DNA of 64,000 bases from Comamonas terrae. GTDB lineage: Bacteria; Pseudomonadota; Gammaproteobacteria; Burkholderiales; Burkholderiaceae_C. Below the pieces are notes generated by a model. That model did no database searches. It saw only the letters and a list, made by a program, of their open reading frames with translations, and was not told where the DNA came from. This document shows positions 1 through 64,000 of this stretch, piece by piece (position 1 is the stretch's first letter; each line of letters begins with the position of its first letter). Location of the stretch: assembly GCF_001544075.1 (NCBI RefSeq), contig NZ_BCNT01000004.1, forward strand, positions 62,001 through 126,000, given 5' to 3'. The position numbers were made by a program, and so were the translations under genes.

Positions 1-104
1 TTGATGACAAATGCCGCCGCGGGCGGTGCCGGCGAACCCCATGTCCAACGCATAGAATCGGTGCGCCGGCCCCTGCCGGTGACCTGTGTCACGGAACAGC
101 ATCT

Positions 105-722
105 ATGAAACTGATCGGCTCCACCTCCAGCGCCTATGTACGCAAAGTCCGCGTCGTGCTGGCAGAAAAGAAGCTGGACTATCAATTCATCGAGGAGAAC
201 CCCTGGGAGGCCGATCGCGCCCCCGGCACCGGCAATCCGCTGGGCAAGGTACCGCGCCTGATCATGGAAGGCACGGAAGCCATCTTTGATTCACGCGTCA
301 TCGTCGAATACCTGGACACGCTGTCGCCAGTCGGCAAGCTGATTCCCGGCACGGGCCGCGAGCGTGCCGAGGTCAAGACCTGGGAAGCGCTGGCCGACGG
401 CCTGCTGGATGCCGGCGCCCTGGCTCGCCTGGAAGCCACCTGGCCCGGCCGCGAGGACGGGCAGCGCTCGCAGGCCTGGATAGACCGGCAGATGGGCAAG
501 ATCCGGGCCGCGCTCAAGGTGATGTCCCAAGGCCTGGGCGACAAGCCCTTCTGCTGCGGCGGCACCCATCTCACGCTGGCCGACATCAGCGTCTGCTGCG
601 CCCTGGCCTGGCTGGATTTCCGCTTCCCCGAGCTGGACTGGCGTGCCGAGCACCCCAATCTGGCGGCCCTGCTGGCCAAGATCGGCGCACGCCCCAGCTT
701 TACCGCCACCGAGCCCCGCTAG
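105..722 (+). CDS. Glutathione S-transferase family protein (YibF-like)
   Basis: A 205-residue protein of normal length for a cytosolic glutathione transferase. The thioredoxin-like N-terminal domain covers about residues 1-75. It has the cis-proline pair VP at 49-50 and the Asp-Ser pair at 62-63 that usually holds the gamma-glutamyl part of glutathione. The all-helical C-terminal domain carries the family's 'LTLADI' N-cap motif. The N-terminus (MKLIGS, then a VRK segment) resembles the YibF type. Glutathione binding is expected from the family, but the electrophile substrate cannot be read from sequence. The ATG at 105 is chosen because the beta-alpha-beta fold begins at once. It is monocistronic, with a strong hairpin terminator just downstream. 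Confidence 0.9.
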   Translation: MKLIGSTSSAYVRKVRVVLAEKKLDYQFIEENPWEADRAPGTGNPLGKVPRLIMEGTEAIFDSRVIVEYLDTLSPVGKLIPGTGRERAEVKTWEALADGLLDAGALARLEATWPGREDGQRSQAWIDRQMGKIRAALKVMSQGLGDKPFCCGGTHLTLADISVCCALAWLDFRFPELDWRAEHPNLAALLAKIGARPSFTATEPR

Positions 723-746
723 GCCACCGCAGGCCATTGCCCAAAG

Positions 747-778
747 AAAAAGGCCACTGGCAGATCAGTGGCCTTTTT
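747..778 (+). terminator. Rho-independent terminator of the glutathione transferase gene
   Basis: A perfect 13-bp stem (AAAAAGGCCACTG / CAGTGGCCTTTTT) closes a 6-nt loop 25 bp after the stop codon and ends in a T run. It is symmetric, but there is no convergent gene close by, so it mainly serves the plus-strand gene. Confidence 0.85.
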
Positions 779-1142
779 GCTGCGTAATAAAAAAGTTGCG
801 AAGCATCCCGAAACGAATTAAGAGAGGGAGGGAGGAGAAGCGCTCCGGGCGGTTCATTGGGCAGACCCAAAGGCTTCGCAACATGAAATCGACTGAGGTG
901 GCCTCCCTGATTCACACCTGATGTTTCGATAGATGCGTCACTTTTGCAGAAGTTCCATAGCCTGGGGGTATCGAATTTGTAACATTTTGAGGAAGCCCTG
1001 TTTCTGCCTGTAGGCCAAATCCGATCATTGCTGCCGGAGCCGCTTGCGGCGGTCCGGCAGGGCTCACTTTTTCATCGCCGGGCCGCCCAAGGATGGAAAG
1101 TGGGGCAGCCCGTACGCCACACACGGTGGAGAGTGCGGGCTG
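779..1142. other. Gene-free gap with inverted repeats; possible small RNA
   Basis: No convincing coding sequence is seen in this gap between the transferase terminator and the end of glnE. Three structures stand out. GTTGCGAAGC at 795-804 is exactly complementary to GCTTCGCAAC at 873-882. Inside that pair lies a small hairpin, TTGGG-CAGA-CCCAA, at 857-870. A GC-rich hairpin at 1031-1060 is followed by a T run at 1068-1072, like a plus-strand terminator with no plus-strand gene before it. The sequence is more AT-rich than its surroundings. A non-coding transcript ending near 1073 is possible but unproven. Confidence 0.4.
1031..1073 (+). terminator. Hairpin plus T run without an upstream plus-strand gene
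   Basis: CTGCCGGA pairs with TCCGGCAG, extended by CCGC/GCGG past one bulged G, and T5 follows within 8 nt. Orientation is plus, yet the nearest genes are glnE (minus, converging) and the already terminated transferase gene. It may end a small RNA from the preceding gap, or block read-through into glnE antisense. Confidence 0.45.
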
Positions 1143-3920
1143 TCAGTTTTCCGCTGCAAACACGGCATTCCATAGCGCCAGCACCGCATCGCGCTGCGCC
1201 GCGGCCTGCTCGGGCGGCAACTGGCCCGAACGCTCGTCCAGCCGCGCCACATGCTGCAGGCGGCGCAGCTCGCGGTAGGCCCTGGCCGCCGCGTGGCCCA
1301 CGCCCGCAGGCAGCAGGCCCGCATCCTCGGCGCGCTGCAGCAGCGCGATGTTGCCCACATTGGCGATCAGCTCGGCATGCGCGGCCGACTGCGACAGCAC
1401 CAGGAACTGCACCGCGAACTCCACGTCCACCATGCCGCCCGGGCTGTGCTTGACGTCGAACAGGCCGCCGCGCACGGGGTGGGCGCTGCGCACGCGCTCG
1501 CGCATGGCCACGATCTCGGCACGCAGGGCGGCCGCATCGCGGGGCGCGGTGATCACGGCCTCGCGCACGGCATCGAAGCGCTCGCGCAGCTTCATGTCCG
1601 TGGGCAGCTGGCCCGGCGGCGGCGGGAAGTCGGGGCTGCCAAGCACGAAGCGGGCACGTGTCATGGCCTGGTGCTCCCACGTCCAGGCGGTATTGCTGCC
1701 GCGCCGCTGCTGGTAGTTCGCATAGGACTCGAAGCTGGTCACCAGCAGGCCGGAGTTGCCGTTGGGGCGCAGCGCGGTGTCGATCTCGAACAGGTCGCCC
1801 TCGCCGGTCTTCACGGTCAGCCAGTTGATGAGCTTGCGCACGAATGCCGCGTAGACCTCGGGCGCGCGCTCGTCCTCGTCGTCGAACACGAAGACGATGT
1901 CCAGGTCGCTGCCGTAGCCCAGCTCCTTGCCCCCGAGCTTGCCGTAGCCGATGATGCCGAACTGCGGCGAATCGCGGTGGCGGTTCTTGAGCCGGGCCCA
2001 GCACCACTGGGCCGTGACGCGCAGGATGCTGTCGGCCAGCGCGCTCAGGTCGTCGGCCACCTGCTCCACGGTGATGCGGCCTTCCACGTCCCGCGCCAGC
2101 GTGCGGAAGACTTCGGCATGGTGGGCGCGGCGCAGCAGGTTGAGCAGGGTCTCGTCGTCGTCCTCGCCCGTGGACTGCAGCGCCGCCAGGCGCAGCGCGA
2201 GCTCGTGCTCGAAGTCGGCAGCGACGAAGCGCTCCTTGAGGATGGCGTCGCTGGCCAGCTCGTCGATCACGCCCGGATGCTGCTGCAGATAGCGCGCGGG
2301 CCAGCGGGCCGCGCCCAGCAGGTGCAGCAGCCGCTCGTGCACGGCCGGGCGCTCCAGCAGCAGCGCCAGATAGCTTTCGCGGCGCAGCAGCGGCTCCAGC
2401 CACTGCAGAAAACGCTTGGCCGCTTCTTCGGACACCTGGCCGCCTTCCACCCATTGGGAGGTGCGCTCCACCAGGCGGAACAGGCGTGTGCGCGCCTCGT
2501 CGCGCAGCCCGGCAATGCGCGCATTGCCGCGCCAGTCGGCCACCTGGCCGGCCAGCGCGGGCGGCAGCAGCTCGATCAGGTCTTCGATCTCGCGCGGCGT
2601 GGGCGCGCTGCCGGCGGCCGTCCTGGCCGTGCCGCAACGGCCATTGCCACATTGCGGCGCATCGCCGCCGAGCAGGGTGTCGAATTCCTGGGCCACCAGT
2701 TCGCGGTGCTCGTCGAGCTGGTGCAGAAAGGCACAGGCATCGGCATAGCCCATGGTCTTCGCGATCCACAGCAGGTCGTCGTCGCGCGTGGGCAGCACAT
2801 GGGTCTGCTGGTCGTCCAGGTACTGGATACGGTGCTCCACCCGGCGCAGGAAGGTGTAGGCCTCGCCCAGGGCCCGGGCGATGTCCTGGCTCATGAGGTC
2901 GGCGCGGGCCAGGCGCTGCAGGGCTTCCAGCGTGGGGCGGCAGCGCAGCTCGGGGAACTGGCCGCCGCGCACTACCTGCAGCAGTTGCACGATGAATTCG
3001 ATCTCGCGTATGCCGCCGCGCGACAGCTTCACGTCGTTGGCGCGCTCCGGATGGCCGGCGCTGCGCTTGGCCGCATGCTCGCGGATCTGGCGGTGCAGCA
3101 CGCGCAGCGCGTCGAACACCGCGTAATCGAGATAGCGGCGGAACACAAAGGGCAGCACCACGCCGCGCAAGGCCTGGACATTGGGCGACTGTATGCAGGC
3201 CAAGGGAGCCACGACGCGGCTCTTGAGCCAGGCAAAGCGCTCCCACTCGCGGCCGTGGATCTGCAGGTATTCCTCCAGCGAGGCCAGCGACACCGCGGCC
3301 GCGCCGGAATTGCCGTTGGGCCGCAAGGCCAGGTCCACGCGAAAGACGAAGCCGTGCTCCGTGGTGTCGCCGATCAGGCTGTAGATGCCCTTGACGACGC
3401 GCGCGAAGTACTCGTGGTTGGAGATGACGCCGCGGCCGTCGCTCTGGCCTGCCGTCTCGCCGTCATGCTCGTAAACATAGATCAGGTCGATGTCGCTGGA
3501 GACATTGAGCTCGCGCGCGCCGAGCTTGCCCATGCCGATCACCCACAGCTGCACGGGCTGGCCGTCCGGACCCCGGGGAGCCCCATGGCGGGCATCCAGG
3601 TCGGCGCGCGCCTGGGCGCAGGCCCGGTCCAGCGCCAGCTCGGCCAGCTCGGTCACGGCGCGGGTCACCACGTCCAGCGGCGCCTGCTGCTCGCAGTCGA
3701 GCACCATGGCGCGTTCCACCACCAGCTGGCGCAGCACGCGCAGGCTGGCCGACAGATCCATTCCGCGCTGCCGCAGGCCGGCCAGGGCCTGCTCCATCAG
3801 CGCCTTGTCAGGCGCGCCGGGCGGCAGCACATCGAACCAGCTGTCATACCGGCGATGCAGGCGCTGGTAAAAGCGTGAATACCGGGCCGAGGAAGAAACA
3901 TTCACGGCGTTATCTGCCAT
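1143..3920 (-). CDS. glnE: Bifunctional glutamine synthetase adenylyltransferase/adenylyl-removing enzyme
   Basis: GlnE adds AMP to glutamine synthetase or removes it, in response to PII and glutamine. The 925-residue chain has the normal two-lobed layout. The N-terminal deadenylylating nucleotidyltransferase domain has GMGKLG...SSDIDLIY near residues 128-150. The C-terminal adenylylating domain has GYGKLG...GSDLDIVF near 650-675. The paired catalytic aspartates are intact in both. The start MADNAVN gives a complete N-terminal helical region. It is divergent from the YhdP-like gene, with about 130 bp between the starts for both promoters. The long open frames on the opposite strand are high-GC shadows. 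Confidence 0.97.
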   Translation of the reverse strand: MADNAVNVSSSARYSRFYQRLHRRYDSWFDVLPPGAPDKALMEQALAGLRQRGMDLSASLRVLRQLVVERAMVLDCEQQAPLDVVTRAVTELAELALDRACAQARADLDARHGAPRGPDGQPVQLWVIGMGKLGARELNVSSDIDLIYVYEHDGETAGQSDGRGVISNHEYFARVVKGIYSLIGDTTEHGFVFRVDLALRPNGNSGAAAVSLASLEEYLQIHGREWERFAWLKSRVVAPLACIQSPNVQALRGVVLPFVFRRYLDYAVFDALRVLHRQIREHAAKRSAGHPERANDVKLSRGGIREIEFIVQLLQVVRGGQFPELRCRPTLEALQRLARADLMSQDIARALGEAYTFLRRVEHRIQYLDDQQTHVLPTRDDDLLWIAKTMGYADACAFLHQLDEHRELVAQEFDTLLGGDAPQCGNGRCGTARTAAGSAPTPREIEDLIELLPPALAGQVADWRGNARIAGLRDEARTRLFRLVERTSQWVEGGQVSEEAAKRFLQWLEPLLRRESYLALLLERPAVHERLLHLLGAARWPARYLQQHPGVIDELASDAILKERFVAADFEHELALRLAALQSTGEDDDETLLNLLRRAHHAEVFRTLARDVEGRITVEQVADDLSALADSILRVTAQWCWARLKNRHRDSPQFGIIGYGKLGGKELGYGSDLDIVFVFDDEDERAPEVYAAFVRKLINWLTVKTGEGDLFEIDTALRPNGNSGLLVTSFESYANYQQRRGSNTAWTWEHQAMTRARFVLGSPDFPPPPGQLPTDMKLRERFDAVREAVITAPRDAAALRAEIVAMRERVRSAHPVRGGLFDVKHSPGGMVDVEFAVQFLVLSQSAAHAELIANVGNIALLQRAEDAGLLPAGVGHAAARAYRELRRLQHVARLDERSGQLPPEQAAAQRDAVLALWNAVFAAEN

Positions 3921-4052
3921 TGCTTACTTTTGTGGATTGCATACCGACCGCAAAAACATGACCGCAGCTTGCATCGGCGGGGCGGCAACCGATGGTTACC
4001 ACTTGTGCCTTCGGGGGGAAGGTCATAATTCCAGCCATTGCTTGAGCCACAG

Positions 4053-7000
4053 ATGATCGAACCGAAACCGCACCCGACTCGCCTGATCCACAGGCTGGCC
4101 AGCTTGGCACGGTGGTCTTTGGGACTGGTCCTGGCCTTGTGGCTGGCCGCCGCCACCGTGTGGGCAGGGCTCCATCTCTGGATTGTGCCGCGAATCAGCG
4201 AATGGCGCCCCGAGCTGCAGTCCCTGGCCTCACGCGCTCTGGGTATACCTGTGACCATCGAAGCCCTGGCGGCCCGCCGCGACGGGCTGGTGCCCACCTT
4301 CGAGCTCACCGACGTGGTGCTGCACGACCCGGCCAACGGCGGCAAGGCCTTGCACCTGGCCAGGGTGGTGGTGGCCGTCTCGGCCCGCTCGCTGCTCACG
4401 CTGGGCGTGGAGCAGATCTATGTGGAAGCCCCCGAGCTGACCGTGCGGCGCGCGCCGGACGGTCAGATTTTCGTGGCAGGCATTGCGGTCACCGCCAGCG
4501 GTTCCGACAAGAACAACCATGCGGACTGGTTTCTGTCCCAGCCCGAGATTGCGCTGCGCCGCGGTTCGGTGCAATGGATCGACGAAAAGCTCCAGGCCCC
4601 GCCGCTTGCGCTGCACGATGTGGATCTGGTGCTGCGCAACAAGGGCTGGAGCCACTCGCTGCGCCTGGATGCCACGCCGCCCGAAGCCTGGGGCCACCGC
4701 TTCAGCCTGATGGGGCGCTTCAGGGAACCCCTGCTTTCCGTGCACGAGGGGCGGATCGAGCGCTGGAGCGGCCAGGCCTTCATGGACTTTGCGCAGGTAG
4801 ACCTGTCCCAGCTCGGGCAGTACCTGGAGCCCCAGGACTGGAAGCTGCAGCAGGGCAAGGGCTCGGTGCGCGCCTGGGTGGAAGTCAGCCGCGGCCAGCC
4901 GGTGGGCACGGTGGCCGACCTGGCCATCGAGGCGCTGCAGCTGCAGTGGAAGGACAAGCCCCAGCCGCTGCAGCTGCAATCGCTGCATGGCCGCCTTAGC
5001 GCCAGAAGCCAGGACGGCTACCAGCTGGCCGTCCAGGGCCTGAGCTTCACCACGGGCGACGGCCTGCACTGGCCACGCGGCGACTTCAATCTCCGCTACC
5101 AGCCCACGGGGGCTTCCGAGCAAGGGCCGCAGGGCGAGCGCGGCGAATTGCGCGCCGACGGCCTGGACCTGGCCATTGCCTCCCAGGTGCTGCGCCGGCT
5201 GCCCGTTCCCCAGGCCCTGCAGACGCAGCTGCAGGCCCTGGCACCCTCGGGCCGGCTGCACCAGCTGCAGCTGTCCTGGCGCGGCCCCGTCGATACACCC
5301 ACCCATTACAAGGCCTCGGGCCAATTCGAGCAGCTGGAGCTGCGCGGCCAGCCGTCGGACCAGGGCCCCGGGCACACCGGCGTTCCGGGCTTCCAGGGCG
5401 TTTCGGGCCAGTTCGCCTTCGACCAGGACAGCGGCCGTGCCCGGATCGGGCGGGCAAGCCAGGGTCCGCAGGCCGTGCTGAGCTTTCCCGGTGTCTTCGA
5501 AGATCCCGACATCCCCCTGGACGAGCTCGATGCCACCGTGCAGTGGCAGCTGCAGGGACAGGGCAAGGACCGGACGATCAAGGTACAGGTGCCGCAGCTG
5601 CGCTTTGCCAACGACGATACGGCGGGCCAGCTCCAGGCCCGATGGCAGACCGGCGCCGGCACCGCGGCCGAGCCCCGCTTCCCCGGCCTGCTGGAGCTGC
5701 AGGGCCAGCTCGGCCGGGCCAATGGCGCGCGCATCCATCGCTACCTGCCTCTGGAAGTGGGCGACGATGCGCGCCGCTATGTGCGCGAGGCCGTCACGGC
5801 CGGCCAGGCCAGTGCGGTGAACTTCAGGGTCAGAGGCGACCTCGAGCATTTCCCGTTCGACAAGGCACACCAGGGCAGCCCAAAAGGCAGCGCCAGAGGC
5901 GACTTCCATGTCGAGGCCCGGGTGCACGACGTGCACTACCAGTATGTGCCAGCCTATCTGCTGTCGCCGGGCGAAAAGCCCTGGCCTGCCCTGACCCAGC
6001 TCACAGGGGAGCTGGTCTTCGACAAGAATTCCATGCATGTGCGCAAGGCCAGGGGCATGCTGGGCGGCAGCGCCGTGGCGCTGGACGATGCGCAGGCCGC
6101 CGTGGACGACTGGAACCAGACCGAGGTCGAAGTCCAGGCCCGGGCCCACGGCCCGCTGGGCGACATGCTGGCCATCGTCCAGGCTTCCGCGCTGTCGGCC
6201 CTTACCGAACACGCACTCGATGAAAGCCGTGGCGACGGACCGGCGAAACTGGCGCTCAAGCTGCATCTGCCGACGGCGCACATGCAGCGCAGCAAGATCA
6301 GCGGCGCGGTGGAGCTGAACGGCAACTCCATCCAGCTCATGCCCGAGGTCCCCCTGCTGAGCCAGGCGCGCGGCACCGTGCAGTTTTCCGAGACGGGCTT
6401 CAATCTGACCGGCGTGCAGGCCAGGGCGCTGGGCGGCGCCGTGAGGATCGAAGGCGGCATGAAGCCCGCAGCCAACGCTGCCGCCGGCAGCTCCACACCC
6501 ATTCAGATCCAGGTACAGGGCCTGGCTACGGCCAAGGGCCTTCAGGAAGCCAGGGAGCTGGGGCCCTTCGCCCGCATGGCGAAGCATCTGCAGGGCCAGG
6601 CCCGCTACAGCCTGCAGCTGAACATCCACAAGGCCACGGAATTCACGTTCCAGAGCGATCTGCAGGGCATGGGCCTGCAATTGCCGGCGCCGCTGGGCAA
6701 GCCGGTCCAGGAAACGCTGCCGGTGCGCATCAGCCGCCGCCTGCTGTCTGCCGAAGCGGACCAGCTCAGCGTGCAATGGGGCAACGCAGGTGCCGCAATG
6801 ATCGACAGGAAACTGCAGGACGGCGGTGCCCAGGTGCAGCGCGGCAGCTATGTGCTCGCCCCGGGAGCCCAGGCCGACGCCGGCAAGCTGCCCCCGCAGG
6901 GCTTGGCGGCGCGCATGGAGCAACCCCGGCTGGACGTGGACGCCTGGACCGATCTGCTGCAGGACCTGGCCGGCGAAAGCCCCACCGCCGCCGACAGCGG

Positions 7001-8282
7001 CAAGCCCGGCAGCGCGATGGACGACATGCGCCAGTACCTGCCGCAGCAGCTGGAGCTCAAGGCCGGCGAACTCCGGCTGCACGGCCGCCAGCTGCACGAT
7101 GTCGCCGTGCTGACCAGCCATGCCGGCAAGGCCTGGAGCAGCCAGATCACCGCGCGCGAACTGGCAGGTACCATCGAATACCGCGAGGGCTCGCCGCAGG
7201 AGCCCGCGGGCCAGCTCATCGCCAGGCTCTCGCGCCTGACCATTCCCGATGCGGAAAGCGGCCTCGACCTCGTCAACGAGCAGGATGCCGCGGTACGCGA
7301 GCTGCCGGCGCTGCAGATCTCCGTGGACGATTTCCGCCTGGGCGCCCGCTCGCTCGGTCACCTGGAAGTGCAGGCACGCAACCAGTTGCTGCCCGGTAGC
7401 ACAGGCCAGAGCTCGGGGGTCCGCCAGTGGCAGCTGTCGCGCTTCGACATCAGCACGGCCGAGGCGAGCCTGACGGCCAACGGCCAATGGTCGATACGCT
7501 ATGGCGACAAGGCCCATCCCGGCGATACCCAGCTGCACTTCCGGCTGGCGCTGCGCGACGTCGGGCAGCTGCTGAGGCGCTTCGACATGCCCGGCGTGGT
7601 CGCCAACGGCCAGGGCAGCCTGCAGGGCGACATCGCCTGGTCGGGCTCACCCATCACGCCCGACTTCAGGACCATGTCCGGCACCGTCCATGTGGATGTG
7701 CAGAAGGGCCAGTTCCTCAAGGCGGATCCCGGCCTGGCCAAGCTGCTGGGCGTGCTGAGCCTGCAGGCCCTGCCGCGGCGCCTCACGCTGGACTTCCGCG
7801 ACGTCTTCCGCAACGGTTTTTCGTTCGACTTCATGCGCGGCGACGTGCAGATCCAGAAAGGCATGGCCCGCACCAACAACATGCAGATGAAGGGCGTCAA
7901 TGCCGCCGTGCTGATGGAAGGCTCGGCCGACATCGACAAGGAAACCCAGGACCTGCATGTCGTGGTGGTGCCCGAAATCAATGCCATGACCGCCTCGCTG
8001 GTGGCAACCGCCATCAACCCCGTGGTGGGCCTGAGCAGCTTCCTGGCCCAGATGATCCTGCGCGGCCCGCTGATCGCGGCCAATACCAAGGAATTCCAGA
8101 TCCGCGGCAGCTGGGACGACCCGCAGGTGGTGGAACTGCCGCGCCGTGCCTTGAAGAAGGGAGCGGCCAACGGTTCCCCTCTGGACGAATCGGGCAGCAA
8201 TGCGAAGATGCCCGAGCCGGGACGGCCCGCCGCCGAAACCCCGGCCAGCCCCGCCGGTACCGAAGCCAAGGAGAACCCATGA
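4053..8282 (+). CDS. YhdP-like AsmA-superfamily envelope protein (TIGR02099 type)
   Basis: A 1409-residue protein with one N-terminal membrane anchor at about residues 15-40 and a huge repetitive beta-rich periplasmic part. The C-terminal AsmA/DUF3971-like region has the motifs LLGVLSLQALPRR and VVVPEINAMTASLV. Family members such as E. coli YhdP are bridge-like proteins implicated in moving phospholipid between inner and outer membranes. That role is family knowledge, not proof here. The ATG at 4053 is preferred over the in-frame TTG 15 bp upstream. Its stop overlaps the start of the next gene (ATGA), so it heads an operon with the amidase and the sensor kinase. Confidence 0.9.
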   Translation: MIEPKPHPTRLIHRLASLARWSLGLVLALWLAAATVWAGLHLWIVPRISEWRPELQSLASRALGIPVTIEALAARRDGLVPTFELTDVVLHDPANGGKALHLARVVVAVSARSLLTLGVEQIYVEAPELTVRRAPDGQIFVAGIAVTASGSDKNNHADWFLSQPEIALRRGSVQWIDEKLQAPPLALHDVDLVLRNKGWSHSLRLDATPPEAWGHRFSLMGRFREPLLSVHEGRIERWSGQAFMDFAQVDLSQLGQYLEPQDWKLQQGKGSVRAWVEVSRGQPVGTVADLAIEALQLQWKDKPQPLQLQSLHGRLSARSQDGYQLAVQGLSFTTGDGLHWPRGDFNLRYQPTGASEQGPQGERGELRADGLDLAIASQVLRRLPVPQALQTQLQALAPSGRLHQLQLSWRGPVDTPTHYKASGQFEQLELRGQPSDQGPGHTGVPGFQGVSGQFAFDQDSGRARIGRASQGPQAVLSFPGVFEDPDIPLDELDATVQWQLQGQGKDRTIKVQVPQLRFANDDTAGQLQARWQTGAGTAAEPRFPGLLELQGQLGRANGARIHRYLPLEVGDDARRYVREAVTAGQASAVNFRVRGDLEHFPFDKAHQGSPKGSARGDFHVEARVHDVHYQYVPAYLLSPGEKPWPALTQLTGELVFDKNSMHVRKARGMLGGSAVALDDAQAAVDDWNQTEVEVQARAHGPLGDMLAIVQASALSALTEHALDESRGDGPAKLALKLHLPTAHMQRSKISGAVELNGNSIQLMPEVPLLSQARGTVQFSETGFNLTGVQARALGGAVRIEGGMKPAANAAAGSSTPIQIQVQGLATAKGLQEARELGPFARMAKHLQGQARYSLQLNIHKATEFTFQSDLQGMGLQLPAPLGKPVQETLPVRISRRLLSAEADQLSVQWGNAGAAMIDRKLQDGGAQVQRGSYVLAPGAQADAGKLPPQGLAARMEQPRLDVDAWTDLLQDLAGESPTAADSGKPGSAMDDMRQYLPQQLELKAGELRLHGRQLHDVAVLTSHAGKAWSSQITARELAGTIEYREGSPQEPAGQLIARLSRLTIPDAESGLDLVNEQDAAVRELPALQISVDDFRLGARSLGHLEVQARNQLLPGSTGQSSGVRQWQLSRFDISTAEASLTANGQWSIRYGDKAHPGDTQLHFRLALRDVGQLLRRFDMPGVVANGQGSLQGDIAWSGSPITPDFRTMSGTVHVDVQKGQFLKADPGLAKLLGVLSLQALPRRLTLDFRDVFRNGFSFDFMRGDVQIQKGMARTNNMQMKGVNAAVLMEGSADIDKETQDLHVVVVPEINAMTASLVATAINPVVGLSSFLAQMILRGPLIAANTKEFQIRGSWDDPQVVELPRRALKKGAANGSPLDESGSNAKMPEPGRPAAETPASPAGTEAKENP

Positions 8283-9094
8283 AGATTGCAGCCCTACAAA
8301 TGGTGTCCGGCCTGGATGTCCAGCGCAACCTGGCGCAGGCCAGGCTGTTGATACAGCAGGCGGCCGCGCTGGGGGCCGAACTCGTGGCCCTGCCCGAATA
8401 TTTCTGTGCCATGGGGCGACGGGACACGGACAAGCTTGCCGTGCGCGAGAGCTTCGGCCAGGGCCCGATCCAGGATTTTCTGGCCCAGGCCGCACGCGAA
8501 CTGCAGCTGTGGGTGCTGGGAGGCACCGTGCCGCTGGCTGCCGATGACGACGGCCATGCGCTCAACAGCAGCCTGCTGTTTTCGCCGCAGGGCGAGTGCG
8601 CGGCGCGCTACGACAAGATCCACCTGTTCCATTTCGAGAACGGCAAGGAGCGCTACGAGGAGGCTGCTACCGTGCAGGCCGGCAGCCGGCCCGTGGTCTG
8701 CGACGTACGGGCGCGCAGCGGCGAAGTCTGGCGCCTGGGGCTGAGCGTCTGCTACGACCTGCGCTTTCCGGAGCTCTACCGCGCGCTCAGCGCCCAGGGG
8801 GCCGATGTGCTGCTGGTGCCCAGCGCCTTCACCCACACCACGGGCCAGGCCCACTGGGAAACGCTGCTGCGCGCCCGCGCCGTGGAGAACCTCGCCTATG
8901 TGCTGGCGCCCGGACAGGGCGGCGTGCACGAGAACGGCCGGCGCACCTGGGGCCACAGCATGCTGGTCGACCCCTGGGGCGAGGTGCAGGCACTGCAGGC
9001 CTGCGGCCCCGGCATTGCCCTGGGCGAGCTGAGCCATGAACGCCTGCGGCAATTGCGGCAACAATTGCCGGCTTTGACCCATCGCGTGCTGTGA
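8279..9094 (+). CDS. Carbon-nitrogen hydrolase (nitrilase superfamily, Nit/omega-amidase-like)
   Basis: A 271-residue nitrilase-fold hydrolase with the full catalytic triad: Glu40 (LPEYF), Lys113 (YDKIHLF) and Cys158 (SVCYDLRFPELYR). The CYDLRFPE context is typical of the Nit1/Nit2 branch, which hydrolyses deaminated glutathione or omega-amides such as 2-oxoglutaramate, rather than of true nitrilases. The substrate is therefore an inference. The ATG at 8279 overlaps the upstream stop (ATGA), and the stop codon overlaps the GTG start of the kinase gene (GTGA). Translational coupling along all three genes is likely. Confidence 0.93.
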   Translation: MKIAALQMVSGLDVQRNLAQARLLIQQAAALGAELVALPEYFCAMGRRDTDKLAVRESFGQGPIQDFLAQAARELQLWVLGGTVPLAADDDGHALNSSLLFSPQGECAARYDKIHLFHFENGKERYEEAATVQAGSRPVVCDVRARSGEVWRLGLSVCYDLRFPELYRALSAQGADVLLVPSAFTHTTGQAHWETLLRARAVENLAYVLAPGQGGVHENGRRTWGHSMLVDPWGEVQALQACGPGIALGELSHERLRQLRQQLPALTHRVL

Positions 9095-11166
9095 GCCTCT
9101 CCTCCCCTTTCTCCTCCGGACAGGAAACCGAGCCCTTCTCCCGCTGGCCGTGGCGCCGCTGGCGCCAGGCCTGGCGCCGCTGGTCGCTGTGGAGCCTGCT
9201 GGTGATGCTGGTCGCCAGCATGCTGGTGACCATGGTCTGGCTGGCCGGGCGCTACGAAGCCTCCCAGGTGCAGGACAAGCTCGAGCGCGACACCATCAAT
9301 GCCACTGGCGACATCCGCGTGGCGCTCAACCGCAATCTGCAGGACCTGCAGGCGCTCAACGCGGCCGACGACGATATCGCGGCCTGGAAAATCCGCGCCG
9401 CCGAGATCCTGCAGGTGCGGCGCGAACTCATGCGCATCGAGTGGCGCAGCACCGATCTGCGCCTGCGCGCCCACGCGGAAACGCCTTACCGTTCCATCAA
9501 CTGGGACGACCATGGCCACGGCGACGGCATGCTGCCCGAGTCCTCGCTGACCTGCACCCATGCGCGCCGGCTCAACGGCCCCTCTTATTCTCCCAGCCAC
9601 TTCCAGCTGCTGGGCGAAGGCCTGGGCACCGAAACCATGGACGTCTGCCTGCCGCAGACGCAGAACGGCCATCTGGTGGGCTATGTGATCGGCACCTACA
9701 GCCTGCAGGGCATTCTGATGGCCCAGGTGGGCAAGACCCTGCCGCGCACGCAGGAGGTTTCCTTCACCGAGCCGGACGGCACGCGCCTGGCCCTGGTGGG
9801 CGCGGCCTGGCGCGGCTCGCGCATGTTCACGTCCCAGCAGCTGCTGGACCTGCCCGGCAACACGCTGGTGCTGCGCATGGACAGCTGGCACCGCGCGCCC
9901 AGCGTCTTCCCCAATGTGATGACGGCCCTGGTCACGCTGATGTCGATCGCGCTGGTCTCCGTGGTCGTGGTGCTGGTGCGCGACAACCGGCGGCGCCTGC
10001 GCGCCGAGCGCGACCTGGGCGATGCGCTGGCCTTTCGCAAGGCCATGGAGGACTCCCTGGTCACCGGCATGCGCGCACGCGACCTGCAGGGCTACATCAC
10101 CTATGTCAACCCGGCCTTCTGCAACATGGTGGGCTTCACGGCCGAGGAGCTGCTGGGCCTGAACGTCGCGCCCTACTGGCCGCCGGAGCTGGCCGAGGAA
10201 TATGCCCAGCGCCGCGACAACCGCCTCTCGGGCGCCTCGCCGCCGCCGCGCGAAGGCCATGAAAGCGTCTTCATGCGCAAGGACGGCTCGCGCTTCCCGG
10301 TGCTGATCTTCGAAGCTCCGCTGATCAATGCCCAGGGCATGCACACAGGCTGGATGAGCGCCTTCATCGACATCAGCGAGCAGCGCCGCATGGAAGAGCT
10401 CTCGCGCGCCTCGCAGGAACGCCTGCAGGCCACCGCGCGACTGGCCACGGTGGGCGAAATGGCTTCGCTGCTCAGCCATGAGCTCACCCAGCCGCTGGCC
10501 GCGATCTCCAGCTATGCCACGGGCTCGCTCAACATGCTCTCGCACACCCTGCCCGATCCTGCCCATGCGCTGCAGCAGCTGCAGGTCCAGCAGCAGGACC
10601 TGCGCATGGCCCTGGAGCAGATCGGCATCCAGGCCGAGCGCGCGGGCCGCGTGATCAAGAGCGTGCGCGACTTCGTGCGCCGGCGCGACCAGTCGCGCGA
10701 AGTCATCTCCGCGGCCGAGCTGTTCGAGGCCGTCCAGCCCCTGGTGAACCTGCAGGCCCACAAGCTCGGGGTGCAGGTGCGCACCGAGATCGAGCCGCGG
10801 CTGCCGCCCGTGCTGTGCGATCCCACCATGGTCGAGCAGGTATTGCTCAACCTGGCGCGCAACGGCATGCAGGCCATGGATTCGCTGCAGACTCCGGCCC
10901 GCGTGCTGACACTGCAGGCACGCGGCCTGGAGAGCTACGGCCAGCGTTGGGTAGAATTTTCCGTGGCGGACTGCGGCGTCGGCATCTCTCCCGAGGTGGC
11001 CAGCCAGCTGTTCACGCCCTTTTTCACCACGCGGGCGGAAGGCATGGGGCTGGGCCTGAGCCTGTGCCGCACTGTCGTGGAACAGCATGGCGGACGCCTG
11101 GTCCACCGCCCCAACCACCCGCAGGGCACGGAGTTCGTGTTCACGCTGCCGGCGCACTGCGAGTAG
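9091..11166 (+). CDS. PAS-domain sensor histidine kinase
   Basis: A 691-residue membrane kinase. One transmembrane helix lies near residues 28-50, followed by a periplasmic sensor region to about 270, a second helix near 275-300, a PAS domain around 320-430 and a HisKA/HATPase core. The phospho-acceptor is His463 in SHELTQPLAA. The N box (NLARNGMQAM), G1 box (DCGVGI) and G2 box (GMGLGLSLCR) are all present. The HELTQPL H-box and the FixJ-type partner place it in the FixL/TtrS/DctB group. The signal sensed is unknown. The start is GTG, overlapping the amidase stop. Its partner is the regulator 96 bp downstream. Confidence 0.92.
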   Translation: MSLSSPFSSGQETEPFSRWPWRRWRQAWRRWSLWSLLVMLVASMLVTMVWLAGRYEASQVQDKLERDTINATGDIRVALNRNLQDLQALNAADDDIAAWKIRAAEILQVRRELMRIEWRSTDLRLRAHAETPYRSINWDDHGHGDGMLPESSLTCTHARRLNGPSYSPSHFQLLGEGLGTETMDVCLPQTQNGHLVGYVIGTYSLQGILMAQVGKTLPRTQEVSFTEPDGTRLALVGAAWRGSRMFTSQQLLDLPGNTLVLRMDSWHRAPSVFPNVMTALVTLMSIALVSVVVVLVRDNRRRLRAERDLGDALAFRKAMEDSLVTGMRARDLQGYITYVNPAFCNMVGFTAEELLGLNVAPYWPPELAEEYAQRRDNRLSGASPPPREGHESVFMRKDGSRFPVLIFEAPLINAQGMHTGWMSAFIDISEQRRMEELSRASQERLQATARLATVGEMASLLSHELTQPLAAISSYATGSLNMLSHTLPDPAHALQQLQVQQQDLRMALEQIGIQAERAGRVIKSVRDFVRRRDQSREVISAAELFEAVQPLVNLQAHKLGVQVRTEIEPRLPPVLCDPTMVEQVLLNLARNGMQAMDSLQTPARVLTLQARGLESYGQRWVEFSVADCGVGISPEVASQLFTPFFTTRAEGMGLGLSLCRTVVEQHGGRLVHRPNHPQGTEFVFTLPAHCE

Positions 11167-11262
11167 AAACGAGTTAGGACTCGCGCAGACGAGAACGCAC
11201 AAGCGCCATGCCTTGAGCAGGCGCCTTGCCCCATCGAATTTGCGCCAGCCCGTGGAGTCTTC

Positions 11263-11892
11263 ATGGAACCTGTACCCGACGCTACCGTCTATATCGTGGA
11301 CGACGATGCCAGCGTGCGCGACGCGCTGGCCTGGCTGCTGCGCTCGCGCCGCCTGCTCAGCGAATGCTATGACAGCGCCGAAGCCTTCGAAGCCATGCTG
11401 CAGTCCCGGCCGCAGGTCACGCGCCCGAGCTGCCTGCTGCTGGACATGCGCATGGGCGGCATGAGCGGGCTGGCCCTGTTCAACCTCATGCTCGAGCGCG
11501 GCCAGACGGACACCATGCCGGTGATCTTCCTGACCGGCCATGCCGACGTGCCGACCGCGGTGGATACCGTCAAGCGCGGCGCCTTCGATTTCTGCGAGAA
11601 GCCGTTTTCCGACAATGCCCTGGTCGACCGCATCGAGCAGGCGCTGGCCGTCTCGGCCAGGCACCTGGAAGCGCGCCATGCGAGCGAAGCCGTGCGCAAG
11701 CGCCTGGGCGAACTCACCGAGCGCGAGCAGGACGTGATGCGCCTGGTCGTCGAAGGCGTGCCCAACAAGCTGATTGCCGACCAGCTCGACATCAGCGTGC
11801 GCACCGTGGAAGTGCATCGCGCGCGCGTCTTCGACAAGATGCAGGTCAAGTCGGCCGTGGAACTGGCCAACCTGCTGAGAAATGCCCACTGA
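11263..11892 (+). CDS. FixJ-family response regulator
   Basis: A 209-residue regulator. The receiver domain spans residues 1-125, with acidic residues at 13-15 (VDDD), the phospho-acceptor Asp61 (LLLDMRM), the switch Thr in FLTGHAD and the conserved Lys in CEKPF. It is followed by a LuxR-type helix-turn-helix (LTEREQDVMRLVVEG, then the recognition helix with ISVRTVEVHRARVFDKM). This is the FixJ/TtrR/TodT architecture. It lies directly after the PAS kinase on the same strand and is almost certainly its cognate regulator. No binding site could be assigned. Confidence 0.93.
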   Translation: MEPVPDATVYIVDDDASVRDALAWLLRSRRLLSECYDSAEAFEAMLQSRPQVTRPSCLLLDMRMGGMSGLALFNLMLERGQTDTMPVIFLTGHADVPTAVDTVKRGAFDFCEKPFSDNALVDRIEQALAVSARHLEARHASEAVRKRLGELTEREQDVMRLVVEGVPNKLIADQLDISVRTVEVHRARVFDKMQVKSAVELANLLRNAH

Positions 11893-12048
11893 GGTGCCGT
11901 ACGTGCGCCGGCGCCTGGCGGGCGCTCCAGGACCTTGAGGGTCCGCAGAGCCGGGAAATAATGCAGAGGAAGGGCGGCGGGCGCGGCTGGATGCCTCACA
12001 ACGCAACGAAAATACGCGCTGTCTACTGCAACTGAATATTCCCCGACC

Positions 12049-12687
12049 ATGTCCATCGCCCACTGGCTTGTTTTCTGCGGCGTCTCGCTGCTGATGTGCT
12101 TCACTCCCGGCCCGGCCGTGCTGCTGGCCATCTCGAACTCGGTGGACGTGGGGGCAAGGCGGACCGCATTCAGCTCGCTGGGCAGTTCGGCGGGCATCTT
12201 CGTTGTTTCCGCGCTGGCGATGATCGGCATGGGGACCATACTGCGCATGTCGGCAAATGCGTTCCTGGCGATGAAAGTGGCCGGCGCGATGTACCTCATC
12301 TGGCTGGGCATCATACGCTGGCGCAGCAAGGAGGGCCTGCTCGGCAGCGCTGCGGGCCTGGCGCCTGCGCAGCGGCGCGAGCGCAGGAACCGGGAGTTGG
12401 TTTGGCAGGGTCTGGGCGTGTCGCTGACAAACCCCAAATCGATCCTGTTCTTCTCGGCCCTGTTCCCGCAGTTCATCGTGCCCGAAGCATCCCTGTTCAC
12501 GCAGTACCTGCTGCTGACCACGACATTTGCGGTCTGCGCGTTGATCGCGCATGCTTTCTACGTGGTGCTTATTTCGCTGGTCAAGGACCATGTGGCCGCG
12601 CGTGCCAAGCTATTCAACCGCATCGTGGGCGGCACCTTCATTGCACTGGGCCTGAGCCTGCTGAAGACACGGCACAGGCTGGCGTGA
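12049..12687 (+). CDS. LysE/RhtB family amino-acid exporter
   Basis: A 212-residue inner-membrane protein with about six hydrophobic helices. It has the family's N-terminal signature CFTPGPAVLLAISNSVDVG (residues 19-37) and the mid-protein NPKSILFFSALFPQF motif (about residues 127-141). Family members export small neutral or basic amino acids or homoserine lactones, but the substrate is not predictable here. The ATG at 12049 follows 156 bp with no gene. There is no obvious functional link to its neighbours. Confidence 0.9.
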   Translation: MSIAHWLVFCGVSLLMCFTPGPAVLLAISNSVDVGARRTAFSSLGSSAGIFVVSALAMIGMGTILRMSANAFLAMKVAGAMYLIWLGIIRWRSKEGLLGSAAGLAPAQRRERRNRELVWQGLGVSLTNPKSILFFSALFPQFIVPEASLFTQYLLLTTTFAVCALIAHAFYVVLISLVKDHVAARAKLFNRIVGGTFIALGLSLLKTRHRLA

Positions 12688-12748
12688 CCGGCAAGGCCCG
12701 CCGGGGCGGCTGAATACGACACGGCTGGAATCCCCCTGCAAAGCAAAA

Positions 12749-12772
12749 AAGCCCCGCCTGAAGCGGGGCTTG
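12749..12772 (-). terminator. Rho-independent terminator of the OmpA-like lipoprotein gene
   Basis: AGCCCCGC pairs with GCGGGGCT around a 5-nt loop, and the minus strand reads into T6. It is 22 bp downstream of the lipoprotein stop codon. Confidence 0.88.
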
Positions 12773-12793
12773 TCGTATCGGCACGCTTGGCGC

Positions 12794-13450
12794 TTACTGG
12801 GCACGTTCGCCCACGTAGATTTCCACGCGGCGGTTGCGGGCGCGGCCTTCGGCCGTGTTGTTGGAGGCGATTGGCTGGCGCGAGCCCATGCCCTGCACCT
12901 GGATGCGGGTGCCGCCGACGCCGCGCGAAGTCAGGTAGTTGCGCGTGCTCTCGGCGCGCTGCAGCGACAGGGGGTCGTTGATCGCATCGGAGCCGGTGCT
13001 GTCGGTGTGGCCGATGATGCGCACCTCGGCATTCGGATTGTTGCGCAGGCCGTCGGCGAAGCGGTCCAGGATGGGGGCGAAGTTGCTCTTGATGTCGGCA
13101 CGGCCCGTGTCGAACGAGATGTCGCTGGGGATGTCCAGCTTGAGCTGGTTGTCCGCCGTCTGGGACACGCCCACGCCCGTGCCCTGGGTCGCGGCTTCCA
13201 TTTCGCGCTTTTGCTTTTCGAGGTTCTGCGACCAGATGTAGGAGCCCAGGGCACCCACGCCCGCGCCGATCAGCGCGCCCTTGCCGGCATGGCCGCCCGC
13301 GATGGCGCCGATAGCCGCGCCGCCCAGCGCGCCCACGCCCGCGCCGGTGGCCGTGCGGCGCGTGGTGTCGGACATGCCGTCCATGTTCGCGCAGCCCGAG
13401 ATGAACAATGCGGAGGCCAGAGCGGCCGTCAGAGCCAGTTGCTTGCGCAT
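12794..13450 (-). CDS. OmpA-family outer-membrane lipoprotein with glycine-zipper segment
   Basis: A 218-residue lipoprotein. The signal peptide ends in the lipobox FISGC with the lipidated Cys at position 20. A glycine-zipper region (repeated GxGxGALGG) spans about residues 34-70. The C-terminal OmpA/MotB-like peptidoglycan-binding domain has the HTDSTG motif and the NNTAEGRARNRRVEI ending. It resembles YiaD-type proteins that anchor the outer membrane to the cell wall. The start MRKQLAL at 13450 is chosen over an upstream ATG because it has AGGAG 8 nt before it and gives a proper signal peptide. It ends at a strong terminator. Confidence 0.93.
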   Translation of the reverse strand: MRKQLALTAALASALFISGCANMDGMSDTTRRTATGAGVGALGGAAIGAIAGGHAGKGALIGAGVGALGSYIWSQNLEKQKREMEAATQGTGVGVSQTADNQLKLDIPSDISFDTGRADIKSNFAPILDRFADGLRNNPNAEVRIIGHTDSTGSDAINDPLSLQRAESTRNYLTSRGVGGTRIQVQGMGSRQPIASNNTAEGRARNRRVEIYVGERAQ

Positions 13451-13641
13451 AGAAAACTCCTTTTTCGTAAACATTCCCGGAAACCGGGTTCGGGAAACGG
13501 CTTTCATTGTTGAAGTTCAGCCGCAGCAAGCGTATCAGCGGTCACAAGGCAAGTTCGTAGGACTGCACCCGCCGGCCCCGCCGCGGGTTGCAAAACATTG
13601 TCACTGCCGCCAGAGGCAAGCGGGCGGCCGGCCCTGGCCGT

Positions 13642-13806
13642 TCAGGGGCGCGGCCGGGGCGGCTGCCCGCCCTCCGGCTTCTGCTCGGCGGCATCGCGCG
13701 CAGCGGCCGGCAACTCCCCCTTGTGCCGACCGGAAAACATGGTCCACCACACAATAGCGACCAGAATCGCCAACGCCAGCAGCGCTTCAAGCAAAATCAG
13801 AACCAT
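13642..13806 (-). CDS. Small single-pass membrane protein (54 residues), unknown function
   Basis: A short open frame encoding one hydrophobic helix (residues 2-22), the sequence WWTMFSGRHKGE, and a proline-rich hydrophilic tail. AGGAG lies 10 nt before the ATG. The helix-then-WWTMF layout looks like a genuine bitopic protein rather than a shadow frame, and I recall similar short proteins in Comamonadaceae, though I cannot verify this here. The start codon shares the palindrome CATG with the start codon of the divergent mltA gene, so the two starts overlap. No function is proposed. Confidence 0.5.
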   Translation of the reverse strand: MVLILLEALLALAILVAIVWWTMFSGRHKGELPAAARDAAEQKPEGGQPPRPRP

Positions 13807-14977
13807 GAATTTCCATCTCCTGCGCCATGCCTTGATGGCGCTGATTGTAGGGACCCTGGTGGCCTGCACCACCACCAAGCAACAGCACGATCCTTCGCCG
13901 GTTCCCGAGCTGCAGCCGCACGGCGGCGGCGCGGCCGCCCGCCCGCCGCTGGCCACGAACACGCCCACCAAGAGCCGCTGGGTGGCCGTGGACTGGAGCG
14001 AGCTGCCGGGCGTGCAGCAGGACTCGTTCAGCGAGGCCTGGAATGCCTGGATCAAGAACTGCGAGCGGCCCAATACCGTGTTCGCCGGACTGTGCCGCGA
14101 GGTGCGCCAGCTCAGCATCGCCGACGAGGATGCGCAGCGCAGCTGGCTGATGGAAAAGCTGCAGCCCTACCGCCTCGAGGCCGTGGGCGGCGGCCCCGAC
14201 GGCCTGCTGACCTCCTACTACGAGCCCATGTTCGATGCCCAGCGCATACCCGGCAACGGCTACAACGTGCCGCTGTACCAGACGCCGCTGGGCCTGGGCA
14301 AGCGCAAGCCCTGGTACACGCGCCAGCAGATCGAGACCCTGCCCGAGGCCCAGGCCGCGCTGGCCGGCCGCGCCATTGCCTGGCTGCGCGATCCCGTGGA
14401 CGCGCTGATCCTGCACATCCAGGGCTCGGGCCGGCTCAACATCACCGAGCCGGACGGGCGCCAGCACCTGATCCGCGTGGCCTTTGCGGGCACCAACGAC
14501 CAGCCCTACAAGAGCGTGGGCCGCTGGCTGCTGGACCAGGGCCTGGTGCGCGACGCGACCTGGCCCGGCATCAGCGCCTGGATCGCCGCCAATCCCGGGC
14601 GCGTGAACGAAATGCTGTGGAGCAATCCACGCTATGTATTTTTCCGCGAGGAGCCGCTGGAGGGCCTGGATGCGGCCTTCGGCCCCAAGGGCGCGCAGGG
14701 CGTGGCGCTGACGCCCGGCCGCTCGATCGCCGTGGACCGCAACAGCATTCCCTACGGCACGCCGGTGTGGCTGTCCTCGCCCGGCCCCACGGTGGCGCTG
14801 AATCGCCTGGTGTTCGCCCAGGACACGGGCAGCGCCATCCTGGGCGCCGTGCGCGCCGACTTCTTCATGGGCTGGGGCCAGGAAGCCGGCGACCTGGCAG
14901 GCCGCGTGAAGCAGAACCTGCGCCTGTGGGCGCTGTGGCCGCGCAGCCAGGTGGGGCAGGCTCCGCATCTGAAGTGA
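13805..14977 (+). CDS. mltA: Membrane-bound lytic murein transglycosylase A
   Basis: A 390-residue lipoprotein. The signal peptide MNFHLLRHALMALIVG leads to the lipobox LVAC. MltA cleaves glycan strands of peptidoglycan, forming 1,6-anhydromuramic ends. The MltA domain (about residues 110-270) has LTSYYEPMFDA and the IQGSGRLN segment. The C-terminal 3D domain has the catalytic-type Asp in FAQDTGSAI followed by RADFFMGWG. The ATG at 13805 gives the best signal peptide, but no clear Shine-Dalgarno precedes it because its upstream region is the coding start of the divergent 54-residue protein. It ends at a bidirectional hairpin. Confidence 0.93.
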   Translation: MNFHLLRHALMALIVGTLVACTTTKQQHDPSPVPELQPHGGGAAARPPLATNTPTKSRWVAVDWSELPGVQQDSFSEAWNAWIKNCERPNTVFAGLCREVRQLSIADEDAQRSWLMEKLQPYRLEAVGGGPDGLLTSYYEPMFDAQRIPGNGYNVPLYQTPLGLGKRKPWYTRQQIETLPEAQAALAGRAIAWLRDPVDALILHIQGSGRLNITEPDGRQHLIRVAFAGTNDQPYKSVGRWLLDQGLVRDATWPGISAWIAANPGRVNEMLWSNPRYVFFREEPLEGLDAAFGPKGAQGVALTPGRSIAVDRNSIPYGTPVWLSSPGPTVALNRLVFAQDTGSAILGAVRADFFMGWGQEAGDLAGRVKQNLRLWALWPRSQVGQAPHLK

Positions 14978-15008
14978 AGCCCTGGTGCGCTGCCGGCCGC
15001 AGCGCAGC

Positions 15009-15101
15009 AAAAAAGAGAGCTGCCATCGCTTCCTGCGTATTGCTTCCAGACAGCTATATGTCTGAAGTCTTTATGCAGACTGCGATGGCAGCTCTTTTTT
15101 T
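15009..15101. terminator. Bidirectional long-loop terminator between mltA and the MFS gene
   Basis: AGAGCTGCCATCGC (15016-15029) is exactly complementary to GCGATGGCAGCTCT (15082-15095), flanked by an A run on the left and T7 on the right. It can therefore end transcripts from both convergent genes. The 52-nt loop contains GCTTCC and CAGCTAT and belongs to the short dispersed palindrome family seen elsewhere in the window. Confidence 0.75.
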
Positions 15102-15127
15102 GAGAGTCCTTGGACCCCTGCCGCCTG

Positions 15128-16933
15128 CTACTGCGTATCCGCGAAATAGCGCTGCACCAGCGGCGGCTCCTTGCCCTGGTGGAAGGCCAGCTTGCGGTCG
15201 CGCAGCGCCACGTCGGCGGCCGTCACGCGGTCGAAGCGGCGCAGATGCTCGGTCCAGGATTCGTCGGTGATCTGCTCCACATAGCGCTCCGGATGGCTCA
15301 TGCTGTGCAGCAGGTGCCAGGACAGCGCGCCCTGGCGCATGCGGCTGCGCCGGCTCTCCTGCATCAGCGCGCGGAATTCCGCGGCACGCGCGGGGTCTAT
15401 GTGGTATTCGATGGTCACCACCACGCGGCCGGCCTCGGGCGGCACGTCGACCACGGGACGCTTGATGGCCTTGGACGGGCTCAGGTCCTCCTCGATCTGG
15501 CGGTCGCGGATCAGCCGCTGCACCGCCAGCATGGACAGCAGACCGCAGGCCGCCGCCAGCATCAGACTGGCCTGCACGCTCAGCAGGCTGGCCACCTGTC
15601 CCCAGAGCGCCGCCCCCGCGGCCGTGCCGCCCATGATGGACATCTGGTAGATGGACATGCCGCGCGCCCGCACCCAGTTGGGCAGCGCCATCTGGGCCGA
15701 GACGCCCAGCGTGTTGGCCGTGGAGATCAGCGCCATGCCGGCCAGCATCATGGCGGGCACGGCCACATAAACATTGGGCGCCAGCGCCACGATCAGCGTG
15801 GCCAGGCCCTGCACGGCCGCGCCCAGCAGCACCAGCCGCTCCTTGGCAAAGGCCTGGCGCAGCCGCGGCAGGAACAGCGCGCCGACGATGGCGCCCGCGC
15901 CCATGGAGGCCAGCAGCAGCGTGAAGGTGTTGGCGCCCCCGCCGTCGGCCGCCGGGCCGTGCAGGCGCTGGGCCGTCAGCGGCAGCAGGGCCATGACGGC
16001 CGTGGACTGCAGGAAGAAGGCCACGGTGCGCGCCAGCACCGCGTGCATGCGCGGCGACTCCTTGACGAACTGCAGGCCCACGCGCATGGCCGAGGGCAGG
16101 CGCTCGCGGCCCAGCGGGTTCTCGTGGTGCTTGCGCTTCCAGCGGATCAGCACGAAGCCCGAGACAATCGACAGCGCCGCGTTGAGCACGAACACCCAGG
16201 CACTGCCCAGGCTGGCGATGAGGGCGCCGGCCACCAGCGGGCCGATGATGCGCGAGGCGTTCATGGCCACGGCGTTGAGCGCCATGGCCGAGGGCAGGTG
16301 GTGCTTGGGCACCAGCTCGGGAATCAGCGCCGAGAACACCGGCCAGCGCATGGCCAGGCCGATGCCGTTGGCAAAGGTCAGCGCCAGCAGGATGTGGGCC
16401 GTCATGCGGCCCGAAAGCACGGCCAGGCACAGCACCAGCGCCACGGCGGCCACCCAGAACTGGGTGACGATGAAGTAGCGGCGCCGGTCCAGAATGTCGG
16501 CCAGCGCGCCGCTGGGCAGGCCCAGCAGGAACACCGGCAGCGTGGAGGCCGACTGCACCAGCGCCACCAGCACGGGCGAGGTGGTCAGCGAGGTCATCAG
16601 CCAGGCCGCCGCCACGTCGTTCATCCACATGCAGGTATTGGCCGCCATCCAGATCAGCCACAGCATGCGGAAAGTGGGCGTGGACAGCGGCGCCCAGACC
16701 GCGCTGGCCGCCTTCTGCGCCTGCTGGCTCTTGTGGCTTTCGGCCGCGGCCTGCGCGGCCCCGGCCACATCGCCCGGGGTCATGCCCGAAGGGTCTTCCA
16801 GCAGCGTGCCCGGCGCGCCGATGCCGGCCTCTTCGGCGGCGCCGGCACCGGGCGCGGCAGGCGGCGGGTGGCTGGGGCCGGCGGCATCGTCAGCCTGCGG
16901 CGCTAGGGGTGGGGAAAGATGATCGTCGGCCAT
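15128..16933 (-). CDS. MFS transporter, transmembrane-secretion-effector type (MFS_3)
   Basis: A 601-residue permease. It opens with an unusual cytoplasmic tail of about 80 residues rich in Ala, Pro and Gly. Some 11-12 transmembrane helices follow (about 85-480), with the MFS loop GLPSGALADILDRRR between helices 2 and 3. It ends in a soluble domain of about 100 residues (VVVTIEYHID ... YFADTQ) resembling a ferredoxin-like dimeric alpha-beta barrel. This C-terminal domain is typical of the MFS_3 family, which includes the siderophore exporter EntS. The substrate is unknown. The low-complexity N-terminal tail may partly reflect a start chosen too far upstream. Confidence 0.87.
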   Translation of the reverse strand: MADDHLSPPLAPQADDAAGPSHPPPAAPGAGAAEEAGIGAPGTLLEDPSGMTPGDVAGAAQAAAESHKSQQAQKAASAVWAPLSTPTFRMLWLIWMAANTCMWMNDVAAAWLMTSLTTSPVLVALVQSASTLPVFLLGLPSGALADILDRRRYFIVTQFWVAAVALVLCLAVLSGRMTAHILLALTFANGIGLAMRWPVFSALIPELVPKHHLPSAMALNAVAMNASRIIGPLVAGALIASLGSAWVFVLNAALSIVSGFVLIRWKRKHHENPLGRERLPSAMRVGLQFVKESPRMHAVLARTVAFFLQSTAVMALLPLTAQRLHGPAADGGGANTFTLLLASMGAGAIVGALFLPRLRQAFAKERLVLLGAAVQGLATLIVALAPNVYVAVPAMMLAGMALISTANTLGVSAQMALPNWVRARGMSIYQMSIMGGTAAGAALWGQVASLLSVQASLMLAAACGLLSMLAVQRLIRDRQIEEDLSPSKAIKRPVVDVPPEAGRVVVTIEYHIDPARAAEFRALMQESRRSRMRQGALSWHLLHSMSHPERYVEQITDESWTEHLRRFDRVTAADVALRDRKLAFHQGKEPPLVQRYFADTQ

Positions 16934-16991
16934 TCAGCCACATTTTGCGGGCAAAAGTTCCGATGTGAACCAACGGGTGACCGCATTTGCA

Positions 16992-17046
16992 AAAACAGGC
17001 ATGCAGCCCTCTTGCAACAAGCGCCTTTCGCTATTTTTTCAATAGC
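16992..17046 (-). repeat. Short dispersed palindrome (AGCTGC...GCGCTTG family)
   Basis: On the minus strand this reads CAATAG, AATAGCGAAAGGCGCTTG, then TTGCAAGAGGGCTGCA. It shares the ATAGC...GCGCTTG...TGC arrangement with copies near 21474 and 63690. It lies between the MFS gene and the Lrp-type gene. Confidence 0.4.
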
Positions 17047-17051
17047 AAACC

Positions 17052-17579
17052 TCAGCCGCCCGGCTTGCCCCGCGGCCCCGCCGCGTCGGGCGCCTGCCCG
17101 GCCATGAGCCCCAGATGGGCCAGCGGCAGCGCCGCGCTGGACTTGATCTCGCCCAGCGAGAAGCTGGTCTGCATGTCCTTCACATTGGGCAGGTTCAGCA
17201 GGGTGTTGCGCGCGAACTGGGCAAAGCTGTCCAGGTCGCGGGCCACCACCTGCAGCTCGAAGGTGCCGGTGCCGCTGATGTAGTGGCAGGACACGACCTC
17301 GGGCAGCTTGCGGATGGCCTCCTCCATTTCCTGCGTCAGCGCCCCGGCGGTCTGCACGGCGTCCAGCCGCACGAAGGCCAGCACGCCCAGGCCGATCTTG
17401 TGGCGGTCGATGTCGGCGTGGTAGCCGCGGATGTAGCCGGCCTCCTCCAGCGCGCGCACGCGGCGCCAGCAGGGTGCGGCCGACAGGCCTACGCGCTGGG
17501 CCAGTTCGGCGTTGGTCAGGCGCGCATCGGCCTGCAGATGCGCGAGGATGGCGATGTCGAATTTATCCAGATCATTCAC
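17052..17579 (-). CDS. Lrp/AsnC family transcriptional regulator
   Basis: A 175-residue regulator. The winged helix-turn-helix (LDKFDIAILAHLQADARLTN, then LSAAPCWRRVRALEE) starts at once, and a RAM/ligand-binding domain follows (LPEVVSCHYISGTGTFELQV). The GTG at 17579 is preferred over an upstream in-frame ATG because family members begin at the VNDLDKFD segment and AGGTG precedes it at good spacing. It is divergent from the indolepyruvate oxidoreductase gene with a 190-bp shared promoter region, so control of amino-acid-derived 2-oxoacid catabolism is the natural inference. Confidence 0.9.
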   Translation of the reverse strand: MNDLDKFDIAILAHLQADARLTNAELAQRVGLSAAPCWRRVRALEEAGYIRGYHADIDRHKIGLGVLAFVRLDAVQTAGALTQEMEEAIRKLPEVVSCHYISGTGTFELQVVARDLDSFAQFARNTLLNLPNVKDMQTSFSLGEIKSSAALPLAHLGLMAGQAPDAAGPRGKPGG

Positions 17580-17769
17580 AAAATGGCACCTGAGAGAAAG
17601 AATCTTTCTCAGAATAGCCGAAATCAAGCAAAGAAAGAAAAGACCTATCCGGCAAGACTGAATACACTGGAAATCGGCGATTCATTACCAATGACAAACG
17701 AGTCTTGCGCGTATCGCGGCCGGGATCTCCGGCCCTGCGACGCACGGCCACACACCATGGAGACAAGCC

Positions 17770-20700
17770 ATGAATGCCCCACTGCCCCACGAAGTGCGCA
17801 AAGCACTCGAATCCGTCACGCTCGACGACAAATACACGCTGGAACACGGCCGCGCCTTCATGAGCGGCGTGCAGGCGCTGGTCCGGCTGCCCATGCTGCA
17901 GCGCCACCGCGATGCGGCCGCGGGCCTGAACACCGCGGGCTTCATCAGCGGCTACCGCGGCTCGCCCCTGGGCAGCTATGACCAGGCCCTGTGGGCCGCC
18001 AGGAAGCACATGGAGGCGAACCACATCGTCTTCCAGCCCGGCGTGAACGAGGAGCTGGGCGCCACGGCCGTCTGGGGCTCGCAGCAGCTGGACCTCTACC
18101 CCGAGAGCAAGAAGTTCGACGGCGTCTTCGGCATCTGGTACGGCAAGGGCCCGGGCGTGGACCGCTGCTCCGACGTGTTCAAGCACGCCAACATGGCCGG
18201 CACCTCCAAGCATGGCGGCGTCATCGCCATCGCCGGCGACGACCACATCAGCAAGAGCAGCACGGCCGCGCACCAGAGCGACCACATCTTCAAGGCCTGC
18301 GGCACGCCGGTGTTCTTCCCCAGCAACGTGCAGGACATCCTGGACATGGGCCTGCACGCCTTCGCCATGAGCCGGTTCTCGGGCCTGTGGTCGGGCATGA
18401 AGACCATCCAGGAGGTGGTGGAGTCCTCGGCCAGCATCTCGGTCGACCCGGACCGCGTGAACATCGTGCTGCCCGAGGATTTCCAGATGCCGCCCGGCGG
18501 CCTGCACATCCGCTGGCCCGATCCGCCGCTGGAGCAGGAGCAGCGGCTGATGAACTACAAGTGGTATGCGGCCCTGGCGTATGTGCGCGCCAACAAGCTC
18601 AACCACAACGTGATCGCCACGCCGAATGACCGCTTCGGCATCATCGCCAGCGGCAAGGCCTACAACGACATGCGCCAGGCCCTGGCCGACCTGGGGCTGG
18701 ACGACGATACCTGCCGCCAGCTCGGCATCCGCGTGCACAAGGTCAACGTGGTCTGGCCGCTGGAGGCCACGATCACGCGCGATTTCGCGCGCGGCCTGCA
18801 GGAGATCCTGGTGGTCGAGGAAAAGCGCCAGGTCATCGAATACCAGATCAAGGAAGAGCTCTACAACTGGCGCGACGACGTGCGCCCCAACGTGGTCGGC
18901 AAGTTCAGCGACGAGCACGGCGGCGAATGGTCGCTGCCCAACCCCAGCACCGACTGGCTGCTGCGCCCCAATGCCGACCTGACGCCGGCGCTGATCGCGC
19001 GTGCCATCGCCGCGCGGCTGCACAAGCTGGGCGTGCCCCAGCACATCGAGGCACGCATGCACGAGCGCATTGCCGTGCTCGACGCGCGCGAGGCCGCGCT
19101 CAAGGCGGCGCACGAGGTCGCCACGGGCGACCGCACGCCCTGGTTCTGCAGCGGCTGCCCGCACAACACCTCCACGCGCGTGCCCGAGGGCAGCCGCGCC
19201 GTGGCCGGCATCGGCTGCCACTACATGGCCACATGGATGCCCGACCGCAAGACCAGCACCTTCACGCAGATGGGCGGCGAAGGCGTGACCTGGAGCGGCC
19301 AGGCGCACTTCAGCAAGGAAGAACACATCTTCGCCAACCTGGGCGACGGCACCTATTTCCACAGCGGCCTGCTGGCGATACGCCAGAGCATTGCCTCGGG
19401 CGTGAACATCACCTACAAGGTGCTGTACAACGACGCCGTGGCCATGACCGGCGGCCAGCGCGTGGGCGAGCGGCCCGAGGGCCACTCGGTGCTGCAGATC
19501 ATGAACAGCCTGGTCTCCGAAGGCGTGGCCAGGCTGGTCATCGTCACCGACGAGCCCGAAAAGTACGACGGCGTCAAGCTGGCCGAGGGCGTGACCGTGC
19601 ACCACCGCGACGAGCTGGACCGCATCCAGCGCGAATTCCGCGAGATCAAGGGCACCTCGATCATCATCTACGACCAGACCTGCGCGACCGAGAAGCGCCG
19701 CCGCCGCAAGCGCGGCACGCTGGCCAATCCGGCCAAGACCGTGGTCATCAACGAGCTGGTCTGCGAAGGCTGCGGCGACTGCTCGGTGCAGTCCAACTGC
19801 CTGTCGGTGGAGCCCGTGGAGACGGAGTTCGGCCGCAAGCGCCGCATCAACCAGAGCAGCTGCAACAAGGACTTTTCCTGCGTCAAGGGCTTCTGCCCGA
19901 GCTTCGTCACCATCGAGGGCGGCACGCTCAAGAAGCCCAAGAAGGAGAAAAAGGGCGACCTGGGCCTGCTGCCGGCGATCCCCGAGCCCGCGCTGCCCGT
20001 GGCCGAGCAGGCCTGGGGCATCGTGGTGGCCGGCGTGGGCGGCACGGGCGTGATCACCATCGGCTCGCTGCTGGGCATGGCCGCCCACCTCGAGGGCAAG
20101 GGCGTGATCACCCAGGACGCCGCGGGCCTGGCGCAGAAAGGCGGCTCCACCTGGAGCCACATCCAGATCGCCAACCGCGCCGAGGCCATCTACACCACCA
20201 AGGTGGACATGGCCAAGGCCGACCTGGTGATCGGCTGCGACCCCATCGTCGCGGCCACGCCCGCCACGCTGTCCGTCATGCAGCCCGGCCGCACCTTCAT
20301 CGCGCTCAACAGCCATGCGGCGCCCACGGCGGCCTTTGTCGGCAACCCCGACTGGCAGTCGCCCGAGGACCGCTGCGCCAGCCTGCTGGCCCAGACCGTG
20401 GGCCAGGACCATGTGGGCAGCTTCAACGCCGAGCAGGCCTCGGTGGCCCTGCTGGGCGACAGCATCTATGCCAACCCCATGATGCTGGGCTACGCCTGGC
20501 AGAAGGGCCGCGTGCCGCTGACGCATGCCTCCATCATGCGCGCCATGGAACTCAACGGCGTGCAGGTGGCCAACAACCAGGCGGCCTTCGAATGGGGGCG
20601 GCGCTGCGCGCATGACCTGGCCTCGGTGAGCGCGCTGTACCAGGCCACGCAGGTGATCCAGTTCGTCAAGAAGCCCTCGCTGGACGAAATGGTGGCCAGG

Positions 20701-21330
20701 CGCGTGGAGTTCCTGACCGGCTACCAGAACGCCGCCTATGCCCGCGAGTACCAGGACTTCGTGGCCCGCGTGCGCGCCCGGGAGGAAAGCCTGGGCCGGG
20801 GCACGCGCCTGTCGCAGGCCGTGGCCCGCTATCTGTTCAAGCTCATGGCGTACAAGGACGAGTACGAGGTGGCCCGCCTGCACACCGACGCGGCCTTCAC
20901 GCAGAAGATCGGCGACATGTTCGAAGGCGACTACAAGGTCGTCCACCACCTGGCGCCGCCGGCCTCGGCACGCAAGGATGCGCAGGGCCATCTGGTCAAG
21001 AAGGCCTACGGCCCCTGGATGCACAAGGCCATGGGCGTGCTGGCCAGGATGAAGGGCCTGCGCGGCACGGCGCTGGATCCGTTCGGCAGGACCGCGGAGC
21101 GCCGCACCGAGCGCGCGCTGATCGCCGAATACCGCGCGTGCATCGAGACGCTGCTGGCCGGCCTCACCGCCGACAGGCTGGCGCTGGCCGTGGAGATCGC
21201 CTCCATTCCCGAGGACATCCGCGGCTACGGCCACGTGAAGGAAAACCACCTGGCCGCCGCGCGCACCAAGTGGCAGGCGCTGATGGCACGCTGGAATGCC
21301 CCTGCCCAAGTTGCGGCAGCGGTGAACTAA
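17770..21330 (+). CDS. Indolepyruvate ferredoxin oxidoreductase, fused alpha-beta-gamma form
   Basis: A single 1186-residue chain combining the parts of IorA and IorB. It has an N-terminal pyrimidine/TPP-binding region (FISGYRGSPLGSYD, then QPGVNEELGATAVWG) and the TPP domain with FCSGCPHNTST and GEGVTWSG. A cysteine cluster follows for iron-sulfur binding (CEGCGDC...SNC...CNKDFSCVKGFC, about residues 660-710). The C-terminal gamma domain begins GVGGTGVITIG. It oxidatively decarboxylates arylpyruvates from aromatic amino acids (possibly branched-chain oxoacids) to acyl-CoA, reducing ferredoxin. The ATG at 17770 has GGAGACA before it. The divergent Lrp-type gene is the likely regulator. Confidence 0.95.
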   Translation: MNAPLPHEVRKALESVTLDDKYTLEHGRAFMSGVQALVRLPMLQRHRDAAAGLNTAGFISGYRGSPLGSYDQALWAARKHMEANHIVFQPGVNEELGATAVWGSQQLDLYPESKKFDGVFGIWYGKGPGVDRCSDVFKHANMAGTSKHGGVIAIAGDDHISKSSTAAHQSDHIFKACGTPVFFPSNVQDILDMGLHAFAMSRFSGLWSGMKTIQEVVESSASISVDPDRVNIVLPEDFQMPPGGLHIRWPDPPLEQEQRLMNYKWYAALAYVRANKLNHNVIATPNDRFGIIASGKAYNDMRQALADLGLDDDTCRQLGIRVHKVNVVWPLEATITRDFARGLQEILVVEEKRQVIEYQIKEELYNWRDDVRPNVVGKFSDEHGGEWSLPNPSTDWLLRPNADLTPALIARAIAARLHKLGVPQHIEARMHERIAVLDAREAALKAAHEVATGDRTPWFCSGCPHNTSTRVPEGSRAVAGIGCHYMATWMPDRKTSTFTQMGGEGVTWSGQAHFSKEEHIFANLGDGTYFHSGLLAIRQSIASGVNITYKVLYNDAVAMTGGQRVGERPEGHSVLQIMNSLVSEGVARLVIVTDEPEKYDGVKLAEGVTVHHRDELDRIQREFREIKGTSIIIYDQTCATEKRRRRKRGTLANPAKTVVINELVCEGCGDCSVQSNCLSVEPVETEFGRKRRINQSSCNKDFSCVKGFCPSFVTIEGGTLKKPKKEKKGDLGLLPAIPEPALPVAEQAWGIVVAGVGGTGVITIGSLLGMAAHLEGKGVITQDAAGLAQKGGSTWSHIQIANRAEAIYTTKVDMAKADLVIGCDPIVAATPATLSVMQPGRTFIALNSHAAPTAAFVGNPDWQSPEDRCASLLAQTVGQDHVGSFNAEQASVALLGDSIYANPMMLGYAWQKGRVPLTHASIMRAMELNGVQVANNQAAFEWGRRCAHDLASVSALYQATQVIQFVKKPSLDEMVARRVEFLTGYQNAAYAREYQDFVARVRAREESLGRGTRLSQAVARYLFKLMAYKDEYEVARLHTDAAFTQKIGDMFEGDYKVVHHLAPPASARKDAQGHLVKKAYGPWMHKAMGVLARMKGLRGTALDPFGRTAERRTERALIAEYRACIETLLAGLTADRLALAVEIASIPEDIRGYGHVKENHLAAARTKWQALMARWNAPAQVAAAVN

Positions 21331-21721
21331 TCCGGCGCAGCCGCATCACAACAGGGCCAGGGCAACCCGGCCTTTGCTTTCCCCAGGTCTTTGTCCTGGC
21401 TGTGCTGCCCGATGCCGGCCATGCCTGACAATGGCCGCGGAACATGTTTCCGTGCGTCGGACACTCTTGTTTTAATAGCTGCAAGCGCTTGATACTGCTC
21501 AATCTCAAAACACAACACACCCGAATCCGAGCAGATTCGCGCGCCAGCAGCTAGCGTTTCAGAAGCATCCCGACGGCAGACGGACTGTCCCCCGGCAAAG
21601 GCCCGGGCAGCGCCCTGCCCTGCCGGCTCGGGGAACAACGCAGCCGAATACAATGTTCCGTTACTCTGCGACACCGGCCCTGCCGGTTCGCGACGCCCTT
21701 GTTGTGATTGGAGTTTGATCC
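21331..21721. other. Gap before yajC: short palindrome and probable promoter region
   Basis: No coding sequence is supported in these 391 bp. The stretch 21474-21500 (AATAGCTGCAAGCGCTTGAT) is a copy of the short dispersed palindrome family. TACAAT at 21649-21654 could be a -10 element for the yajC-secD-secF operon, but no good -35 was found, so the promoter is only suggested. No terminator with a T run was seen after the oxidoreductase gene. Confidence 0.45.
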
Positions 21722-22054
21722 GTGTTTATTTCTTCCGCTTTCGCCCAGACCGCCCCCGCTGCTGCCGCCGAGGGCGGCTTCATGGGTTCCCTGACCGGCA
21801 TGCTGCCGCTGGTGCTGATGTTCGTGGTGCTGTACTTCGTCATGATCCGCCCCCAGATGAAGCGCCAGAAGGAACACCGCGCCATGGTCGACGCGCTGGC
21901 CAAGGGCGACGAAGTGGCGACCGCCGGCGGCATCATCGGCAAGGTCACGCGCCTGGCCGAGCAGTTCATCTACATCGAAGTGGCCGCTGGCGTGGAAGTC
22001 CAGATCCAGCGCTCCGCCGTGGTGCAGGTGCTGCCCAAGGGCACGTCCAAGTAA
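21722..22054 (+). CDS. yajC: Sec translocase accessory subunit YajC
   Basis: A 110-residue inner-membrane protein with one transmembrane helix near residues 24-45 (MLPLVLMFVVLYFVMIRPQ) and a small basic C-terminal domain. The RPQMKRQKEHRAMVDALAKGDEVATAGGIIGKV signature (residues 43-75) is present. YajC binds SecDF-YidC at the holotranslocon. The start is GTG with GGAG 8 nt upstream. It heads the conserved yajC-secD-secF operon. The usual queA/tgt neighbours are not on its upstream side here. Confidence 0.95.
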   Translation: MFISSAFAQTAPAAAAEGGFMGSLTGMLPLVLMFVVLYFVMIRPQMKRQKEHRAMVDALAKGDEVATAGGIIGKVTRLAEQFIYIEVAAGVEVQIQRSAVVQVLPKGTSK

Positions 22055-22141
22055 GCCTGGCCTGTCTTTTGAAGAGAGGGTACGGCGCCGGCGGCGGTGC
22101 ACGTACCCGTTGTGCGTTGCTGTAATTCAAAGAGCGCGATC

Positions 22142-24040
22142 ATGAACCGATATCCGGTCTGGAAGTACGCGATCATCGTGATCGCGCTGCTGGTGGGGGT
22201 GCTCTACACCCTGCCCAATTTCTTCGGCGAAGCGCCTGCCGTGCAGGTGTCTTCGGGCAAAGCCACCGTCAAGGTGGACAACGCCGTGCTGCAAAAAGTG
22301 CAGGCGGCGCTGGATGCCGCGGGCGTCAAGCCCGATGCGCTGTCGCTGGAAGGCACTTCGGTGCGGGCCCGTTTCAACACGCCCGACGAGCAGCTCAAGG
22401 CCAAGGACGTGATCCAGAAGTCGCTGATCACCGATCCCGCCGATCCTGCCTACATCGTGGCGCTGAACCTGGTGTCGCGCTCGCCCGACTGGCTCACGGC
22501 CATCGGCGCCAAGCCCATGTACCTGGGCCTGGACCTGCGCGGCGGCGTGCACTTCATGCTGCAGGTGGACATGGCCGCGGCCCTGACCAAGAAGGCCGAC
22601 AGCTACGCCGGCGACCTGCGCACCACCATGCGCGACAAGAACATCCGCCACGGCGGCATCAGCCGCGACGGCAACAACGTCAACATCCGCGTGCGCGACG
22701 AAGCCACGCTGACGGCCGCGCGCAACCTGATCTCCGACCAGTTCCCCGACCTGACGACCACGTCCGCGCCCGACGGCACGGGCTTCACGCTGCAGGCCAC
22801 GATCAAGCCCGAGGCCCTGCGCAAGGTGCAGGAACAGGCGCTCAAGCAGAACATCATCACGCTGCACAACCGCATCAACGAACTCGGCGTGGCCGAGCCG
22901 GTGATCCAGCAGCAGGGCCTGGACCGCATCGTCGTGCAGCTGCCCGGCGTGCAGGACACGGCCAAGGCCAAGGACATCCTGGGCCGCACGGCCACGCTGG
23001 AGGTGCGCATGGTGGACGAGTCCGCCGAGGCGCGCGCCGCCGAGATGGGTACGGGCCCCGTGCCCTTCGGCTCCGAGAAGTACCTGGACCGCAACGGCCA
23101 GTCCATCATCGTGCAAAAGCAGGTGACGCTGACCGGCGAGAACCTGACCGACGCCCAGCCCGGCTTCGACAGCCAGACCCAGGAGCCCACCGTCAACCTG
23201 ACGCTGGATGCCAAGGGCTCGCGCATCTTCAAGGACGTGACGCGCGAGAACGTGGGCAAGCGCATGGCCATCATCCTGTTCGAGAAGGGCAAGGGCGAGG
23301 TCGTCACGGCTCCCGTGATCCGCTCCGAAATCGGCGGCGGCCGCGTGCAGATCTCGGGCCGCATGACCACCATGGAAGCCAACGACACGGCCCTGCTGCT
23401 GCGCGCCGGCTCGCTGGCGGCGCCCATGGAGATCATCGAGGAATACACCATCGGCCCCAGCCTGGGCGCCGACAACATCAGCCGCGGCATCCACTCCGTG
23501 GTCTGGGGCATGGTGGCGATCGCCGTCTTCATGTGCGTGTACTATCTGCTGTTCGGCGTGATCTCCACGATCGCGCTGTCGGTCAACGTGCTGCTGCTGC
23601 TGGCCATCCTGTCCATGCTGCAGGCCACGCTGACCCTGCCCGGCATCGCCGCCATGGCGCTGGCGCTGGGCGTGGCCATCGACTCCAACGTGCTGATCAA
23701 CGAGCGCATCCGCGAGGAGCTGCGCGGCGGGGCCTCGCCGCAGGCCGCCATCCACGCGGGCTACGAGCACGCCTGGCACACCATCCTGGACTCCAACGTG
23801 ACCACGCTGATCGCGGGCCTGGCCCTGCTGGCCTTCGGCTCGGGCGTGGTGCGCGGCTTTGCCGTGGTGCACTGCATCGGCATCCTGACCAGCATGTTCT
23901 CGGCCGTGTTCTTCTCGCGCGGTCTGGTCAACCTCTGGTATGGCGGCCGCAAGAAGCTCAAGAGCGTGTCCATCGGCCAGGTCTGGAAGCCTGAAGGCTC
24001 CGACCTGCGTTCCGTGGCCAGCCGCCGCGTCGGCGACTAA
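22142..24040 (+). CDS. secD: Protein translocase subunit SecD
   Basis: A 632-residue SecD that uses the proton gradient to pull secreted proteins across the inner membrane. Transmembrane helix 1 is at residues 7-25. The conserved GLDLRGGVHFMLQVD motif begins near 131, with the P1 periplasmic head to about 440. Five helices follow, with ALALGVAIDSNVLINERIREE (about residues 509-529), a segment of the proton path. The start MNRYPVWKYA matches the family; no strong Shine-Dalgarno is visible. A 7-bp intercistronic hairpin (22078-22108) lies between yajC and this gene. Confidence 0.97.
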   Translation: MNRYPVWKYAIIVIALLVGVLYTLPNFFGEAPAVQVSSGKATVKVDNAVLQKVQAALDAAGVKPDALSLEGTSVRARFNTPDEQLKAKDVIQKSLITDPADPAYIVALNLVSRSPDWLTAIGAKPMYLGLDLRGGVHFMLQVDMAAALTKKADSYAGDLRTTMRDKNIRHGGISRDGNNVNIRVRDEATLTAARNLISDQFPDLTTTSAPDGTGFTLQATIKPEALRKVQEQALKQNIITLHNRINELGVAEPVIQQQGLDRIVVQLPGVQDTAKAKDILGRTATLEVRMVDESAEARAAEMGTGPVPFGSEKYLDRNGQSIIVQKQVTLTGENLTDAQPGFDSQTQEPTVNLTLDAKGSRIFKDVTRENVGKRMAIILFEKGKGEVVTAPVIRSEIGGGRVQISGRMTTMEANDTALLLRAGSLAAPMEIIEEYTIGPSLGADNISRGIHSVVWGMVAIAVFMCVYYLLFGVISTIALSVNVLLLLAILSMLQATLTLPGIAAMALALGVAIDSNVLINERIREELRGGASPQAAIHAGYEHAWHTILDSNVTTLIAGLALLAFGSGVVRGFAVVHCIGILTSMFSAVFFSRGLVNLWYGGRKKLKSVSIGQVWKPEGSDLRSVASRRVGD

Positions 24041-24051
24041 GGAGAAAGACC

Positions 24052-25002
24052 ATGGAATTTTTCCGCATCAAAAAAGACATTCCGTTCATGAAGTACGCGT
24101 TGGTCTTCAACGCGATCTCCTTCATCACCTTTGCGCTGGCCGTGTTCTTCCTGTTCTCGCGCGGCCTGCACCTGTCGGTGGAGTTCACGGGCGGCACGGT
24201 CATGGAAGTGGCCTACACCCAGCCGGCCGACATCGGCAAGGTGCGCGAGAGCATCTCCAAGCTCGGCTATGCCGACGTGATCGTGCAGAACTTCGGCACC
24301 TCGCGGGACGTCATGATCCGCCTGCCCGTGCAAAAGGGCGTGACCTCGGCCCAGCAGAGCGAGCAGGTGCTCACTGCGCTGAAGGCCGAGGATGCCGAGG
24401 TGACGCTGCGCCGCACCGAGTTCGTGGGTCCGCAGGTGGGCGACGAGCTCATGCACAACGGCCTCATGGCCCTGGGCTTCGTGGTGCTGGGCATCGTGAT
24501 CTACCTGGCGTTCCGCTTCGAATGGAAGTTCGGCGTCGCGGCCATCATCGCCAACCTGCACGACGTGATCATCATCCTGGGCTTCTTCGCGTTCTTCCAG
24601 TGGGAGTTCTCGCTGTCCGTGCTGGCCGGCGTGCTGGCCGTGCTCGGCTACTCGGTCAACGAGTCGGTGGTGATCTTCGACCGTATCCGCGAGGCCTTCC
24701 GCAAGTTCCGCAAGCTCAACACGCACGAGGTGATCGACCACGCCATCACCTCCACCATGAGCCGCACCATCATCACCCACGCCTCCACCGAGGCCATGGT
24801 GCTGTCGATGTTCTTCTTCGGCGGCCCCAGCCTGCACTACTTCGCGCTGGCGCTGACCATCGGCATTCTGTTCGGCATCTATTCGTCGGTGTTCGTGGCG
24901 GCGGCCATCGCCATGTGGCTGGGCGTCAAGCGCGAAGATCTGGTCAAGTCCACCAAGGCTGCGCAGGACCCCAACGACCCCAATGCCGGAGCCGTGGTCT
25001 AG
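24052..25002 (+). CDS. secF: Protein translocase subunit SecF
   Basis: A 316-residue partner of SecD. It has an N-terminal helix (residues 17-36), the periplasmic segment with VEFTGGTVMEVAY, and five C-terminal helices. These include the SecF signature LGYSVNESVVIFDRIRE (about residues 198-214). AAGGAGAAAGACC before the ATG is a strong ribosome site, 11 bp after the SecD stop, so the two are co-translated. Length and motifs are complete. Confidence 0.97.
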   Translation: MEFFRIKKDIPFMKYALVFNAISFITFALAVFFLFSRGLHLSVEFTGGTVMEVAYTQPADIGKVRESISKLGYADVIVQNFGTSRDVMIRLPVQKGVTSAQQSEQVLTALKAEDAEVTLRRTEFVGPQVGDELMHNGLMALGFVVLGIVIYLAFRFEWKFGVAAIIANLHDVIIILGFFAFFQWEFSLSVLAGVLAVLGYSVNESVVIFDRIREAFRKFRKLNTHEVIDHAITSTMSRTIITHASTEAMVLSMFFFGGPSLHYFALALTIGILFGIYSSVFVAAAIAMWLGVKREDLVKSTKAAQDPNDPNAGAVV

Positions 25003-25027
25003 CGCCCAGCCGGCTTACACTTTGGGA

Positions 25028-27391
25028 ATGACTCCCACGCAGTCTTCCTCCATCGCGCCTGCCGCCCGGCAACAGCTGGGCTGGCAGGCGCGCCTGCGTT
25101 GGGTACATGGCATCTGCAGGGGGCTGCCCGCCATCGTCCAGCAGCTGGACTTCTTCCTGGACCAGCAAAGCGGCAGCACCGGCACGCAAAAACAGCTGCA
25201 GGAGCAGCGCGATGCCTGGCTCGACTTCCAGGAGCACAAGGCCGCATGGGTGCAGGGCTGCAGCCAGGCCCTGCAGCAGGCCGCACGCCAGCTGCCCGCG
25301 GCCCCTGCCCCCACGGCCCGCAGCTCGGGGCCGCTGACGTTCGAGCTGCTCAGCGACGACGTGGTGGAAAACAAGATCCTGGCCTCGCGCATGGCCCTGA
25401 CCATGGGCGAGGCCACGCAGCCGGGCTTCGATGCCATGCGCGCCCGCATGCAGGCCCTGGAAGGCCGCGAACTGGCCGCCCAGGACATCTTCCGCGTGGA
25501 AGCCGTCTGCCTGCACCTGGTCGAGCAGTGGACGGCCAGCGGCATGCGCCGCGAGCACTTGCAGCGCTGCGCGGAGCCGCTGCAGCATGCCCTGGCCAGC
25601 CTGCTGGCCGCCGAATACGGCATTCTCCATCAGTTGCTCGACGCCAAGGGCGTGACGCGCGGCCAGGATGGCGCAATGAAGGTCAAGCGCACCGAAGGCG
25701 CCCCGACCACCCGCGCCATGCACCTGGCGTCCGGCATGGCGCCGGCGGCTGCCGGCCCGGCCAGCGCGTTTGCCCCATCCTCCGGCATGCCGGCAGGCAC
25801 CGCCTGGCAGACCGCCTCCATGGGCGGCCTGCCCGGGGAGCCCGCCGGCCCGAATGTGCTGGCGCGTGCCCGCCACCGCGCCCAGGATGCCGTGAACCAG
25901 CTGCGCCGGCTGCTGAGCCAGCCCGCCATCGGCATGCCGGGGCTGGTACCGGGCATTGCGGCCGCCGCTCCGGCGCCGGCTTCGGCCGCGCTGGCCCAGG
26001 CCTTGCGCGAGCAGCACATGGCGGCCCTCACGCAGTACCAGCACCTGGCCGGCCGCGGCCCGGATGCCGCCATGGCCATGGACTACAGCCCCGCGGCACT
26101 GGACCAGCTGGCCCATCTGGTGCGGGAGCGCTCGGCCGACTGGAAGAAGAAGGCCACGACGAACAGCGAAAAGGCCACCATCGAAGTCGTGGCCCTGATG
26201 TTCCAGAGCATTCTGTCGGAGGACCGCATTCCGCCGTCCATCCGCGTGTGGTTCGCGCGTTTGCAGGTGCCCGTGCTGCGCGTGGCCCTGGCCGAGCCCG
26301 AGTTCTTCAGCAATCTGGCCCATCCGGCGCGCAAGCTCATCGACCGCATGGGCTCCTGCGTGATGGGCTTCGATGCCAGCAGCATTTCGGGCAGCGCGCT
26401 GGAGGCCGAGATCCGCCGCGTGGTGCAGGTCATAGAGCAGTACCCGGAAACCGGCCAGAAGGTGTTTGCGCTGGTGCTGCGCGAGTTCGAGGAGTTCCTG
26501 TCCCGCCACCTGACGCAGCCCCGGGCCACGGCCCGCATCGCCAGCGTGGCTCAGCAGGTGGAGCAGAAGGAAACCCTGGCCATCCAGTACACCATAGAGC
26601 TGCGCAACCTGCTCGCCGACATGCCGGTGCGCGAGGAGGTGCGAGACTTTCTGTTCAAGTCCTGGGCCGACGTGCTGGCCATGGCCACCGTGCGCTACGG
26701 TGCCCGCGATGCACGCGCCATGCGCTTCAAGCAGGCGGCCAGCGAGCTGGTCTGGTCGGCCAGTGCCAAGCCCTCGCGCCAGGAGCGCGCGCGCGTCATC
26801 CAGGCGCTGCCAGCCCTGCTGCAGACACTGCGCGAAGGCCTGGCCCTGGTGAATGTGACGGGCAGCGAGCAGTCGGCCAGGATCAAGAAGCTCACCGACA
26901 CGCTGGCCGAAGCCTTCGTCGCCAAAGCGGCCGCCATTCCCGCCGAGCGCATCGATGCCATGGCCCGGCGCCTGGCCGAACTGGAGCAGTTCATCGGCGA
27001 GGACGGCAAGATCGAGGACACGCCGCTGTCGCCCGAGAACATCGAAATGCTGCTGGGCCTGGACACGGCCAGCCTCCAGGTGATCGCCAATACCAATGCG
27101 CCGGTGGATGCCGCGATGCTGCAATGGGCGCGCTCGCTGGAAACCGGCCGCTGGTTCACGCTGGACCATAACGGCACGCGGGTCCATGTGCAGTACGCCT
27201 GGCGCAGCCGCCGCCGTCAGCTGCATCTGTTCGCGGCGCTGGACGGCAGGTGCTATCTGCTGCAGCTGCAGCGCATGGCCGCCTACCTGCAGGCCGGCCT
27301 GCTGGCGGCGCACGACGAGGAGGCTCTGACCGTGCGTGCCACGCGCGAGGCCGTGCAGAAGATCCAGGCCAACCCGGAACGGCTGGTTTGA
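25028..27391 (+). CDS. DUF1631 family protein, unknown function
   Basis: A 787-residue, mostly helical, Ala/Leu/Gln-rich cytoplasmic protein. I recognise it as DUF1631, a proteobacterial family sometimes mislabelled thymidine phosphorylase. There is no signal peptide or membrane helix. Recognisable parts are an N-terminal region with FELLSDDVVENKILASRMA, an Ala/Gly/Pro-rich linker around 225-330, and a conserved C-terminal end with GRWFTLDHNGTRVHVQYAWRS. That end resembles a PilZ-like fold, which is my inference. The ATG at 25028 is preferred to one at 24983 that would overlap secF by 20 bp. The function is not known. Confidence 0.8.
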   Translation: MTPTQSSSIAPAARQQLGWQARLRWVHGICRGLPAIVQQLDFFLDQQSGSTGTQKQLQEQRDAWLDFQEHKAAWVQGCSQALQQAARQLPAAPAPTARSSGPLTFELLSDDVVENKILASRMALTMGEATQPGFDAMRARMQALEGRELAAQDIFRVEAVCLHLVEQWTASGMRREHLQRCAEPLQHALASLLAAEYGILHQLLDAKGVTRGQDGAMKVKRTEGAPTTRAMHLASGMAPAAAGPASAFAPSSGMPAGTAWQTASMGGLPGEPAGPNVLARARHRAQDAVNQLRRLLSQPAIGMPGLVPGIAAAAPAPASAALAQALREQHMAALTQYQHLAGRGPDAAMAMDYSPAALDQLAHLVRERSADWKKKATTNSEKATIEVVALMFQSILSEDRIPPSIRVWFARLQVPVLRVALAEPEFFSNLAHPARKLIDRMGSCVMGFDASSISGSALEAEIRRVVQVIEQYPETGQKVFALVLREFEEFLSRHLTQPRATARIASVAQQVEQKETLAIQYTIELRNLLADMPVREEVRDFLFKSWADVLAMATVRYGARDARAMRFKQAASELVWSASAKPSRQERARVIQALPALLQTLREGLALVNVTGSEQSARIKKLTDTLAEAFVAKAAAIPAERIDAMARRLAELEQFIGEDGKIEDTPLSPENIEMLLGLDTASLQVIANTNAPVDAAMLQWARSLETGRWFTLDHNGTRVHVQYAWRSRRRQLHLFAALDGRCYLLQLQRMAAYLQAGLLAAHDEEALTVRATREAVQKIQANPERLV

Positions 27392-27533
27392 CCGCCGGGC
27401 GGCTGCGGCGCATCCCCGGCAGAGGCAGCGGCGCCGTCGCGAGGCCGCCCATGCGACAAGGCGGTGAGACCGGACAGGCGGCCTCTTGGGTCCAACCCGC
27501 GGGGATTCCAGGGCGGCAGCCCGGATGACAGGT

Positions 27534-28739
27534 TCAGCCGCGCACCAGCCGCTGGTACATGCCGCCCGGCAGGCGCGCCACGCAGCCGTCCAGTTCCAGC
27601 TCCATCAACTGGGCCTGCAGCTGGGCCGCATTCCAGCCGGTGCGGTCCACCAGCTCGTCCAGCGGCACGGGGTCATGGCCCATGGCGGCCAGCAGGGGAT
27701 GCTCGGGAGCATCTTGGATCTCGCGGACCGCTACCGTTTTGGTAGCACCTGACGCCTCTCCAGCAACCGCCTCCAGCCCCTGCAGTTCTTCAAGAATATC
27801 CTCCACCGTTTCCACGAGCTTGGCGCCCTGGCGCAGCAATGCGTGGCAGCCCCTGGACTGGGGGGCGTGGATGGAGCCCGGGATGGCAAACACCTCGCGG
27901 CCCTGTTCGCTGGCCAGGCGCGCCGTGATCAGCGAACCCGATTTCAGCGCCGCCTCCACCACCAGCGTACCCTGGCTCAGGCCCGAGATGATGCGGTTGC
28001 GCTGCGGAAAGTGGGGCGCCAGCGGGCCGGTGCCCAGCGGATATTCGCTCACGACCAGTCCATGCTGCGCCACCTCCCGGGCCAGGCCGGCATGGCGGCG
28101 CGGGTAGACCTGGTCCAGCCCTGTGCCCACCACGGCAATCGTGACAGGCGCCGGCGCCTGCGCCGCAGCCTTCAGCGCACCCTCATGCGCGGCGGCGTCT
28201 ATGCCCTGGGCCAGCCCCGAGACAATGCACAGGCCGCGGCTTGCAAGCGCTTCGGCCATCTGCCTGGCATTGACCAGCCCCTGGGCCGACGGGCTGCGGC
28301 TGCCCACCACGGCCAGTGCATGCGGGAAGGGAAACCAGGGCGCTTGCGCGGCCAGCAGCTGCGCCGGCCCCTGTACATAGAGCAGCAGGGGCGGGTCCTG
28401 GGTCTGCAGCAGCGCATCCGGATATTGCACATGGCCCAGCGGCACCATGGCATGCACAATGCCTTGCGCCGGCTGCGCCAGCCACTGCGCCGTGGCCTCG
28501 AGCTGCTGCTGCCAGCGATCGGGCAGGACCGCGAGGGCGCGAACCTGGGCCTCGGTCGCGCATTCGCGCCAGGCACCGGGCCCCAGCTCCCAGATGCCCT
28601 GCGCACTGCCCGCCCGGGCCAGCAGCTTGCGGGCCGTGGTGCGGCCCACGCCGGGCGTGAGCAGCAGGCGCAGCCAGGCGGCCGCTTCGTCGTCGAGCCG
28701 GCCGTCATGGCGGGGAAAGTCGGTGGTTTCCTGGGCCAT
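27534..28739 (-). CDS. dprA: DNA-processing protein DprA (Smf)
   Basis: A 401-residue DprA, which loads RecA onto incoming single-stranded DNA during natural transformation. There is an N-terminal SAM-like region (LTPGVGRTTARKLLAR). A Rossmann-like domain carries VVGSRSPSAQGL, SGLAQGIDAAAHEGAL and FPQRNRIISGLS. A C-terminal winged-helix domain ends in VARLPGGMYQRL. The start MAQETTDF at 28739 is close to the canonical domain. It follows the LysM gene on the same strand with a 17-bp gap, a widely conserved pairing opposite def and fmt. Confidence 0.95.
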   Translation of the reverse strand: MAQETTDFPRHDGRLDDEAAAWLRLLLTPGVGRTTARKLLARAGSAQGIWELGPGAWRECATEAQVRALAVLPDRWQQQLEATAQWLAQPAQGIVHAMVPLGHVQYPDALLQTQDPPLLLYVQGPAQLLAAQAPWFPFPHALAVVGSRSPSAQGLVNARQMAEALASRGLCIVSGLAQGIDAAAHEGALKAAAQAPAPVTIAVVGTGLDQVYPRRHAGLAREVAQHGLVVSEYPLGTGPLAPHFPQRNRIISGLSQGTLVVEAALKSGSLITARLASEQGREVFAIPGSIHAPQSRGCHALLRQGAKLVETVEDILEELQGLEAVAGEASGATKTVAVREIQDAPEHPLLAAMGHDPVPLDELVDRTGWNAAQLQAQLMELELDGCVARLPGGMYQRLVRG

Positions 28740-28756
28740 GGCAGCTGCGGTTTTCG

Positions 28757-29956
28757 CTAATCGGCCTGCGGCGCCTGCAGGCGGTCGCCCACCTGCACGC
28801 CACGGCGTGCCGTGGTGATCAGCGCATAGGAGACGCGGTCGAAGACCTTGAACACCATGGCGTAGCCGTTGCGCTCGTCGGGCAGCTGGATGGCTTCGGG
28901 GCGTTCGCCGGTCTTGTCCACGATGCGCGCGCCCGCGCTGATCACGCGCAGCACCGTGCCGACCTCCATGCCGTCCCGCTGGCCCCTGTTGATGGCCACC
29001 ACCTGGTTCTGCGTGGCATACAGCACCGATGCATCGCCGTAGATGGACACCACGGCGGCCTGCACCGGCCCCTGCGGCGCATGCGGCACATAGTTCAGGT
29101 ATTGCTGGGCCGGCGCCGGCAGCAGGCGGTCGCCGGCGCGGATCTCGTTCTTGGCCTTGGTCAGGTCCACCGTCGCCGGGGTGGCCTGGCGGCGCTGCCC
29201 GCCGTTGCCGTCGGGCAGCTCCACCACGGTCTCGCCTTCGACCAGCGAGGCATTGCCCAGGTACTTGGCCTCGTAGCCCAGGATCTCCCCGGTCACCGGG
29301 TCCTTGAGCGGGATGGCGTCGCGGAAGATGCGAAAGCGCCGCGGCAGGTCGCCGCCGGCGAGCAGGGGTGCCTCGGCGCTGCCGCGCACATAGGCGCGGT
29401 CGCCGCTGGCCATGAGCACGCGGCGGTCGGTGGTCGCGACGATGCGCGGCGCGCGCTGCAGCGTATCGGCGTCCACGATCAGCGGTTCGGCCAGGAAGGG
29501 CTCGACCAGATGGGGCGGCAGCGTGGGCAGCGCCATCTCCGACAGCGACTTCTCGCGCGTCTGCGGCGACAGCCGCACCACGCCGGCCTCGCCGTCGGGC
29601 GCCGTGGTCGAGAGCCTCGCATAGCCGTTGCTGCGCACCAAATACAGCACCTGGCCCGGGTAGATCAGGTGCGGGTTGGCAATGCTGGACAGGTTCATGC
29701 CCCACAGCTCGGGCCAGCGCCAGGGCTGGCGCAGATACAGGCCCGAGATCCCCCACAGGGTGTCGCCGCGCTTGACGGTGTAGCGCTCGGGCGCAGCGGC
29801 GGCCAGCTCGCTTTCGGGAATGCCCTGCTGGGCGACCTGCTGTGCGGTGGAACGCTGGACCGCTGTCACGGGATAGGTCTGTGCGCAGGCCGCAGACAGG
29901 GCGGCAAGCAGTGCGGCTCCGGCACTCCAGGCCCGAGCGGTGGCAAATGCGGTCAT
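28757..29956 (-). CDS. Exported LysM-domain protein (DprA-linked)
   Basis: A 399-residue secreted protein. The signal peptide starts MTAFATARAW and ends in SAACAQ. A LysM domain at about residues 55-105 (YTVKRGDTLWGISGLYLRQ, then NLSSIANPHLIYPGQVLYLV) should bind peptidoglycan. The remaining 290 residues have no domain I can name. The ATG at 29956 has AAGGA 7 nt upstream; longer in-frame starts would lack a signal peptide. Homologues sit beside dprA in many betaproteobacteria. The role is probably envelope-related. Confidence 0.9.
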   Translation of the reverse strand: MTAFATARAWSAGAALLAALSAACAQTYPVTAVQRSTAQQVAQQGIPESELAAAAPERYTVKRGDTLWGISGLYLRQPWRWPELWGMNLSSIANPHLIYPGQVLYLVRSNGYARLSTTAPDGEAGVVRLSPQTREKSLSEMALPTLPPHLVEPFLAEPLIVDADTLQRAPRIVATTDRRVLMASGDRAYVRGSAEAPLLAGGDLPRRFRIFRDAIPLKDPVTGEILGYEAKYLGNASLVEGETVVELPDGNGGQRRQATPATVDLTKAKNEIRAGDRLLPAPAQQYLNYVPHAPQGPVQAAVVSIYGDASVLYATQNQVVAINRGQRDGMEVGTVLRVISAGARIVDKTGERPEAIQLPDERNGYAMVFKVFDRVSYALITTARRGVQVGDRLQAPQAD

Positions 29957-30160
29957 GAAAATCCTTCTTGATGGGGAATTTGTCAGCAGCGTCCCTCCCA
30001 GGCGCTGCAATAGGGCCATCTTGGCACAAGCGGCCGCACAGGTCTTACAAAATATCGCAAATTCTCGATGCAAGGCCTTGATAGATCAACGCTTATTGGC
30101 GTGCAGCCATGCGTTGCAGGGCAAAAGTTGGGACAATAACGACACATTCATCTCGCTGCC

Positions 30161-30673
30161 ATGGCCATTCTTTCGATTCTTCGCTATCCCGATCCCCGCC
30201 TGCACACCGTCGCCAAGCCGGTGGCGCAAGTGGATGAACGCATTCAGACATTGGTCAAGAACATGCTCGAGACCATGTATGACGCACAGGGCATCGGCCT
30301 GGCCGCCACGCAGATCGACGTGCACGAGCGCGTCATCGTGATCGACGTGTCCGAAGAGCGCAACGAGCCGCTGACGCTGATCAACCCGGAAATCGTCTGG
30401 GCCAGCGAGGAAAAGCAGCTCGGCGAGGAAGGCTGCCTGTCCGTGCCCGGCATCTACGACGGCGTGGAGCGCTCCACGGCGGTCAAGGTGCGTGCCCTCG
30501 ACGAGAACGGCCAGAGCCGCGACATCGAGGCCGAAGGCCTGCTGGCCATCTGCATGCAGCACGAGATGGACCACCTGATGGGCAAGGTGTTCGTGGAATA
30601 CCTGTCCCCGCTCAAGCGCAACCGCATCAAGACCAAGCTGCTCAAGCAACAGAAGCAGGCTGAAAAGGGCTGA
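30161..30673 (+). CDS. def: Peptide deformylase
   Basis: A 170-residue deformylase that removes the N-formyl group from nascent proteins. All three motifs are intact: GIGLAATQ (residues 44-51), EGCLSVP with metal-binding Cys92, and QHEMDHL with His134, catalytic Glu135 and His138. It is divergent from the LysM gene and lies upstream of a lipoprotein gene (4-bp gap) and fmt. This reflects the classic def-fmt pairing. Confidence 0.97.
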
Positions 30674-30677
30674 CGCC

Positions 30678-31175
30678 ATGCTCACCACCCGCTTGACGAC
30701 AACGCTTGCCGCCCTTGCGCTGGCGGCTGGACTGGCGGGATGCATGGTGCCCCAGTGGCAAAAGCCCGGCATGCCCCAGGCCGAGATCGAAAAAGGCATG
30801 GGCAAGCCCACGCTGGTCGTGCCCCTGCCGGACGGCGGCACGCGCCTGCTCTACAGCCAGCAGCCCGCAGGCCAGCAGGTCTACCACATGGACTTCGACG
30901 CCCAGCACCGGCTGGTGCGCGTGACGCAGGTGCTGGACACCACGCACTTCTTTGCCTTGCGCAACGGCGTGGACACGCGCGACGACGTCTACCGGGAATT
31001 CGGCCCGCCAGCCAAGGTCGAGAAGGTCTACAGCTTCAAAGGCGACATCTGGACCTACCGCTTCATGGACAATGGCAATCCCAGACGCGCCCATGTGCAT
31101 ATCGATCCGCAGGGCGTGGTGCAGAAGGTCATGTTCACCGACGAGAGCATGTACCTGCGAGAACCCAGGAGATGA
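30678..31175 (+). CDS. Putative outer-membrane lipoprotein, SmpA/OmlA-like
   Basis: A 165-residue lipoprotein. The signal peptide ends in GLAGC (lipidated Cys22). The body has two repeats of the type 'G.pt.v..l.dG..rl.Y', for example GKPTLVVPLPDGGTRLLYS and FGPPAKVEKVYSFKGDIWTYRF. The pattern is reminiscent of BamE/SmpA beta-alpha proteins, but too weak for a firm family call. It starts 4 bp after def and is probably co-transcribed with it. A structured repeat begins 11 bp after its stop codon. Confidence 0.75.
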   Translation: MLTTRLTTTLAALALAAGLAGCMVPQWQKPGMPQAEIEKGMGKPTLVVPLPDGGTRLLYSQQPAGQQVYHMDFDAQHRLVRVTQVLDTTHFFALRNGVDTRDDVYREFGPPAKVEKVYSFKGDIWTYRFMDNGNPRRAHVHIDPQGVVQKVMFTDESMYLREPRR

Positions 31176-31185
31176 CTCCCCGGAA

Positions 31186-31265
31186 ATGGCTCCCCCTGAG
31201 GCGCTGCGCGCCTTCCCCCAGGGGACGACGCCATCGCTGCGAGGCGGCTCTTGCTCGGCGTCCCT
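31186..31265 (+). repeat. Stop-adjacent GC-rich structured repeat, copy A
   Basis: In the direction of the upstream gene this reads CCCCCTGAGGCGCTGCGCGC, then CTTCCCCCAGGGGACGACGC and onward to GGCGTCC. It can fold as AGGCGC/GCGCCT, CCCC/GGGG and GACGCC/GGCGTC. Copies B-D at 57597, 55771 and 59357 share the order CCCCTGAGCCGC, CTTCCCCC, GGGGGACGACG, CGCTGCG and CTTGCT. It lies between the lipoprotein gene and fmt. Confidence 0.7.
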
Positions 31266-31318
31266 AGCTTGGACTGCGCCAGTTTTTTGCTTTGCGCCAA
31301 GTCATTGAGATAGAAAGC

Positions 31319-32296
31319 ATGAAAGTCATTTTTGCCGGCACGCCCGAATTCGCGCGCGTGGCCCTTGAGCGCCTGCTGACAGCAGGCTTTGAAGTCCCGC
31401 TGGTGCTGACCCAGCCCGACCGCCCCGCAGGCCGCGGCATGAAGCTGCAGGCCACGCCCGTCAAGCAGTGCGCGCTGGAGCACGGCATTGCCGTCGCCCA
31501 GCCCATGAGCCTGCGCCTGGACGGCAAGTACCCCGAGGAGGCAGCGGCCGCCCGGGCCGCCATCGAGGCCGCCCGGGCCGATGTGATGGTGGTGGCCGCC
31601 TACGGCCTGATCCTGCCGCAATGGGTGCTGGATATGCCACGCCTGGGCTGCCTGAACATCCACGCCAGCCTGCTGCCGCGCTGGCGCGGCGCCGCACCCA
31701 TCCACCGCGCCATCGAAGCCGGCGATGCCGAGACCGGCGTGACCATCATGCAGATGGATGCCGGCCTGGACACGGGCGACATGTGCGTGATGGAGCGCCT
31801 GCCCATTGCCGCCGACGACACCACGGCCAGCCTGCACGACAAGCTGGCCGCGCTGGGCGGACGCCTCATCGTGGAGGCGCTGGAGATGAGCGCCTGCGGC
31901 GGCCTGCCGCGCACGCCCCAGCCGGCCGAAGGCGTGACCTACGCCCACAAGATCGAAAAGGCCGAGAGCCAGATCGACTGGAATGAAAGCGCTGAAACCA
32001 TCGCCCGGCGCCTGCGCGCCTTCAACCCTTTTCCGGGCGGCGCCACCGAACTGAACGGCGAAGCCATCAAGGTCTGGGAAGCCCAGGCACAGCAAGGCTC
32101 CGGAACCCCGGGCAGCGTGCTGTCGGCCGACGCCGGCGGCGTGCGCGTGGCCTGCGGCCAGGGCGTGCTCAACATGACGCTGCTGCAGCGCGCGGGGGGC
32201 AAGCGCCTGACGGCCGGCGACTTCCTGCGCGGCTTCGACCTGCCTGCGGGCAGCCTGCTGGGCGCGCAAGCCCCCCGGCAGGCTCCGCAGCCATGA
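31319..32296 (+). CDS. fmt: Methionyl-tRNA formyltransferase
   Basis: A 325-residue enzyme that formylates initiator Met-tRNA. It has the N-terminal formyltransferase motif [11 protein letters not shown], and the catalytic region with [20 protein letters not shown], where Asn, His and a downstream Asp (DTGD) are conserved. A C-terminal OB-like domain starts near 205. The ATG at 31319 begins exactly at the conserved MKVIFAGTP. Its stop overlaps the azlC start (ATGA). Confidence 0.97.
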
Positions 32297-33072
32297 GCGG
32301 CGCCCGTCCGGCGCCATCGGCGCTGCTGCAACGCGCGCGCACCATTGTGCGCGATCCGTTCTTCCGGACCGGCTCGCGCGAAATGATGGGCACGGGCCTG
32401 GGCATCGCGGCCTGGGGCCTGGTCACGGGCGTGGCCATGATCAAGAGCGGGCTGTCCCTGCCCCTGGCCCTGTTCATGGGCCTGACCGTCTACGCGGGCA
32501 GCGCCCAGCTGGCCGTGCTGCCGCTGATGACCGTGGGCGCGCCGCTGTGGGTGGTCTGGTTCACGGCGCTGTGCGTGAACCTGCGCTTCGTGATCCTGTC
32601 GAGCATGTGGCGCAGCTACTTCGCCCATCTGAGCCTGCGCCATCGCCTGGCGATCGGCTACTTCAGCGGCGACGTGATCTTCGTGAACTTCATGGGCCGC
32701 TATCCCGAGGCCCGGCCGCAGGCCGAGCAGCTGCCCTACTTCTGGGGCGCGGCGCTGACCAACTGGCTGGCCTGGCAGATCCCGTCCACGCTGGGCATCT
32801 TCCTGGCCGACCGGATTCCGCTGTCCTGGGGCCTGGGCTTTGCCGGCGTGCTGGCGCTCATGGGCGTGCTGCTGTCCATGCTCAACGACCGCGCCACCTG
32901 GGTGGCGTCCGTCGTGGCCTGCACGGCCGCCGTGGCCGCATTCGCGCTGCCGCTCAAGCTCAACATCCTGGTGGCGATCGCGGCCGCCGTCGCGGCGGGC
33001 CTGGTGGCCGAGCGGCTGCAGAAACAGGCTCGACAGCTTCCCGGCAAAGCCGGAAAGGAGGCCCGGCCATGA
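32293..33072 (+). CDS. azlC: AzlC family branched-chain amino-acid exporter, large subunit
   Basis: A 259-residue inner-membrane protein with 5-7 hydrophobic segments and the AzlC signature ([20 protein letters not shown], then NLRFVILSS). Together with AzlD it forms an LIV-E type exporter of branched-chain amino acids and analogues. It starts inside the fmt stop codon (ATGA) and ends inside the AzlD start (ATGA), so all three are translationally coupled. The C-terminal tail is Lys/Arg-rich. Confidence 0.92.
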
Positions 33073-33398
33073 GCGGTTTCCTGGGCTTCGTCGCCTGCGT
33101 CGGGCTGATCGCCATCACCGTGCTCACGCGCGCCTTCTTCATGATCCCCAGGAAGGAGGTCCCGCTGCCGCAGTGGCTCAAGCGCGGCCTCAAGTACGCG
33201 CCGCTGGCCGCACTGGCCGCCGTGATCGCGCCCGAGATCGTGATGAGCAACGGCCACTTCATCCATACGCTGGCCGATGCGCGCCTGCCCGCGGCGGCCG
33301 TGGCCCTGGTGTACTTTTTTTACAAGCGCAATATCCTGGGCACGATTGCGCTGGGCATGCTGGTCTATCTGCCACTGCACATCGGCCTGGGCTGGTAG
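33069..33398 (+). CDS. azlD: AzlD family branched-chain amino-acid exporter, small subunit
   Basis: A 109-residue membrane protein with four short hydrophobic stretches and the AzlD-type segments LTRAFFMIPRKEVPLPQWLKRG, of which residues 20-41 carry the conserved RxxFF...P..LP pattern. It overlaps azlC by 4 bp and should be its obligate partner. A hairpin terminator lies 18 bp after the stop. Confidence 0.92.
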   Translation: MSGFLGFVACVGLIAITVLTRAFFMIPRKEVPLPQWLKRGLKYAPLAALAAVIAPEIVMSNGHFIHTLADARLPAAAVALVYFFYKRNILGTIALGMLVYLPLHIGLGW

Positions 33399-33416
33399 AC
33401 CCCCGCGCCAGCCAGG

Positions 33417-33440
33417 ACAGGAGCCGCCTGCTCCTGTTTT
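33417..33440 (+). terminator. Rho-independent terminator after azlD
   Basis: ACAGGAGC pairs with GCTCCTGT around a 5-nt loop and ends in T4, directly after the def-fmt-azlCD run. Confidence 0.8.
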
Positions 33441-33449
33441 ACATGCGCT

Positions 33450-33495
33450 AGCATTCGATACGCTTGAAACCTAGTTACAACGCGCATCGAATGCT
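33450..33495. promoter_or_regulatory. Inverted repeat in the pgk upstream region
   Basis: AGCATTCGAT (33450-33459) is exactly complementary to ATCGAATGCT (33486-33495), with CGC/GCG extending inward past one mismatch. CCTCTTTTT follows. It lies 138 bp before the pgk ATG. It could be an operator, a second terminator for azlCD read-through, or a leader structure. Confidence 0.45.
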
Positions 33496-33632
33496 CCTCT
33501 TTTTGAGTCGAGTAAGCGTCTGCAGCCGTGCTTTTTGCGAAAGCCGCGCCCTACAATGGCCGCGATTTTTCGCCTTTACGTCCTCCTTCACATCCTTTAT
33601 TCCCGCAGCGCTTCCGGTCGCTGCCCGCTGTT

Positions 33633-34826
33633 ATGAACATCATCCGCTTCTCCGATCTGTGCGCCCAGGGCAAGGCGCAAGGCCAGCGCGTCTTCATCCG
33701 CTCCGACCTCAACGTGCCGCTCAACGACGCGGGCGAGATCACCGAGGACACGCGCGTGCGCGCCTCCGTGCCGGCGATTGAAATGGCGCTCAAGGCCGGC
33801 GCCGCCGTGATGGTGACCAGCCACCTGGGCCGCCCCACGGAGGGCGAATTCAGGCCCGAGGATTCGCTGGCCCCCGTGGCCAGGCGCCTGTCGGAGCTGC
33901 TGGGCCGCGACGTGCCCCTGGTCGCCAACTGGGTGGACGGCGTCCAGGTCGAACCCGGCCAGGTCGTGCTGCTGGAAAACTGCCGAGTGAACGTGGGCGA
34001 AAAGAAGAACAAGGAAGAGCTGGCCCGCAAGCTGGCTGCCCTGTGCGACATCTATGTGAACGACGCCTTCGGCACGGCACACCGCGCCGAGGGCACGACC
34101 TACGGCATCGCCCAGTTCGCGCCCGTGGCCTGCGCCGGCCCGCTGCTGTCTGCCGAGATTGACGCCATCACCAAGGCCCTGGCGGCGCCCGCACGCCCGC
34201 TGGCCGCCATCGTGGCCGGCTCCAAGGTCTCGACCAAGCTGACCATTCTGCAATCGCTGTCCAGGAACGTGGACCAGCTCATCGTGGGCGGCGGCATTGC
34301 CAACACCTTCATGCTGGCCGCGGGCCTGAAGATCGGCAAGTCCCTGGCCGAACCCGACCTGGTCGGCGAAGCCAAGGCCGTGATCGAAGCCATGGCCGCG
34401 CGCGGCGCCGATGTGCCCGTGCCCACCGACGTGGTCACCGCCAAGGCCTTTGCCGCCGATGCCCCCGCCACCGTGAAGAAGGCCACCGAAATCGAGGACG
34501 ACGACATGATCCTCGACATCGGCCCCGAGACCGCCGCCAGGCTGGCCGAGCAGCTCCGCAAGGCCGGCACCATCGTCTGGAACGGCCCCGTGGGCGTGTT
34601 CGAGTTCGACCAGTTCGCCAACGGCACCCGGGTGATCGCCCAGGCGATTGCCGAATCGCCCGCCTTCAGCATCGCCGGCGGCGGCGACACGCTGGCGGCC
34701 ATCGCCAAATACGGCATCGAGGACAAGGTGGGCTATATCTCCACCGGCGGCGGCGCCTTCCTGGAAGTGCTGGAAGGCAAGACCCTGCCGGCTTTCGAGA
34801 TCCTCGAGAAGCGCGCCAGCGCTTGA
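33633..34826 (+). CDS. pgk: Phosphoglycerate kinase
   Basis: A 397-residue glycolytic and gluconeogenic enzyme transferring phosphate between 1,3-bisphosphoglycerate and ADP. It has the N-terminal substrate motif [20 protein letters not shown], the hinge, and the nucleotide-binding C-domain with [11 protein letters not shown] and GGGDTLAA followed by STGGGAFLE. The start MNIIRFSDL at 33633 fits the family; the longer upstream frame is not conserved-looking. It is monocistronic with its own terminator. Confidence 0.97.
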
Positions 34827-34854
34827 TGGTTAAACGCTGACAGCTATCAAAACA

Positions 34855-34886
34855 AAAGCTCGCACGAAGCATCTTGCGGGCTTTTT
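34855..34886 (+). terminator. Rho-independent terminator of pgk
   Basis: AAAGCTCGCA pairs with TGCGGGCTTT (one G-T wobble) around a 10-nt loop and ends in T5, 29 bp after the stop codon. Confidence 0.82.
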
Positions 34887-34972
34887 GCTGGGTCGCGTTC
34901 AGAGCAAACGCATCTAAATCTCAAGAACAACAAGGCAGTGCCTGGGCATGCTTGTGTGTGCGCCACCAGCGG

Positions 34973-35614
34973 CAGAGGCCGGGTCTCGCCCCGGCAGGCG
35001 AGATCCTTTCTTGCTGCACGGCAAGAAAGGATCCAAAGAAACGTGCCCCGTTGCCTGCGTCCCTGCGCTTCGCTCCGGGCAAACCTGCGTCACCCGCTTC
35101 CGTCTGCGGTGCGCCCCAACTCACTGCGCGCTGCGCGCTTCGTTCAGACACACGGGCGCAAGTCAGTGGACGATGCAACGCTGTCCTGCGGCAGCGTTGC
35201 CCGCAGCCTGAAGCGGGTGCCGCAGGCGCAGACACAAGGGGGAATGCGGACGGCCGGCCAGCGTCGTGGCGAAAGGCGATCCGCGCAGCGGCAAAGCGCA
35301 GGCCAGGCCGAGCGCAGCGATGGCCCGCATGGCTGTTCCCCCTTGTGCCCGCGTCTGCGCCGCAATGCTTGCGGGGTGGCGGCTGCACCGCAGAGTGCAG
35401 CCGCTTCGTGATCTGACTCGCCGCCGTTTGCCCGAGTAGAGCGCGCAGCGCGGCGCGAGTTGGGCGGCGCACCCCGCAAGCGTTGTGGCGCAGCTTGCCC
35501 CGTAGCGCAGCGAAGGGGTCGCGGGCAGTTGGGGGCGTGTTCTTGGCCTACCTTATTGCACGAGCAAGAAGGTAGGTCGCCCGCCGGGGCGAGTCCCGGC
35601 CTCTGTCTCTAAAA
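34973..35614. repeat. 640-bp imperfect palindrome: two inverted copies of a hairpin-rich non-coding unit
   Basis: The ends are imperfect inverted repeats: left CAGAGGCCGGGTCTCGCCCC, right (reverse strand) CAGAGGCCGGGACTCGCCCC. Similarity continues inward through CGCTTCGCT/CGCTGCGCT, GTGCGCC...CCAACTC, GCGCTGCGCGC, AGTCAG and GCGCAGAC...ACAAGGGGG to a centre near 35293. Each arm has hairpins in matching places. Hairpin 1 is at 35002-35033 and 35546-35577, and hairpin 2 at 35175-35200 and 35379-35404. The paired sequences differ between arms, yet both still pair. Open frames inside look like low-complexity shadows. It occupies the gap between pgk and the EamA gene (34887-35667), where no gene is supported. 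Confidence 0.8.
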
Positions 35615-35667
35615 CCGGCAAAAAGGGCTGATTGAGATGCGACTGTCCTGGTCCTACGGGCTTTTTG

Positions 35668-36546
35668 CTACCTGCCCTTCGGCCACAACACCGAGGCAAT
35701 GGCCCCCACCATCAGCACCACGGCCGTCCAGTCCTGCCAGTGCAGCACCTCGCCCAGCCACCAGGCGCCCACGAACACGCCCAGCACGGGAATCATCATC
35801 ACGCTCAGCGTGGAGGCCACGGGCGGCAGGCTGCGCGCCAGGAAGAACCACACGGCCTGGGCAAAGCCCAGCACCAGCACGCCGTTGAAGGCGATGGCGG
35901 CCATGGCGCTGCGGTCGGGCGCATGCCACTGGTCGCGCTCGAACACCACGGCCAGCACGGTCAGCACCAGCGTGGTCAGCGCAATCATCCACAGCGACAG
36001 CGTCATCAGCGGCACGGGCGACTCGGCACGGCGCAGCAGCTGCGTGCCCCAGGCCCAGCCGGCCGCGGCGATCAGCATCAGCAGCACGCCCATCGGCTTG
36101 CTGCCCAGCGCGCCCACTTCGTGCCACAGCAGCAGCAGCACGCCCAGGAAGGCCGCGCCCACGCCCGCCCAGGCGCGCGCACCCAGCCTGTCATGGAAGA
36201 ACAGGCTGCCGAAGACCGCCGAGAAGATGGGCATGGTGTAGCCCAGGATGGCCGCGCGGCCGCTGGACAGCGTGGGAATGGCCACGATGATCAGGCTGTG
36301 CCACAGCACCATGTTGAACAGCGTGAGCTTGAGCAGCTGGCCCCAGTAGGAGCGCGGAACGGTCAGCGGCAGGCGCCGGCTGGCCACGAACACCGCCAGG
36401 ATGGGCAGGCCTATCCACATGGAGACCATGCGGAAGGTCAGCGGCGGAAAGTGCTGCACGCCCAGCTTCATCACGGGCCAGTTCAGGCCCCAGACCAGGG
36501 TGAGCAATACGAGGAGAACAAGCTGTTTGGGCGTAAATGAAGGCAT
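35668..36546 (-). CDS. EamA/DMT family transporter
   Basis: A 292-residue inner-membrane protein with ten predicted helices in two EamA halves. The family opening [16 protein letters not shown] is at residues 15-30, and [16 protein letters not shown] marks the end of the first half. The second half ends [23 protein letters not shown] members export metabolites or amino acids; the substrate is not predictable. The start MPSFTPKQ at 36546 directly precedes helix 1. It is divergent from pyrF with about 93 bp between starts. Confidence 0.9.
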
Positions 36547-36639
36547 GGCGCCACGATTCTGCCTGCGAGCCGGGAATGTTGCAGGGACTCCGCGCCGCGC
36601 CCGGCCGCTTTGGAGGCAGGCCAATTAAAATCGCGCCTC

Positions 36640-37470
36640 ATGACTTTTCTCGACATGCTGCGCGACGCGTCCACGCGCAATGACTCCATGCTGTGCGTGG
36701 GTCTGGACCCCGAACCCAGCCGCTTTCCCGGCGCGATGAAGGGCGATGCGTCCAAAATCTACGATTTCTGCGCCGCCATCGTCGAGGCCACGGCCGATCT
36801 GGTGAACTCCTTCAAGCCCCAGATCGCCTATTTCGCGGCCCACCGCGCCGAGGACCAGCTCGAAAAGCTGATGGCCCACATGCGCGCCGTGGCCCCCCAT
36901 GTGCCGGTGATCCTGGATGCCAAGCGCGGCGACATCGGCTCCACCGCCGAGCAGTACGCCAAGGAGGCCTTCGAGCGCTACGGCGCCGATGCGGTGACGC
37001 TGTCGCCCTTCATGGGCTTCGACTCCATCACCCCCTACCTCCGGTACGAGGGCAAAGGCGCCTTCCTGCTGTGCCGCACCTCCAACCCCGGCGGCGACGA
37101 CCTGCAGGCACAGACGCTGGCCGACGTGCCGGGCAACCCGCACATGTTCGAGCATGTGGCCCGGCTGGCCCAGGGCCCGTGGAACACCAACGGCCAGCTG
37201 GGCCTGGTGGTGGGCGCCACCCGCCCGCAGGAGATCGAGCGCGTGCGCGCCGTGGCGCCTTCGCTGCCGCTGCTGATCCCCGGCGTGGGCGCCCAGGGCG
37301 GCGATGCCGTGGCCACCGTGAAGGCCGCACGCATCGGCGGCGGCCCCATCATCATCAATTCCTCGCGCGCCATTCTCTACGCCTCCCAGGGCGAGGACTT
37401 CGCCGAGGCAGCGCGCCATGCGGCCGTGGCCACGCGCGCCACGCTGCAGCAGGCTGCGGCCCAGGGCTGA
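36640..37470 (+). CDS. pyrF: Orotidine 5'-phosphate decarboxylase (subfamily 2)
   Basis: A 276-residue TIM-barrel enzyme making UMP in the last step of pyrimidine synthesis. The catalytic motif [10 protein letters not shown] is at residues 93-102, with Lys95 and Asp98. The length and the VGLDPEP opening (20-26) mark the longer subfamily 2 seen in betaproteobacteria and actinobacteria. The C-terminal phosphate-binding GVGAQGGD is present. The start MTFLDMLRD is preferred to an ATG 30 bp upstream. It is followed at 57 bp by a LysR gene of unrelated function. Confidence 0.96.
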
Positions 37471-37527
37471 GCGCGGCGCTGCAGCCGCGCAGGCGCATGC
37501 CGAAACCACGGTCATGAAGGCTCCGTC

Positions 37528-38436
37528 ATGAAGGCCCAGTGGCTGGAGGACTTTCTGCTGCTGGCCCAGGAGCGCAGCTTCACGCGCGCGGCCGAGCTGC
37601 GCCACGTCACCCATCCGGCCTTCGGCCGCCGCATCCGCGCGCTGGAAGCCTGGGCCGGCACGCCGCTGGTCGAGCCCGGCGGCGGCCCGGTGCGCCTCAC
37701 GCCGGCCGGCGAGGCCTTCCGCGACACGGCCGAGCAGCTCGTGCACACGCTGGCCCAGTCGCATGACGAGCTGCAGGCCGTGGCCGGGCGCCAGGCGCGC
37801 ATCATCACGCTGGCCACGGGCCGCACGCTGGCGCGCACCATCGTGGCCGACTGGCTGGCCCGCCACAGCAGCGTGCTGCAAAGCGCCGAGATACGCGTGG
37901 TCACGCGCACGCTGGAAGAGACCGTGGTCATGCTGCAGCGCGGGGAAGTGAGCTTTGCGCTGCTCTACCACCATGCGGCCATTGCCGTGCGCCTGGACGG
38001 CCGCCAGTTCAGCCACCTGACCGTGATGCACGACCGGCTGGTGCCCGTCTCGCGCGCCGATGCCGACGGCAAGCCGCTGTTCGACCTGTCCCGCGCCCTG
38101 GACGCCGACGCCAGTCCCGTGCCCTATCTGGCCTTCTCGCACAGCATGGCCCTGGGCCGGCTCGTGGAGGACCATCTGGCCAGCCATCCGCTGCTGCCGC
38201 GCCTGCGCCGCTGCGTGGAGTGCGATTCGGCCGACGCCAATTACGAATACGTGCTCAAGGGCCTGGGCGTGGCCTGGATGCCGTGGTCCATGGTGCGCGG
38301 CGATTGCCGGGCCGGGCGCCTGGCCGTGGCGGGCGACAGCAGCCTGGAGGCGCATTTCGACGTGCGCCTGTACCGTCCCAAGCGCCACCTGGGCACGGCC
38401 GCCGAGCAGTTCTGGGCGGACATCACCCAGCCCTGA
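37528..38436 (+). CDS. LysR family transcriptional regulator
   Basis: A 302-residue LysR protein with an N-terminal winged helix-turn-helix (FLLLAQERSFTRAAELRHVT, then FGRRIRALEAWAGTPLVEP) and a periplasmic-binding-protein-like effector domain from about 90. It is unusual in keeping 'HPAFGRRI', where most members have 'SAVSRQI'. It lies upstream of, and on the same strand as, a Bug-type solute-binding protein gene, which it may regulate. The effector is unknown. Confidence 0.92.
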   Translation: MKAQWLEDFLLLAQERSFTRAAELRHVTHPAFGRRIRALEAWAGTPLVEPGGGPVRLTPAGEAFRDTAEQLVHTLAQSHDELQAVAGRQARIITLATGRTLARTIVADWLARHSSVLQSAEIRVVTRTLEETVVMLQRGEVSFALLYHHAAIAVRLDGRQFSHLTVMHDRLVPVSRADADGKPLFDLSRALDADASPVPYLAFSHSMALGRLVEDHLASHPLLPRLRRCVECDSADANYEYVLKGLGVAWMPWSMVRGDCRAGRLAVAGDSSLEAHFDVRLYRPKRHLGTAAEQFWADITQP

Positions 38437-38559
38437 GACGCAGCCCCCTGCAGCCAGGGCCCATCCTGTGCAGAAACGGCACAAATACGTGCCATATAGG
38501 CACCAAATGTCATGCCGGCTGTTCGCACAATCGAGCCCATAAAGATTCGGAATACCCTT

Positions 38560-39543
38560 ATGCAAAAGACAAAAATCCTCCGCCGCACCGCCGTGGCCGC
38601 CGGCCTGCTGATGGCTGCCGCAGCCAGCCTGCCGGCCATTGCCGCCGACAACTACCCCAGCCGCGCCATCACCATGGTGGTGGGCTACCCCGCGGGCGGC
38701 AGCACCGACCTGGTGGGCCGCCTGGTGGCCGACGGCCTGGCCTCGCGCCTGGGCCAGCCCGTGGTGGTGGAAAACCTGGGCGGCGCCGGCGGCGCCATCG
38801 GCGCGCAGAAGGTCGCCAAGGCACCGGCCGACGGCTACACCATCATGGTGGGCGCCAACAACGAGCTGGCCATCGCCAAGCTGATCAACAAGGCCGTGAA
38901 GTACAACATCGGCGACTTCACGCCCATCGGCATCGTCTGCACCCAGCCCATGGTGCTGGTGGCCTCGCCCAAGGCCGGCGTGAAGAACGCCGCCGAGTTC
39001 ACCAGCCTGGTCGCCCAGAACCCCGGCAAGTTCAGCTACGGCAGCTCCGGCGTGGGCACGGCGCTGCACCTGGCCGGCGAGATGATCAAGGAGCAGGGCC
39101 ACCTGCAGATGACCCACATCCCCTACAAGGGCGTGGCGCCGCTGACCACCGACCTGGTGGGCAACAACATCGAATTCGGCATGTTCGTGCTCTCCAGCGG
39201 CCTGCCCCAGATCAAGGCCGGCAAGGTCGTGGCCCTGGGCACGACCGAAGCCAAGCGCTCGTCCATCACGCCCGACATCCCGGCCCTGTCCGAGCTGCCC
39301 CAGTACAAGCACGTGGACATCAATTCCTGGTTTGCGATGATGGCGCCCAAGGGCCTGCCCGCGCCGATCGCCGCCAAGCTCAAGAAGGCGCTGGACGAGA
39401 CCATGGCCTCGCCCGAGTTCCGCAAGAAGATGGAAGAGACCGGCAACGTGGTGGCCGATCCCAAGCTGGATGCCGGCAAGTACATCAACGCCGAGATCGC
39501 CAAGTACAGCAAGATCGTCCAGTTCGCCAAGATCGAGAACTGA
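38560..39543 (+). CDS. Bug/TctC-type tripartite tricarboxylate solute-binding protein
   Basis: A 327-residue periplasmic binding protein. The signal peptide (MQKTKILRRTAVAA...) ends at AIAADNYP. Family landmarks are YPSRAITMVVGYPAGGSTDLVGR (residues 30-52), the LGGAGGAIGAQKVAKAPADGYT region and HIPYKGVAPLTTDLVGNNIEF. Such proteins bind carboxylates for a TctAB permease or act as sensors. No tctA or tctB is nearby, so it is an orphan receptor. The ATG at 38560 follows 123 bp after the LysR gene. It ends at a nested hairpin terminator. Confidence 0.93.
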   Translation: MQKTKILRRTAVAAGLLMAAAASLPAIAADNYPSRAITMVVGYPAGGSTDLVGRLVADGLASRLGQPVVVENLGGAGGAIGAQKVAKAPADGYTIMVGANNELAIAKLINKAVKYNIGDFTPIGIVCTQPMVLVASPKAGVKNAAEFTSLVAQNPGKFSYGSSGVGTALHLAGEMIKEQGHLQMTHIPYKGVAPLTTDLVGNNIEFGMFVLSSGLPQIKAGKVVALGTTEAKRSSITPDIPALSELPQYKHVDINSWFAMMAPKGLPAPIAAKLKKALDETMASPEFRKKMEETGNVVADPKLDAGKYINAEIAKYSKIVQFAKIEN

Positions 39544-39584
39544 CGCCTGCAGGCCGGGCCATGCGGCTCGGCTACCAAAAACAA

Positions 39585-39668
39585 AGCGGCTTGCGCAGCA
39601 TGCACGGGGATTTCAGATGGTTTTCCATCTGAAACCCACGCGAGGCTGGCGCAAGCCGCTCTTTTTTT
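39585..39668. terminator. Nested bidirectional hairpin terminator
   Basis: An outer 12-bp stem, AGCGGCTTGCGC (39585-39596) with GCGCAAGCCGCT (39649-39660), is followed by C then T7. Inside it sits a perfect 10-bp hairpin, TTTCAGATGG-TTTT-CCATCTGAAA (39611-39634). It lies between the convergent binding-protein and FAD-oxidoreductase genes and resembles the long-loop terminator after mltA. Confidence 0.75.
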
Positions 39669-39686
39669 GAGAATGCCCGGCCTCCG

Positions 39687-40865
39687 TCAGGAACGCCTCT
39701 GGCACCGCGCGGGCGACAGCGCCCCCGCATCGACCTGCTGCGCCGCCAGCGCCGCGTCCAGCGGCTCGCCCAGCAGCAGATTGCGCGCCAGCAGGCTGTA
39801 GCCGTAGGCGCTCTGGATGCCGTAGCCGCCCTGGGCCGCGGCCCAGAAGAAGCCCGGCACGGGCGTGGGCGAGGCGTCCCAGCCGATCACCATCTCGCCG
39901 TCGTCCACGAAGGAGCGCAGGCCCGCCCAGGTATGCGACGGGCGGCGGATGCGCAGCGTGGTGCACTCCTCGATGCGCCAGATGCCGGTGGCGATGTCCA
40001 GCTCCTCGGGCACCACGTCGTGCGGCGGCACGGGATCGGCATTGGCCGGCGAGCCCAGCAGCTGCCCCGCGTCGGGCTTGATGTACCAGCCCTCGTCGAC
40101 GCTGATGATGGCCGGCCAGTGCGTGGCATCCATGCCCTCGGGCACGGCAAAGGTGAAGGCGCTGCGGCGCTTGGGCGTGATGCCGATGGGCGTGGCGCCG
40201 GCCAGGGCGGCCAGCGTGTCGGCCCAGGCGCCTGCGGCATTGACCACCGTGCGGGCACGGGCCTGCCGGCCGTCGGCCAGCGTCAGCCGCCATGCATCGC
40301 CCTCGCGCTGCAGGGCCGTGACCTCGGCCTGGCACCAGAGCTCGCCGCCGCGCTGGCGCAGGCCGCGCAGAAAGCCCTGGTGCAGGCCGTGCACGTCGAT
40401 GTCGCGCGCGCCGTCGTCCAGGAAGCCGTCCACCAGCACTCCGGTGTCCAGGCAGGGCACCAGCGCCTTGAGCCGGGCGGCATCCAGGCGCACGGCCGCG
40501 GGCGAATGCACCAGCGCCTCGGCATGGGCCGCGTCCAGCAGGTCCTTCTGCCCGGCCGTGCCCACATAGAGCACGCCGCGCGGCGCAAGCAGGGGCGCTT
40601 CGGCAAAGCCCTGCGGCGGCTGCTCGTAGAACGCGCGGCTGGCGCGCGTCAGCGCCTGCACCTGGGCCGGGCCGTAATGCTCCTCGTACAACGCGGCCGA
40701 ACGGCCCGTGGTGTGGTAGCCGGGCTGGGATTCGCGCTCCAGCACCAGCACGGCGGGCGGACCGCCGCTGCCATTCTTGCCACCCGACTGCGCCAGCTGC
40801 CAGGCCACCGAAGCGCCGGCCATGCCTGCGCCCACCACCGCGAAATCCCACACTCCAGAACCCAT
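39687..40865 (-). CDS. FAD-dependent amino-acid oxidoreductase, D-arginine dehydrogenase-like
   Basis: A DAO-family flavoprotein of about 392 residues. The dinucleotide-binding motif VVGAGMAGASVAWQLA is at the N-terminus. TTGRSAALYEEHYGPAQV follows, then VVNAAGAWADTLA in the substrate domain, RIRRPSHTWAGLRSF, and the C-terminal FAD contact AAAQGGYGIQSAYG. TTGRSAA and the RP.R.WAGLR.F pattern point to D-arginine or glycine-type dehydrogenases. The exact substrate is inferred. The ATG at 40865 has GGGGA at suitable spacing; ATGs at 40871 and 40886 are alternatives. Confidence 0.88.
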   Translation of the reverse strand: MGSGVWDFAVVGAGMAGASVAWQLAQSGGKNGSGGPPAVLVLERESQPGYHTTGRSAALYEEHYGPAQVQALTRASRAFYEQPPQGFAEAPLLAPRGVLYVGTAGQKDLLDAAHAEALVHSPAAVRLDAARLKALVPCLDTGVLVDGFLDDGARDIDVHGLHQGFLRGLRQRGGELWCQAEVTALQREGDAWRLTLADGRQARARTVVNAAGAWADTLAALAGATPIGITPKRRSAFTFAVPEGMDATHWPAIISVDEGWYIKPDAGQLLGSPANADPVPPHDVVPEELDIATGIWRIEECTTLRIRRPSHTWAGLRSFVDDGEMVIGWDASPTPVPGFFWAAAQGGYGIQSAYGYSLLARNLLLGEPLDAALAAQQVDAGALSPARCQRRS

Positions 40866-41042
40866 CGTCATCCCCTGTTTCCACAACCGGACCTGCCCGC
40901 GCAGGCCGCCAATGCTTGATCTATCTCAAGCCCGATTCTCGCCACGCCCTGCGGGCAGCAAACTTGACTTCAGGCAAGGCCGCCGTGACCGATGAGCCAT
41001 GCAGACGCCCCCATTCCATCCATTGTCGGGAAAGGCTACCGC

Positions 41043-41558
41043 ATGATTCGCTGGCTACAGGAGCTCAGGCTCGCGCACAAATTCCTCATTCTGGGCAGCA
41101 TTGCCCTGGTCATGGCGGCCTTGCCGTCATACCTCTACCTGCACAGCGTGCTGCGCGACCTGCACCAGGCACGCCGGGCATCGCAAGCCATGCCGCCACT
41201 GATTGCCATCATGCAGACCGTGCAGGACCTGCAGGTGCACCGCGGCACCACGGCCAGCATGCTCGGCGGCGACAGTGCCATGCAGGCGCGCCGGCCTGCG
41301 GCGCGCGATGCCGTCCACAAGGCCTTTGCCCTGGCCGAAGAACGCCTGCGGGCGGCCCAGGCCCTGCCCCGGGACCTGCAGGTGCTGCAGCAGGCGCACC
41401 GGAGCTGGCAGACGCTGGAAGCCGGCATCGCGGCCGGAGAAGTCCATGCCGCCCAAAGCATGGTCCGGCACACGGAGCTGATCGCCACACTGCAGCAATT
41501 CAACGAGGAACTGCTCGGTGCCTATGGATTGAACACCCATCCGCATGCGGACAGCTAG
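41043..41558 (+). CDS. N-terminal part of a chemoreceptor, cut by an in-frame TAG
   Basis: Encodes 171 residues: a short cytoplasmic start (MIRWLQELRLAHKF), one transmembrane helix near 15-35, and a helical sensor region. It ends at the amber codon 41556-41558, after ...PHADS. The downstream open frame continues in the same phase from 41559, and together they form one normal methyl-accepting chemotaxis protein. In relatives I recall, an aromatic residue (often Tyr) follows this acidic-Ser stretch, so a Tyr-to-TAG change fits. Alone, this part could be at most a membrane-bound half sensor. An ATG at 40992 is an alternative, less likely start. Confidence 0.75.
   Translation: MIRWLQELRLAHKFLILGSIALVMAALPSYLYLHSVLRDLHQARRASQAMPPLIAIMQTVQDLQVHRGTTASMLGGDSAMQARRPAARDAVHKAFALAEERLRAAQALPRDLQVLQQAHRSWQTLEAGIAAGEVHAAQSMVRHTELIATLQQFNEELLGAYGLNTHPHADS
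41556..41558 (+). other. In-frame amber codon separating the two chemoreceptor halves
   Basis: The codons around it read GCG-GAC-AGC-TAG-GCC-ATG-ATC, with no frameshift. A single base change in TAC or TAT would restore one chain of about 653 residues. It may be a pseudogene lesion, a strain polymorphism, a sequencing error, or a site of read-through or re-initiation at the ATG 4 bp downstream. Confidence 0.8.
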
Positions 41559-41561
41559 GCC

Positions 41562-43004
41562 ATGATCCAGGCCGCCCTGCTGCAGGCGCCGCTGCTGGGC
41601 GAGGCGCTGGGCCTGCTGCGCGGCCAGGGCGCGGGAGTCCTGGCACGCAAGAGCCTGGATCCCGAACACCGTGGCTCCCTGCGCGCGCTGCACCGGCGTG
41701 TGGCCGAGCTGCAAAGCGCGAGCCACCGCAGCATGGCGCGCGCCATGGCGCTCAACGCGCAGTACCGCGCCACCCTGGCCGAATTGCTGACCAGCCAGAA
41801 CGCGCAGACCACGGCAGCCCTGCAACTGGCGGGCGAACAGCTGCTGGACGCCCGGGAACTGGCCTTGCCTGCGGCGCAGTACTTCGACACGCTGACAAAG
41901 GCCATCCAGGCCGTCAACACGCTGAGCCTGCAAGGCTTGCACCAGCTGGATCTGCAGCTGCAAACGCAAGCCGCAGCGCAAAACCGCAGCCTGCTTGCCG
42001 CCTGCGGCCTGCTGGCCCTGTGCCTGGCGGCAGCCGTGCTGCTGGCTTTGCTGTTCATGCGCTCCATCACCGGCCCCATACGCCAGGCAGTTCAGCTGGC
42101 GCAGGCCGTGGCCCAAGGCAACCTGGGAGGCCAGGACGTCGCGGCAGGCCGCAACGAAGTAGGCGAACTCATCGCCGCCCAGCAGCAGATGCGCGCCCAC
42201 TTGCGCCCCATCGTGGAGCAGGTGCGCAGCGGCGCCCACAGCCTGGCGCTGGCCAGCGCCGAGATCGCCCAGGGCAACCAGGATCTTTCGGCCCGCACCG
42301 AAAGCCAGGCCTCGGCCCTGGAAGAGACTGCGGCCTCGATGGAAGAGCTGAGCGCCACCGTGCGCCACAACGCCGACAACGCCGCGCAGGCCAGCAGCCT
42401 GGCCGCATCGGCCAGCGAGGTGGCCAGGCAGGGCGGCATCGCCGTGGCCCAGGTGGTGAGCACCATGCAGACCATCCACGACAGCAGCCGCCGGATTGCC
42501 GACATCACCGGCGTGATCGACGGCATTGCCTTCCAGACCAATATCCTGGCCCTGAATGCCGCCGTGGAAGCCGCGCGCGCCGGCGAGCAGGGACGCGGCT
42601 TTGCCGTGGTGGCGGCCGAGGTGCGCACGCTGGCCCAGCGCAGCGCAGAAGCGGCCAAGGCCATCAAGGCCTTGATCGGAACCAGCGTGGCCCGCGTCGG
42701 CGAAGGCAATATCCAGGTCCGGCAGGCCGGCGACACCATGGGCGAAGTGGTGGCCGCCATCCAGAAGGTCAGCCACATCGTGGCGGCCATCAGCAGTGCC
42801 AGCCAGGAACAGGCGGCCGGCGTGGTCCAGGTGGGCGAAGCCGTCACCCAGATGGATCAGGCCACGCAGCAAAATGCCGCCCTGGTGGAGGAGATGGCCG
42901 CCGCGGCCACCCACCTGCATTCGCAAGGCCAGGAACTCGTGCGGGCGGTGTCGGTGTTCCATTGGGAAGAAGAGGACCGCGCCCGACGGCCTGCCCGGGC
43001 CTGA
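41562..43004 (+). CDS. C-terminal part of a chemoreceptor: sensor remainder, HAMP and signalling domain
   Basis: Encodes 480 residues: the rest of the helical (nitrate/nitrite-sensor-like) ligand region, a second transmembrane helix near 145-170 and a HAMP segment ([20 protein letters not shown]). The full methyl-accepting hairpin has the tip [21 protein letters not shown] (tip residues near 325-345). The ATG at 41562 lies 4 bp after the amber codon, so translational re-initiation is conceivable, but no strong ribosome site precedes it. With no first membrane helix, correct insertion is doubtful. It is most likely half of an interrupted gene. Confidence 0.8.
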
Positions 43005-43049
43005 ACCCGGAGCATCCGGCCGCAGGTGCAGCGGTTGCCGGTGCCAAAA

Positions 43050-43084
43050 AGGGGCGACCGCCCGGCGGCACGGCGGCGGCCCCT
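43050..43084 (-). terminator. GC-rich terminator of the sugar dehydrogenase gene
   Basis: On the minus strand, AGGGGCC...GCCGCC pairs imperfectly with GGCGGTCGCCCCT and runs into T5. It is 6 bp past the dehydrogenase stop, and on the plus strand it follows the chemoreceptor stop by 46 bp. Confidence 0.6.
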
Positions 43085-43089
43085 CCTCC

Positions 43090-44376
43090 TTATCGGGAAG
43101 TCGTTGCCGCAGGCTTGGGTGCCGTACCCGCCTCGCTCATCAGCATCAGCAGGCTGCGGTTGAAATCTTCCACCACCAGCAGCCGGCCCGCATGGTCCAC
43201 GGCCATGCCCGTGGGGCGGCCGCGCGGGCGCAGGCCTTTTTTCTCGTCCCAGCCGCTGAGCCAGTTGACGGGCTGGCCCGAGGGCTGGCCCTTGGCGTCG
43301 CGCGCGAAGCCCACGATGCGCTGGCCGCCCGCGCCCGGCCCGTGCCAGGCCACCAGCAGCTGGCCGCCGAAGGCGCTGCCCGCCGGCGTGGCCAGCATGT
43401 GCAGCGGCGCGACATGGGCAGGCCAGAGCATGAAAGGCGCCTCGGTCCTTGCGCAGTCGAAGCGCTTTTCGTAGCCCTGGGCGCTCTGCCTGGCGCCCAC
43501 GCAGTAGGGCCAGCCATAGTCGCGGCCCTCGCGCAGCAGGTTCAGTTCCTCGGGCGGATGCCGGGGCTCGCGGTAGTCGATGTTGTTTTCGCCCTGCCAG
43601 ACCGTTCCGGCCGCGGGCCCGTCGGGCATGACGGCCAGCGCCATGGAATTGCGCAGCCCCGTGGCAAAGGGCTTGAAGTCCCTGACCGGCTGGGCGCCCG
43701 GCTGCAGCGTCATGCGCCAGACCGCGGCGCGCGGCATGGCGCCGGCGCGCTCGGGGCAGGGCACGGGCAGCTTCTGGTCGTCGCTGCGGCAGGCGTCGGT
43801 GAAGGAGCCCATGTTGACGTAGAGGCTGCCGTCGGGGGCGAACGTCAGTTCCTTGAGCAGATGGGCGCCGTCGGCGGGCAACTGGCCGGCCAGCTCTTCC
43901 TGCCGGGGCGGCTGGCTCAGGGCCGGGATCGCCGCGCGCCAGATGCGGTCGGCTTCGCCGACGTACACCTTGCCGTCCGGTCCGCGCACCATGCCCGAGG
44001 GGTAGTTGAGCTTGTCCAGCAGCACCTGCGACTGCACGGCCTTGTCCGTGGTCGCGGCATTGGCTGGCGTGGCGGCGTCGGGCGGCAGGCGCAGCTCGAT
44101 CAGCTTGCCCTGGCGCGGCATCCAGCCGCCCATGTCCAGCACCCAGATGCGACCCGGCGCTATTTCCAGCACGCGGCGCGGAAAATGCAGGCCATGGGCC
44201 TCGTCGGCCACCAGCCCCACGCAGGTGCCTGCGGGCGTGGCGATGGCCAGGCGCGGATAGATGCCGCATTTGCCGGTCGACGCATAGCCGCGCGCCTGCG
44301 CGCTCTGGCTGGCGGCCAAGCCGACGAGCAGGAAGGCCGCCAGCAGGCCCAGGGTCTTCAGCGGTTGGGACATCAT
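43090..44376 (-). CDS. PQQ-dependent sugar dehydrogenase-like protein (GSDH/sorbosone dehydrogenase fold)
   Basis: A 428-residue exported beta-propeller protein. The signal peptide (MMSQPLKTLGLLAAFLL) ends near AQARG. Propeller motifs include LDKLNYPSGMVRGPDGKVYVGE, HLLKELTFAPDGSLYVNMGS and the family's GRDYGWPYC followed by GENNIDYREP. These match soluble glucose or L-sorbosone dehydrogenases that bind PQQ and calcium. The catalytic histidine could not be placed with certainty, so enzymatic activity is inferred. Two adjacent ATGs (44376 and 44373) are possible starts. It lies downstream of uvrA on the same strand. Confidence 0.82.
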   Translation of the reverse strand: MMSQPLKTLGLLAAFLLVGLAASQSAQARGYASTGKCGIYPRLAIATPAGTCVGLVADEAHGLHFPRRVLEIAPGRIWVLDMGGWMPRQGKLIELRLPPDAATPANAATTDKAVQSQVLLDKLNYPSGMVRGPDGKVYVGEADRIWRAAIPALSQPPRQEELAGQLPADGAHLLKELTFAPDGSLYVNMGSFTDACRSDDQKLPVPCPERAGAMPRAAVWRMTLQPGAQPVRDFKPFATGLRNSMALAVMPDGPAAGTVWQGENNIDYREPRHPPEELNLLREGRDYGWPYCVGARQSAQGYEKRFDCARTEAPFMLWPAHVAPLHMLATPAGSAFGGQLLVAWHGPGAGGQRIVGFARDAKGQPSGQPVNWLSGWDEKKGLRPRGRPTGMAVDHAGRLLVVEDFNRSLLMLMSEAGTAPKPAATTSR

Positions 44377-44436
44377 TCACGGCTCCGCGGCAAATGGCAA
44401 AGCGGCCATCTTGCCATGGCCCGGGCGCCTGTGGGG

Positions 44437-47484
<3,048 letters not shown>

Positions 47485-47532
47485 TTGCACTCCAAACGGG
47501 GGAAACTCTCCATGATAGTCAGCCTGGCCCTG

Positions 47533-47559
47533 CCGTGATCAAGGATTGAGGGATCACGG
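47533..47559. promoter_or_regulatory. 8-bp inverted repeat upstream of uvrA
   Basis: CCGTGATC and GATCACGG are separated by 11 nt, 49-75 bp before the uvrA start. The size and position suit a dimeric regulator. It is not a recognised SOS box. Confidence 0.4.
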
Positions 47560-47584
47560 ACAATCCACGGCGTTATTCGTGTTG

Positions 47585-47616
47585 CTCCGCCCGGCTTGCG
47601 GGCGGCGGAGTTTTTT
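47585..47616 (+). terminator. Hairpin with T6 in the leader of the MFS gene
   Basis: CTCCGCC pairs with GGCGGAG and T6 follows. There is no plus-strand gene upstream, since uvrA leads away, so it lies in the untranslated leader of the MFS gene. It could be an attenuator, or the end of a short divergent transcript. Confidence 0.5.
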
Positions 47617-47723
47617 GATGATGCCCCTTGTCGGGCATTCACTCTTGGCAGAATCTGCGCGTGAAGAATATCCATACACCCCCGAATCCGGGCACGCTGG
47701 GTGGCGACAGGACCGCCACCACC

Positions 47724-48899
47724 ATGACGCCGCAGGAGCGGCGCTCCAGCATCTCGCTGGCACTGATCTTTGCACTGCGCATGCTGGGCCTGTTTCTGGT
47801 GCTCCCCGTGTTTGCGCTCGAAGCGCGCAAATACCCGGGCGGCGACGATCCGGCCATGATCGGCCTGGCCATGGGCCTGTACGGCCTGACCCAGGCGGTC
47901 TTCCAGCTGCCGCTGGGCCTGGCGTCCGACCGCTTCGGGCGCAAGCGCGTCATCGTGGCCGGCCTGCTGGTGTTTGCGCTGGGCAGCCTGGTCGCGGCCA
48001 TGGCGGGCTCGCTCACCACGCTGATGGCGGGCCGCGGCCTGCAGGGCGCGGGGGCGGTGTCCGCCGCCGTCACGGCCCTGCTGGCCGACCTGACGCGCGA
48101 CGGCGTGCGCACCAAGGCCATGGCCCTGGTGGGCGGCAGCATCGGCCTGATGTTCGCGCTGGCCCTGGTGCTCAGCCCTCTGCTCAACGCATGGATCGGC
48201 CTGTCGGGCATCTTCGGCCTGACCTGCGCGCTGGCGCTGGCCGGCATTGCCGTGGTGCTGTGGGTGGTGCCGGCCGAGCCGGTGCAGCATGCCGATGCGC
48301 CCAGGGGACGGTTTGGCGACCTGCTGCGCCACGGCGACCTGCTGCGCCTGAACTTCGGCGTCTTCATCCTGCACACGGTGCAGATGTCCATGTGGGTGGC
48401 CGTGCCGGCCATGCTGGTGCAGGCCGGGCTGGCCAAGGAGCAGCATTGGCACATCTACCTGCCTGCCGTGGTGCTGTCCTTCCTGGCCATGGGCGGCCTG
48501 TTCGCCATGGAGCGCAAGGGCCGGCTGCGCGCCGCGCTGCTGGGCGCCATCGCCCTGGTCGTGGTCGTGCAGGCCGGCCTGGGCATGCTGGCGGCCAGCG
48601 GCACGATTCCCACCGTCTGGTGCATGGCCTTGCTGATGTTCCTGTTCTTCTGCGGCTTCAACGCGCTGGAGGCCACGCAGCCCAGCCTGGTCTCGCGCAT
48701 GGCGCCGGCGCCCCTGCGCGGCGCGGCGCTCGGTGCCTACAACACGCTGCAGTCCCTGGGCCTGTTCGCGGGCGGCGCCATCGGCGGCGGCGTGGCCAAA
48801 TGGGCCGGCGCCCCGGGCCTGTTTGCCGTGACGGCCGTGCTGGCCGCGCTGTGGCTGATCGTGACCTGGCCGCTGCGCCCCGTGGGCCGGCATGGATAA
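47724..48899 (+). CDS. MFS transporter (YajR-like drug/metabolite exporter)
   Basis: A permease of about 391 residues with twelve helices. Motif A between helices 2 and 3 is LPLGLASDRFGRKRVIV, and helix 5 has the exporter-type GGSIGLMFALALVLSP. The opening SLALIFALRMLGLFLVLPVF is characteristic of the YajR subgroup. The regulatory C-terminal YAM domain of E. coli YajR is absent. The start is uncertain: ATG 47724, GTG 47661 and GTG 47628 are all in frame, and none has a strong ribosome site. The substrate is unknown. It lies divergent from uvrA and upstream of ssb. Confidence 0.87.
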   Translation: MTPQERRSSISLALIFALRMLGLFLVLPVFALEARKYPGGDDPAMIGLAMGLYGLTQAVFQLPLGLASDRFGRKRVIVAGLLVFALGSLVAAMAGSLTTLMAGRGLQGAGAVSAAVTALLADLTRDGVRTKAMALVGGSIGLMFALALVLSPLLNAWIGLSGIFGLTCALALAGIAVVLWVVPAEPVQHADAPRGRFGDLLRHGDLLRLNFGVFILHTVQMSMWVAVPAMLVQAGLAKEQHWHIYLPAVVLSFLAMGGLFAMERKGRLRAALLGAIALVVVVQAGLGMLAASGTIPTVWCMALLMFLFFCGFNALEATQPSLVSRMAPAPLRGAALGAYNTLQSLGLFAGGAIGGGVAKWAGAPGLFAVTAVLAALWLIVTWPLRPVGRHG

Positions 48900-48972
48900 C
48901 CGGGGAAATCTCACACCCTGCCTTGCCCGCTTGGGGCAAAATGCGCATTCCATTGGTCCGGGACCTTTCCAT

Positions 48973-48990
48973 AGAACGTGAGCACGTTCT
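48973..48990. promoter_or_regulatory. Perfect palindrome in the ssb upstream region
   Basis: AGAACGTG-AG-CACGTTCT is an 8-bp perfect inverted repeat with a 2-nt centre, 36 bp before the ssb ATG. It looks like a dimer-binding operator or a small leader hairpin. It does not fit the beta/gammaproteobacterial LexA consensus. Confidence 0.45.
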
Positions 48991-49026
48991 AATTTCCCGG
49001 CCCACTTTCAGTAAAGGCACATATTT

Positions 49027-49563
49027 ATGGCATCCGTCAACAAAGTCATCATCGTCGGCAACCTGGGGCGCGACCCCGAAATGCGTACCTTTCCCAGCGG
49101 CGACCAGGTGGCCAACGTGACCATCGCCACGACCGACCGCTGGCGCGACAAGAACACCGGCGAAAACCGCGAAGCCACCGAGTGGCACCGCGTGGTGTTC
49201 AATGGCAAGCTGGCCGAGATCGTGGGCCAGTACCTGCGCAAGGGCAGCCAGGTCTACGTGGAAGGCAGCCTGCGCACCCGCAAGTGGACCGACCAGGCCA
49301 CGGGCCAGGAGCGCTACGCCACCGAAATCCGCGCCGACACCATGCAGATGCTGGGCAGCCGCCAGGGCGGCGGCCAGCAGCAAGGCGGCTATGGCGACGA
49401 AGGCTACGGCGAAAGCAGCTACGAAGCGCCGCGCCGCGCCCCTGCGCCTGCAGCAGCACGCCCCGCCGCGCCTGCCGCCCGTCCGGCTCCGGCTCCCATG
49501 GCCCCGCCGCCCCAGCGCGCGGCTTCGGGCTTCGACGATATGGACGACGATATTCCGTTCTGA
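49027..49563 (+). CDS. ssb: Single-stranded DNA-binding protein
   Basis: A 178-residue SSB. The N-terminal OB fold (residues 1-110) has [31 protein letters not shown] and [16 protein letters not shown] Gly/Gln/Ala/Pro-rich linker leads to the acidic tail DDMDDDIPF, which recruits replication and repair partners. The linker is unusually rich in Ala-Pro repeats but within family range. It sits beside uvrA, as in many proteobacteria, with only the MFS gene between them. A perfect terminator follows. Confidence 0.97.
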
Positions 49564-49585
49564 TCCCCGGGGCTGCCAGCCATCG

Positions 49586-49615
49586 AAAAAAAGCGAAGCA
49601 GATGCTTCGCTTTTT
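49586..49615. terminator. Bidirectional terminator between ssb and mnmA
   Basis: AAAAAGCGAAGC-AGATGC-type symmetry: the stem AAAAAGCGAAGC pairs with GCTTCGCTTTTT around a 4-nt loop. A and T runs on both sides serve both convergent genes. Confidence 0.88.
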
Positions 49616-49634
49616 CTTTTCTGCGGCGGCTTCG

Positions 49635-50768
49635 TCAGGAAACGCCCCGCTCCTGCGGGTCCACCTGCGCGATGATGCCGCCGCCCAGGCAGACATCGCC
49701 GTCGTAGAGCACGGCCGACTGGCCCGGCGTCACGGCCCACTGGGCTTCGGGGAAGTCCAGGCGAAACCCGTCGGCCGTCGCCCCGGAGATCAGCGCCGGC
49801 GAATCGGGCTGGCGATAGCGGGTCTTGGAACCATAGGTCTTGCCTTCGGCCGGCGCATGGCCGGCCACCCAGCTGATCTGGTCGGCCCGCAGCGCATGCG
49901 ACAGCAGCCAGGGGTGGTCGTGGCCCTGCACCACGCGCAGCACGTTGCGGTCCAGCTCCTTGCGCGCCACGAACCAGGGTGCATGGTCGCCGGCGCCGCG
50001 TGCCGCGCCTTTTTCCTTTACCCCGCCTATGCCCAGGCCCGAGCGCTGGCCCAGGGTGTAGAAACTCAGGCCCACGTGGCGGCCCAGCTTGCGGTTGCGG
50101 TCGTCGAGGATGGGGCCGGGCTCCTTGCTGATGTAGCGGTTGAGGAACTCCCGGAAGGGCCGCTCGCCGATGAAGCAGATTCCGGTCGAATCCTTTTTCC
50201 TGGCGTTGGGCAGGCCGATTTCCTCGGCGATGCGGCGCACCTCGGTCTTGTGCAGCTCGCCCACGGGGAACATGGCCCTGGACAGCTGGGCCTGGTTCAG
50301 GCGGTGCAGGAAGTAACTCTGGTCCTTGGACGGGTCCAGGCCCTTGAGCAGCTCGAACAGCCGGGTTTCGGGGTTCTGGCGCACGCGCGCGTAATGGCCG
50401 GTGGCGATCTTCTCGGCGCCCAGGCGCATGGCGTGGTCCAGGAAGGCCTTGAACTTGATTTCGGCATTGCACAGCACGTCGGGGTTGGGCGTGCGGCCGG
50501 CCTGGTATTCGCGCAGGAATTCGGCAAACACCCGGTCCTTGTACTCGGCCGCGAAGTTGACGTGCTCGATCTCGATGCCGATCACGTCGGCCACGGCGGC
50601 CGCGTCCACGAAGTCGATGTTGGACGAGCAGTACTCGCTGTCGTCGTCATCCTCCCAGTTTTTCATGAAGATGCCGACCACTTCATGGCCTTGCTGCTTG
50701 AGAAGATAGGCGGTGACGGCGGAGTCCACACCGCCGGACAGGCCCACCACGACACGGTGCTTGTTCAT
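49635..50768 (-). CDS. mnmA: tRNA-specific 2-thiouridylase MnmA
   Basis: A 377-residue enzyme making 2-thiouridine at the wobble position of Lys, Glu and Gln tRNAs. The PP-loop SGGVDS is at residues 10-15. The two catalytic cysteines are in [12 protein letters not shown] and STGICFIGE, and the C-terminal part has [15 protein letters not shown]. All key residues are present. It is divergent from the LysR gene, with 64 bp between the starts. Confidence 0.97.
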
Positions 50769-50832
50769 AGGTGTGCGATTATCCCAGCGCCCGCAAACAG
50801 CTGCGGGCGTGAGGATTTCGCGAGGTTTTCAG

Positions 50833-51771
50833 ATGGAACTGCGCCAGCTGCGCTACTTTGTACGGATTGTCGAACTGGGCTCCATGAGCCGTGCCGCGCT
50901 GGACCTGGACATGGTCCAGTCGGCGCTGAGCCAGCAGATCAGCCGCCTGGAATCCGAACTGTCCACACGCCTGCTGCAGCGCACGCCGCGCGGCGTCATC
51001 CCGACCGAAGCCGGGCAGGCCTTCTTCCACGAGGCCCAGCTCACGCTGCGCCATGCCGAGCAGGCCGTGCACGCGGCCCAGCAGGCGCGGCTGTCGGGCG
51101 CCGTGAGCATGGGGCTGTCGCCCACCATCGCCTCGGTGCTGGGCCTGCCGCTGATGCGGGCCATGCGCGAGCGCTACCCCGAGGTGCGGCTGCACATGGT
51201 GTCCGCGCTGTCCGGCCATCTGACGGGCCTGCTCAACGCCCGCCAGCTGGATCTGGCCATCCTGTTCGACAGCCACAACGCGCGCCGCTGGAGCGTGATG
51301 CCGCTGCTGGAGGAGCGGCTGTTCCTGATCCAGTCCCGCCAGCAGCCCGTGGCGCCGCAGATCCGCCATGCCCAACCCGCCGGCCTGGAGCAGCTGCAGC
51401 AGGTGCCGCTGATCCTGCCCTCGGGCAGCCACGGCCTGCGCAGCTCCATCATGGCCTCGTTCACCCATGCGGGCTTCCAGCCCCGGCTGGCCATGGAGAT
51501 CGATTCCCTGCCGCTGCTGATGGAAGCCGTGGATGCGGGCCTGGGCGCCACGGTCCAGCCCTGGTCGGCCGTCGCCATGTACAAGGATGCGGCACAGCGC
51601 TTCCAATGGTCCGAGATCGCCGACGACCAGGTGCGGCGCAATGCCGCGCTGTGCAGCCTGTCGGACGACGAGCTGTCGCCCGCCGCGCTGGCCGCGCGCG
51701 TGGTGCTGCTCGATTGCACCCGGCGGCTGGTGCAGTCCGGCGCCTGGATGGGCGCCACGCTGACGGACTGA
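50833..51771 (+). CDS. LysR family regulator, probable regulator of the tcu genes
   Basis: A 312-residue LysR protein. The DNA-binding helix-turn-helix is at residues 1-60 (MELRQLRYFVRIVELGSMSR, then SALSQQISRLESEL). The effector domain starts near 90 with SGAVSMGLSPTIASVLGLPL. Its position just upstream of tcuA and tcuB matches TcuR of Salmonella, so regulation of tricarballylate or citrate oxidation is inferred. The start at 50833 fits the LysR N-terminus exactly; the longer frame would overlap mnmA. The 229-bp gap before tcuA holds two palindromes that could be its sites. Confidence 0.88.
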   Translation: MELRQLRYFVRIVELGSMSRAALDLDMVQSALSQQISRLESELSTRLLQRTPRGVIPTEAGQAFFHEAQLTLRHAEQAVHAAQQARLSGAVSMGLSPTIASVLGLPLMRAMRERYPEVRLHMVSALSGHLTGLLNARQLDLAILFDSHNARRWSVMPLLEERLFLIQSRQQPVAPQIRHAQPAGLEQLQQVPLILPSGSHGLRSSIMASFTHAGFQPRLAMEIDSLPLLMEAVDAGLGATVQPWSAVAMYKDAAQRFQWSEIADDQVRRNAALCSLSDDELSPAALAARVVLLDCTRRLVQSGAWMGATLTD

Positions 51772-51848
51772 CTCCGTTTCTCGATCAAAGGAGTACGCGC
51801 AGGCGAAGCGCAGGCAGTGCAGACGCACGACAAGCGAAGCCGACAAAG

Positions 51849-51862
51849 TAATCGTTTGATTA
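51849..51862. promoter_or_regulatory. AT-rich palindrome TAATC-GTTT-GATTA upstream of tcuA
   Basis: A perfect 5-4-5 inverted repeat in an AT-rich patch, about 140 bp before tcuA. Its size resembles a LysR-type recognition site (dyad within a T...A frame). No binding evidence exists. Confidence 0.4.
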
Positions 51863-51941
51863 AGAAATGGAATGAGCCATCACTTGGCGTGATACCCCCA
51901 TGCCCGGCAACCGCTGCACAGCGGCGGCGGCGCTTTCTACA

Positions 51942-51968
51942 GTTCAACGCCAATCCCCCACGTTGAAC
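51942..51968. promoter_or_regulatory. 8-bp inverted repeat just upstream of tcuA
   Basis: GTTCAACG and CGTTGAAC flank 11 nt, ending 32 bp before the tcuA ATG. The perfect dyad close to the start suggests an operator or activation site, possibly for the upstream LysR protein. Confidence 0.5.
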
Positions 51969-52000
51969 CGCCACGGTCCCCATGCCGCCGGCAACCCATC

Positions 52001-53440
52001 ATGAAAACAGAAACCTACGACACCGATGTGCTGGTCATCGGTGGCGGCAATGCCGCGCTGTGCGCCGCGCTGATGGCGCGCGAGGCAGGCAGCAGCGTGC
52101 TGCTGCTGGAATCCGCGCCGCGCGCCTGGCGCGGCGGCAATTCGGCCCACACCCGCAACCTGCGCTGCATGCACGACGCGCCGCAGGACGTGCTGGTCGA
52201 GGCCTATCCCGAGGAGGAGTTCTGGCAGGACCTGCTCAAGGTGACCGGCGGCATCACCAACGAGCACCTGGCGCGCCTGGTGATCCGCGCCTCGTCCACC
52301 TGCCGCAACTGGATGCGCCGCCATGGCGTGCACTTCCAGCCGCCGCTGTCGGGCGCGCTGCACGTGGCGCGCACCAATGCCTTCTTCATGGGCGGCGGCA
52401 AGGCCCTGGTCAACGCCTACTACCGCAGCGCCGAGGCGCTGGGCGTGCAGGTGCGCTACGACTCGCCCGTTCAGCGCCTGGAGATCGAGAACGGCCGCTT
52501 CCAGGCCGCCTGGGTGGGCGAACAGCGCATCACCGCCAGAAGCTGCGTGCTGGCCGCGGGCGGCTTCGAATCCAACCGCGAATGGCTGCGCGAAGCCTGG
52601 GGACAGAACGAGCGCGGCGAATGGCCCTCGGACAACTTCCTGATCCGCGGCACGGCCTACAACCAGGGAACGTTGCTCCGCCACATGCTGCAGGAGCAGC
52701 AGGCCGACGGCATCGGCGACCCGACCCAGGCGCACATGGTGGCCATCGATGCGCGCGCGCCGCTGTACGACGGCGGAATCTGCACGCGCATCGACTGCGT
52801 CTCGCTGGGCGTGGTGGTCAACCGCGAAGCCGAGCGTTTCTACGACGAGGGCGAGGATTTCTGGCCCAAGCGCTACGCCATCTGGGGCCGCCTGGTGGCC
52901 CAGCAGCCGGGGCAGATCGCCTACTCCATCATCGACAGCAAGGCCATCGGCCGCTTCATGCCGCCGGTGTTTCCGGGCGTCAAGGCCGATTCGCTGCCCG
53001 AACTTGCGCAGAAGCTCGGCCTGGACGTGGATCGCTTCATGCAGACCCTCGATGCCTACAACGGCGGCTGCAGGGTCGGCCACTTCGACCATACGGCGCT
53101 GGACGACTGCCATACCGAGGGCGTGGCGCCCGCCAAGACGCATTGGGCGCGCCCCATCGACACCGCACCCTATTACGGCTATGCGCTGCGCCCCGGCGTG
53201 ACCTTCACCTACCTGGGCCTGGAGACCGACGACACGGCCGCCGTGCGCTTTGCCGGCCGGCCTAGCGCCAACCTGTTCGTGGCCGGCGAAATGATGGCCG
53301 GCAACGTGCTGGGCAAGGGCTATACGGCCGGCGTGGGCATGTCGATCGGCACAGCCTTCGGCCGCATCGCCGGACGCAACGCGGCCCTGGCCGCCACCGG
53401 CAAGCCCGCCGCGCGCGGCGCCGTCAACGACGAGGTCTGA
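52001..53440 (+). CDS. tcuA: FAD-dependent tricarballylate dehydrogenase
   Basis: A 479-residue flavoprotein of the fumarate-reductase/succinate-dehydrogenase fold. It has the FAD-binding [19 protein letters not shown] at the N-terminus and [13 protein letters not shown]. The C-terminal [20 protein letters not shown] (about residues 430-449) is characteristic of TcuA. TcuA oxidises tricarballylate to cis-aconitate and passes electrons to TcuB. The adjacent tcuB gene, 5 bp downstream, strongly supports the assignment. Other carboxylates cannot be excluded. Confidence 0.92.
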
Positions 53441-53445
53441 TACCC

Positions 53446-54654
53446 ATGAGCATCCCATCCCTGCAAGCCCTGGGCCAGGAGGCCCAGTCCCTGGCGACCG
53501 GCAAGATCATCCCCATCCTCCCCGCGGCCACCGAAACGGCAGCCGAGACCGAGGTGGCGCGCACCCTGCAGATCTGCAACGCCTGCCGCTACTGCGAAGG
53601 CTTTTGCGCCGTGTTCCCGGCCATGACGCGCCGGCTGGAATTCGGCAAGGCCGACGTGCACTACCTGGCCAACCTGTGCCACAACTGCGGCGCCTGCCTG
53701 CACGCCTGCCAGTACGCGCCGCCGCACGAATTCGGCATCAACATCCCCCAGGCCATGGCCACGGTGCGCGGCCAGACCTATGCCGACTACGCCTGGCCCC
53801 CGGCACTGGGCAGGCTCTACCAGAAGAACGGCCTGACGCTGTCGCTGGCCCTGGCGGCCGGCCTGTTCCTGTTCCTCGCGCTGGCCGTGGCCCTGCGCGG
53901 CGGCGAGGCACGCCTGTGGAGCGGCGAGCTGGGCAACAACTTCTACCACCTGTTCCCGCACAACCTGCTGGTGGGCATCTTCGCGCCGGTGTTCCTGTTC
54001 GTGGTGTTTGCGCTCTTCATGGGCGTGCGCCGCTTCTGGAAGGACGTGAAGCCCGCCACCAGCGGCGTGGACGTGAGCGCGCCCGCGGCGGCCGAGGCCA
54101 CGCAGGACGTGCTGCGCCTGAAGTACCTGGACGGCGGCCACGGCGAGGGCTGCCACAACGAGGATGACGAATACACGCTCAAGCGCCGCCGTTTCCACCA
54201 CCTGACCTTCTACGGCTTCCTGCTGTGCTTTGCCGCCACGGCGCTGGGTACGGTCTACCACTATGCGTTCGGCTGGGCCGCGCCCTACGAGCTGCCCAGC
54301 CTGCCCAAGGTCCTCGGCGCGCTGGGCGGCCTGGGCCTGATGGCGGGCACGGCCGGCCTGTGGCATCTGAACCGCAGCCGCCACCCGCTGCACGGCGACG
54401 CGCGGCAAAAGCCCATGGACCTGGGCTTCATCGCGCTGCTGTTCCTGGTCGCGGCCAGCGGCATGGCGCTGTGGCTGGGCCGCGCCACGCCCGCCCTGGC
54501 CCTGCTGCTGTGCCTGCACCTGGGCGCGGTGATCGCGCTGTTCGCCACCCTGCCCTACGGCAAGTTCGCCCACGGCGTGTTCCGCACCGCGGCGCTTTTG
54601 CGCCACAACACCGAAAAGCGCCAGCCCAGCCCCATCGGCCTGGGCGCGGATTGA
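53446..54654 (+). CDS. tcuB: TcuB/CitB-type iron-sulfur membrane protein
   Basis: A 402-residue membrane electron-transfer protein. Two 4Fe-4S clusters lie in the N-terminal third ([15 protein letters not shown], then [19 protein letters not shown]). About six helices with several histidines, probably haem ligands, follow ([33 protein letters not shown]). TcuB reoxidises reduced TcuA and delivers electrons to the quinone pool. The gene starts 5 bp after tcuA. A CitB name would reflect the same family in citrate utilisation. Confidence 0.92.
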
Positions 54655-54667
54655 TTGCGCATCCAAA

Positions 54668-54713
54668 AAGAGAGCTGGCAGCGCTTGCACCACAAGGGCT
54701 CCAGCTCAATTTC
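54668..54713 (+). repeat. Short dispersed palindrome between tcuB and the binding-protein gene
   Basis: The core reads AGAGAGCTGGCAGCGCTTGC, then ACCACAAGGGCTCCAGCTCA. It has the same order of GAGAGCTG, GCGCTTG and CAGCT as the element after mltA. It sits 14 bp after the tcuB stop and may tune expression of the downstream gene. Confidence 0.5.
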
Positions 54714-54732
54714 TCTAACCAGGAGACTTGTC

Positions 54733-55710
54733 ATGAAAAAACGCACCCTGCTCCAGGCCACCCTGCTGGCCGCCACTTCGCTGGCTCTTGCCGCTCCCGC
54801 GCAGGCCCAGGACTTTCCGCCCAACAAACCGGTGACCCTGGTGGTGGGCTTCGCGGCCGGCGGCGCCGCCGATGCGGCCGCGCGCCTGATCGCCAAGAAG
54901 CTGGGCGAGAACATCGGCCAGACCGTGGTGGTGGACAACCGCGGCGGTGCGGGCGGCAACATCGCCCACCAGTACGTGGCCAAGGCGCCGGCCGACGGCT
55001 CGGTGCTGCTGTTCGGCTCGGTCGGTCCGCTGACGATTGCGCCCCACATCATGAAGGTGGGCTACAACCCCTTCACCGATCTGGCGCCCATCTCGGGCGG
55101 CGTGAACTTTCCCAACGTGCTGGTGGTGCACAAGGGCGCGGGCGTGAAGACGCTGGCCGAATTCGTGGCCAAGGCCAAGAAGGCGCCCGGCAGCGTGGAC
55201 TATGCCTCCACGGGCGCGGGCTCGGCCTCGCACCTGGCCGGCGAGCTGTTCAACCAGCGCGCCGGCGTGGAGATGGTGCACGTGCCCTACAAGGGCGGTG
55301 CGCCGGCGCTGCAGGACCTGCTGGGCGAGCGCGTGACCTCCTACTTCGCCGCCCCGCCTACGGCCCTGCCGCACATCGAGACCGGCAAGCTGATTCCGCT
55401 GGCCACCACGGGCCTGACCCGGCCCGCCTACATGCCCAATATTCCCACGGTGGCCGAGGCCGGCTATCCGGGCTTCGAGGCGCTGAACTGGTATGCCTTC
55501 GTCGCGCCCGGCAAGACGCCCGCGCCCATGCTGGATCGCTGGAACAAGGAGATCGTCAAGGTGCTCCAGGATCCCGCGGTGGCCGATGCGCTGAAGATCC
55601 ACGGCCTCACGCCCCAGCCCACCACGCGCGCCGAGTTCGCAGCATTCATGAAGAAGGAATACGAGCAGTGGGGCAAGGTGGTGAAGGAACGCAAGATCAC
55701 CCAGAACTGA
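54733..55710 (+). CDS. Bug/TctC-type solute-binding protein of the tcu cluster
   Basis: A 325-residue periplasmic receptor. The signal peptide (MKKRTLLQATLLAATSLALA) ends at AQAQDF. It has the family signatures PVTLVVGFAAGGAADAAARL, NRGGAGGNIAHQYVAKAPADG, and VPYKGGAPALQDLLGERV. In Salmonella the third tcu gene is an MFS permease (TcuC); here a binding protein takes its place, and no TctA/TctB permease is in the window. Its ligand is presumably tricarballylate, citrate or aconitate. A strong AGGAG lies 7 nt before the ATG. Confidence 0.92.
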   Translation: MKKRTLLQATLLAATSLALAAPAQAQDFPPNKPVTLVVGFAAGGAADAAARLIAKKLGENIGQTVVVDNRGGAGGNIAHQYVAKAPADGSVLLFGSVGPLTIAPHIMKVGYNPFTDLAPISGGVNFPNVLVVHKGAGVKTLAEFVAKAKKAPGSVDYASTGAGSASHLAGELFNQRAGVEMVHVPYKGGAPALQDLLGERVTSYFAAPPTALPHIETGKLIPLATTGLTRPAYMPNIPTVAEAGYPGFEALNWYAFVAPGKTPAPMLDRWNKEIVKVLQDPAVADALKIHGLTPQPTTRAEFAAFMKKEYEQWGKVVKERKITQN

Positions 55711-55770
55711 GGCTCAAAGCCACTCGCGCCGATAGCGCAACGCAAGGATCTTCAGCGATCCAGGTCAGGG

Positions 55771-55891
55771 ACGGCGAGCAAGGGCCTCGCCGGCCGCACC
55801 GCCCCGCAGCGAAGCCGTCGTCCCCCCGCCCGCGAAGCGAGAGAGGGCGCCGTGCCACGGGGGAAGCCGCGCAGCGGCTCAGGGGGTGATG
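55771..55891 (-). repeat. Stop-adjacent GC-rich structured repeat, copy C (long form)
   Basis: Read on the minus strand from the stop codon of the decarboxylase-like gene: CCCCCTGAGCCGCTGCGCGG, CTTCCCCC, an insert of about 35 nt with CCCTCTCTCGC, then GGGGGGACGACGG, CGCTGCGGGGCGG, GGCCGGCGAGGCC and CTTGCTCGCCGTCC. The TGA of the gene is part of the repeat. The same repeat lacks the insert in copy B. Confidence 0.75.
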
Positions 55892-56364
55892 GATTTTTTC
55901 TCCACCGGCGCGGCAAAGCCCACGCACAGGCGGTTCCAGACATTGATGCAGCCGATGGCGTAGCTCAGCTCCACGATCTCACGTTCGCTGAAGTGCGGGC
56001 GCAGCACGTCGAAGTCCTGCTGACCGGGATGGGCCTGACTCAGCCGCGTGCAGCGCTCGGCCCAGTTCAGCGCGGCGCGCTCGCGCATGTCGAAGAAGTC
56101 CACCTCGCGCCAGGTCACCACGCTGTTGATGCGCTGCAGGTCCTCGCCGCGCGACAGCAGCTCGCGCACGTGCATGTCCACGCAGAAGGCGCAGCCGTTG
56201 ATCTGCGAGACGCGCAGGTAGACCAGCTCGAGCAGCTGCACGCCCAGGCTGGAGCGCGCCAGCAGCGCGTTGATGCCGCCCTGGGCCTTGTAGAGTTCGG
56301 GCGCCAGCGCGCGGAAGTCCAGGCGCGGTGCGGGAATGGCAATGGGGTTGGCGATATCGGACAT
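55879..56364 (-). CDS. Carboxymuconolactone decarboxylase/AhpD-like protein (ECF41 target)
   Basis: A 161-residue all-helical protein of the CMD/AhpD family. The redox motif is GCAFCVDMHVRELL (Cys-x2-Cys near residues 58-61), and EIVELSYAIGCINVWNRLCV lies near the C-terminus. Family members reduce peroxides with thiols or are decarboxylases; the CxxC suggests the former. It lies behind an ECF41-type promoter (56420-56446) and downstream of the ECF41 sigma gene. CMD-type proteins are the commonest partners of these sigma factors. Its last codons and stop run into a repeat. Confidence 0.9.
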   Translation of the reverse strand: MSDIANPIAIPAPRLDFRALAPELYKAQGGINALLARSSLGVQLLELVYLRVSQINGCAFCVDMHVRELLSRGEDLQRINSVVTWREVDFFDMRERAALNWAERCTRLSQAHPGQQDFDVLRPHFSEREIVELSYAIGCINVWNRLCVGFAAPVEKKSITP

Positions 56365-56419
56365 GCGGATACTCCTGGGTTGATGCAGGCCCGCCCCGAT
56401 GGCCGGCCCTTGCCTCTTA

Positions 56420-56446
56420 GACGCAGGAGGCCGCAGTTCTGTGACA
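56420..56446 (-). promoter_or_regulatory. ECF41-type promoter of the CMD/AhpD-like gene
   Basis: On the minus strand, TGTCACA (56446-56440) is followed after exactly 16 nt by CGTC (56423-56420). This is the known ECF41 consensus TGTCACA-N16-CGTC. It lies 56 bp before the start codon. Confidence 0.85.
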
Positions 56447-56541
56447 CACTCAAAAAAACATAGCTGCCTGCGCCGACTTCATGCGGCATTCATGGAGAAA
56501 TACTCCCGAAATGACCGCCCGGCAAGCGGCAGAAGCTATCG

Positions 56542-57483
56542 TTACTGAAGACCGATGGGCTGGGCAGCCGGCACCGCCACGCCGGCCAGCTTGTCGGGGT
56601 TGCGCAGCGTGTAGACCCGCTGGACGAGCCCGTTCTCGACCAGCAGGGTCTGCACCGACTCCACCTGGCCGTCCACGCAGCGCAGCAGGCCCGGCAGGCC
56701 GTTGACGCGCACCAGGTGCAGGGTCTGGACCTGGCCGTCGCGGCGCAGGCGGCGGGCCGTGGCGAAGTACAGCAGCGCCAGGCGGCGCCCGGTCTCGAGC
56801 ACGCGGCCAAAGGACGGGACCTTGCCGCCGCCGTCGCTGATCAGCGCGGCATCGGGGGCGAACAGCGCCTGGATCTGCGCCAGATCGCCGCCCTGCACGG
56901 CCTGGGCAAAGCGGCGCAGCAGCTCGGCATGCGCCTCGGCAGGCGCGTCGAAGCGCGGGCGCCCGGCCTTCACATGGGCCCGCGCGCGGTGCACGAGCTG
57001 GCGGCAGGCGGCCTCGCTGCGGCCCAGGGCCTGGGCCACTTCGGCGTAGTCGGCATCGAAGACCTCGCGCAGCAAAAAGGCCGCGCGCTCCTCGGGCGTG
57101 AGCTGCTCAAGCACGAACAGCAGCGCGGTGGAGACATCGTGGGCCCGCTCCAGCAATTCCTCGGACGACGGCGCCGCCTCGGTCCAGGGCTGGACCAGCG
57201 GCTCGGGCAGCCAGAAGCCCGCGTAATGCTCGCGCTCCACGCGCAGGCGCCGCAGCCGGTCGATGGCCAGCCGCGTGGCCGTGGTCACCAGCCAGGCCTC
57301 GGGCTGGACGATGGCGGCGCGCCCGCTGTCCTGCCAGCGCAGCCAGACGTCCTGCACCACGTCCTCGGCCTCGGCCCGCTGGCCCAGCATGCGATAGGCC
57401 AGCCCGAACAGGCGCGGGCGATGGCGCTGGAATTCCTGCAGTCCCGCATCGGCGGACGGCGCAGCGTGGGAAGTGGGGCTCAC
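56542..57483 (-). CDS. ECF41-group RNA polymerase sigma factor with SnoaL-like C-terminal domain (SigJ-like)
   Basis: A 313-residue sigma factor. Sigma region 2 (FGLAYRMLGQRAEAEDVVQD) and region 4 (LTPEERAAFLLREVFD, then GRSEAACRQLVHRARAH) are followed by a SnoaL-like domain of about 120 residues that regulates activity in place of an anti-sigma factor. All three ECF41 hallmark motifs are present: WLPEP in the linker, DGGGK, and NPDKL near the C-terminus. The GTG at 57483 has AGGAG 7 nt before it. An exact ECF41 promoter precedes the gene, so it is autoregulated and drives the CMD-like gene. The inducing signal is unknown. Confidence 0.93.
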   Translation of the reverse strand: MSPTSHAAPSADAGLQEFQRHRPRLFGLAYRMLGQRAEAEDVVQDVWLRWQDSGRAAIVQPEAWLVTTATRLAIDRLRRLRVEREHYAGFWLPEPLVQPWTEAAPSSEELLERAHDVSTALLFVLEQLTPEERAAFLLREVFDADYAEVAQALGRSEAACRQLVHRARAHVKAGRPRFDAPAEAHAELLRRFAQAVQGGDLAQIQALFAPDAALISDGGGKVPSFGRVLETGRRLALLYFATARRLRRDGQVQTLHLVRVNGLPGLLRCVDGQVESVQTLLVENGLVQRVYTLRNPDKLAGVAVPAAQPIGLQ

Positions 57484-57544
57484 GTGATGTCTCCTGCAAA
57501 TAGGCCAGGGGCCTGCCACCCAGTGTGACAGGCCTCAAGCCTTA

Positions 57545-57571
57545 GACGCAGAACGCGCAGCTTTTGTGACA
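57545..57571 (-). promoter_or_regulatory. ECF41-type autoregulatory promoter of the sigma factor gene
   Basis: On the minus strand, TGTCACA (57571-57565) is followed by 16 nt and CGTC (57548-57545), 62 bp before the GTG start. Spacing and both boxes are identical to the promoter of the CMD-like gene. Confidence 0.88.
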
Positions 57572-57596
57572 ACGCAGCCAAAACAGGCAGAGCCCA

Positions 57597-57693
57597 AGCC
57601 AGGGACGGCAAGCAAGGGCCTCGCCGGCCGCGCCGCCCCGCAGCGAGGCCGTCGTCCCCCTCTGGGGGAAGCCGCGCAGCGGCTCAGGGGGGA
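57597..57693 (-). repeat. Stop-adjacent GC-rich structured repeat, copy B (short form)
   Basis: Starting right after the gamma-glutamyltransferase stop it reads CCCCCCTGAGCCGCTGCGCG, GCTTCCCCCAGAGGGGGACG, ACGGCCTCGC, TGCGGGGCGGCGCGG, CCGGCGAGGCC, CTTGCTTGCCGTCCC. It can fold as GAGCCGC/GCGGCTTC, CCCCC-AGA-GGGGG and GGCCTCGC/GGCGAGGCC. Confidence 0.75.
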
Positions 57694-59295
57694 TCAATAC
57701 CCCACTGCGCAGCCGTCCTTGCGCGGATCGGAGCCCGCGATGTAATGGTCGCCGTCGCGCAGCACCAGCTGGGCGCCGCCAAAGGCGAACACGCCATGGC
57801 CGGCCTCGACGGTGACTTCGTGGCCGCGCGCGCGCAGCTGCTCGACCACGGCGGCATCGAAGGCCGGCTCCACGGCCACGCCCTTGCCGCCGGTCACGCG
57901 CCAGCGCGGCGCATCGGCCGCGGCCTGCGGGTTCTGGCCGTAGCGCAGCACGCGCAGGGCCATCTGCAGGTGGCCCTGGCTTTGCATGGGGCCGCCCATC
58001 ACGCCGAAGGCCATTTGCGGCGTGCCGTCGGCGTTCATCGCAAAGGCCGGGATGATGGTGTGCGAGGGGCGCTTGCGCGGACCGACCTGGTTGGCATGGC
58101 CGGCCTCGACGGTGAAGCCGTGGCCGCGGTTCTGCAGGCTGATGCCCGTGCCCGGCACGACCACGCCCGAGCCGAAGCCCATGTAGTTGGACTGGATGAA
58201 CGAGACCATCATGCCGCTGGCATCGGCCGCCGCCAGGTAGACCGTGCCGCCGGGCCGGGGCGCGCCGCAGCCGGGTGTGCCCGCCTTCTCGGGGTCTATG
58301 AGCCGGGCGCGCTCGCGTAGATAGCCGCGGTCCAGCAGCTGCGCCGGGACGACGCGCATGTGGTCGATGTCGGCGTTGTACTGGTGCAGGTCGGCAAAGG
58401 CCAGCTTCATGGCCTCGATCTGCAGGTGCACGCAGTCCACGCCATCGAGCGGCTGCGCGCCGACGTCCAGCTCGTCAAGCATGCCCAGCGCCATCAGCGC
58501 GGCAATGCCCTGGCCGTTGGGCGGGATCTCGTGGATCACCGAGTCGCCGAACTTCTGCGATACCGTGCCCACCCAGTCGGCCTGGTGCGCGGCCAGGTCT
58601 TCCTCGGTCATCACGCCGCCGCAGGCGCGCGAATGCGCGGCGATCTTCTGCGCCAGCGCGCCGCGGTAGAAGGACTCGCCCATGGTGGCGGCGATCTCTT
58701 CCAGCGTGCGCGCGTGGGCTTCGCTCCTGAACACTTCGCCGGCCCGGGGCGCGCGGCCGCCGGGCAGGAAGCACTCGGCAAAGCCGGGCTGGTCGCCGAG
58801 CTTCTTGCCGCCCAGCTCCCACAGCGTGGCGATGGTGGGCGAGACCGCGAAACCGTGGCGCGCATAGTCGATCGCAGGCTGGGCCACCTGCGCGAAGGGC
58901 AGCTTGCCGAAGCGCTGGGACAGCGCCACCCAGGCCGATACGGCGCCGGGCACGGTCACGGCGTTCCAGCCCTTCTCCGGGATGCCGCCCAGTTGGGCGA
59001 AGTATTCGGGCGTCCAGCCCGCGGGCGAGCGGCCCGAGGCGTTGAGGCCGTGCAGCTCCTGGCCGTCCCAGACGATGGCGAAGCCGTCGCTGCCGATGCC
59101 GCAGCCCGTGGGCTCGACCACGGTGAGCGTCATCGCCGCGGCCAGCGCCGCGTCCACGGCGTTGCCGCCGGCCTGCAGCATGGAGAGGCCGGCCTGCGCG
59201 GCCAGCGGCTGCGAGGTGCTGACCACGTTGCGGCCCAGCACCGGCGAGCGGTGCGAGGCATAGGGAAGCGTCCAGTCCTTGATGAGGTTTGTCAT
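57694..59295 (-). CDS. Gamma-glutamyltransferase family Ntn hydrolase
   Basis: A 533-residue self-processing enzyme. The catalytic Thr is in PGGTVYLAAAD, where precursor cleavage should make the small subunit of about 185 residues. Other family motifs are STSQPLAAQAGLSMLQAGGNAVDAA at the start (20 residues of it lie at 26-45) and NGQGIAALMALGML. There is no signal peptide, so it should be cytoplasmic, like the YwrD/cephalosporin-acylase-like branch rather than periplasmic Ggt. The substrate is inferred only as a gamma-glutamyl or acyl amide. It follows a Bug gene on the same strand. Confidence 0.9.
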   Translation of the reverse strand: MTNLIKDWTLPYASHRSPVLGRNVVSTSQPLAAQAGLSMLQAGGNAVDAALAAAMTLTVVEPTGCGIGSDGFAIVWDGQELHGLNASGRSPAGWTPEYFAQLGGIPEKGWNAVTVPGAVSAWVALSQRFGKLPFAQVAQPAIDYARHGFAVSPTIATLWELGGKKLGDQPGFAECFLPGGRAPRAGEVFRSEAHARTLEEIAATMGESFYRGALAQKIAAHSRACGGVMTEEDLAAHQADWVGTVSQKFGDSVIHEIPPNGQGIAALMALGMLDELDVGAQPLDGVDCVHLQIEAMKLAFADLHQYNADIDHMRVVPAQLLDRGYLRERARLIDPEKAGTPGCGAPRPGGTVYLAAADASGMMVSFIQSNYMGFGSGVVVPGTGISLQNRGHGFTVEAGHANQVGPRKRPSHTIIPAFAMNADGTPQMAFGVMGGPMQSQGHLQMALRVLRYGQNPQAAADAPRWRVTGGKGVAVEPAFDAAVVEQLRARGHEVTVEAGHGVFAFGGAQLVLRDGDHYIAGSDPRKDGCAVGY

Positions 59296-59356
59296 ATCTA
59301 AGTCCGATCAGTGATTCATGAGCGCCGCGCTTAAAACTGGCGCGCCCCATCGACGC

Positions 59357-59473
59357 ACGCCGAGCAAGGGCCTACGCCGGCCGCGCCGCCCCGCAGCGAG
59401 GGCGTGGTCCCCCTCCCGCGCAGCGAGAGAGGGGCGCCCGGCCAGGGGGAAGACGCGAAGCGGCTCAGGGGTG
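59357..59473 (-). repeat. Stop-adjacent GC-rich structured repeat, copy D (long form)
   Basis: It begins 3 nt after the TAA of the upstream Bug gene: CCCCTGAGCCGCTTCGCGTC, TTCCCCC, an insert with CCCCTCTCTCGCTGCGCGGG, GGGGGACCACGCC, CGCTGCGGGGCGG and CTTGCTCGGCGT. The insert matches that of copy C in position and content. Confidence 0.75.
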
Positions 59474-59475
59474 CT

Positions 59476-60495
59476 TTATTCCAATGTGATGTGGTTGTCC
59501 TTGATGACCTTGGCCCAGCGCGCGCTGTCGGCCTTCACCATCGCCGCGAATTCCTTCGGCGTCTGCGCCTTGGCCGGCTCCACGCCCTGCTTGGCCAGGC
59601 TGGCGATCACCTCCGGGTTCCGGACGGCCTGGTTGAAGGCCTGGTTGATCCGCTCCACCAGCTCGGGCTTCATGCCGGCCGGGCCGTAGACGCCGAACCA
59701 GGTGACCGAGGAATAGCCGGGCAGCCCCGACTCGGCCACCGTGGGCAGGTTGGGCGCGAGCGCGCTGCGCTTGTCGCCCGTGACGGCCAGGGCGCGCAGG
59801 CGGCCGCTGGCCACATGAGGCATGCCGGTGGGAATGGAGTCGAACAGCAGGTGCACCTGGCCCGCGGCCAGGTCGGTGATGGACTGGGCCGTGCCCTTGT
59901 AGGGCACATGGGTGAGCCGGATGCCCGCCTGCGCAGCAAAGGCGGCGGTGTTCAGGTGCACGATGGTGCCGTTGCCGCTGCTGGCGTAGTTGAGCTGGCC
60001 CGGGTGGGCCTTGGCGTAGGCGATCAGCTCGGCCACGCTCCGGACCGGCAGCGACGGCGTGACCAGCAGCACGCTGGCGGCGTCGGCCATGTGGGCGATG
60101 GGGGTGAAGTCCTTGTCGGCCTTGTAGCTCAGCCGGGGCATCAGGTGCGGCGAGATGGCGTGCGTGCTGCTGGTGGTGAACAGCAGCGTGTAGCCGTCGG
60201 GCGCGGCCTTGGCGGCCTCGGCCGCGCCGATGGTGCCGCCGGCGCCGGGCTTGTTGTCGATGACCAGCTGCTGGCCCAGCTCCTGCGACACGCGCTGCGC
60301 GATCACGCGCGCCACCAGGTCGGTCGCGCCGCTGGGCGGAAAGGGCACGACCACCCGCACCGGGCGGCTGGGCCAGGGGGCTTCGCCCTGGGCCTGGGCC
60401 GGTACCGACGCCTGGGCCAGCAGGCCACCGGCCAGGACCGCGGCGGCCTGAATCCACTGGCGACGCGAAGATGAAATAGCAGACCGTGCCGTCAT
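59476..60495 (-). CDS. Bug/TctC-type solute-binding protein
   Basis: A 339-residue periplasmic receptor. The Arg-rich signal peptide starts with MTARSAISSSRRQWIQAAAV, a twin-arginine-like beginning with only one RR and no full consensus. It ends near AQAQGE. Family motifs are RPVRVVVPFPPSGATDLVAR, NKPGAGGTIGAAEAAKAAPDG and HVPYKGTAQSITDLAAG. AGGAG precedes the ATG. It forms an operon with the gamma-glutamyltransferase downstream, and is divergent from a LysR gene. The ligand could be a gamma-glutamyl compound or carboxylate; this is inference. Confidence 0.92.
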   Translation of the reverse strand: MTARSAISSSRRQWIQAAAVLAGGLLAQASVPAQAQGEAPWPSRPVRVVVPFPPSGATDLVARVIAQRVSQELGQQLVIDNKPGAGGTIGAAEAAKAAPDGYTLLFTTSSTHAISPHLMPRLSYKADKDFTPIAHMADAASVLLVTPSLPVRSVAELIAYAKAHPGQLNYASSGNGTIVHLNTAAFAAQAGIRLTHVPYKGTAQSITDLAAGQVHLLFDSIPTGMPHVASGRLRALAVTGDKRSALAPNLPTVAESGLPGYSSVTWFGVYGPAGMKPELVERINQAFNQAVRNPEVIASLAKQGVEPAKAQTPKEFAAMVKADSARWAKVIKDNHITLE

Positions 60496-60666
60496 GGCAA
60501 CACTCCTGGTGAGATGGCGGGTTGGCGAATCGGATGGCCGCAGCCGGGCGGCACTGGAACAGGCCATCTTAGAAAACGGACGCGTTTGCCGCCATCGGCA
60601 AATTTGCAAGCCATCCTTGCCGCAACGGCAAACCGAGCACAATGGGAGCCTCTTCCATTCGCTGCC

Positions 60667-61587
60667 ATGCCCGATCCGCGCCACCTGCTGCTGCAAGACA
60701 CCGCATTGCGCTACTTCCATGAAGTCGCGCAATGCGGCTCGCTGACCGAAGCCTCGGCCCGGCTGCATGTGGCGGCCTCGGCCATCAGCCGCCAGATCGC
60801 GGCGCTGGAGGCGCGGCTGGGCACGCCGCTTTTCGAGCGCCATCCGCGCGGCATGGTGCTCAATGCCGCCGGAGAGATCCTGGCCGACCACGCGCGCCGC
60901 GCAGGCCTGGATGCCGAGCGTGCCCTGGGCGAAATCCAGGCCCTGCAGGGCCTGCGCAGCGGCAAGGTGCGCATTGCCAGCTCCGACGCCTTTGCCAGCG
61001 AATTCCTGCCGCGCCTGTGCGCGGCCTTCCAGCGCGAGCATGCGGGCATCGTTTTCGAGGTGACCGTGCTGCCCACGCCCGAGGTTTCCGATGCCGTGCG
61101 TGCCGGCACGGCCGACATCGGCCTGTGCTTCAGCCGGGTGCCAGAGCCCGGCATTGCCGTCGCCTGCCGCGTGGCGGCGCCCGTGCTGGCCCTGGTGGCG
61201 CCCGGCCATGCGCTGGCCCAGGAACGCAGCGTGGCGCTGGCCAGGCTGGTACGCCATCCCCTGGCCCTGCCGCCGCCGAGCACGGCGGTGCGCCAGTTGC
61301 TGGACGCAGCCTGCAGCCGCCAGGGGCTGATGCTGGTGCCGGCGCTGGAGAGCAATCACGGCAAGACGCTGCTGAACTTCGCGGCCCAGGGCGCAGCGGT
61401 GGCCGTGGCCAGCGAGATCGCCGCACGCGACATGGTGGCCACGGGTGCCCTCGCGGCCGTGCCGCTCAGCGACCGCGGCATGGACCTGCGCGACATCGAG
61501 GTGCAGACCCTGGCCGGCCGCACGCTGCCGCATGCGGCGCAGTCGTTTCTGGAACTGCTGCAGCGGCGCCTGCCCGCCGCGTGGTGA
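60667..61587 (+). CDS. LysR family transcriptional regulator
   Basis: A 306-residue LysR protein. The helix-turn-helix is in residues 10-70 (ALRYFHEVAQCGSLTEASAR, then SAISRQIAALEARLGTPLFE), and the effector domain begins near 95 (SGKVRIASSDAFASEFLPR). It is divergent from the Bug and gamma-glutamyltransferase pair with about 170 bp shared between starts, the usual layout for a LysR protein controlling its neighbour. The start MPDPRHLL at 60667 is preferred over upstream starts because it gives the standard N-terminus. Confidence 0.92.
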   Translation: MPDPRHLLLQDTALRYFHEVAQCGSLTEASARLHVAASAISRQIAALEARLGTPLFERHPRGMVLNAAGEILADHARRAGLDAERALGEIQALQGLRSGKVRIASSDAFASEFLPRLCAAFQREHAGIVFEVTVLPTPEVSDAVRAGTADIGLCFSRVPEPGIAVACRVAAPVLALVAPGHALAQERSVALARLVRHPLALPPPSTAVRQLLDAACSRQGLMLVPALESNHGKTLLNFAAQGAAVAVASEIAARDMVATGALAAVPLSDRGMDLRDIEVQTLAGRTLPHAAQSFLELLQRRLPAAW

Positions 61588-61594
61588 ATGCGGT

Positions 61595-62491
61595 TCAATG
61601 CGCCTTGGGCCGCAGCACGATCCACAGCGACAGCGCAATCAGCCCGCCGCCGATGGCATGCGCGGCGCTCAGCGGCTCGTCCAGCAGCGCCCAGCCCCAG
61701 AGCACGGCAAACACCGGCACGATGAAGGTCACGGTCAGCGCCTTGTGCGGGCCTTCGTCGGCGATCAGGCGGAAATACAGCACATAGGCCAGCGCCGTGC
61801 TCAGCAGGCCCAGCAGCGCCACGTTGCCCCAGGCCAGCCAGGGTGCCTGCGCAACCTTCGCGGCCAGGCCGGGGTCCAGCAGCCAGGCCACCGCGAGGCC
61901 CGGAACCAGGACCATGAGCGCTCCCAGCTGGCTGATGAAGACGGCCGCGCGCATGTCCACGGCGGCCTTGGCGCCGGCCAGCCTCAAGGTCAGGAAGCTG
62001 GAGAACGCATAGCAGACCGTCGCGGCAAAGCATGCCGCCATGCCGCCCAGCACGGCCGGCGTCAGCTCCAGCGGTCCGGCCTGCGCCAGCACGGCGACGC
62101 CGCCCATGCCCAGCACCACGCCGGCTATCCGCGCCGCCGTGATGCCTTCCCCGAATACCAGCGCGCCCACGATGACGGCCATGAGCGGCGTGGTGGCGTT
62201 GAAGATGGCGCTATAGCCCGAAGGCAGCACCTGCGCCGCCAGCGCATACATGAGGAAGGGGATGCCCGAATTGATCACTCCCAGCAGCAGCAAAGGCCAC
62301 AGGTAGCGTCCCCAGCGCGGCCGGTAGCCCATGCAGCCCAGCGCCACCGCCAGCCCCAGCGAGGAAAACAGCCCGCGTCCCACGGCCGCCGGAACGGCTC
62401 CCAGGTGCGGCACGGCCACACGCATGAACAAAAAGCTGCCGCCCCACAGGGCGGCCAGGGAGATCAGTCGGAGGAGGCTGGCAATGGACAT
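61595..62491 (-). CDS. EamA/DMT family transporter
   Basis: A 298-residue inner-membrane protein with ten helices in two EamA repeats. The opening LISLAALWGGSFLFMRVAVP is at residues 8-27, GYSAIFNATTPLMAVIVGALVFGE ends repeat one, and LTVTFIVPVFAVLWGWALLDEPL ends repeat two. The substrate is unknown. It converges on the LysR gene with only 7 bp between stops, and no terminator is visible there. Confidence 0.9.
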   Translation of the reverse strand: MSIASLLRLISLAALWGGSFLFMRVAVPHLGAVPAAVGRGLFSSLGLAVALGCMGYRPRWGRYLWPLLLLGVINSGIPFLMYALAAQVLPSGYSAIFNATTPLMAVIVGALVFGEGITAARIAGVVLGMGGVAVLAQAGPLELTPAVLGGMAACFAATVCYAFSSFLTLRLAGAKAAVDMRAAVFISQLGALMVLVPGLAVAWLLDPGLAAKVAQAPWLAWGNVALLGLLSTALAYVLYFRLIADEGPHKALTVTFIVPVFAVLWGWALLDEPLSAAHAIGGGLIALSLWIVLRPKAH

Positions 62492-62550
62492 TGCAGCGAT
62501 TGTGCCCGGGCGTCGGCGCCGGCCGCAATCAAAACTGCAGCATCAGGCCG

Positions 62551-63108
62551 TCATGAGGCATGGGCCAGCACTTCGTCGAGCGTGGCCGGCGCGCCGGCGG
62601 GCACGGGCGCCGTAGGCGCTGGCGCGTGGTAGATGCTGGCATCGGCATGGATCAGGCCGAGGTCGAAGCGCTGGCCGGCCAGGTAGTCGCCCACGGACTG
62701 CAGCACGATGGGGCTGCGGTGCAGATGGGCACTGGCCTGGAGCTCCTCCAACGTCAGCCAGACGCTGCGCACCACGCCGTCGTCGAGCTTGCGGCCGGCC
62801 TCGTGCGCGCCCAGCTCGCCCGTGAAGGCAAAGCGCATATAGGTGATGTCCGAACCCGTGCGCGTGCGCACGAAGCGGTTCATGTAGATGCCCACCAGCG
62901 CCGTGGGCTTGAAGTGGTAGGCGGTTTCCTCCATCACCTCGCGCACGCAGGCCTCGATCGGCGTCTCGGCCGGGTCCAGGTGGCCTGCCGGCATGTTCAG
63001 GCGCAGCCCATCCGCCGTGTTCTCTTCCACCAACAAAAACCGGCCATCACGTTCGATGATGGCCGAGACGGTCACATTGGGTTTCCAGCGATTGGGCATG
63101 GCCGGCAT
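62551..63108 (-). CDS. NUDIX hydrolase (NudJ-like)
   Basis: A 185-residue pyrophosphohydrolase. The Nudix box is GHLDPAETPIEACVREVMEE, followed by TAY, with the metal-binding REVMEE core intact. The usual Gly two residues after EE is Ala here. The opening KPNVTVSAIIERDGRFLLVEE and the GHLDP form resemble NudJ, which acts on nucleoside and thiamine pyrophosphates. The C-terminal 35 residues are Ala/Pro-rich. An ATG at 63099 is an alternative start. It lies 26 bp after the GNAT gene on the same strand. Confidence 0.9.
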   Translation of the reverse strand: MPAMPNRWKPNVTVSAIIERDGRFLLVEENTADGLRLNMPAGHLDPAETPIEACVREVMEETAYHFKPTALVGIYMNRFVRTRTGSDITYMRFAFTGELGAHEAGRKLDDGVVRSVWLTLEELQASAHLHRSPIVLQSVGDYLAGQRFDLGLIHADASIYHAPAPTAPVPAGAPATLDEVLAHAS

Positions 63109-63134
63109 TATCCCTATCTCGTTCGGACGCTCCG

Positions 63135-63668
63135 TCAGACTTGTCCTACCATGTAGACGGCATCGTCCCCATAAGAGGCCAGGTGTTGCTGCTGCGCAGC
63201 ATCGGCCACGGCCGCCACCGCATAGCCCTGGCGCTCCCAGTAAGGTTGCGAGCCTTGCACCGAGACCAGTGCCGTATGGCGTATGCCGCGTTGCCGGGCC
63301 AGGGACCGGGCAGCCTGAAGCAAAGCACCGGCCACGCCCTGGCCCGCCACCGCCGGAGAAACCGCCATATCGTGCAAATAAAGCACGTTGGCATCTTCAT
63401 AACTGGAAAAGCCACCATGAAGCGGAGTGATGACGCCGGGCAGTGACCAATAGGCGGCCAGGTAGGCGACCACGGCGTCCGCCTGCACGGCCGCCCAGGA
63501 ACAATGGACCGGCGATTGCAGCCGCTGCACGAAGACCTGGCGCGGCTCGCCGAAATCCGCGCCATAGCACTGCGCCTGGATACGCAGCACGGCATCCACA
63601 TCCCCGAGCCGCAAAGGCCGCAGTTGAAAACCCGAAATCGGCAGGCCTTGCGGCCGGCTTGGCAACAT
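63135..63668 (-). CDS. GNAT family N-acetyltransferase
   Basis: A 177-residue acetyltransferase. The N-terminal FQLRPLRLGDVDAVLRIQAQCY opens the fold. Acetyl-CoA contact residues are in LHDMAVSPAVAGQGVAGAL, and SVQGSQPYWERQGYAV near the C-terminus is typical of motif B. The acceptor is unknown. The ATG at 63668 has GGAG 6 nt upstream. It is probably co-transcribed with the NUDIX gene. Confidence 0.9.
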   Translation of the reverse strand: MLPSRPQGLPISGFQLRPLRLGDVDAVLRIQAQCYGADFGEPRQVFVQRLQSPVHCSWAAVQADAVVAYLAAYWSLPGVITPLHGGFSSYEDANVLYLHDMAVSPAVAGQGVAGALLQAARSLARQRGIRHTALVSVQGSQPYWERQGYAVAAVADAAQQQHLASYGDDAVYMVGQV

Positions 63669-63687
63669 TGCTTTCTCCGCAATCAAT

Positions 63688-63728
63688 TCAATAGCTGCTT
63701 GCGCTTGATGCACAAGCGCTCAAGGCCA
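63688..63728. repeat. Short dispersed palindrome (AGCTGC...GCGCTTG family)
   Basis: AATAGCTGCTTGCGCTTGAT is followed by GCACAAGCGCTCAAGG. GCGCTTG and CAAGCGC form a perfect 7-bp dyad with a 5-nt centre. It shares AATAGCTGC..GCGCTTGAT with the copy at 21474. It lies just upstream of the GNAT start. Confidence 0.6.
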
Positions 63729-63787
63729 TTTTCTTCGGAAACGCATAAAACCTGCAGCCATGCCCTTTCCGGCTGCGGCGACTATTG

Positions 63788-63808
63788 CAATGGTAATGAT
63801 TCTCAATT
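63788..63808. promoter_or_regulatory. Possible Fur box upstream of the DUF2061 gene
   Basis: AATGGTAATGATTCTCAATT matches the dyad form AATG..AAT-N-ATT..CATT of Fur sites at most positions. It is about 55 bp before the DUF2061 start codon. The left half is imperfect. Confidence 0.4.
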
Positions 63809-63861
63809 GGATGTTTCGACATCCTGTCCCTACCATGGAGTCATCGCATCAGGAGAACACC

Positions 63862-64000
63862 ATGAGCCGAATGCTTCAGACATTGCGCAAGCACCAGACC
63901 ACGCTGGCCAAGACCGGCAGCTACTACTGCATCCACATCACCGTTGCGGCCTGCGTGGCGTATGCGGTCACCGGCAATCTGTGGGCATCGCTGACCTTGA
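63862..64000 (+). CDS. DUF2061 family membrane protein, 5' part only
   Basis: The first 46 codons of a gene running off the window. KTGSYYCIHITVAACVAYAV and GNLWASLTL are typical of DUF2061 proteins, small membrane proteins of unknown role. AGGAG lies 7 nt before the ATG at 63862. If the possible Fur box is real, the gene would respond to iron. Confidence 0.75.
   Translation, partial: MSRMLQTLRKHQTTLAKTGSYYCIHITVAACVAYAVTGNLWASLTL

Follow-up and report, generated by a model that had tools for sequence, protein, structure and literature searches.

An imperfect palindrome beside pgk in Comamonas terrae as a probable empty copy of a dispersed, transposase-less inverted-repeat cassette

We analysed a 64,000-nucleotide stretch of the Comamonas terrae genome (contig NZ_BCNT01000004.1, positions 62,001 to 126,000; hereafter the window). 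The noncoding element at 34973-35614 is, on balance, probably an empty copy of a dispersed inverted-repeat mobile cassette that has no transposase and whose folded ends would serve an enzyme supplied in trans. We present below the palindrome, the anatomy of its ends, their pattern of substitution, the spread of related copies and the genes that some of them enclose.

Results

The palindrome and its boundaries

The initial annotation described a 640-bp imperfect palindrome, and the alignment bears this out. The half 34973-35292 aligned with the reverse complement of 35293-35614 at a local score of 134, compared with a mean of 22.0 and a maximum of 30 in 200 dinucleotide shuffles. The top half-versus-half score among the non-overlapping 642-bp tiles of the window was 36. 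The outer arms (34968-35015 and 35563-35610) are 83% complementary across 48 nt, and matched blocks continue inward as far as 35221-35244 and 35336-35359. When folded as single-stranded DNA, the 642 nt gave -248.8 kcal/mol (z -13.5, 20 shuffles). The main parts of the palindrome are as follows.

34973..35614, no strand assigned: whole imperfect palindrome, empty form; shared right sequence to about 35642
35084..35226, + strand: internal hairpin of the left half; arms 35084-35109 and 35201-35226, 88%
35355..35493, - strand: internal hairpin of the right half; arms 35355-35378 and 35470-35493, 92%
35221..35359, no strand assigned: central hairpin; arms 35221-35244 and 35336-35359, 88%

The palindrome is located between the convergent pgk and EamA-type transporter genes, both named as in the initial annotation. 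The view that it holds no credible gene was also confirmed, as the five ORFs that overlap it gave nothing near the Pfam cut-off (best E 0.085). The Rfam covariance models had no match in the window from 34800 to 35800 up to an E of 1. The proposed right edge at 35614 needs a correction; by eye, the identity shared with another copy (L002) extends about 28 bp further, to about 35642. In addition, 35584-35630 recurs in the own genome as a blastn fragment (G000:C20:49438-49484), a right-boundary match that stands alone, with no further element part reported there. A second common Comamonas repeat, with a core like GCGCTAGCAGCTATCAAAA, was seen at window 34835-34855, just 3' of pgk. Repeats of the GCGCTAGCAGCTATCAAAA type were also found in the flanks of many element copies and in the spacers between tandem elements.

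Each end and its stems

The covariance model R1 was built from 23 seed ends, both window ends included, and contains only the stems S1 and S3 and a small hairpin, S5. Its alignment holds 140 ends from 76 sources; the stems S2 and S4 are absent from the model. The parts of the two window ends are listed here.

34978..35090, + strand: left end core; R1, 116.8 bits, itself among the 23 R1 seeds
35488..35600, - strand: right end core; R1, 111.8 bits, itself an R1 seed
34978..34995, + strand: S1, left end; GCCGGG 34978-34983 pairs with CCCGGC 34990-34995, letters checked, covariation
34986..35001, + strand: S2, left end; TCGC 34986-34989 in the S1 loop pairs with GCGA 34998-35001 (pseudoknot 1)
35002..35033, + strand: S3, left end; 35002-35014 pairs with 35021-35033, perfect 13 bp
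35016..35046, + strand: S4, left end; loop GCACG 35016-35020 pairs with CGTGC 35042-35046 (pseudoknot 2)
35034-35041, + strand: left-end linker CAAAGAAA; mirror strand, possible third strand
35577..35600, - strand: S1 and S2, right end; CCCGGC 35595-35600 with GCCGGG 35583-35588, GCGA 35589-35592 with TCGC 35577-35580
35536..35576, - strand: S3, right end; 35547-35559 pairs with 35564-35576, 12 of 13 pairs, one mismatch
35536..35576, - strand: S4, right end, short; ACG 35560-35562 pairs with CGT 35536-35538, three free pairs

All four stems are present in the left end of the window element. In the right end, a fourth S4 pair would require the closing pair of S3 to open. Throughout the aligned ends, S2 joins the S1 loop to the letters after S1, and S4 joins the S3 loop to the letters after S3; S1 interlocks with S2 and S3 with S4, which gives two pseudoknots per end. 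Judged from these alignments, each end keeps four covarying stems interlocked in this manner. The R1 stems (S1, S3 and S5) showed 347 two-sided cells in 139 distinct rows, with two-sided changes at 20 of 22 pairs, and 96.9% of their cells pair. None of 500 shuffles, which treat the rows as independent whatever their relatedness, approached 347, and nor did any slide.

The figures for S2, S4 and the linker mirror come from the 140 rows that remain of 255 pooled rows once the 115 whose loci had been chosen by an exact end motif are set aside; their shuffles likewise disregard relatedness among the rows. S2 was complete in 102 of the 140 rows (shuffle mean 45.7, maximum 61) and in 30 of 62 distinct rows (shuffles 9.0, maximum 17). 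A separate count of 170 ends found 642 of 680 S2 cells to be Watson-Crick. S4 had at least four pairs in 108 of 127 distinct rows (shuffles 46.0, maximum 58). A purine-rich linker sits between S3 and S4 in the aligned ends and matched the mirror of S3 at a mean of 6.59 letters (shuffles 5.80, sd 0.07), as expected of a third strand; the direct-repeat control stayed inside its shuffles, at 5.69 (mean 5.56, maximum 5.76). When read outward, the linker is pyrimidine-rich and runs parallel to the purine arm, and thus suits T.A-T and C+.G-C triples. It could, by its sequence, form a triplex with S3.

Substitution pattern in the ends

The ends showed 344 two-sided changes, with 23 wobbles when read inward and 48 when read outward. 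In the motif-selected set of ends, the values were 241 two-sided changes and 42 and 47 wobbles. As a control, the predicted consensus pairs of 4.5S RNA were scored alike in 30 genomes, the best-scoring among 117 from the order, which gave 144 wobble cells, 49 two-sided changes and 6 A-C cells. Since wobbles are avoided on both strands of the ends, we took the pattern as selection on DNA pairing. By comparison with this one control RNA, chosen by score, selection looks to act at the DNA level.

Copies in the own genome and in Comamonas

The own genome has five near-full copies by blastn, including that of the window, and several partial ones; the other four near-full copies are 77-81% identical to the window copy. 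R1 found 14 ends there, ten of them in five inward pairs. In a blastn scan of 61 genomes, with nine or fewer candidates scored per genome, matches were obtained in all 37 genomes of the genus (own included) and in none of the 24 genomes of other families. The more sensitive R1 matched five of those 24 (G040, G050, G057, G059 and G060). Second copies thus exist, and no coding conservation was found.

A tree of 46 Comamonas copies, read without support values, places four of the five own copies together. Clustering by genome was clear in G001, G003 and G023, where copies resembled one another more than those of other genomes; it was weak or absent in G002, G013, G021 and G028, a group in which some copies share one site across several species. 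One of the own copies reaches 83% identity with a copy from elsewhere, in another genome, compared with an own mean of 74.5%. For the 46 copies, the left and right ends of one copy were 0.692 alike, versus 0.690 between copies. Tandem head-to-tail copies with spacers of about 92-148 bp were observed at L098, L100, L101, L102, L105 and L106 (G001, G016, G035 and G002).

Among 47 full-length Comamonas copies, 44 could be placed: 26 between convergent, 16 between tandem and 2 between divergent genes, compared with 12, 24 and 13, respectively, for other gaps; some of the 44 are orthologous or in one array, so this context test is not fully independent. Gene orientation was determined with a simple home-made codon scorer seeded with four window genes. 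A coding-like ORF was present inside two of the 44 placed copies.

Occupancy of sites

A match to pgk was found in 50 other genomes, and at the 29 other Comamonas loci examined from among these no element lay within 1.5 kb of pgk. The gene order beside pgk differs in other species, and these loci therefore provide no clean empty allele. Inspection by eye revealed no target-site duplication flanking five own copies, whose boundaries are uncertain. None of three contiguous candidates obtained from joined flanks was a clean empty site; two keep remnants of one or both outer ends with the interior gone, and one was too diverged. The remnant sites fit deletion of an unstable palindrome. The two sites with remnants are L290 and L292 (G071 and G030). 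A Sideroxydans site is occupied in G369, retains the left end in G597 and is free of the element in G604, where the junction was unreadable. Dispersal, patchy occupancy, partial clustering by genome and the existence of relatives with cargo speak for the earlier suggestion of a non-autonomous mobile element, though no transposition was seen.

Wider distribution

The initial annotation had placed similar sequences in Burkholderiales and Xanthomonadales, of which the former was confirmed. In a sample of the family, 114 of 250 genomes had matches, as did 75 of 141 genera (two candidates scored per genome); of 300 genomes sampled in the order, 101 had an R1 match with E <= 1e-4 (12 candidates scored each). 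One exact end variant occurs in at least 119 stretches. Among the 80 matches listed for this variant were Variovorax, Polaromonas, Acidovorax, Thiobacillus, Dechloromonas and Vogesella, together with the gammaproteobacterial Methylomonas, Methylobacter and Rheinheimera; Xanthomonadales were absent from those 80.

The same two plasmid records match two own copies, one match being on the C. odontotermitis plasmid NZ_CP083452.1. One of the two annotated plasmid copies lies between tandem genes and the other between convergent genes. The window copy had no match in phage records. An exact end variant matched one viral contig (L421 10242-10273), which may mean that an end is carried by a phage or prophage. 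No description of the element family was found in the literature searched.

End pairs and the genes between them

The arrangement of ends was determined with R1 in 12 genomes, namely the own genome, G001 and ten chosen for having matches. Of 45 end neighbours no more than 6 kb apart, 34 faced inward, 8 outward and 3 in the same direction; 68 of the 115 ends were in inward pairs and 47 in none. The inward pairs fell into 24 that span 428-684 bp and 10 of 1147-4575 bp. Among the eight outward pairs, seven were 92-116 bp apart, four of them within G001 arrays and the other three (L229, L230 and L257) in G324 and G370. These three, 92-114 bp apart and without a near partner, resemble a junction of joined cassette ends. 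Genome G499 has 16 ends and no inward pair.

The gene-bearing forms that were read come from five genomes and a single Methylomonas record. One G482 interior encodes an Mrr_cat nuclease, another a TIR-domain (TIR_2) protein together with a PIN-domain protein, and two are without a Pfam match. The two arms within each G482 cassette are 94-99% identical, which indicates that those cassettes are recent. One G573 interior encodes an AAA ATPase (AAA_15) resembling OLD/GajA, and another has no Pfam match; the same is true of the G369 and G060 interiors. In G001, a 1812-bp interior had nothing above the Pfam cut-off, and a 4575-bp one encodes a NERD-UvrD helicase and a radical SAM protein. Overlapping parts of the element flank the 4575-bp interior on each side, and the arrangement may be one of genes framed by two copies. 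In the Methylomonas record (L342), a DUF5677 protein is encoded between ends spanning 1.5 kb. One locus was left out of the count (L325; ends about 1.9 kb apart), its interior being taken for nif-cluster genes from the sequence.

Overall, 5 of the 11 gene-bearing interiors had a Pfam match above the cut-off and 6 did not. Four of the five matched interiors look defence-related. With PADLOC, the AAA ATPase matched 128 models, and the Mrr_cat, PIN and DUF5677 proteins matched none; we regard such matches as resemblances rather than proof of a defence function. No recombinase or transposase was found by Pfam among the ORFs of the 11 interiors.

Discussion

A cassette with folded ends

In the reading that we favour, two inverted ends bound an interior that is either short (unit of 428-684 bp) or, in some of the genomes, taken up by one or a few genes. 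Whenever the locus becomes single-stranded, in replication, repair or transfer, each end would fold into a compact knot, perhaps with a T.A-T and C+.G-C triplex. A structure-specific enzyme encoded elsewhere, most likely of the HUH type or a tyrosine recombinase, would recognise the shape more than the sequence and move or copy the segment between two ends. The cargo would be whatever sits between the ends, the window copy being one without cargo. Copies would mostly persist 3' of genes, the place of least harm. Site occupancy differs between species, and the pairing is kept as Watson-Crick on both strands.

More tentatively, the element may represent a new class of gene-cassette mobility, in which ends made of a single-stranded DNA knot (two pseudoknots and a triplex) are read by an unknown recombinase. 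Such a system, possible but less probable than the cassette reading itself, would run parallel to integrons and shuffle genes of defence and of toxin-antitoxin systems within Betaproteobacteria and some Gammaproteobacteria. What would be new relative to the known transposase-less inverted-repeat elements is the knotted ends conserved in shape; whether the element should count as a separate class depends on what its enzyme is. If this reading is true, a widespread repeat with junk-like low-complexity frames is a cassette system able to carry defence genes, and it offers a natural case of interlocked folded DNA under selection. It would also give a direct handle on the enzyme, as the protein that binds the folded end by shape, and R1 could serve to search large genome collections for such cassettes and for new genes that they enclose.

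Alternative explanations

The most credible of the alternatives, which we nevertheless consider unlikely, is a dispersed structured RNA, with the ends serving as terminators or stability elements within the 3' portions of the flanking mRNAs and doubled, in opposite orientations, for convergent genes. The strong covarying pseudoknots and the 3'-side placement (26 of 44 copies convergent) agree with it, as do the somewhat commoner wobbles in the outward reading (48 versus 23) and an outward-read pyrimidine-rich linker that would suit a telomerase-type triplex. A structured RNA was also among the options of the initial annotation; the structure was upheld, but the substitution pattern opposes RNA on either strand, with 344 two-sided changes and few wobbles in the ends versus 144 wobbles and 49 two-sided changes in 4.5S RNA of the same order. 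Moreover, there is no Rfam match, and a terminator is not expected as a two-ended unit enclosing genes. Next in plausibility, and likewise unlikely, is a relic, that is, an old inverted-repeat transposon family that today has no enzyme and spreads only through homologous recombination and gene conversion. Partial copies, copies with a deleted middle, the failure to find an enzyme in the interiors scanned and two ends of one copy that resemble each other as little as ends from different copies do (0.692 versus 0.690) are what a relic would leave; pairing kept through 347 two-sided cells and the recent G482 cassettes, with arms 94-99% identical, are not.

We rate lower again, as improbable, a REP- or REPIN-like product of a RAYT (a Y1 HUH transposase) encoded once per genome. 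GTAG lies 5' of the hairpin in many outward-read ends, but it is not invariant; it belongs to S3 and varies with its partner. The own genome has one Y1_Tnp match (L142, G000:C3:564363-564653), and 47 of 53 Comamonas genomes have matches, most of them one; however, the elements are also carried by G012 and G029 (99% complete), which have no Y1_Tnp match. REP units are described as 20-40 bp long with an unpaired GTAG or CGTC tag and as intergenic and placed on the 3' side, and some TIR families of TIRYT transposases as self-complementary (PMC3733652). So described, REPs, REPINs and TIRYT TIR repeats resemble our element in being palindromic, intergenic and present as pairs in opposite orientation. 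As a difference from REPs, none of the 30 Y1_Tnp loci searched was flanked by the element within 1.5 kb on each side, and Y1_Tnp/RAYT was not supported as the partner. A 20-40 bp hairpin with a conserved, unpaired GTAG or CGTC beside it is likewise absent from the ends. A site for chromosome architecture or for a nucleoid protein is very improbable; the element is palindromic, repeated and intergenic, but genes inside some copies and freely changing stem letters are unsuited to a sequence-specific site.

Relation to known systems

The terminal inverted repeats, short length, lack of a transposase gene and multiple dispersed copies are those of MITE-type elements. Mobile insertion cassettes hold a passenger gene between inverted ends without a transposase, the ends being derived from a known IS or Tn. 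The cassette proposed here shares the passenger gene, the inverted ends and the lack of a transposase, but no IS or Tn parent was found among the ORFs of the 11 gene-bearing interiors. In telomerase-type triplex pseudoknots and H-DNA mirror repeats, a pyrimidine linker mirrors a pyrimidine-purine stem. The linker described here does the same, with a triplex that would be its counterpart, but it is found in bacterial DNA, at each end of a dispersed element. TIMEs are described as Tn3-derived inverted-repeat miniature elements of 262 bp when empty that mobilise DNA between two copies and have 38-bp Tn3-family ends and 5-6 bp duplications (PMC4133298). Our element is, like these, a transposase-less inverted-repeat element that is miniature when empty; unlike TIMEs as so described, it has end cores of about 110 bp whose letters change while the pairing is kept, and no duplication was seen.

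The cassettes also invite comparison with those of integrons. Integron attC sites are conserved in structure more than in sequence, fold at the DNA level and accompany single genes, with toxin-antitoxin or defence-like cargo, and our element and its relatives appear alike in each of these respects. They differ in that each unit has a pair of inverted ends where an integron cassette has one attC, and in being dispersed. A search of the window element for the attC core found one GTTRRRY/RYYYAAC site, away from the ends. The integron integrase was not supported as the partner, none being above the cut-off in the own genome. An integron integrase above the cut-off was observed in 11 of 53 Comamonas genomes, namely G002, G005, G012, G014, G019, G021, G024, G027, G036, G070 and G072.
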